Positions 1 through 32,253 of a DNA stretch of 32,253 bases are shown in pieces. Position numbers and translations under genes: made by a program. Within the stretch, counting starts at the first letter, position 1. Every line of letters starts with the position of its first letter. The notes below the pieces were generated by a model. That model did no database searches. It had not been told where the DNA came from and worked only from the letters and a program-made list of their open reading frames with translations. The DNA is from Acidimicrobiales bacterium (lineage in GTDB: Bacteria > Actinomycetota > Acidimicrobiia > Acidimicrobiales > Bog-793), in NCBI GenBank assembly GCA_035533595.1, contig DATLTN010000063.1, forward strand, positions 1 through 32,253, read 5' to 3'.

Positions 1-384
1 GCCTCCCGGCGTGGCCGCGCCGACGGCGGGCGCCGCGCGGCGGCCAGGCGCACGGTCACGCTCCGCCTCGGTCGGGTCGCAGCACAGCTCGTAGCGCGGG
101 TTCCAGAGCACGAGGCGCCCGCCCTCTGCGCCCGCGGTCCCGCGCACCGTGACCCATCTGCCCGCGGTGAGCCCGGGGACGGCGCGGCGTCCGAAGAACA
201 CGAGGTGCAGGAGGCCGCTGCCGTCGTCGAGCTCCATCTGGCAGGAGACCGAAGGGCCGCGGCGGCAGGCCGTCACCCGGCGGATCCTGCCGCTCACCTC
301 GACCCGCGTCCGCGCGATGACCTCGCAGATCCTCTTCGGGTCCGGCGGGCGCGGCTCCTCGCTCACGGAGGTCACCCTGCTCAC
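1..384 (-). CDS. OB-fold nucleic-acid-binding protein (partial, C-terminus beyond left edge)
   Basis: 128 residues are visible with no stop, so the gene continues past the left edge. The core reads as an OB-fold: a first strand VEVSGRIRRVTACRRG, then CQMELDDGSGLLHLVFFGRR, then LTAGRWVTVRGTAG and GRLVLWNPRYEL, the beta-strand pattern of small actinobacterial OB-fold proteins. The start chosen is the GTG at 384, which overlaps the kdpC stop (GTGA, 4 bases) and implies translational coupling; GTG codons at 375 and 366 are alternatives. Its role is unknown. OB-fold domains of this kind bind single-stranded nucleic acid or act as helicase or regulatory adaptors. The coupling to kdpC may simply be operon packing. 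Confidence 0.7.
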   Translation of the reverse strand, partial: MSRVTSVSEEPRPPDPKRICEVIARTRVEVSGRIRRVTACRRGPSVSCQMELDDGSGLLHLVFFGRRAVPGLTAGRWVTVRGTAGAEGGRLVLWNPRYELCCDPTEAERDRAPGRRAAPAVGAATPGG

Positions 385-1004
385 CGCAGGCTCGCCAGCG
401 CCTCATTGAGCTGGAGGACGTCGATGTAGCTGGCTCCGAGGAAGCCGAGCTCGGGGCCGTGCGTCTGCTCGGCGATGATCCGCCGCAGCGACGCCGCCGG
501 GACCCCGGTCGCGTGGGCGACCATCGGGACCTGGACGAGCGCGTCGGCGGGGCTGATGTCGGGGTCGTAGCCGCTCCCCGAGGTCGTCACGAGGTCCGGC
601 GTGGGATCGGACACGCCGAGGTGGTGCCAGTAGGCGACGAGCGCCTCGGTGTCGTCGCGCAGCGTCACCGAGCGGGGCCCGAGGTTGGTGGCCGCCGACT
701 CCCCGTCCACGCCGTTCGCCACGAGCGGGTTGTCGCCACCGGAGATGTTCTTCTTCGGGTCCGCCGCGTAGGGACCGGTGTCGTCGGGTCGCCCGTGGAA
801 GACGCAGCTCCCGATGAGGTGGCCCGAACAGCTCGCCGCCGCCCAGTTCTGACCGATGAGCGTCGAGCCCCTGGCGGTGATCGAGCCGTCCGCCTGGCTC
901 TTGAAGAGCACCTGCGAGAGCCCCGTTCCGACGAGGGCGTAGAGCAGCGTGCCGACGACGGCGATCACCGCGAAGACCAACGAGCGGCGCAGGTTGACGA
1001 GCAT
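381..1004 (-). CDS. kdpC: Potassium-transporting ATPase subunit KdpC
   Basis: 207 residues, normal for KdpC. This single-span subunit stabilises the KdpA-KdpB complex and helps ATP binding. It has an N-terminal membrane segment (about residues 8-30), then the conserved TARGSTLIGQNW block, GRPDDTGPYAAD, NLGPRS and the GSGYDPDISPADALVQV signature. Two cysteines sit between the LIGQ and GRPD motifs, a short insertion that might form an extracytoplasmic disulfide (inference). It follows kdpB with a 9-base gap and overlaps the next gene by 4 bases, so it belongs to the kdpFABC operon. Confidence 0.96.
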   Translation of the reverse strand: MLVNLRRSLVFAVIAVVGTLLYALVGTGLSQVLFKSQADGSITARGSTLIGQNWAAASCSGHLIGSCVFHGRPDDTGPYAADPKKNISGGDNPLVANGVDGESAATNLGPRSVTLRDDTEALVAYWHHLGVSDPTPDLVTTSGSGYDPDISPADALVQVPMVAHATGVPAASLRRIIAEQTHGPELGFLGASYIDVLQLNEALASLR

Positions 1005-1013
1005 GGAGTCCTC

Positions 1014-3119
1014 TCAGTACCAGTGGAGCGCGACGAGGATGAGGTCGATCAGCTTGATGAACACGAATGGCGTGACGATGCCGCCGACGCCGTAGATGAA
1101 GACGTTGCGGCGCAGGATCGCGGCCGAGCCGGCGGCGCGGAAGCGCACGCCGCGCAGCGCGAGCGGGATCAGCGCCACGATCACGAGGGCGTTGAAGATC
1201 ACCGCAGCGAGGACCGCGCTCGTCGGACTGTGCAGCTTCATCACGTTCAGCGCGTTCAGCTGCGGGTAGGTCGCGGCGAAGAGCGCGGGGATGATCGCGA
1301 AGTACTTCGCGACGTCGTTCGCGATGGAGAAGGTGGTGAGCGAGCCGCGGGTGATGAGCAGCTGCTTGCCGATCTCGACGACGTCGATGAGCTTGGTCGG
1401 GTTGGAGTCGAGGTCGACCATGTTGCCGGCCTCCTTGGCCGCGGTCGTCCCGGTGTTCATCGCCACACCGACGTCTGCCTGCGCGAGCGCGGGGGCGTCG
1501 TTGGTCCCGTCGCCGGTCATCGCGACGAGCTTCCCGCCCTCCTGCTCGGCGCGGATCAGCTCGAGCTTGGCCTCCGGCGTCGCCTCGGCGAGGTAGTCGT
1601 CGACGCCGGCCTCCTGCGCGATCGCCGCCGCCGTGAGCGGGTTGTCGCCGGTGATCATCACCGTGCGGATCCCCATCTGGCGCATCTCGGCGAACTTCTC
1701 GGAGATCCCCTGCTTCACCACGTCCTTCAGCTCGATCACGCCGAGCACGAGCGGCCCGTCGGCGACGACGAGCGGCGTCGCCCCCGAACGCGAGACCCGC
1801 TCGACGATCGGGTCGAGGTCGCCGGGGATCGTGCCGCCCCGTTCGGTGACCCAGCGCTTCACCGACTCCGCGGCGCCCTTCCTGATCTCGCGCCCGTCGA
1901 GGTCGAGGCCGGACATGCGCGTCGTCGCCGAGAAGGGGACGAAGGTGTGACCCTCGCCGAGGGCGCGCTCGCGGATGTCGAAGCGCTCCTTCGCGAGGAC
2001 GACGATGCTCCGGCCCTCCGGCGTCTCGTCCGCGAGCGAGGCGAGCTGCGCGGCCCCGGCGAGCTCCTCCTCTCCGTGCCCCCCGACGGGGAGGAAGGCA
2101 GAGGCCATGCGGTTGCCGAGGGTGATCGTCCCCGTCTTGTCGAGGAGCAGGGTCTGGACGTCGCCCGCCGCCTCGACGGCGCGCCCCGACATCGCGAGCA
2201 CGTTGCGCTGCACGAGGCGGTCCATGCCGGCGATGCCGATCGCCGACAGCAGGGCGCCGATCGTCGTCGGGATCAGGCAGACGAGGAGCGAGACCAAGAT
2301 GACGACCGAGACCGCGGAGCCGGCGTAGTGGGCGAAGGGCTGCAGCACCACGACCACCGGGATGAAGACGATCGTCAGCACGGCGAGCAGGATGGTGAGC
2401 GCGATCTCGTTCGGGGTCTTCTGGCGGTTGGCGCCCTCGACGAGACCGATCATGCGGTCGAGGAAGGTCCTGCCCCGCTCGGCGGTGATCTGCACGAGGA
2501 TCCGGTCCGAGAGCACCTTCGTGCCGCCCGTCACCGCGGAGCGGTCGCCGCCGGACTCGCGGATCACCGGCGCCGACTCGCCGGTGATCGCCGACTCGTC
2601 GACCGAGGCGATGCCCTCGACGATCTCGCCGTCGGAGGGGATCACGTCCCCCGCCTCGCAGACGACGGTGTCGCCCTTCGCGAGCTCGGCGGCGGCGACC
2701 CGCTCCTCTGTCCCGTCCGAGCGCAGCCGGCGGGCGAGGGTCTCCGAGCGCATCCGGCGCAACGTCTCAGCCTGGGCCTTGCCGCGACCCTCGGCCATCG
2801 CCTCCGCGAAGTTCGCGAAGAGCACGGTGAGCAGCAGCCAGATCGTGATCGACCAGTCGAACAGGCCGGGGTGGGCGATCGACTCGATGAGGGTGACGAC
2901 GGTGCCGACGAGCACCACGAACATCACCGGGTTCTTCAGCTGGGTACGCGGGTCGAGCTTGCGGACGGCGTCGACGACGGAGTGCCGGAGGATGTCGCGG
3001 TCGAACAGACCCCTCGCCTGCGCCACACCGTGCGCCATCGTCGGGCCCGGCGTCGCGGCCCGCTCCTTCAGCTGGACCGGCTCATTGGTTGTGCTCATCT
3101 GCACCTCGGGACGATCCAT
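1014..3119 (-). CDS. kdpB: Potassium-transporting P-type ATPase subunit KdpB
   Basis: About 701 residues. This is the catalytic P-type ATPase subunit of the KdpFABC potassium pump. Visible motifs are the actuator loop [10 protein letters not shown], the phosphorylation site [12 protein letters not shown], the nucleotide-binding [10 protein letters not shown], and the hinge [19 protein letters not shown] with [20 protein letters not shown]. There are hydrophobic segments at both ends and around the middle pair. The chosen ATG at 3119 overlaps the kdpA stop (TGATG). A second ATG at 3098, with a GAGG Shine-Dalgarno five bases upstream, would give 694 residues and is an equally good start. A much longer open frame runs upstream opposite kdpA but is only a shadow. 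Confidence 0.97.
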
Positions 3120-4819
3120 CAGAAGTACTTTCCGTGGCTCAGCTGCTCGACGATCGGACCGAGCGAGACGGCGGGGAAGAAGGTCAGCCCGCCGATGATC
3201 ACGATCACGCCGATCGTCAGTCCGACGAACATCGTGTTGTCGGTGCGGAAGGTGCCGAGCGAGGCCGGGACGACGTGCTTCGCGGCGAGCGCCCCGCCGA
3301 GCGCGAGGGCCGGGATCATGATCCCGAAGCGCCCGATCAGCATGTCGATCGCCCCGATCACGTTGTAGAAGGGCGAGTTCCCCGTCAGCCCGCCGAAGGC
3401 GGATCCGTTGTTGTTGCCCTGGGAGGTGAGGGCGTAGAGGATCTCGCTGAAGCCGTGCGGCCCGGCGTTGGCGGGGCCGATCCTCCCGGCGTGCACCGAG
3501 ACGGCGATCGCGGTCACGACGAGCACCGTGAGCGGCATCACGAGGGCCCCGAGGCCGGCGAGCTTGATCTCTGAGGCCTGGACCTTCTTCCCGAGGTACT
3601 CCGGTGTTCGGCCGATCATCAGGCCGCCGATGAACACCGCGATCAGCGCGTAGAGGAGGATCGTGTAGAGCCCGCTGCCGGTCCCGCCGGGCGTCACCTC
3701 CCCGAGCATCATCCCCGTGAGCAGGCCGAAGCCGCCGATCGGCGTGAACGAGTCGTAGGAGGCGTCGGCCGAGCCGGTCGAGGTGTTCGTCGAGGCGACG
3801 CCGAACAGTGCCGTCGTGGTGTCGCCGAAGCGCACCTCCTTGCCCTCGGTGTTCCCGACCTGCTGGCCGGCAGCGGTGGCCACCCCGGCCGCCACGACCG
3901 CCGGGTTGTTCTGGTGCTCGGCGAAGCTCGTGAAGCCGACCCAGCTCCCAAAGATGATCGCCATCGCCGCGAGGAGGGCGACGCCGTGGCGAACCGAGCC
4001 GACCATCTTCCCGAAGGTGTAGGTCAGCGCGAATGGGATGCAGAGCAGGAGGAAGATCGACAGCCAGTTGGTGAGCCCGGTCGGGTTCTCGAAGCTCGTC
4101 GCCGAGTTCTGGTCGAGGAAGCCGCCGCCGTTCGTGCCGAGCTGCTTGATCGCCTCCATGAAGGCGATCGGGCCACGGGCGATCGTCTGGGTGACGCCGT
4201 TCAGCGAGTCGTGGACGACGACGGTGCCGGCGAGGGTCTGCACGCCGCCGGAGGCGACGAAGACGATCCCGGCGAGGAAGGCGCCCGGAGCGAGGACGTA
4301 GAGCAGGCAGCGGGTCACGTCGACCCAGAAGTTGCCGATCGTCGCGCTGCCCCGCCGCGAGAAGCCGCGCACCATCGCGATCGCGACGGCGATGCCGACC
4401 GCCGGGGAGACGAACTGCTGCACCGTGAGCGAGGTGATCTGGGAGAAGTACGACATCGTCGTCTCGCCGCCGTAGTTCTGCCAGTTCGTGTTGGTGAGGA
4501 AGCTGGTGGCGGTGTTGAAGCTGAGCGCCGGCGGCACCGCCCCGAGGTGCTGCGGGTTGAGCGGCAGGGAGCCCTGCAGGCGCAGCAGCGCGTAGGTGAA
4601 GACGAACGAGACCCCCGAGAAGATCACCAGCGAGCCGGCGTAGCGCTGCCAGGACTGCTCGTGCTCGGGGCTCGTGCCGAGCAGCCGGTAGACGGGTCGC
4701 TCGAGGAAGGCGAGGAAGCGGAGGCGGCCCTCGAAGACCGCCGCCATGTAGGAGCCGAGGAAGCGCCAGGCGAGGCCGAGCGCGACGACGAGCGTGACGA
4801 TCGTCCAGAAGAACGCCAC
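3119..4819 (-). CDS. kdpA: Potassium-transporting ATPase subunit KdpA
   Basis: 566 residues, full length for KdpA, the SKT-superfamily channel-like subunit that selects and translocates potassium. Multiple hydrophobic spans are evident. The selectivity-filter regions are recognisable: [39 protein letters not shown], a central segment, and [19 protein letters not shown]. The GTG start at 4819 abuts the TAG stop of kdpF directly, with no intergenic base, so translation is probably coupled. Downstream it overlaps kdpB by one base. Confidence 0.97.
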
Positions 4820-4909
4820 CTAGAACCACTCCGGCTTGAACATCGCCACACCGAGGTAGACGAAGACGAGGAACGAGACGACGAGCAGGACCGCCTGAAC
4901 CGCGCTCAT
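4820..4909 (-). CDS. kdpF: Small membrane subunit KdpF
   Basis: A 29-residue hydrophobic peptide, starting [13 protein letters not shown] and ending [11 protein letters not shown], is the expected size and pattern for KdpF, the lipid-like stabiliser of the KdpABC complex with one transmembrane helix. It lies immediately before kdpA (TAG followed directly by GTG). Its ATG overlaps the stop of a further small upstream ORF (ATGA). It is too short for ordinary ORF calling. The charged Lys and the aromatic residues at the C-terminus sit where KdpF homologues have them. Confidence 0.9.
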
Positions 4910-4989
4910 ACGTGCTCCAGCCCCTTCACGAGGCCGAGCATCAGCACGATGAAGAGGGCCACGCCGATGATGCTGAGGAAATCACCCAT
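4906..4989 (-). CDS. 27-residue single-span membrane peptide at head of kdp operon
   Basis: An ATG at 4989 opens a 27-codon ORF that begins [18 protein letters not shown] and ends VKGLEHV. It is a single hydrophobic helix followed by a short basic/acidic tail. Its TGA overlaps the ATG of kdpF (ATGA), as expected for a translated, coupled gene. No clear Shine-Dalgarno is visible, so it might be translated from a short or leaderless transcript. It is not KdpF itself, which follows it. It could be an additional small subunit or regulator of the pump, or a leader that sets up translation of kdpF. The function is not known to me. Confidence 0.6.
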
Positions 4990-5114
4990 GTGGCGATCGT
5001 GTGCCCCGGCCGCCTAACGGCGTGCTCAACAGATGCAGAATCGTCTGAATAATTCCTAACGGTGGCCCCCGATCCGGGGTCGACATGTGTATGTGTGTGT
5101 TCCGCTGACCGAGA
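4990..5114. promoter_or_regulatory. Divergent kdp control region with direct repeat CCTAACGG
   Basis: This 125-base gap separates the minus-strand kdp structural operon from plus-strand kdpDE. The octamer CCTAACGG occurs twice in the same orientation, at 5013-5020 and 5055-5062. They are 42 bases apart, about four helical turns, which suits tandem binding by an OmpR-type response regulator such as KdpE. The stretch between them is AT-richer than its surroundings. No confident -10/-35 pair was identified on either strand. Assigning the repeats to KdpE is inference. Confidence 0.4.
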
Positions 5115-6590
5115 ATGGTGGCAATGCAGCGCAGGCTGATCGGCTCGCTCGTCGGCGTCCTCGCCGCCGTCGCCGTCGGCGCGCTGATGCTGCCGATCCG
5201 CTCGCACATCGCGATCGCGACCGCGGCGCTCGTGCTGATCATCCCCGTCGTCGCGGGCGTCACCGTCGGCGGCTGGGTCGCCGGCCTCGTGAGCGTGCTC
5301 TCCGGCTTCGTCGTCTACGACTACGCCTTCATCCCGCCGTACTACACGCTCACCGTCGGGAGCGCGGACAACTGGGCGGCGCTCGTCGTCTACGCGGTCG
5401 TGATGACCGTCGTCGCCCGCCTCGTCGCCCACCTCCATGACGCCGAGGCCGCCGCGACCTCACGGGCCGAGACCGCCCGCCACCTCCTCGACCTCTCCGA
5501 GCTGCTGCTCACCGAGTCCCCGGCGCTCGGGCCGGCTGTCGTCGCCTCGATACGGGACGCCTTCGACATCGAGGGGGTCACCCTCGTGCAGTCGGTCGCC
5601 GGTCGCCTGGAGGCCGTCGCCTCGGCGGGGGCACCGATCTCGCGCGAACAGCTGAGCCGGCTGCGCCCCGAGGCGCACCTCCCCGTGCCGCTCACCACCG
5701 GCGCCGCACAGGACACGATCCAGACGCTCGCGCTCGCCTCCTCGGGGCGCCCCGTCGGCCTCCTCGTGCTGAAGAACTCCCCGAGCTCGAGGGCGGTCCG
5801 CGAGGCCCTCCCGATCCTCGCCAACCACCTCGCGATCGCGCTCGAGCGCACCGCGCTGCAGGAGCGGGCGCACCGCGCCGAGCTGCTCGAGGAGATCGAC
5901 CGCCTCCGCCAGGCACTCGTCGGCGCGATCTCCCATGACCTGCGCACCCCGCTCGCGACGATCAAGGTGGCCTCCTCGACGCTCGCGCTGCGCGCCGGGA
6001 CGCTCCCCGCCGGCGAGCTCGCCGAGCTGCACGACCTCATCGACCAGCAGGCCGACCGCCTCACCCGCCTCGTGAACAACCTGCTCGACATGACCCGCAT
6101 CCAGACCGGCGCCCTCGAGGTGCACCGGCGGCCGGCCGCGCTCCGCGACCTCATCGCCGACGCCCTCGGCGGGCTCGCCTCGGCGCTCGGCGACCGGGTC
6201 GTCGAGGTCGTCGCCCCCGAGGCGCTCCCCGAGGCGGACGCCGACCCCCTGCTCATCGGCCAGGTGCTCGCCAACCTGCTCGACAACGCCAACCGCCACG
6301 CCCCGCCCGGCACGCCGATCACCGTGGAGGTCGCCGCCGAGGGCGGTGAGCTCACCGTCGCCGTCGACGACCGCGGCGCGGGGGTGCCCGTCGAGGAGCG
6401 CGAAGCGATCTTCGAGACCTTCGTCCGCTTCGACACCGGGGGCCGCTCGGGTCTCGGCCTCGCCATCGCCAAGGCCTTCGTCGAGGCACACGGCAACCGG
6501 ATCTGGGTGGAGGAGGCGGTGGGCGGTGGCGCGCGCTTCGTCTTCACCCTCCCCGAGGCTCCTCCCCTCGACGGCGGGCCGCAGCCGTGA
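5115..6590 (+). CDS. kdpD: KdpD-type sensor histidine kinase lacking the N-terminal KdpD/Usp domains
   Basis: 491 residues against roughly 850-900 for canonical KdpD. It starts directly in the DUF4118 four-helix membrane domain (about residues 5-105, with the VYDYAFIPPYYTLTV turn), followed by a GAF-like domain (about 120-245). Then come HisKA with the phospho-accepting His274 in AISHDLRTPLATIK, and the HATPase domain with N-box NLLDNANRHAPP, G1 DDRGAGVP and G2 SGLGLAIAKAF. The cytoplasmic N-terminal KdpD and universal-stress-protein domains are absent and not encoded nearby. ATG 5115 and ATG 5124 are both possible starts. It overlaps kdpE by 4 bases (GTGA). Confidence 0.92.
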   Translation: MVAMQRRLIGSLVGVLAAVAVGALMLPIRSHIAIATAALVLIIPVVAGVTVGGWVAGLVSVLSGFVVYDYAFIPPYYTLTVGSADNWAALVVYAVVMTVVARLVAHLHDAEAAATSRAETARHLLDLSELLLTESPALGPAVVASIRDAFDIEGVTLVQSVAGRLEAVASAGAPISREQLSRLRPEAHLPVPLTTGAAQDTIQTLALASSGRPVGLLVLKNSPSSRAVREALPILANHLAIALERTALQERAHRAELLEEIDRLRQALVGAISHDLRTPLATIKVASSTLALRAGTLPAGELAELHDLIDQQADRLTRLVNNLLDMTRIQTGALEVHRRPAALRDLIADALGGLASALGDRVVEVVAPEALPEADADPLLIGQVLANLLDNANRHAPPGTPITVEVAAEGGELTVAVDDRGAGVPVEEREAIFETFVRFDTGGRSGLGLAIAKAFVEAHGNRIWVEEAVGGGARFVFTLPEAPPLDGGPQP

Positions 6591-7291
6591 CCAAGGTCCT
6601 CGTGATCGACGACGACGCCGCGCTGCTGCGCGCGCTGCGCCTCGTCCTGCCGCACGGCGGCTTCGAGGTCCTCGCGGCGTCGACCGGCGAGCAGGGTCTA
6701 CAGGCGACCGCGCTGCACGCCCCCGATCTCGTGGTGCTCGACCTCGGCCTCCCCGACATCGACGGGGTCGAGGTCTGCCGCCGCATCCGGGAGTGGAGCG
6801 ACGTCCCGATCATCGTCCTCTCGGCCGCCGACGCCGAGCAGCGCAAGGTCACCGCGCTCGACGCGGGCGCCGACGACTACGTGACGAAGCCCTTCGGGAT
6901 GGCCGAGCTCGAAGCGCGCCTGCGCGCCGCGCTGCGCCACCGCCGCCCCGACGGCGCCGAAGCCGCCGCCGAGGTCACGGTCGGCCCGCTGCGGGTCGAC
7001 CTCGTGCACCGCCAGGCCGACGTCGACGGGGCGCCGCTGCGGCTGACGGCGCGCGAGCTCGACCTCCTCGCCTACCTCGCGCGCCACGCCGGCAAGGTGA
7101 GCACCCATCAGATGATCCTCGAGGCGGTGTGGGGCGGCCGCTACACCCGCGAGACCCAGTACCTTCACGCCTACGTGCACCGGCTGCGGGAGAAGCTGCA
7201 GGGGAGCGGGGTCCGCATCGAGACGAGCCCCGGGATCGGCTACCTGCTGGCGGAGAGCCCGACGCCCGGGGAGGGGCCCGCCGCGCCGTAG
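6587..7291 (+). CDS. kdpE: KdpE-type response regulator (OmpR family)
   Basis: 234 residues. The receiver domain (about 1-118) has acidic pocket D8-D9-D10, phospho-acceptor Asp52 in VVLDLGLPDIDG, and Lys101 in VTKPFG. The C-terminal winged-helix DNA-binding domain (about 130-225) shows LTARELDLLAYLARHAGKV and the YLHAYVHRLREKL recognition region. The GTG start overlaps the kinase stop by 4 bases. It most probably activates the divergent kdp operon in response to potassium limitation or turgor stress. It ends 9 bases from the convergent ABC gene stop, with no obvious terminator between them. Confidence 0.94.
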   Translation: MTKVLVIDDDAALLRALRLVLPHGGFEVLAASTGEQGLQATALHAPDLVVLDLGLPDIDGVEVCRRIREWSDVPIIVLSAADAEQRKVTALDAGADDYVTKPFGMAELEARLRAALRHRRPDGAEAAAEVTVGPLRVDLVHRQADVDGAPLRLTARELDLLAYLARHAGKVSTHQMILEAVWGGRYTRETQYLHAYVHRLREKLQGSGVRIETSPGIGYLLAESPTPGEGPAAP

Positions 7292-7300
7292 GCGGCGTCG

Positions 7301-8113
7301 CTACCAGGAGCCTGCGGCGTGCGCGCTGAAGCGCCCGCCGGGGCGGGTGACGTGGAACTCGAGGCCGTAGCACTCCGACAGCGCCTCGTCGGTGAGCACG
7401 GCATCGACCGGGCCGCTCGCGACCGCCGAGCCGGCGCGCAGCAGCAGCGCGTGGGTGATCGAGCGGGGGAGTTCCTCGAGGGTGTGCGCCACCTGGATCG
7501 AGGCGGGAGCCCCCGGCGCGACGGCGAGCTGGTCGAGCGCCTGCACGAGGGCCTCGCGCCCGGGGAGGTCGACGCCGAGCGCCGGCTCGTCGAGGAGCAG
7601 CAGCTCGTGGCGGCCGAACAGCGAGCGGGCGATGAGCACCCGTTGGCGCTCGCCCTGGGAGCAGCGGCCGAAGGGCTGCGCGGCGAGGTGCCCGCAGTGC
7701 AGGCGCTCGAGAAGCGCGCCCGCCGCGGCGCGCTCCTCGTCGTCGAACTCGCTCCACCACGGGGCGAGGAGACCGTCGCGCCCGGTGAGCACGATCTCGA
7801 GCGCGCTCACCTGCGCCGGCAGGCGGTCGGCGACGAGGTGGCCGACGACGCCGATGTGGCGGCGCAGCTCCCGCAGGTCGACGCGGCCGAGCTGGCCCCC
7901 GAGAACGCGCGCCCGCCCCGTCGTCGGGTGGCGCTGCGCGCCTAGGAGCGAGAGAAGGGTCGTCTTGCCGGCTCCGTTGGGGCCGAGCAGGGCCCAGTGC
8001 TCCCGGCGCCCGAGGGTGAGGCTGAGCGGGCCGAGGACCTGCCGCCCGCCGAGGACCACCGTCACCTCGTCGAGCTCGGCGGGGGCCGCGTCGGTGCTCT
8101 CCTCGGCGGCCAC
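7301..8113 (-). CDS. ABC transporter ATP-binding protein, orphan (ModF/YlmA-like)
   Basis: 270 residues with one ATP-binding cassette. Walker A is LLGPNGAGKTTLLSLL, the signature is a variant GRCSQGERQRVLIARSL, Walker B is ELLLLDEPALGVDLPG, and the switch His lies in VAHTLEELP. No permease or solute-binding gene is adjacent. The HTLEELP switch region and overall layout resemble the stand-alone ATPases related to ModF/YlmA, some of which are thought to have non-transport roles; substrate and partner are unknown. The start is GTG at 8113, and no better one was found. The C-terminal 40 residues after VASGPVDAVLTDEALSE are a typical short regulatory tail. Confidence 0.85.
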   Translation of the reverse strand: MAAEESTDAAPAELDEVTVVLGGRQVLGPLSLTLGRREHWALLGPNGAGKTTLLSLLGAQRHPTTGRARVLGGQLGRVDLRELRRHIGVVGHLVADRLPAQVSALEIVLTGRDGLLAPWWSEFDDEERAAAGALLERLHCGHLAAQPFGRCSQGERQRVLIARSLFGRHELLLLDEPALGVDLPGREALVQALDQLAVAPGAPASIQVAHTLEELPRSITHALLLRAGSAVASGPVDAVLTDEALSECYGLEFHVTRPGGRFSAHAAGSW

Positions 8114-8177
8114 CTCGGCATTGGAGCAAAGGGGCAGGCGGGGCGCAAAACGGACCGCCCGCCCGCGCCCCGGGGTG

Positions 8178-8771
8178 CTACGCCTCCTTCACGAGCTCGG
8201 ACTCGATCTCGATGCGCGCCGTCTTGCTGACGACGACACCACCGGCCTCGAGGGCCACGTTCCAGCCGAGGCCGAAGTCCTCGCGGTTCACCTCGGTGGA
8301 GGCGGAGAAGCCGAGGCGGCTGCCACCCCAGGGGTCGCGGATCGCGCCGAGGAACTCAACCGCGAGGCGCACCGGGCGGGTCGTCGCTTTGATCGTGAGG
8401 TCGCCCTCGACGACCCAGTTGTCGCCGTCGGGGACGGCGCGGTCGGCGACGAAGCGCATCGTCGGGAACTTCTCGGTGTCGAAGAAGTCGGCCGAGCGGA
8501 GGTGCTCGTCGCGCTTGTCGTCGCGGGTGGTCACCGAGGCGACCTCGACGTCGACCTCGAGGTGGGAGGCGGTCGGGTCCTCGCCGACGACGATGCGCCC
8601 GGTGACGGCCGGGAAGGTCCCCCGGACCTTCGTCACCATCAGGTGGCGGGCGACGAAGTCGACGGTCGTGTGCGAGGGGTCGAGGTGGTAGGTGCCGGCG
8701 GCGGGGACCTCGCGTCCGTCGACGATGTGGGTGAGCTCGGGGCTCTCGGTGTCGGTGCTCAGGTCGGTCAT
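8178..8771 (-). CDS. YceI-family lipocalin-like protein
   Basis: 197 residues matching the YceI fold. It starts with TYHLDPSHTTVDFVARHLMVTKVRG, then an SVTTRDDKRDEHLRSADFFD block and FPTMRFVADR, and ends in SKTARIEIESEL. YceI proteins bind isoprenoid-like lipids or quinones; many are periplasmic, but no signal peptide is visible here, so a cytoplasmic location is likely. ATG 8771 was chosen because AGGAG lies about seven bases upstream; the longer in-frame start (8807) lies in the promoter region. It is transcribed divergently from a MarR regulator with shared operator-like sites. Confidence 0.92.
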   Translation of the reverse strand: MTDLSTDTESPELTHIVDGREVPAAGTYHLDPSHTTVDFVARHLMVTKVRGTFPAVTGRIVVGEDPTASHLEVDVEVASVTTRDDKRDEHLRSADFFDTEKFPTMRFVADRAVPDGDNWVVEGDLTIKATTRPVRLAVEFLGAIRDPWGGSRLGFSASTEVNREDFGLGWNVALEAGGVVVSKTARIEIESELVKEA

Positions 8772-8786
8772 GTGCGCTCCTCTGAA

Positions 8787-8853
8787 GTTGTTGACACAAC
8801 TATACACTCCTCAATGTTTGCTTACACAAGAATATTTCTCGTGCCCATATACT
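8787..8853. promoter_or_regulatory. yceI/marR divergent promoter with two operator-like repeats
   Basis: Two near-identical 12-mers in the same orientation, TTGTTGACACAA (8788-8799) and TTGCTTACACAA (8818-8829), match at 10 of 12 positions. They lie exactly 30 bases apart, three helical turns. The first is embedded in the inverted repeat GTTGT-N4-ACAAC (8787-8800). The hexamer TATACT (8848-8853) ends six bases before the marR ATG, a good -10 for a leaderless or nearly leaderless transcript. On the minus strand TATAGT lies between the repeats, as a possible yceI -10. MarR autoregulation here is inferred from the geometry. Confidence 0.6.
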
Positions 8854-8859
8854 GGGGGC

Positions 8860-9399
8860 ATGGCTTCGCCGCTGAACGCAGAGGTCCGCTGCCCCACCGA
8901 GGGCCTCGTCCCCGACGACCCGATCACCCTCGTCGGCCTCGTCTTCGAGTGCGCGGGTGGCCTCCGCCGCCGCCTCGCGCCCACGGTGGAGCAAGAGCTC
9001 GGCGTCGGCGGACAGGCCTTCGAGGTCCTCGTCCGCCTGGAGCGCTCGCCCGGGGGCGCACTCAGGATGGCCGACCTCGCCGCGCAGACCGGCCTCACCC
9101 CCTCGGGCCTTACCCGTGCCCTCGACCGGCTGGTGCACGGCGGCCTCTGTGTGCGCGAGAGCTGCCCGAGCGACCGCCGCGGCACCTTCGCCCGCCTGAC
9201 ACCCGCGGGGAGCGCGCGCGTCGCCGAGGCCCTCGTCCGCCACCGCGACGACATCGACGCGCTGTTGGTCGACCTCTTCAGCGACGAGGAGCGGGGGGCG
9301 CTGCGCGACCTGCTGGCACGGCTGCGCGACCGGGTGCACCCCGACGCCGCGCTCGTGAGCGGCAGCGAGGCCGAAAACCTCGCCCCCCAGCCCGGCTGA
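8860..9399 (+). CDS. MarR-family transcriptional regulator
   Basis: 179 residues with a winged helix: RMADLAAQTGLTPSGLTRAL is the helix-turn-helix, and LVHGGLCVRESCPSDRRGTFARLT is the wing with the conserved DRRG-type turn. MarR proteins bind palindromic operators as dimers and release them on binding a ligand or on oxidation. Two cysteines near the wing (LCVRESC) make a thiol-sensing mode conceivable but unproven. The start at ATG 8860 is preferred over the longer frame because a -10 element ends six bases upstream. It probably controls itself and divergent yceI. Confidence 0.9.
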   Translation: MASPLNAEVRCPTEGLVPDDPITLVGLVFECAGGLRRRLAPTVEQELGVGGQAFEVLVRLERSPGGALRMADLAAQTGLTPSGLTRALDRLVHGGLCVRESCPSDRRGTFARLTPAGSARVAEALVRHRDDIDALLVDLFSDEERGALRDLLARLRDRVHPDAALVSGSEAENLAPQPG

Positions 9400-9482
9400 G
9401 GCGCGGCCCCCCGCCCGGAAGTGAAGGCGGAGAGCGCGAGCCATTAGCGTCCCCTTCGGACTTCGGTGAAGGGGAGGGCGAG

Positions 9483-12167
<2,685 letters not shown>

Positions 12168-12226
12168 GCCCGTCCGCCGCGCCGCCCTCCGCAGGCCCGT
12201 CGGCGGGACCGCAGCCGGCGGTGGGG

Positions 12227-12979
12227 TCAGCCGATGGTCACCAGCCGGCCGAGGCCGATCGCCCGCAGCGCCGTCTCGAGCTCGCTCGTGACGAGCGAGA
12301 CCCGGTTCATCACGAGCAGCACGCCGAACAGCGCGAGCAGCGCGGCCGAGGCCGCGACGACGACGACCGAATAGCGCCGCAGCAGCCGCAGGGGCGAGGT
12401 GAGCCGCGCCAGGCCGAGGCCGACGACGAGGAAGGGAACGCCGAGGCCGAGCGCGTAGACACCGAGCAGCACGGCACCCCTCCCGACGCCGCGCTCGGTC
12501 GCCGCCACTGCGAGCACCGAGGCGAGCACCGGCCCGATGCACGGCGTCCACCCGAAGCCGAAGGCCGCCCCCGCGAGGGGGGCGGCGAAGGGACCGAGGC
12601 GGGCGCGGCGCGGCGCGAAGCGCGCCTCGCCGTAGAGGGCGGGGAGGGGGAGGAAGAGCGAGCCCGCGAGGTAGAGCGCCATCGCGATCACCACCCCGCC
12701 GGAGATCTCGGTGATGAGCACCCGGTTACGCAGCGCGGCAGCACCGAGGGCGGTCGCCACCATCCCGAGGGCGACAAAGACGGCCCCGAAGCCGAGGATG
12801 AACAGGCCGGTGTCGCGCGCCACCCGCCAGGAGGGCGGCCGCTGCCCGGCCGCCTCGCCCCCGGCGAGGTCGATGCCCGTCACCATCGACAGGTAGGCGG
12901 GCACGACGGGCAGGACACAGGGCGAGACGAAAGAGGCGACGCCGCCGCCGAACGCCACCACGTATCCCACTTCGGCCAC
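12227..12979 (-). CDS. ccdA: CcdA-like cytochrome c biogenesis / thiol-disulfide transmembrane protein
   Basis: 250 residues with about six membrane helices. The redox cysteines of the CcdA/DsbD-beta family are present as FVSPCVLPVVPAYLS in the first helix and GWTPCIGPVLASVL in the fourth. CcdA passes electrons from cytoplasmic thioredoxin across the membrane to extracytoplasmic thiol oxidoreductases. The start is GTG 12979, with GGGAGG seven bases upstream; the longer open frame upstream lacks family similarity and overlaps the otsB promoter region. No ResA, ResB/ResC or thioredoxin gene is adjacent, so the partner must lie elsewhere. Confidence 0.9.
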   Translation of the reverse strand: MAEVGYVVAFGGGVASFVSPCVLPVVPAYLSMVTGIDLAGGEAAGQRPPSWRVARDTGLFILGFGAVFVALGMVATALGAAALRNRVLITEISGGVVIAMALYLAGSLFLPLPALYGEARFAPRRARLGPFAAPLAGAAFGFGWTPCIGPVLASVLAVAATERGVGRGAVLLGVYALGLGVPFLVVGLGLARLTSPLRLLRRYSVVVVAASAALLALFGVLLVMNRVSLVTSELETALRAIGLGRLVTIG

Positions 12980-13044
12980 CGCCGCACCTCCCTCCCGCTC
13001 CAGCCTCGCGCGCCCGCGCCTCGGGCCCGGCCGCGAGCGGCCCC

Positions 13045-13073
13045 TTGCGGCGGTGCGCCGCGGGCGGCATTGT
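13045..13073 (+). promoter_or_regulatory. Probable otsB promoter
   Basis: TTGCGG (13045-13050) and CATTGT (13068-13073) are separated by exactly 17 bases and lie 40 bases upstream of the otsB GTG. The -10 ends seven bases before an ATG (13081) that opens an 11-codon ORF ending on the otsB start codon. The -10 match is only moderate. Confidence 0.4.
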
Positions 13074-13112
13074 CGGCGCGATGACGGCGGCTGCGGGCGA
13101 CGGCGGCCGGCC

Positions 13113-13901
13113 GTGACCACGACGCGCACCGAGGCCGTCGAGCTCCTCGCGGCCGACCCGCCGCGCACCGCGCTCTTCGTCGACTTCGACGGCACGCTCG
13201 CGCCGATCGTCGCCGACCCGTCGCTGTCGGTCGCGCTCCCCGACACCGTCGCCACCCTCCGCCTGCTCGCGGGGCACCTGCACACGGTCGGGGTCGTCTC
13301 CGGACGCCCCGCGGCCTTCCTCCTGGAGCGCCTCGGCGGTGCCGGCGGGCTCCGCCTCTTCGGCCTCTACGGCTCCGAGGCCGTCGACGACGACGGGCGG
13401 GTCGCCGAGACGACGGCGCTCTCCAATGACCCGGCCGCGATCGCCGCCCTCGTGGCGCGGGCGCGCGCCGCCCTCCCCGCGGACGCGGTCGAGGACAAGG
13501 GGCGCTCGCTCGCCCTGCACTGGCGCCGTCACCCCCTCCTCGAGCCGACGATGCGCGGCCTCGCCGACGAGCTCGCCTCCGCCGCGGGGATGCGCGTGCA
13601 CGAGGCGAAGATGTCCCTCGAGCTGCTGCCCGCGGGCGCCCCGAGCAAGGGCACCGTCGTGCGCGCGGTCGCCGCCGGGCTGTCGTGCGTCGCCTTCGCC
13701 GGCGACGACCTCGGGGACCTCGCCGCCTTCGACGCCCTCGACGAGCTCGCCGCGGCCGGCGCGGGGACGCTGCGCATCGCGGTCGCCGGCCCCGAGATGC
13801 CCGCCGCCCTCGCGGCGCGCGCCGATCTGCAGGTCGAGGGGCCCGCAGAGCTCGCCGCGCTCTTCGGCGAGCTCGCCCGGCGCCTCGCCCCTGCGCGGTG
13901 A
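13113..13901 (+). CDS. otsB: Trehalose-6-phosphate phosphatase
   Basis: 262 residues of the HAD superfamily. The nucleophile motif is FVDFDGTLAPIV, motif II is VVSGRPAAF, the motif III lysine is in APSKGTVVRAV, and motif IV is FAGDDLGDLAAFDAL. It removes phosphate from trehalose-6-phosphate, giving the compatible solute trehalose. The start chosen is GTG 13113; the earlier in-frame ATG (13053) overlaps the predicted promoter. The acyltransferase follows after 19 bases, and the synthase otsA lies convergently beyond that, so the two pathway steps are close but not in one operon. Confidence 0.93.
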   Translation: MTTTRTEAVELLAADPPRTALFVDFDGTLAPIVADPSLSVALPDTVATLRLLAGHLHTVGVVSGRPAAFLLERLGGAGGLRLFGLYGSEAVDDDGRVAETTALSNDPAAIAALVARARAALPADAVEDKGRSLALHWRRHPLLEPTMRGLADELASAAGMRVHEAKMSLELLPAGAPSKGTVVRAVAAGLSCVAFAGDDLGDLAAFDALDELAAAGAGTLRIAVAGPEMPAALAARADLQVEGPAELAALFGELARRLAPAR

Positions 13902-13920
13902 GCGGCGGGGCGCCCGCGCG

Positions 13921-14640
13921 GTGAGCGGAGGGCGGCGGGGAACGGGCGCGGGAGAGCTCCTCTTCGCGCTCCGCAGCACCGTGGCGCTGTTCGCCGTCGG
14001 CCTCGTCCTCTGGCCGCTCGTCCTCGTCCTCCCCGGGGTGTCGCGCCGATGGTGGGTGCTGCACCGCGGGCTGCGGCTGATGGCCGCCGCGGGCGGCATC
14101 GGGCTCTCGATCGAGGGGCGGCCGCCGGAGGGCCCGGCCGTGCTCGTCCTCAACCACGAGAGCTACCTCGACGGGGCGATCCTCATCGCCGCCTCGCACC
14201 AGCCCCTCGAGATCGCCGTCGGCGCCGTCCTCGAGCACCAGAAGGTGCCCGGGCCCTTCCTCCGGCGGATCGGCTGCCTCTTCGTCGGGAGCGACGACGA
14301 GCCGGGGCGGTCACAGCTCGAGCGGCTGACGCGGGCTGCGGCGCGTGGCCACCTGGCGTTGTTTCCCGAGGGCCACCTCGTGCGCGAGGAGGCGCTCGGC
14401 CGCCTCCACCTCGGCGCCTTCGTCGCCGCGGCGAACGCCGGCGTGGCGGTGGTGCCGGCGGCGATCGTCGGCTCACGGCGGGTCCTCCCCCCGGGAGGGC
14501 GCCGCGCGCGACCGGGCGGGGTGACGCTGCGCTACGGGAGCGCGATCACCGCCGAGGGGAGCGGCTTCCGGGCAGCCCGCCGCCTCGCCGCTGCGGTCGA
14601 GGAGGCGCTCGGCGAGCTGCGCGGCCCGGTCGGCTCCTGA
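13921..14640 (+). CDS. 1-acyl-sn-glycerol-3-phosphate acyltransferase family protein (PlsC-like)
   Basis: 239 residues. A hydrophobic N-terminal helix (about 12-38) is followed by the acyltransferase motif I NHESYLDGAI (HX4D), motif III ALFPEGHL and motif IV VVPAAIVGSRR. The family transfers acyl groups from acyl-CoA or ACP to lysophospholipid-type acceptors at the membrane. The start is GTG 13921, the first start in the reading frame that leaves otsB intact. It is 6 bases from the convergent otsA stop. Its position between trehalose genes might hint at acylated trehalose, but this is only proximity. Confidence 0.88.
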   Translation: MSGGRRGTGAGELLFALRSTVALFAVGLVLWPLVLVLPGVSRRWWVLHRGLRLMAAAGGIGLSIEGRPPEGPAVLVLNHESYLDGAILIAASHQPLEIAVGAVLEHQKVPGPFLRRIGCLFVGSDDEPGRSQLERLTRAAARGHLALFPEGHLVREEALGRLHLGAFVAAANAGVAVVPAAIVGSRRVLPPGGRRARPGGVTLRYGSAITAEGSGFRAARRLAAAVEEALGELRGPVGS

Positions 14641-14646
14641 TCGTCC

Positions 14647-16029
14647 TCAGCCGCCGGCCGTGGCGCGGCGGGCGTGGCCGATGACCACGTCGTGCCAGGG
14701 GCCGGGGGGGAGCGCCGCCGAGGCGGCCGCGAGGCGCGCGGCGCGCGGGGCGCGCTCGGCCGCCGGCATCGCGAGCGCCTCGCCGAGGGCGCGCGCCGTG
14801 CCGGAGACGTCGAAGGGGTTCACCGCGAGCGCGTCGGCGCCGAGCTCCTCGAAGGCGCCCGCTTGACGGGAGAGGACGAGCACGCCGTCGCGGCCGTTCA
14901 CCACCGGGCCCTCCTTGGCGACGAGGTTCATCCCGTCGCGCACCGGGTTCACGAGCAGGACGTCGTAGCGGCGGAAGGCGGCGACGGTCGCCGGGAAGTC
15001 GTCGGCGATCTGCACCACGACCGGCGACCAGCCGGCGTTCCCGAAGCGCTCATTGATGCGCGCCGCCAGCTGCTCGGTCTCGGCCCGGTAGGCGAGGTAG
15101 TCGGCGAGGTCGGTCCGCGAGGCGTAGAGGCGGGCGACGAAGACGACCCCGCCGCGCAGCTGCGGGCGCTCGGCGAGCAGCTCCTCGTAGGCGAGGAAGC
15201 CGCGCAGCAGGTTCTTCGAGAGCTCGACGCGGTCGCTCCGCAGCAGCAGCTGGCGACCGTCGACGAGCTCGTCGAGGAGGCGTCCGCGGGCGAGGACCTC
15301 CTCGCTCTCCGCGAGGTGGCCGAAGGAGAGGGCATCGGTGCCGAGGGGGGCGACGAAGCTCTCCGCCGCGGCGCGGCCCGCGGCGCTGCGCGCGAAGCGC
15401 TCGCGCCAGCGCTCGGTGTGGAAGCCGCAGGCGCCGAAGGAGGAGAGGCCGTCGAGGAGCTCGGCGCGCACCACCTCGGGTAGCACCTCGAGCTCCTCGG
15501 GGGTGGCAAAGGGGGTGTGGCTGAAGTGGGCGGTCTTCAGGTCCGGGCGCGACCGCCGGAGGAAGGCCCCCACCAGGCAGAGGTGGTAGTCGTGGACGAC
15601 GACCGTCGCCCCCTCGTCGGCGTGCGCCGCCGCGGCCTCGGCGAAGAGGCGGTTGAACTCGCGGTAGGCCTCGAAGGCCGCGGCGAAGTGGTGGTCAAGG
15701 AGGGGGCGGCGGGGCAGGTCGAACAGGCCGTGGTGCAGGTACCAGAGGAGCTGGTTGGAGACGACGCCGTAGGCGGCGCGGTGGAGGGCCTCCTCGACTT
15801 CGACGAGGGAGAGGTCGCAGCCGGCGATCGCCTCCGGGAGCCCCTCGCGCGCGGCGCGCCGCTCCCCCTCGCTCATCGCCGCCGCGACGAAGGTGCTGTC
15901 GCGGCCGTCGAGGGCGCGGGCGAGGCTCGGGGCGAGGCCGCCCGCGCCGGTGCCGACGGTGAGCGAGCCGTCGGGCGCGACGTTGATCGTCGCGGGGCCG
16001 CGGTTGGCGACGACGACGAGCTCGCTCAA
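14647..16029 (-). CDS. otsA: Alpha,alpha-trehalose-phosphate synthase (GT20)
   Basis: 460 residues. It condenses UDP- or other NDP-glucose with glucose-6-phosphate to give trehalose-6-phosphate. Visible GT20 features are LVVVANRGPATI at the N-terminus, VVHDYHLCLVGAFLRR, HFSHTPFATPEELEVLP, the RSDRVELSKNLLRGF donor-site block (the usual DYTKG is ELSKN, as in an actinobacterial subgroup) and DVLLVNPVRDGMNLVAKE. The start is taken as TTG 16029, just before SELVVVANRGP, with GCGAGG seven bases upstream. A GTG at 16116 would add 29 residues but lies in the promoter of the opposite gene. Confidence 0.92.
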   Translation of the reverse strand: MSELVVVANRGPATINVAPDGSLTVGTGAGGLAPSLARALDGRDSTFVAAAMSEGERRAAREGLPEAIAGCDLSLVEVEEALHRAAYGVVSNQLLWYLHHGLFDLPRRPLLDHHFAAAFEAYREFNRLFAEAAAAHADEGATVVVHDYHLCLVGAFLRRSRPDLKTAHFSHTPFATPEELEVLPEVVRAELLDGLSSFGACGFHTERWRERFARSAAGRAAAESFVAPLGTDALSFGHLAESEEVLARGRLLDELVDGRQLLLRSDRVELSKNLLRGFLAYEELLAERPQLRGGVVFVARLYASRTDLADYLAYRAETEQLAARINERFGNAGWSPVVVQIADDFPATVAAFRRYDVLLVNPVRDGMNLVAKEGPVVNGRDGVLVLSRQAGAFEELGADALAVNPFDVSGTARALGEALAMPAAERAPRAARLAAASAALPPGPWHDVVIGHARRATAGG

Positions 16030-16107
16030 CGCGAGCCTCGCCTGGCGCGGGAGGGGTCCATCGCTGCATCTTCCCCCACGGCCCCTCCCCCCGGGGTCCA
16101 GCCTCCT

Positions 16108-16136
16108 TTGACGCACGTCGGCGCATCGTCCACAAT
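16108..16136 (+). promoter_or_regulatory. Sigma70-like promoter of the SAM-riboswitch transcript
   Basis: TTGACG (16108-16113) and CACAAT (16131-16136) have an exact 17-base spacer. Initiation about seven bases downstream would fall at about 16143, the very 5' end of riboswitch stem P1, which supports both calls. Confidence 0.7.
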
Positions 16137-16141
16137 GGCCA

Positions 16142-16241
16142 CATCATCCAGAGCGGCTGAGGGACGGGCCCGTCGACGCCGCGGCAACCAGTGATCCGCA
16201 TGCGCGGGTTGCAAGGTGCCAATGCCCGATCGATGAGGAGG
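16142..16241 (+). promoter_or_regulatory. SAM-I (S-box) riboswitch
   Basis: The conserved S-box core is readable. P1 pairs TCATC (16144-16148) with GATGA (16232-16236). After CAGAG, P2 pairs GCGGC (16153-16157) with GCCGC (16178-16182), with the kink-turn TGAGGGA between. GGCAACC (16183-16189) is the invariant J2/3 block. P3 pairs CCGC with GCGG around 16196-16207, and AAGGTGCCAATGCC (16213-16226) is the P4 region. The Shine-Dalgarno AGGAGG (16236-16241) begins on the last P1 base, so SAM binding should hide it and block translation; no separate terminator is seen. It controls the two genes that follow. Confidence 0.93.
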
Positions 16242-16247
16242 GACCGT

Positions 16248-17489
16248 ATGCCGCCGGTTGATGGACTCCGCTGCCGCGAGTGCGGCCGCAACTACCCCGC
16301 AGAGGCGATCCACGTCTGTGACTTCTGTTTCGGGCCGCTCGAGGTCGTTTACGACTACGACCAGCTGCGCGGCAAGGTCACGCACGAGTCGATCGCGGCG
16401 GGCCCGAACAGCATCTGGCGCTACGCGGCGCTCCTCCCCGTCGCCGGGGGGACGAGCATCGACCTCGGCGCCGGCTTCACGCCGCTCCTGCGCGCCGACC
16501 GCCTCGCCGCCGAGCTCGGCCTCGGGGAGCTGTGGCTGAAGGACGACACCCGCAACCCGACCGGCTCCTTCAAGGATCGGGTGGTCTCGGTCGCGCTCTC
16601 CAAGGCCCGCGAGCTCGGCCTCAAGGTCGCCGCCTGCGCCTCGACGGGCAACCTCGCGAACTCCGTGGCCGCGCACGCGGCGCGCGCCGGCATGGAGTCC
16701 TACGTCTTCATCCCGAAGTCCCTCGAGCAGGTAAAGATCGCGATGTCCGCGGTCTTTAACGGCCACCTCATCGCCGTCGAGGGCGACTACGACGACGTGA
16801 ACCGCCTCTGCGCGGAGCTCGCGAGCGAGCACCCCGACTGGGCCTTCGTGAACGTGAACGTCCGCCCGTACTACTCGGAGGGATCGAAGACCCTCGCCTT
16901 TGAGGTCGCCGAGCAGCTCGGCTGGACCGCCCCCGACCACGTCGTCGTGCCGATCGCCTCGGGGAGCCAGCTCACCAAAATCCACAAGGGCTTCCACGAG
17001 CTCGGCGTGCTCGGCCTGATCGACGACGGCGACTCGGTGCGGATCTCGGGCGCGCAGGCCGAGGGCTGCTCGCCGGTCGCCACCGCCTTCGCCGAGGGGA
17101 GCGACACGATCCGCCCGGTGCGCCCCGACACGATCGCCAAGTCGCTCGCGATCGGGAACCCCGCCGACGGCTGGTACGCGCTCGACGTGGTGCGCAAGAC
17201 CGGCGGCGCGATCGGCTCGGTGACCGACGCCGAGGTCCTCGACGGCATCCGGCTGCTCGCCCGCACCGAGGGGATCTTCGCCGAGACCGCGGGCGGCGTG
17301 ACGGTCGCGACGCTCGCCAAGTTCGCCCAGTCCGGCGTCGTGCGCCGCGACGAGCGGGTCGTCGCCTTCATCACCGGGAACGGGCTGAAGACCGTGGAGG
17401 CGCTCGGCGACACCGTCGGCCCCTCGGCGGTGATCCCCGCCACCCTCGCCGCCTTCAACGAGCTGCAGCAACAGGAGCGCGCCTCATGA
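16248..17489 (+). CDS. metM: Threonine synthase-like PLP enzyme, probable MetM-type homocysteine synthase
   Basis: 413 residues of the threonine synthase (thrC) family, PLP fold type II. An N-terminal zinc ribbon has C9/C12 and C24/C27. The Schiff-base lysine is K109 in NPTGSFKDRVV, with the phosphate-binding ACASTGNLANSVAAHAA. By homology it would convert O-phosphohomoserine to threonine. However, it lies behind a SAM-I riboswitch and overlaps a sulfur carrier gene by 4 bases. As I recall, the Streptomyces MetM/MetO pair with this layout makes homocysteine from O-phosphohomoserine and thiocarboxylated carrier, so that role is favoured. ATG 16248 follows AGGAGG by six bases; earlier starts lie inside the riboswitch. 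Confidence 0.85.
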   Translation: MPPVDGLRCRECGRNYPAEAIHVCDFCFGPLEVVYDYDQLRGKVTHESIAAGPNSIWRYAALLPVAGGTSIDLGAGFTPLLRADRLAAELGLGELWLKDDTRNPTGSFKDRVVSVALSKARELGLKVAACASTGNLANSVAAHAARAGMESYVFIPKSLEQVKIAMSAVFNGHLIAVEGDYDDVNRLCAELASEHPDWAFVNVNVRPYYSEGSKTLAFEVAEQLGWTAPDHVVVPIASGSQLTKIHKGFHELGVLGLIDDGDSVRISGAQAEGCSPVATAFAEGSDTIRPVRPDTIAKSLAIGNPADGWYALDVVRKTGGAIGSVTDAEVLDGIRLLARTEGIFAETAGGVTVATLAKFAQSGVVRRDERVVAFITGNGLKTVEALGDTVGPSAVIPATLAAFNELQQQERAS

Positions 17490-17761
17490 GCGTCACCGTC
17501 CGCATCCCGACCCAGCTGCGCCCGCTCACCGGTGGTGCCGGCGAGATCGCGCTCGAAGCGGCGACCGTGCGCGAGGCGATCGCCGCGCTCGAAGCCGAGC
17601 ACGCCGGCATTGGCGAGCGCCTCCTCGACGAGCAGGGCCAGCTCCGGCGCTTCGTCAACCTCTTCGTGAACGACGAGGACGTGCGCTTCCTCTCCGGCCT
17701 CGACACCCCGCTCGCGGCCGGCCAGACCCTCTCGGTGGTCCCGGCCGTCGCCGGCGGCTGA
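17486..17761 (+). CDS. metO: MoaD/ThiS-family sulfur carrier protein (CysO/MetO type)
   Basis: 91 residues with a ubiquitin-like fold. The N-terminus MSVTVRIPTQLRPLTGG, the block RFVNLFVNDEDVRFLSGL and the C-terminus VVPAVAGG closely follow mycobacterial CysO. The terminal Gly-Gly is adenylated and converted to a thiocarboxylate that donates sulfide to a PLP enzyme. Its ATG overlaps the stop of the upstream PLP enzyme (ATGA), so the two are co-translated under the SAM riboswitch. No cysM or Mec-type protease gene is adjacent, which favours pairing with the upstream enzyme over a cysteine-synthesis role. The activating MoeZ-like enzyme is outside the window. Confidence 0.92.
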   Translation: MSVTVRIPTQLRPLTGGAGEIALEAATVREAIAALEAEHAGIGERLLDEQGQLRRFVNLFVNDEDVRFLSGLDTPLAAGQTLSVVPAVAGG

Positions 17762-17830
17762 AGCCCCCGCTCCTCCCCGCGCCTCGTCGGCGGGCCCTCG
17801 CACCGCTTGCGGCGCCTGCCGAAGCGTGGT

Positions 17831-19547
<1,717 letters not shown>

Positions 19548-19594
19548 GCCAACCCGGGAGCGGCCTCCGCCGCACCCGAGCACGCACGTTCCGA

Positions 19595-19624
19595 GAACAA
19601 CCCCCGCTTCGGCGGGGGTTGTTC
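19595..19624 (+). terminator. groEL terminator hairpin
   Basis: A perfect 13-base-pair stem GAACAACCCCCGC / GCGGGGGTTGTTC closes a TTCG tetraloop 47 bases after the groEL stop. It is followed by a short T-containing stretch. Confidence 0.93.
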
Positions 19625-19687
19625 TGTTCCGTGGTTCCCATCGGCCGGCGCACCGGCTCTGCGGCGGGGGGGCCGGCCGGCCGGCCG

Positions 19688-19693
19688 TAGTAT
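19688..19693 (+). promoter_or_regulatory. Leaderless-type -10 element of hemQ
   Basis: TAGTAT ends seven bases before the hemQ GTG, so transcription should begin at or next to the start codon. No Shine-Dalgarno is present. No -35 element is recognisable in the GC-only sequence upstream. Confidence 0.5.
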
Positions 19694-19700
19694 CGGCCGC

Positions 19701-20393
19701 GTGAGCGACGCTGAGACCGAGAAGCCCGACGAACAGAGCTGGGCGGTGCTCCACCTCTTCGCCCCACTCGGCCCCGAGGCGCGCCGCGGCGAGATCGAGC
19801 TCGCGCTGAAGGAGTGCCAGAGCGCCGGGAGCCAGGTCGTCACGGTCGCGCTCCTCGGCCACAGGGCGGACCTCGGCCTGCTCGCGCTCGGCGAGGACGC
19901 CGCGACGCTGCGCCGCCTGCAGAGCGAGCTCCGGCGCGCCGGGGTGGCGCCGAGCTATTCCTACGTCTCGCGGACCGAGGTCTCGGAGTACGCGGCGGGC
20001 GCCCCCGCCGAGATGCGCGAGGCCCGGCTGCACCCGCGCCTGCCGCCCGAGGGGATGCCGGCCTTTTGCTTCTACCCGATGTCCAAGCGCCGCGAGGCCG
20101 GCGACAATTGGTACCGCCTGCCCTACGACGAGCGCCTCGCGCTGATGCACGGCCACGGCGCGGTGGGACGGACCTTCCGCGGGCGGGTCCTGCAGCTCGT
20201 GACGGGATCGACCGGCCTCGACGACTACGAGTGGGGCGTGACGCTCTTCGGGCGCAGCCCGGACGACCTGAAGGAGTGCGTCTACGAGATGCGCTTCGAC
20301 GAGGCCTCCGCCCGCTACGCCGAGTTCGGCCCGTTCCTGAGCGGCACCGTCGGTGAGCCCGACGCGGTGCTCGACGCGCTCGGCTGCGCATGA
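19701..20393 (+). CDS. hemQ: Coproheme decarboxylase / hydrogen peroxide-dependent heme synthase (HemQ, ChdC)
   Basis: 230 residues of the chlorite-dismutase-like family. The block CFYPMSKRREAGDNWYRLP carries the family's catalytic Tyr (Y125) and is followed by LMHGHGAVGRTF with the proximal heme His. The C-terminal signature is STGLDDYEWGVTLF plus YEMRFDEASARYAEFGPF. HemQ decarboxylates coproheme to protoheme in the coproporphyrin-dependent pathway of Actinomycetota and Firmicutes. It starts with GTG at 19701 behind a leaderless-type -10. It overlaps the next gene by 4 bases (ATGA), heading a three-gene operon with larE and a NIL-domain gene. Confidence 0.94.
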   Translation: MSDAETEKPDEQSWAVLHLFAPLGPEARRGEIELALKECQSAGSQVVTVALLGHRADLGLLALGEDAATLRRLQSELRRAGVAPSYSYVSRTEVSEYAAGAPAEMREARLHPRLPPEGMPAFCFYPMSKRREAGDNWYRLPYDERLALMHGHGAVGRTFRGRVLQLVTGSTGLDDYEWGVTLFGRSPDDLKECVYEMRFDEASARYAEFGPFLSGTVGEPDAVLDALGCA

Positions 20394-21238
20394 CCGTCGC
20401 CCTCGACCCCTCTCTCGCGGCGGCGCGGGCGCGCCTCGAGGGGGTCCTCGAGCGCCACGAGCGGCTGCTCGTCGCCTTCTCGGGGGGAGCCGACTCGGCC
20501 CTCCTCGCGCAGGTCGCGACCAGTCACCTCGGCGCCTCGCGGGTGCTCTGCGCGACCGCGGTCTCGCCCTCGCTCGCGGTCGAGGACGAGCACGAGTGTG
20601 CGCGCCTCGCCCGTGCCTGGGGGCTGCGCCACCTCGCGCTGCGCACGCACGAGGTCGAGAACCCCGCCTACCGGGAGAACACCCTCGACCGCTGCTACTT
20701 CTGCAAGGCGGAGCTGATGGACGTCCTCGGCGCCGCCGCCGAGCGCGAGGGGGCCGCGGTCGCCCTCGGCGTCAACCTCGACGACCTCGGCGAGCACCGC
20801 CCCGGCCAGGCCGCGGCGCGCGAGCGGGGGGCGGTCTTCCCCCTCGTCGAGGCGAGCCTGGACAAGGCGACGGTGCGCGCCCTGTCGCGCGCCATCGGCC
20901 TCGAGACCTGGGACAAGCCCGCCAACGCCTGCCTCTCCTCGCGGGTCCCTCACGGCACCCCCGTCACCGTCGGCGTGCTCTCCCAGGTCGCGCGCGCCGA
21001 GTCGGCGCTGCGGGCGCTCGGGTTTCGCGGCCTGCGGGTCCGCCACTACGGGGACGCCGCGCGCCTCGAGCTGCCGAGCGCGGACCTGCCGCGAGCGATC
21101 GAGCTGCGGGAGGAGATCGTCGACGCATTGCACGCCGTCGGCTACCGCTACGTGACCCTCGACCTTGAGGGCTTCCGCTCCGGCAACCTCGCCATGACGG
21201 CGCTCGCCGAGGAGTCGGAGACAAAGGAGCGACCATGA
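20390..21238 (+). CDS. larE: LarE-family ATP-dependent sacrificial sulfur transferase
   Basis: 282 residues. The PP-loop SGGADS (30-35) adenylates a carboxylate. RCYFCKAELMD (C101, C104), NLDDLGEHRPG and PANACLSSRVPHG (C180) are LarE hallmarks; C180 lies where the sulfur-donating cysteine of Lactobacillus LarE falls. LarE converts carboxylates of the pyridinium nickel-pincer precursor to thiocarboxylates for lactate racemase and related enzymes. No larB, larC or racemase gene is in the window, so the substrate may be different or the partners elsewhere. It is coupled by ATGA overlaps to hemQ upstream and to a NIL-domain gene downstream. Confidence 0.9.
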   Translation: MTVALDPSLAAARARLEGVLERHERLLVAFSGGADSALLAQVATSHLGASRVLCATAVSPSLAVEDEHECARLARAWGLRHLALRTHEVENPAYRENTLDRCYFCKAELMDVLGAAAEREGAAVALGVNLDDLGEHRPGQAAARERGAVFPLVEASLDKATVRALSRAIGLETWDKPANACLSSRVPHGTPVTVGVLSQVARAESALRALGFRGLRVRHYGDAARLELPSADLPRAIELREEIVDALHAVGYRYVTLDLEGFRSGNLAMTALAEESETKERP

Positions 21239-21471
21239 GCGTGCGCGTCCGCATCGTCTTCCCCGAGGACCTCGTCCGCGAGCCGGTCCTCGCCCGCCTC
21301 ACCCGCCTCTACGACGTCGAGCCGAACATCCGGCGCGCCCAGGTGGAGGAGCGTTCGGGGTGGATCATCTGCGAGCTCGTCGGCGAGAGCGGCGCCGTCG
21401 AGGAGGCCATCGAGTGGCTGCGCTCGACGGGGATTCGCGTCGAGCCCCTCTCCGACGTCGTCGAGAGCTGA
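21235..21471 (+). CDS. Stand-alone NIL-domain protein
   Basis: 78 residues with a beta-alpha-beta-beta-alpha-beta pattern: VRVRIVFPEDLVREPVLARL, YDVEPNIRRAQVEE, GWIICELVGESGAVEEAIEW and GIRVEPLSD. This is the NIL domain, otherwise found at the C-terminus of the methionine ABC importer ATPase MetN and in ferredoxin-fused proteins linked to sulfur metabolism. Its ATG overlaps the larE stop (ATGA), so it is translated with a sulfur transferase. A regulatory ligand-sensing or sulfur-relay role is plausible but unproven. Confidence 0.85.
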   Translation: MSVRVRIVFPEDLVREPVLARLTRLYDVEPNIRRAQVEERSGWIICELVGESGAVEEAIEWLRSTGIRVEPLSDVVES

Positions 21472-21480
21472 CCGGCTCCG

Positions 21481-21666
21481 TCAGGAGCGCGGTGAGCCGC
21501 CGACCTGCCAGCCGGCGCTCGAGGTGCTGCGCGGCTCGTAGAAGAGACAGCCTTCCGGGCAGGCGAAGGGGACCGACTCGTTCGCCCCGAGCGCGCAGCG
21601 CTCGAGACGGTCGCCGCTGCGCACCGTCTGCATCACGTAGTGACGGCAGTCGTCGTGGACCGCCAC
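21481..21666 (-). CDS. Small Cys-rich protein (61 residues), function unknown
   Basis: GTG 21666 opens a 61-codon ORF two bases after the PAC2-gene stop. It contains HDDCRHYVMQT, LERCALGANESVPFACPEGC and LFYEPR, giving four cysteines (C7, C24, C36, C40) in a spacing that could bind zinc or an iron-sulfur cluster. The compact, motif-like spacing and the position in an operon make a real gene likely. I recognise the pattern only as an uncharacterised actinobacterial type. The start is uncertain because the frame stays open into the upstream gene. Confidence 0.65.
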   Translation of the reverse strand: MAVHDDCRHYVMQTVRSGDRLERCALGANESVPFACPEGCLFYEPRSTSSAGWQVGGSPRS

Positions 21667-21668
21667 GG

Positions 21669-22595
21669 TCAGCTCGACCGGTTGTTGCGCAGGTAGCGCT
21701 CGATCTCCTCGGCGAGGCCCTCCGCTGAGAGCTCGGAGTCGACGACCTGCTCCATCTCCTCGATGCGCGAGACGTAGGCGGCGACGTTCTCGTCCTCGGC
21801 GACCAGCTCGTCCATCTTCTCCTCGTAGTCCGAAGCGTCCCGCTCGAGCTCGTCGAGATCGACCTCCCGGCCAGCGAGGCGGGCGACGACCTGCACGAGG
21901 GCGAGCGAGGCCTTCGGTGAGACCGGGAGCGAGTAGCACGGCACGCTCGCCCACACCGAGATCGTCGGGATCCCGGCCTCGGCGAGCGCCGCGCTGAGCA
22001 CGCCGACGATGCCCGTCGGCCCCTCGTAACGGCTCGTGGAGAGGTGGTAGCGCTCGGCGAGCACCGGATCGGCGGAGGAGGCGGTGACCGGCGTGGCCCG
22101 CGAGTGGGTGACCTCGCCGAGGTAGGCGCCGAGGGTGATCACCCGCTCGATCCCGATGCTGCGCGCGAGCTCGATCAGTGCCGCACAGTAGGTGCGCCAC
22201 CGCAGCTGCGGCTCGGGGCCACGCAGGAGCACGATGTCGCGCGCGCCCTGCACGCCGGGGACAAGCGAGAAGGCGGTCGTCGGCCACACGATGCGCCGTG
22301 CACCCCCGTCGAGGAGCGCAGACTCGGGCCGCACCTCGGTGAAGTCGAAGAACTCATCCGGGTCGATCTCGGCGAGCGGCTCGGCCGCCCACCCGTCCGC
22401 GAGGTAGCTCGCCGCCGAGGAGGCGGCGTCGCCGGCGTCGTTCCAGCCCTCGAAGGCGGCAATGAGAATCGGTCGGTTGAGGGCGACCGTCGGCAGCGAT
22501 TCGTCAGGCTCGTCGCGAGCGGCGCGACGGTCGAATGCCCGGAGCGCGCCCTCGAGCGCACGTCGCGCCGCTCGCTCGATCCGCCGTTGCACCAT
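21669..22595 (-). CDS. PAC2-family protein (proteasome assembly chaperone-like)
   Basis: 308 residues. The PAC2 fold is seen in PILIAAFEGWNDAGDAAS near the N-terminus, then IVLLRGPEPQLRWRTYCAAL, ERVITLGAYLGEVTHSR, EGPTGIVGVLSAALAEAGIP and SVWASVPCYSLPVSPKASLAL. It ends with a charged coiled region (about 235-305), typical of the actinobacterial branch. ATG 22595 was chosen because AGGAGG lies eight bases upstream; the GTG at 22604 lies inside that Shine-Dalgarno. A role in proteasome (Pup system) assembly is suggested by family name only. It is divergent from the GNAT gene and followed by the Cys-rich small gene. Confidence 0.88.
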   Translation of the reverse strand: MVQRRIERAARRALEGALRAFDRRAARDEPDESLPTVALNRPILIAAFEGWNDAGDAASSAASYLADGWAAEPLAEIDPDEFFDFTEVRPESALLDGGARRIVWPTTAFSLVPGVQGARDIVLLRGPEPQLRWRTYCAALIELARSIGIERVITLGAYLGEVTHSRATPVTASSADPVLAERYHLSTSRYEGPTGIVGVLSAALAEAGIPTISVWASVPCYSLPVSPKASLALVQVVARLAGREVDLDELERDASDYEEKMDELVAEDENVAAYVSRIEEMEQVVDSELSAEGLAEEIERYLRNNRSS

Positions 22596-22723
22596 CGCGG
22601 CCACCTCCTGGTTTCGCCCTTCAGCCTACTGGCCGCCGAGGCCGCGCCGAAGACGCGCGCCGGCCCTCCGTGTCGATTCCCGCCACAGCCAGTGCTCGCC
22701 CGCTCGGCGGCGGGCGACCCAGT

Positions 22724-22729
22724 TACGCT
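22724..22729 (+). promoter_or_regulatory. Leaderless-type -10 element of the GNAT gene
   Basis: TACGCT ends six bases before ATG 22736. No Shine-Dalgarno is present, so a leaderless transcript is likely. No -35 is evident. Confidence 0.4.
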
Positions 22730-22735
22730 GGGCAG

Positions 22736-23179
22736 ATGGTCCAAGAAGAGCTGGTCGTGGAGGTACTCGAGGCGGCGAACGAGGGGCACGTGGCGGCGCT
22801 CGCGCAGCTGCTTCCCCAGCTCTCGAGTGCCCCGTCCCCCGACCTGATGGCTTTGCGCGAGATCGTCGGCAATCCCGACACCTGCCTGTTCGTCGCCCGA
22901 CTCGGCGACCGCATCGTCGGCACCCTCACGCTGCAGACCTTCCGCCTCCTGACGGGCGTGCGCGCCTGGATCGAGGACGTCGTCGTCGACGAGGCGGCGC
23001 GGGGCCGGGGCGCAGGGAGCGCCCTCGTCGAGCGGGCGGTGGCCGTCGCCAGAGAGCGAGGTGCGGTGACCGTCGACCTGACGAGCCGGCCGAGCCGAGA
23101 AGCGGCGAACGCCCTCTACCGGCGCCTGGGCTTCTCCGAACGCGAGACGAACGTCTACAGAGTTTCGCTAGAGAACTAG
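22736..23179 (+). CDS. GNAT-family N-acetyltransferase
   Basis: 147 residues with the full GNAT core: LFVARLGDRIVGTLTLQTF (strands 2-3), WIEDVVVDEAARGRGAGSAL (strand 4 and the acetyl-CoA pyrophosphate loop RGRGAG) and SREAANALYRRLGFSERE (motif B). It transfers acetyl from acetyl-CoA to an unknown amine. ANALYRRLGF is typical of small-molecule or ribosomal N-terminal acetylating relatives. It is monocistronic, with a putative hairpin directly after the stop, and sits at the border of the accessory patch. Confidence 0.9.
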   Translation: MVQEELVVEVLEAANEGHVAALAQLLPQLSSAPSPDLMALREIVGNPDTCLFVARLGDRIVGTLTLQTFRLLTGVRAWIEDVVVDEAARGRGAGSALVERAVAVARERGAVTVDLTSRPSREAANALYRRLGFSERETNVYRVSLEN

Positions 23180-23205
23180 TGCATGGGCCTTTTCGGCTCC
23201 ATGCA
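23180..23205 (+). terminator. Hairpin after GNAT gene (possible terminator)
   Basis: TGCATGGGCC and GGCTCCATGCA pair over ten base pairs with one bulged T around a TTTTC loop, starting on the first base after the GNAT stop. There is no T-run, so termination is only probable. Confidence 0.5.
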
Positions 23206-23253
23206 GCAACCGTCTGCCGGTCTGCCGCCGCGTGTCCGGAGCGAGTCGGCTGG

Positions 23254-23283
23254 TACACCACTAGTACACCTCAGGTGTAGAGT
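23254..23283 (+). promoter_or_regulatory. vapBC operator and -10
   Basis: TACACCTCAGGTGTA (23265-23279) is a perfect palindrome with seven-base arms and a one-base centre. A further TACACC lies 11 bases (one turn) upstream, at 23254-23259. TAGAGT (23278-23283) overlaps the palindrome end and ends six bases before the vapB GTG. VapB-VapC binding here would block the promoter, the usual autoregulation of such modules (inference). Confidence 0.65.
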
Positions 23284-23289
23284 TAGTAC

Positions 23290-23502
23290 GTGAGCCGTAC
23301 CCGCACGAACATCGAACTCGACGACTCCTTGATTGAGACAGTCATGGATCGTTACGCCGTTCATTCAAAAACTGAGGCGGTGGACCTTGCACTTCGCAAT
23401 CTCGCCGGCCAGCCGATGACGCGGGAAGAAGCTCTTGCCATGCGCGGGGCGCGCGCTATCGAAGACACGGTCGCCGAAACAGCCCCGCGCTCGGCGCCGT
23501 GA
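23290..23502 (+). CDS. vapB: VapB-type antitoxin
   Basis: 70 residues. The N-terminal ribbon-helix-helix TRTNIELDDSLIETVMDRY, followed by SKTEAVDLALRNL, is the DNA-binding part. The C-terminal tail (MTREEALAMRGARAIEDT) would wrap and block the toxin. It starts with GTG, apparently leaderless, just downstream of a palindromic operator, and overlaps vapC by 4 bases (GTGA). Codon use is less GC-biased than in the flanking housekeeping genes, in keeping with horizontal transfer. Confidence 0.88.
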   Translation: MSRTRTNIELDDSLIETVMDRYAVHSKTEAVDLALRNLAGQPMTREEALAMRGARAIEDTVAETAPRSAP

Positions 23503-23918
23503 TCCTCGCGGACACCTCCGCGTGGGTGGAGTATGACCGAGCGACCGAAAGTCCCGCCGATCAGCGGTTGACCGAACTCATTGCGCGAGATGGAGCAGTC
23601 GCGGTCACCGAACCCGTCATCATGGAGGTTCTCGTTGGCGCGCGCGACGAGCGCCGCGAGCACGACCTCCGTCGGCTGCTGTTGCGATTCCACCTTTATC
23701 GGTTCGACTCGATTGTGGACTTCGATGGTGCTGTTCGCATCTATCGGAGGTGCAGGCAACAAGGCGTCACCCCGCGCGGACTCGTCGATTGCATGATTGC
23801 TGCGGTCGCGTGGCGGGAGGGTGCGAGCCTCTTGGCCCAAGACGTCGACCTTGTCCGAATCGCCAGTGTGATCGGCATCGAGCTCGACGCTGCGCCTCAC
23901 CCTCTAGGTGGCTTCTAG
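23499..23918 (+). CDS. vapC: VapC-type PIN-domain ribonuclease toxin
   Basis: 139 residues of PIN-domain RNase. The acidic Mg2+-binding residues are visible: D5 in LADTSAWVEY, E43 in IMEVLVGARDE, D97 in GLVDCMIAAVAW, and D115/D117 in LLAQDVDLVRIA. VapC toxins cleave tRNA or rRNA when released from VapB. The start is GTG 23499, overlapping vapB. All catalytic residues are kept, so the module looks functional, unlike the broken Doc gene next to it. Confidence 0.92.
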   Translation: MILADTSAWVEYDRATESPADQRLTELIARDGAVAVTEPVIMEVLVGARDERREHDLRRLLLRFHLYRFDSIVDFDGAVRIYRRCRQQGVTPRGLVDCMIAAVAWREGASLLAQDVDLVRIASVIGIELDAAPHPLGGF

Positions 23919-24082
23919 CTTCCTCGGTAGACAAACGTCTATCGAAAAGCGCTCGGGACATAGGTGCATCTCGAGGCACTGCAACGACAAACTTCGCGCC
24001 ATGGGAACCGGCGCCGTGTGGCACTCATGGGCAAACTGCCAGCGAGCTGGCCGTTTCGGCGGGTGACAAGGACGGCCTGGCG

Positions 24083-24345
24083 TCAGCGGCGGACGGGGTG
24101 CCCGTCGAGCCGCCGCGCGATTTCGCCAAGCTCGACGCGACCGCTCGCGACGTCCCAGACGAGTTGGAAAGCCTGGCCGTCGGATCGGACAGACTCGGGT
24201 CATAACCGTTGAGGTCGAGGAACACCATCGTCGCGAGCCAGCCGAGACGCTTGTTTCCGTCGACGAGGGGATGGTTGTTGGTGAGCGAATCCAGCATCGC
24301 AGCCGCCTTCAAATCGACCGAGCCGAACGCCACCGGCCCCTCGAA
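24083..24345 (-). pseudogene. Fic/Doc-family (death-on-curing) toxin remnant, frameshifted and 5'-truncated
   Basis: The minus strand encodes GPVAFGSVDLKAAAMLDSL, then the Fic/Doc catalytic block NNHPLVDGNKRLGWLATMVF and LDLNGYD. Near 24182 the frame shifts. The genuine C-terminus continues in another frame as DGQAFQLVWDVASGRVELGE and IARRLDGHPVRR, to a TGA at 24083. The first half of Doc is missing, and a few residues after AFG also look deleted. No Phd antitoxin is next to it; its expected place is taken by the phosphoesterase remnant. The open frame itself (24025-24333) reads past the shift into nonsense. Confidence 0.85.
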
Positions 24346-24914
24346 CAGCGACTGCGTCGAGCAGACGAACTCCTACGCATGGGACCACGGTGACTACGCG
24401 GCCGAGATCGACACCAACTACCTCGGCCTCGTCGGCTCCGGGATCGCGCCGCTCGGCCTCGACGGCCCCGCCGCGAACGCCGGACCGAGCTCGGCCGGAG
24501 CGCTGAGCGGCCAGCAGACGGCACCCCAGAGCGGGACGACCGGAACCTGGGTGGACGAGGCCGACATCCGGCCCACGCTCATGTACCTCACCGACCTGAA
24601 GGACGACGACACCGAGGACGGGCGGGTGATCACCGAGGTGCTCGTTGAACTCGAGCGTCGGCGAGTTCGGGACCGCCACCCTCGAGGCGGCGACCAACGC
24701 CATCGAGGGCACGGGCACCGGGGACGCCACCTACTCCTCGCTCGACCAGCAGCTGAGCGCCCTCGAGCACGCGCGTGACGCCCTCGCGGGGCACATCAAA
24801 GACGAGCTCTTCCGCGCCGAGTTCGCGGGGCAGCACCTCTCGGACCCCCGTGCGCAGACCGCGTCCTGTGAGGCGCTGATCGGTGCCGCCGACCATCTGG
24901 CGATCACCAACTGA
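24340..24914 (+). pseudogene. C-terminal remnant of an alkaline-phosphatase-superfamily phosphoesterase, frameshifted
   Basis: From about 24345, CVEQTNSYAWDHGDYAAEID, TNYLGLVGSGIAPLGLDG, WVDEADIRPTLMYLTDL and DDDTEDGRVITEVL match the end of actinobacterial alkaline-phosphatase-like phosphoesterases, where WxHGD and DIRPT are metal-site blocks. Near 24640-24648 the frame shifts, and the helical tail NSSVGEFGTATLEAATNAIE continues in the next frame to the TGA at 24914. Roughly the first two thirds or more of the gene is gone, replaced by the Doc remnant. A terminator-like hairpin after the stop is still intact. Confidence 0.72.
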
Positions 24915-24937
24915 GCCCACCCGCAGCCTGCAGCGCC

Positions 24938-24966
24938 CCTGCCTCGCCCCCCGCGGGCGGGGCAGG
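24938..24966 (+). terminator. Hairpin after the phosphoesterase remnant
   Basis: CCTGCCTCGCCC (24938-24949) pairs with GGGCGGGGCAGG (24955-24966) over 12 base pairs with one G-T wobble and a five-base loop. It lies 24 bases after the remnant's stop and 104 bases before citrate synthase. No T-run follows. Confidence 0.6.
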
Positions 24967-25070
24967 TGTCTCCGGTGCCCGGTGGCGGCCGCCGCGCCTC
25001 GACTGGGCCGATGTCCCTCGTCGGACCTAGGATCGCGCCCGCGTCCGGGACGAGGAGGAGGAGCACGAGC

Positions 25071-26342
<1,272 letters not shown>

Positions 26343-26409
26343 GATCGTTGGCGCCGATGCTCGGGATGCGCTAAACAGATACCGCTTCTTACGGGGTCTG
26401 GGGGATCCG

Positions 26410-26441
26410 GGAACAGCCCGCCGGCGACGGCGGGCTGTTCC
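26410..26441. terminator. Bidirectional terminator between gltA and rlmB
   Basis: A perfect 14-base-pair stem GGAACAGCCCGCCG / CGGCGGGCTGTTCC with a GCGA tetraloop lies between two convergent genes, three bases from the rlmB stop. Confidence 0.85.
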
Positions 26442-26444
26442 GCG

Positions 26445-27269
26445 TCAGGGGGTCGGAACACCCCGGCGGGCGCGGGCCACGGTGAAACAGGCGACCGCCG
26501 CGGCCGCGGCGGCGTTCAGGGACTCGAGCGGACCGAGGAGCGGGATCCGCGCCCGCACGTCGCAGCGCTGGCGGACGAGGGGCGCGAGGCCCCTCCCCTC
26601 GGCGCCGACGACGAGCGCCACCGGCTCGGCGAGCAGCTCGACTTCGTCCAAGACCCGCTCCCCCTCCCCGTCGAGGGCGACCGACCAGACGCCGTGACGC
26701 GAGAGGGTGCCGAGCGCCGCGGCGATCCCGCCGACGAGGGCGATCGGCAGGTGCTCGACCGCCCCGGCCGCCGCCTTCGCGACGCTCGGTGTCACCCTCG
26801 CCGCCCGCTGGCGGGCGACGACCGCGCCCGTCGCCCCGGCCGACAGCGCGCTGCGGAGCGCCGCCCCGAAGTTCTGCGGATCGGTGAGCTCGTCGAAGAC
26901 GAGGAGGAAGGGCGGGCGCCCGTCGGCTCCGGCGGAGGCGAGGTCGGCGAGGGGGACGGCGCGCAGCGGCTCCGCACGGGCGATGACCCCCTGGGGGACC
27001 TCGCTCTGGGCGCGTGCCTGCAGCTCCTCGGGGGTGAGTCTGCGCACCGGCACCCGCCGCAGGCGGGCGAGCTCAAGGATCTCGTCCAGCGGCGCGGTCT
27101 CGCTGCGCCCGGCGGCGACGGCCACCTCGCGCACCACCCGGCGCCCGGCGCGCAGCAGCTCGCGGACCGCCCACAGCCCCTCCACCTGGACACCGCCGAG
27201 GTCCTCCTCCCGCTCGGGGCGCGGGCGCCCCGGCGGGTTCAGCGCTCGAGGAGGGCGATGGCGAAGCAT
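26445..27269 (-). CDS. rlmB: TrmH/SpoU-family rRNA 2'-O-methyltransferase (RlmB-like)
   Basis: 274 residues. An N-terminal L30e-like substrate-binding domain (GVQVEGLWAVRELLRAG, then VPVRRLTPEELQARAQSE) precedes the SpoU knot. Motif 1 is LVFDELTDPQNFGAALRSA, motif 2 ALVVGAEGRGLAPLV, and motif 3 IPLLGPLESLNAAAAAAV. It likely methylates the 2'-O of a 23S rRNA guanosine using SAM. ATG 27269 overlaps ispF by 31 bases; this is the nearest start before the conserved region. It is the last gene of the carD-ispD-ispF operon. The N-terminal stretch before GVQVEGL is Arg/Pro-rich and probably disordered. Confidence 0.9.
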   Translation of the reverse strand: MLRHRPPRALNPPGRPRPEREEDLGGVQVEGLWAVRELLRAGRRVVREVAVAAGRSETAPLDEILELARLRRVPVRRLTPEELQARAQSEVPQGVIARAEPLRAVPLADLASAGADGRPPFLLVFDELTDPQNFGAALRSALSAGATGAVVARQRAARVTPSVAKAAAGAVEHLPIALVGGIAAALGTLSRHGVWSVALDGEGERVLDEVELLAEPVALVVGAEGRGLAPLVRQRCDVRARIPLLGPLESLNAAAAAAVACFTVARARRGVPTP

Positions 27270-27724
27270 GCGAGGCCCTCCACTCGGCCGAGGGCGCCGA
27301 GGCCCTCCGGGCGGGTCGCCTTCACGTGCACCGGCCCACCGGCGGCGGCCGAGAGGTGCACCGCCATCTCCTCGCGGTGCGGCGCGACGCGCGGCCGCTC
27401 CCCGAGGACGGTGCAGTCGGCGTTCACGAGCCGCCACCCCTCCGCCGCGCAGCGTCGCGCCGCCTCGGCGAGGAGGGCGAGCGAGTCAGCGCCCGCGTAG
27501 GCGGGATCGTTGTCGGGGAAGTGCGATCCGATGTCGCCGAGGCCGGCGGCGCCGAAGAGCGCGTCGGTGAGGGCGTGCGCGAGGGCGTCCGCGTCGGAGT
27601 GGCCGACGAGCGGCCGCTCCCCCGCGAGCTCGACCCCGCCGAGGACGAGCGGGCGGGCGGGGTCGTCGCCCTCCTCGGCGAAGCGGTGGAAGTCGAGGCC
27701 CTGGCCGATGCGCAGCTCGCTCAT
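27239..27724 (-). CDS. ispF: 2-C-methyl-D-erythritol 2,4-cyclodiphosphate synthase
   Basis: 161 residues, the usual IspF length. The zinc-binding D-x-H is in RIGQGLDFHRF. Other hallmarks are VGHSDADALAHALTDALFGA, GLGDIGSHFPDNDPAYAGAD, VNADCTVLGERPRVAPH and the C-terminal KATRPEGLGALGRVEGLACF. It catalyses the cyclisation step of the MEP isoprenoid pathway. It overlaps ispD by 4 bases (ATGA) and rlmB by 31 bases. Confidence 0.97.
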   Translation of the reverse strand: MSELRIGQGLDFHRFAEEGDDPARPLVLGGVELAGERPLVGHSDADALAHALTDALFGAAGLGDIGSHFPDNDPAYAGADSLALLAEAARRCAAEGWRLVNADCTVLGERPRVAPHREEMAVHLSAAAGGPVHVKATRPEGLGALGRVEGLACFAIALLER

Positions 27725-28377
27725 CCGGTCACCCTCCCGAGCAGCGCCGCGGCGCGCTCCAGGTCCTCGGGGACGGTGAGCTTGGTGTTGGTCGCCTCCC
27801 CGGCGACGACCTTCACGGTCGCGCCGATCGCCTCCAAGAGCGCGGCGTCGTCGGTCGCGTCGAGGCCCGAGGCGTGCGCCTTGCGGAGCACCTCGGCGCG
27901 GAAGGCCTGCGGCGTCTGCACGGTCACGAGCTCGGCGCGCGGCAGGGTCTCGGTGACGGTGTCGCCGGCGACCCGCTTAACGGTGTCAGCGGGGGTGAGG
28001 CCCGGGACGGCGCCGTCGACCCCCTCGCCGAGCGCGGCGAGCACCGCGGCGAACAGCGCCGGGGTGGCGAGGGGGCGGGCAGCGTCGTGGACGAGGATGA
28101 AGGCCGCCTCGTCGGGGACGCGGGCGAGGCCGGCGCGCACCGAGTCGGCGCGGGTGGCCCCTCCAGCGGCGAGGGCGTCGGCGAGCCCGGCGAGGGCCGG
28201 GTCCTCGACACGGTCGGGGGGCACGACGAGGACGACGCCGGCGGCGACGCTGCGCGCCGCGTCGAGCGACCACTCGAGGACGCTCCGCCCGGCGAGGGGG
28301 GCGAACTGCTTCTGTGCGCCGAAGCGCCGCCCTTCACCGGCGGCGACGACGATGGCCCAGACGGCGGTGGCCGCCAC
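27721..28377 (-). CDS. ispD: 2-C-methyl-D-erythritol 4-phosphate cytidylyltransferase
   Basis: 218 residues. The CTP-binding signature VVAAGEGRRFGAQKQFAPL, with its basic and Gly-rich loop, opens the protein. VHDAARPLATPALF, VQTPQAFRAEVLRKAH, DATDDAALLEAIGATV and GEATNTKLTVPEDL complete the IspD pattern. It makes CDP-methylerythritol in the MEP pathway. Its GTG start follows the carD TAG by three bases with no Shine-Dalgarno of its own, so it depends on coupling to carD. Confidence 0.97.
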   Translation of the reverse strand: MAATAVWAIVVAAGEGRRFGAQKQFAPLAGRSVLEWSLDAARSVAAGVVLVVPPDRVEDPALAGLADALAAGGATRADSVRAGLARVPDEAAFILVHDAARPLATPALFAAVLAALGEGVDGAVPGLTPADTVKRVAGDTVTETLPRAELVTVQTPQAFRAEVLRKAHASGLDATDDAALLEAIGATVKVVAGEATNTKLTVPEDLERAAALLGRVTG

Positions 28378-28380
28378 GAC

Positions 28381-28857
28381 CTAGGGAAGGGCGGCGTTCA
28401 GCCGCTCCTCGGCCTCCTCCTCGCTCACCCCGATGGCGAAGGTGAGCTCGGAGACGAGGATCTGCCGGGCGCGGTTCAGCATCCGCTTCTCGCCCGCGGA
28501 GAGGCCCTTGTCCTTGTCGCGGATCGAGAGGTTCCGGACGACCTCGGCGACCTGGTAGATGTCGCCGGACTTCAGCTTCTCGACGTGGTTCTTGTAACGA
28601 CGGGACCAGTTGGTCGGCATCCGCGCCTCCTTCTTGCGGAGCACGGCGAACACCTCCTCGACCTCTTCGTCGTTGATGACCTCGCGCAGCCCCACCTCGT
28701 CGGTGTTGTCGGCCGGGACCATCAGGGTGAGGTCCCCATAGGCGAGGCGGAGCACGAGGTACTCGCGCTCCTCACCGAAGGCCTGCCGCACTTCGCGGCG
28801 CTCGACGACTGCCGCGCCATGGTGGGGATAGACGACTTTGTCGCCGACGTCGAACAC
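28381..28857 (-). CDS. carD: CarD-family RNA polymerase-binding transcription factor
   Basis: 158 residues. The N-terminal RNA-polymerase interaction domain begins FDVGDKVVYPHHGAAVV, and PADNTDEVGLREV follows. The C-terminal helical DNA-binding domain contains RMPTNWSRRYKNHVEKLKSG, with the conserved Trp that wedges into the promoter minor groove. CarD stabilises open complexes at rRNA and many other promoters. GTG 28857 was chosen for its AGGAG eight bases upstream and for matching known CarD length. It heads the ispD-ispF-rlmB operon, as in mycobacteria. Confidence 0.96.
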   Translation of the reverse strand: MFDVGDKVVYPHHGAAVVERREVRQAFGEEREYLVLRLAYGDLTLMVPADNTDEVGLREVINDEEVEEVFAVLRKKEARMPTNWSRRYKNHVEKLKSGDIYQVAEVVRNLSIRDKDKGLSAGEKRMLNRARQILVSELTFAIGVSEEEAEERLNAALP

Positions 28858-29192
28858 GCAGAGGCTCCTCAGATGGGCCGGTGTGGCAGCGCCGGGCGGC
28901 GCGCCGTCTAGGGATTCCGGCCCCTCATTGTACCGGTGCTGGCCCCACCTCCCGGATGTGCGCCACCGGAGGGGCTGCGCAGCGCGGCGCAAGGCGCGGG
29001 ACTGTGAGCCCGGGGACCTTCGCGCGGTCGTCGCAGCGGCGGAGGCGAGTGTCGCCTCGGCGTACCGCAGCGTCGTGCAGCGCGCCGCCTCCCCGGCCGA
29101 GAAGGGCCATCCCGGGCGGCCCGGCCTCTCGGTCGAGCCGGCGAGCGAAGGGCTTCACCGCGACGTGGGGCCGGCTCGGTGGCCTTGGGCAG
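28858..29192. other. Intergenic region between carD and the GntR gene
   Basis: 335 bases without a convincing gene. On the minus strand TACAAT (28932-28927) is a good -10 for carD, about 70 bases before its GTG; the -35 position is unremarkable. Open frames crossing here are Arg-rich shadows with no recognisable motif. No tRNA or clear RNA structure was seen. Confidence 0.5.
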
Positions 29193-29208
29193 TATGGTCT
29201 AGACCACT
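29193..29208. promoter_or_regulatory. dre-like operator (DasR/NagR type) abutting the GntR start codon
   Basis: The 16-mer TATGGTCTAGACCACT contains the perfect palindrome GGTCTAGACC and matches the DasR-responsive element consensus ACTGGTCTAGACCACT at 14 of 16 positions. It ends on the base before the ATG of the regulator gene, so binding would cover the promoter or transcript start. This implies autoregulation. Confidence 0.8.
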
Positions 29209-29994
29209 ATGCCCACAATCTCCACTCCCGGCGACACCCCGCCGGAGCCTGCTCACCTGCGCATTCTCCGCGCGTTGCGCACCGCCCTCGGCGAAGGGCA
29301 CTACCCGATCGGCGAGCGGCTGCCGCCGGAGCGGGAGCTCGCGGCGAGCTTCGGGGTGAGCCGCATGACGCTGCGGCAGGCGCTCGCGACACTCGAGGAC
29401 GAGGGCGCGCTGCTGCGCCGCACCGGGCGGGGCGGGGGGAACTTCGTCGTCGATCCCCCGCTCGAGCTGCACGGCCTGCCCGCCCTCTCCGAGCAGCTGC
29501 GCGGCCTCGCGCTGCGCGCCGGGACGCGCGTCGTCGAGGCGGTGGAGCGCCCCGCGGCTCCCGGTGAGGTCGCGACCCTCGGTGACGGCCCCGTCCTCGC
29601 GCTGCGCCGCCTGCGCTACGCGAACGGGAGGGTGCTCGGCCTCGAGCAGGCGGTGCTCCCCGCGGAGCCCTACCCCGGGCTCCTCTCCCACCCCCTCGCG
29701 GGCTCGCTCCACGAGCTGATCTGCCGCGAGTACTCGGCGGTGCCGGTCCGCGCCGTCGAGCACCTCGAGCCCACCGTCGCGCGCCCCACCGAGGCCGCCC
29801 TCCTTGAGACCGCTCCCGGCGCGCCCCTGCTCCTCGTCCGCCGCGTCGCCCACGGCGCCGACGGCCGGGCGCTCGAGTACTCCCACGACCTCTACCGCGG
29901 CGATCGGCTGCGCGTCACCTGGAGCTCGCAGCTCCCCGTCGCCGGGCGTGCAAGAGGGCCGGCACAAGCCGGCCCTCTTGCGGGAATGCGGTGA
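29209..29994 (+). CDS. GntR-family regulator, HutC/DasR subfamily (UTRA domain)
   Basis: 261 residues. The GntR winged helix (about 18-82) is RILRALRTALGEGHYPIG, then LPPERELAASFGVSRMTLRQ and TLEDEGALLRRTGRG. A UTRA effector domain follows (about 90-245) with VLALRRLRYANGRVLGLEQA and ALEYSHDLYRGDRLRVTW. DasR/NagR/YvoA relatives sense amino-sugar phosphates such as glucosamine-6-phosphate. An in-frame TAG at 29200 fixes ATG 29209 as the only start. The last 15 or so codons are encoded by a terminator-like hairpin, so the C-terminal tail is probably non-conserved. No amino-sugar genes are nearby, so its targets must be elsewhere. Confidence 0.9.
   Translation: MPTISTPGDTPPEPAHLRILRALRTALGEGHYPIGERLPPERELAASFGVSRMTLRQALATLEDEGALLRRTGRGGGNFVVDPPLELHGLPALSEQLRGLALRAGTRVVEAVERPAAPGEVATLGDGPVLALRRLRYANGRVLGLEQAVLPAEPYPGLLSHPLAGSLHELICREYSAVPVRAVEHLEPTVARPTEAALLETAPGAPLLLVRRVAHGADGRALEYSHDLYRGDRLRVTWSSQLPVAGRARGPAQAGPLAGMR
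29950..29981. terminator. Terminator hairpin inside the 3' end of the GntR gene
   Basis: A perfect 14-base-pair stem GCAAGAGGGCCGGC / GCCGGCCCTCTTGC with an ACAA loop lies between convergent gntR and clpC, 33 bases from the clpC stop. It overlaps the last codons of the GntR gene. It probably serves clpC and perhaps both directions. Confidence 0.8.
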
Positions 29995-30014
29995 TCGGAA
30001 AACGGCGCCTCAGC

Positions 30015-32253
30015 TCAGGCGTCGGCTCCCGTGTCGGCGAACTCCACCGGCGGTGGCTCGACGTCCTGCATCGAGCGGAAGACGACCTCCTCGCCCTCGA
30101 CGTCGACGATGATCGTCTCGCCGACGCGGAACTCCTTCCAGAGGATCTTCTCCGAGAGGGGGTCCTCGACGAGCTGCTGCAGCGCACGGCGCAACGGCCG
30201 CGCCCCGAGCGTCGGCTCGTAGCCCTTCTTGGCGATGAACTGCTTGGCGTCGAGGGTCAGCTCGAGGCCGATGCCCTGCGCCTCGAGCTGCTCGCGGATC
30301 CGCTTGATCATCAGGTCGACGATCTGCACGACCTCGGTGAGCTCCAGCTCGTGGAAGACGATCACCTCGTCGATGCGGTTCAGGAACTCGGGGCGGAAGT
30401 GCGCCTTCAGCGCCTCGTGCACCTTCTCCTTCATCCGCTCGTAGGTCACGGCGTCGTCGGACTTCGAGAAGCCGATGTTCGCCTTGCGAAGGTCGGCGGT
30501 CCCGAGGTTCGAGGTCATGATCAGCACGGTGTTCTTGAAGTCGACCGTGCGCCCCTGCGCGTCGGTGAGGCGGCCGTCCTCGAGGATCTGCAGGAGGGCG
30601 TTGAAGACGTCGGGGTGCGCCTTCTCGATCTCGTCGAAGAGGACGACGGAGAAGGGCTTACGGCGGACGGCCTCGGTGAGCTGCCCGCCCTCCTCGTAGC
30701 CGACGTAGCCGGGAGGCGAGCCGACGAGGCGGCTCACCGTGTGCTTCTCCATGTACTCCGACATGTCGAGCTGGATGAGCGAGCTCTCGTCGCCGAAGAG
30801 GAACTCGGCGAGGGACTTCGCGAGCTCGGTCTTCCCGACTCCAGTCGGCCCGAGGAAGATGAAGGACCCCGAGGGGCGCTTCGGGTCCTTGAGGCCGGCG
30901 CGCGTCCTGCGGATCGCCCGCGAGAGCGCCTTGATCGCGTCCTCCTGGCCGATGATCCGCTTGTGGAGCTCGTCCTCCATGCGCAACAGCTTGGCCGTCT
31001 CCTCCTCGGTGAGCTTGTAGACGGGGATGCCCGTCCAGTTCGCCAGCACCTCGGCGATCACGTCCTCGTCGACGACGTCGAAGAGGTCGACCCCCTCCGA
31101 GCGCCACTCCTGCTCGAGGGCGGTCTTGCGTTCGAGCTTCACCTGCTCCTGGTCGGCGAGCTTCTTCGCCTGCTCGAAGTTCTGCCGCTCGAGGGCCGCG
31201 TCGCGCTCGAGGCGGATGCGGGTGAGGTCCTCCTCGATCTGCTTGTACTCCGGGGGCGTCGCCATCCGGCGGATGCGCAGGCGGCTGCCGGCCTCGTCGA
31301 TGAGGTCGATCGCCTTGTCGGGGAGGTAGCGGTCCGAGATGTAGCGGTCCGCGAGGTTCGCCGCGGCGACGAGCGCCTGGTCGGTGATCGTCACCTGGTG
31401 GTGCTGTTCGTAGCGGTCGCGCAGCCCCTTCAAGATGTCGATCGTGTGCGCGAGCGAGGGCTCCTCCACCTTGATCGGCTGGAAGCGCCGCTCGAGGGCG
31501 GCGTCCTTCTCGAGGTGCTTGCGGTACTCGTCGAGGGTGGTCGCCCCGATCGTCTGCAGCTCGCCGCGGGCGAGCATCGGCTTCAGGATCGAGGCGGCGT
31601 CGATCGCGCCCTCGGCGGCGCCGGCACCGACGAGGGTGTGCAGCTCGTCGATGAACAAGATGGTGTCGCCGCGGGTGCGGATCTCCTTCAGCACCTTCTT
31701 CAGGCGCTCTTCGAAGTCACCGCGGTAGCGGCTGCCGGCGACGAGGGCGCCGAGGTCGAGGGTGTAGAGCTGCTTGCCCTTCAGCGTCTCGGGGACGTCG
31801 TCAGCGACGATCTGCTGGGAGAGGCCCTCGACGATCGCCGTCTTGCCGACGCCGGGCTCGCCGATCAGCACCGGGTTGTTCTTCGTCCGCCGCGAGAGGA
31901 CCTGCATCAGCCGCTCGATCTCGCGATCGCGGCCGATCACCGGGTCGAGCTTGTGCTCGCGGGCGAGCTGGGTGAGGTTGCGGCCGAACTGGTCGAGGAC
32001 GGGCGAGCCCGACGGCGCCTGCTCGGTCGAGGAGGAGGAACCGCTCTGCTGGCCCTGCCCCTCGCGGCCCTGGTAGCCGGAGAGGAGCTGGATCACCTGC
32101 TGGCGGACGCGCGGCAGGTCGGCGCCGAGGCTCTGCAGCACCTGCGCGGCGACGCCCTCGCCCTCGCGCACGAGGCCGAGGAGCATGTGCTCGGTGCCGA
32201 TGTAGTTGTGGCCGAGCTGCAGCGCCTCGCGCAGCGACAGCTCGAGGACCTTC
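30015..32253 (-). CDS. clpC: ATP-dependent Clp protease ATP-binding subunit ClpC (N-terminus beyond right edge)
   Basis: 745 residues are visible; the first Clp_N repeat (about 80-90 residues) is off the window. The second repeat is present ([20 protein letters not shown]), then the first AAA+ domain with Walker [15 protein letters not shown] and Walker [20 protein letters not shown]-like coiled middle domain ([20 protein letters not shown]) follows, then the second AAA+ with [20 protein letters not shown] and a [11 protein letters not shown] loop, the IGF tripeptide that docks ClpP. It unfolds substrates for ClpP and is essential in many Actinomycetota. The internal ATG at 32186 is not the true start. 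Confidence 0.97.

Follow-up and report, generated by a model that had tools for sequence, protein, structure and literature searches.

The kdp operon of an Acidimicrobiales bacterium opens with a 27-codon gene, here called SM, that belongs to a conserved family of small membrane proteins and probably encodes, in addition to KdpF, another accessory protein of the Kdp potassium pump that consists of a single helix. That SM is coding and that it is linked to kdp, both of which are read from sequence, are near certain; that its product binds the pump and acts on it is what we infer.

The window, that is the whole stretch of 32,253 nucleotides that was analysed, carries the operon on its minus strand in the order SM-kdpF-kdpA-kdpB-kdpC, with the kdpD-like and kdpE-like genes diverging from it on the plus strand (Table 1). 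The original prediction had placed a 27-codon hydrophobic ORF upstream of kdpF, overlapping it by ATGA in a small-ORF-F-A-B-C order. The ORF is present, its overlap with kdpF is exact, and the Pfam matches of kdpF, kdpA, kdpB and kdpC bear out the order. The best 19-residue Kyte-Doolittle mean of the product is 2.59, and a search of the window's own genome returned a single occurrence of the sequence. Elsewhere in the window a SAM riboswitch (RF00162, 63.6 bits) was detected at 16141-16239 on the plus strand.

Table 1 Features of the kdp region in the window
Feature	Position	Strand	Basis and remarks
SM, small membrane protein gene, 27 codons	4906..4989	-	Conserved family, purifying selection, kdpF overlap; ATG at 4989, stop ends at 4906; SM stop and kdpF start share ATGA (4906-4909)
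kdpF, 29 aa	4820..4909	-	Pfam PF09604 E 9.4e-07; NCBIfam TIGR02115 E 1.2e-4, below the TIGR02115 cut-off
kdpA, 566 aa	3119..4819	-	PF03814 E 1e-211; GTG start at 4819 directly after the kdpF stop
kdpB	1014..3118	-	PF00122 and PF00702 in frame 1014-4829; stop 1014, start somewhere below 3119
kdpC	381..1004	-	PF02669 E 3.8e-39
kdpD-like sensor kinase, divergent	5115..6590, start not fixed	+	PF13493, PF00512, PF02518
kdpE-like response regulator	6587..7291	+	PF00072, PF00486
Predicted -10-like element, +1 on the SM ATG	4990..5000	-	A-11 = 5000, T-7 = 4996, C-1 = 4990
TTxA direct repeats	5014..5049	-	About -60, -40/-39 and -28 relative to the start of SM, just upstream of the -10-like box; conserved in 74 close-relative loci

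A first-pass iterated profile identified a homologous ORF in 98 of 108 KdpA-selected loci, the window being counted twice. A total of 260 loci were located and 226 distinct kdpA loci were kept; those dropped were L012, whose sequence contains N, L038, which has just 146 nt of upstream DNA, loci without a kdpA start and duplicates identical around the kdpA start. A re-trained profile (E<=0.01) placed SM next to kdpF/kdpA in 177 of the 226, a count for which the profile had been trained on the loci it then counted, and the controls gave one reverse-strand locus and no match in 1130 shuffled regions. With the seed-only profile 160 loci were recovered at E<=1e-3, of which 36 rows were the seeds. 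KdpF was detected in 215 of the 226 loci, and the two occurred together in 174. Because several loci of the profile class 'F only' carry a divergent hydrophobic ORF at the SM position (for example L070, L074, L076, L131, L160, L247, L256, L260 and L263), the figure of 177 is probably a lower bound. SM-sized hydrophobic ORFs were also observed upstream of kdpF in the plasmid kdp loci of Parabacteroides and Listeria (L163 and L227); they lie beyond the reach of the profile and are possible far members.

Whole-genome searches addressed how closely the family keeps to kdp. When profile A2 (36 rows) was run against 249 Pseudomonadota genomes, 29 genomes each gave a single match at E<=1e-3, and every one of these 29 matches adjoins kdpA; one of these genomes (G255) had supplied a seed row. 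Applied to 198 Actinomycetota genomes, profile A1 yielded four matches below 1e-3, one of them the window's own, and all four lie beside kdpA. The 23 weaker A1 matches up to E 0.1 in Actinomycetota look like chance hits, mostly in long frames, although one falls within 1 kb of the G245 kdp locus. These untrained profiles are less sensitive in whole genomes, recovering 29 of the 54 Pseudomonadota carriers. Across unrelated genomes the SM matches at this threshold lie beside kdpF/kdpA and not elsewhere, as expected of a kdp operon component, and on sequence comparison the family is specific to kdp loci in several phyla.

With genomes sampled by KdpA, 80 Pseudomonadota have the protein; 78 of these could be assessed, and 54 of the 78 carry SM, counting one locus per genome and with 9 of the 78 represented by a locus that the SM profile itself had retrieved. 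In Actinomycetota, 30 kdpA loci were sampled, the window's among them, and SM occurs in 17 of the 28 that could be assessed. It occurs in 72 of 75 assessable loci in the genome-contig set (80 fetched), and in the relatives set all 30 loci show the SM-F-A arrangement. Plasmid records with SM come, among others, from Rhizobium phaseoli, Sinorhizobium fredii, S. meliloti, Acetobacter, Paracoccus and Sphingomonas as well as Deinococcus radiodurans, D. psychrotolerans, D. ficus and Burkholderia. Thirteen plasmid loci bear SM, and among the 11 that are annotated, in a PLSDB gene table that is incomplete, SM is listed in none and kdpF in six. The profile did not find SM at the one locus examined for each of E. 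coli (L233), Klebsiella (L229), Duffyella (L232), Lactiplantibacillus (L226) and Halobacterium (L166), nor, among the 226 loci, in several further clades that retain the kdp locus. As clades without SM keep kdp, it is not universally needed. On a KdpA tree (FastTree, 226 rows, 178 counted carriers) SM presence changes at least 16 times, gain and loss being indistinguishable; L231, of profile class 'F only', was counted as a carrier by eye in this tree only. Some of these changes are probably divergent copies missed by the profile.

Members of the family share a simple plan, M-x-D followed by a single transmembrane helix that bears a Phe at its centre and then by [DE]-R-[LVI]. Over the 177 rows D3 is conserved in 96%, F13 in 70%, an acid at position 25 in 85% and R26 in 82%, and the end is aliphatic. 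The original prediction had proposed a search upstream of kdpF for conserved peptides starting MGDF; the conserved family was found, but its conserved start is M-[AGMS]-D rather than MGDF. Residues 2-5 contain no K/R and 160 D/E over these rows, while the last six residues contain 214 K/R and 153 D/E. The positive-inside rule predicts membrane protein orientation, and because the K/R residues are absent from positions 2-5 and abundant in the last six, the N-terminus of SM is expected outside and its tail inside. The same N-out/C-in topology is that of KdpF.

Comparisons with known families gave no consistent assignment. The window's SM matched no family in Pfam or NCBIfam up to E 10. For the profile members the matches were weak, scattered and inconsistent: the best E was 0.0011 in Pfam (Deltameth_res, 2/39), 0.02 in NCBIfam (5/39) and 0.002 in PHROGs (2/36), and a comparison with the PDB returned one match, at E 0.71. 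The possibility that SM is a KdpF paralogue or a PF09604 member was considered and rejected: there was no PF09604 or TIGR02115 match, the KdpF family was absent among the matches of the 39 A1 rows up to E 1, and profile-profile alignment of SM with KdpF (hhalign) gave a probability of 4.6%. No ORF matching both the SM and the KdpF profiles, as a fused protein would, was found among the surveyed loci.

The substitution pattern of SM was analysed by the Nei-Gojobori method in a set of 80 close-relative copies, of which 78 were usable (L067 and L101 were dropped). Judged by their titles or kinship, most of these copies are Acidimicrobiia or actinobacterial MAGs; they also include three Dormiibacterota, one titled Saccharibacteria and two titled only 'bacterium'. 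When the pairs, which are non-independent, were sorted by identity into three bins of 34, 391 and 1281, SM gave dN/dS ratios of 0.254, 0.314 and 0.321, and kdpF was similar in the same bins at 0.26, 0.347 and 0.343. Frame +1 of the SM region gave 0.94-1.11 and frame +2 gave 1.66-2.53 for the same copies, while the 81 nt upstream of SM, taken as a control, gave 0.83-1.09; the control is ungapped and near saturation beyond the closest bin, so that only the closest bin offers a fair comparison. Even so, the frames differ strongly from one another. The amino acid conservation with synonymous bias in relatives that the original prediction had named as its test is evident in these ratios. The xTGA stop/start overlap is kept in 76 of the 78 copies.

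Signals for translation differ between the close relatives and the remaining copies. A start could be assigned to SM in 74 of the 77 close copies and in 85 of the 100 others. A Shine-Dalgarno core stands at the right distance before SM in 71 of the 85 more distant loci as against 12% of control windows, whereas the close relatives display no enrichment (12/74 versus 14% of control windows). A laxer, uncontrolled motif list had given 23 of 78 close relatives and was discarded in favour of the controlled count. In the 74 close-relative loci there is instead a pattern of A-11 in 74%, T-7 in 81% and C-1 in 87%, with T-12 not conserved. The spacing of this -10-like box suggests that transcripts of the close-relative SM genes would begin at the ATG and be leaderless, and the TTxA repeats upstream of it (Table 1) are a possible KdpE operator.

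These results bear on whether SM might be a chance ORF or a conserved non-coding element. Its short length (84 nt) in GC-rich DNA, as well as the lack of Shine-Dalgarno enrichment in close relatives, would suit such an origin; however, the purifying selection is frame-specific, the shuffled and reverse-strand controls were nearly empty, and the Shine-Dalgarno core is enriched in the more distant copies. We consider an origin of this kind extremely improbable.

The order of the genes varies among loci. In D. psychrotolerans (L273), D. ficus (L274) and D. radiodurans (L162) the order is kdpB-SM-kdpF-kdpA. The SM gene of D. psychrotolerans begins 8 nt downstream of the kdpB stop and overlaps kdpF by GTGA, kdpF in turn overlaps kdpA, and kdpC follows kdpA; D. 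ficus has the same order with looser spacing. In D. radiodurans some 450 nt, holding an annotated hypothetical gene on the opposite strand, separate kdpB from SM, and a gap of this length makes a separate promoter for SM possible there. The order kdpF-SM-kdpA occurs in L181, L191, Burkholderia arboris and B. stagnalis (L275, L276), and SM directly precedes kdpA, with no kdpF detected, in L151 and L267, the SM of L267 following what by eye is the end of kdpB. In L146, of profile class 'SM only', an apparent kdpB end (by eye) and SM are followed by a divergent small hydrophobic ORF, MVKEVWGPLFLVFFVTFVLSLMYLYQG, which occupies the kdpF position before kdpA and is a possible KdpF replacement. In four pseudomonadotal loci (L171, L172, L174 and L178) an extra hydrophobic ORF of about 30-40 aa, such as MITLVEVVLAFVVTSALLIALIRLLLPAKKS in L178, was also seen to separate kdpF from kdpA; by eye it is unrelated to SM.

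Such variation is informative about a leader-peptide role, in which translation of SM itself, not its product, would control kdpF translation or attenuation. SM is the first cistron in the window, lies upstream of kdpF in 170 of 226 loci and is coupled to kdpF by ATGA, and Rho attenuation has been proposed for Caulobacter kdp (PMC8552747). On the other hand, SM sits after kdpB within the operon in Deinococcus and after kdpF in Burkholderia, L181 and L191, and is not always the first, promoter-proximal ORF; D3, F13 and [DE]R[LVI] are conserved over 177 rows; and the synonymous sites change faster than the amino acid sites. A pure leader-peptide role was largely rejected and is very unlikely. 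Because the place of SM relative to kdpF and kdpB varies, it is the SM protein, and not a leader position, that is conserved.

The original prediction had suggested that the potassium pump might have here a small subunit or a regulator that had escaped recognition, and this stands as the best-supported reading in view of the specific linkage (29/29 beside kdpA) and the order variants. KdpF stabilises or tunes the pump in E. coli, and FXYD proteins and phospholamban do likewise for other P-type pumps. With KdpF as precedent, we propose that SM would be made in step with KdpF and KdpA through the overlapping cistrons and would insert with its acidic N-terminus (Asp3) outside and its [DE]-R-[LVI] tail inside. 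Its Phe-containing helix might then pack against the membrane part of KdpA/KdpB and so stabilise or tune the Kdp pump.

Another conceivable partner is the KdpD sensor kinase, which SM could regulate in the membrane as MgrB regulates PhoQ, without being a pump subunit. The kdpDE genes diverge next door in the window, a Pfam search found no PF02702 N-terminal domain in the window's kdpD-like kinase, for which a helper peptide is therefore conceivable, and peptides acting on sensor kinases are an established theme (PMC3618439). Against this, a hand count found a PF02702-containing KdpD in 52 of 54 SM-bearing and in 24 of 24 SM-lacking assessable Pseudomonadota genomes, and since carriers and non-carriers alike possess it, SM presence does not follow KdpD in Pseudomonadota. 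Moreover, SM tracks kdpF/kdpA and not kdpD, and its overlap is with kdpF; we find regulation of KdpD unlikely. The window's kdpD itself looks split, a separate PF02702 protein being encoded on another contig of the same genome (G000:C45:50207-50833, minus strand, open frame of 447 aa). A further alternative is that SM assists the assembly or insertion of KdpA/KdpF and departs once the pump is complete. The operon packing and the absence of SM from some clades would fit this role; nothing points to it specifically, and although sequence data do not separate it from a stable subunit, we regard it as quite unlikely.

Solved KdpFABC structures are from E. coli, whose enzyme is the structural model for the complex, and these structures could not show SM because it was not found at the E. 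coli locus examined. KdpFABC is described as a four-subunit complex (PMC10654040). Outside a few clades including E. coli, the Kdp pump may instead be a five-part complex in which SM, as fifth subunit, would set activity or K+ affinity, a proposal to which we give slightly less than even weight. In this reading the subunit would have been missed because the model organism is without SM and because annotation skips 27-codon genes. The standard picture of the pump may accordingly be missing a part, its gene being widely conserved yet absent from the annotations seen and from the E. coli locus examined; should SM be a subunit, the pump mechanism and its inhibition would need re-examination in SM-bearing species. 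For annotators, the SM profile is usable to recognise a gene unlisted in the annotated records examined.

No description of the SM protein was found in a full-text literature search that covered few subscription papers. Treuner-Lange et al. (1997) reportedly noted small hydrophobic ORFs, orfZ and orfY, in Clostridium acetobutylicum. The order kdpZYABCXDE cited for that species places Z and Y in front of kdpA (PMC5401905). The orfZ/KdpZ gene may be the first sighting of SM and, if homologous, would be an earlier sighting without family or function. According to the same source, kdpFABC of Mycobacterium smegmatis (leader of MSMEG_5391) has its TSS 120 nt before the kdpF GTG, the stretch between being called a long 5'-UTR (PMC5401905). 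In two loci of our set (L135 and L137), from mycobacteria-like genomes sharing one genus code (G154 and G096), the distance from the SM start to the kdpF GTG is 80 nt, and GGAATGGAGAC stands just upstream of SM in L135 (G154). PPE-gene matches number 49 in G154, which marks it as mycobacteria-like, 6 in G096 and 79 in the mycobacteria-like G208, the richest of that genus code, whose locus (L131) has only a divergent ORF at the SM place, lacking the [DE]R tail and below the profile threshold. By analogy with the spacing in L135 and L137, the 120-nt '5'-UTR' of M. smegmatis may well encode SM. The Caulobacter kdpF leader is about 100 nt (PMC8552747), and judged by length alone both leaders are long enough for SM. 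If SM is a subunit, these published kdp '5'-UTRs' of 120 nt and about 100 nt may be coding.

Compared with known systems, SM resembles the tiny single-pass partners of large membrane machines, such as FXYD, phospholamban, AcrZ, CydX and MgtS, in general plan. It has no sequence link to any of them, the best MgtS-like match being at E 0.09 in 1 of 39 members. KdpF (PF09604/TIGR02115), the 29-aa subunit of KdpFABC, differs from SM in its tail, where PE[KRW]F is common as opposed to [DE]R[LVI] in SM, and the two sequences are unrelated by profile tests. In other respects SM is like KdpF, being a protein of similar size with a single helix, encoded in the same operon and often left unannotated.
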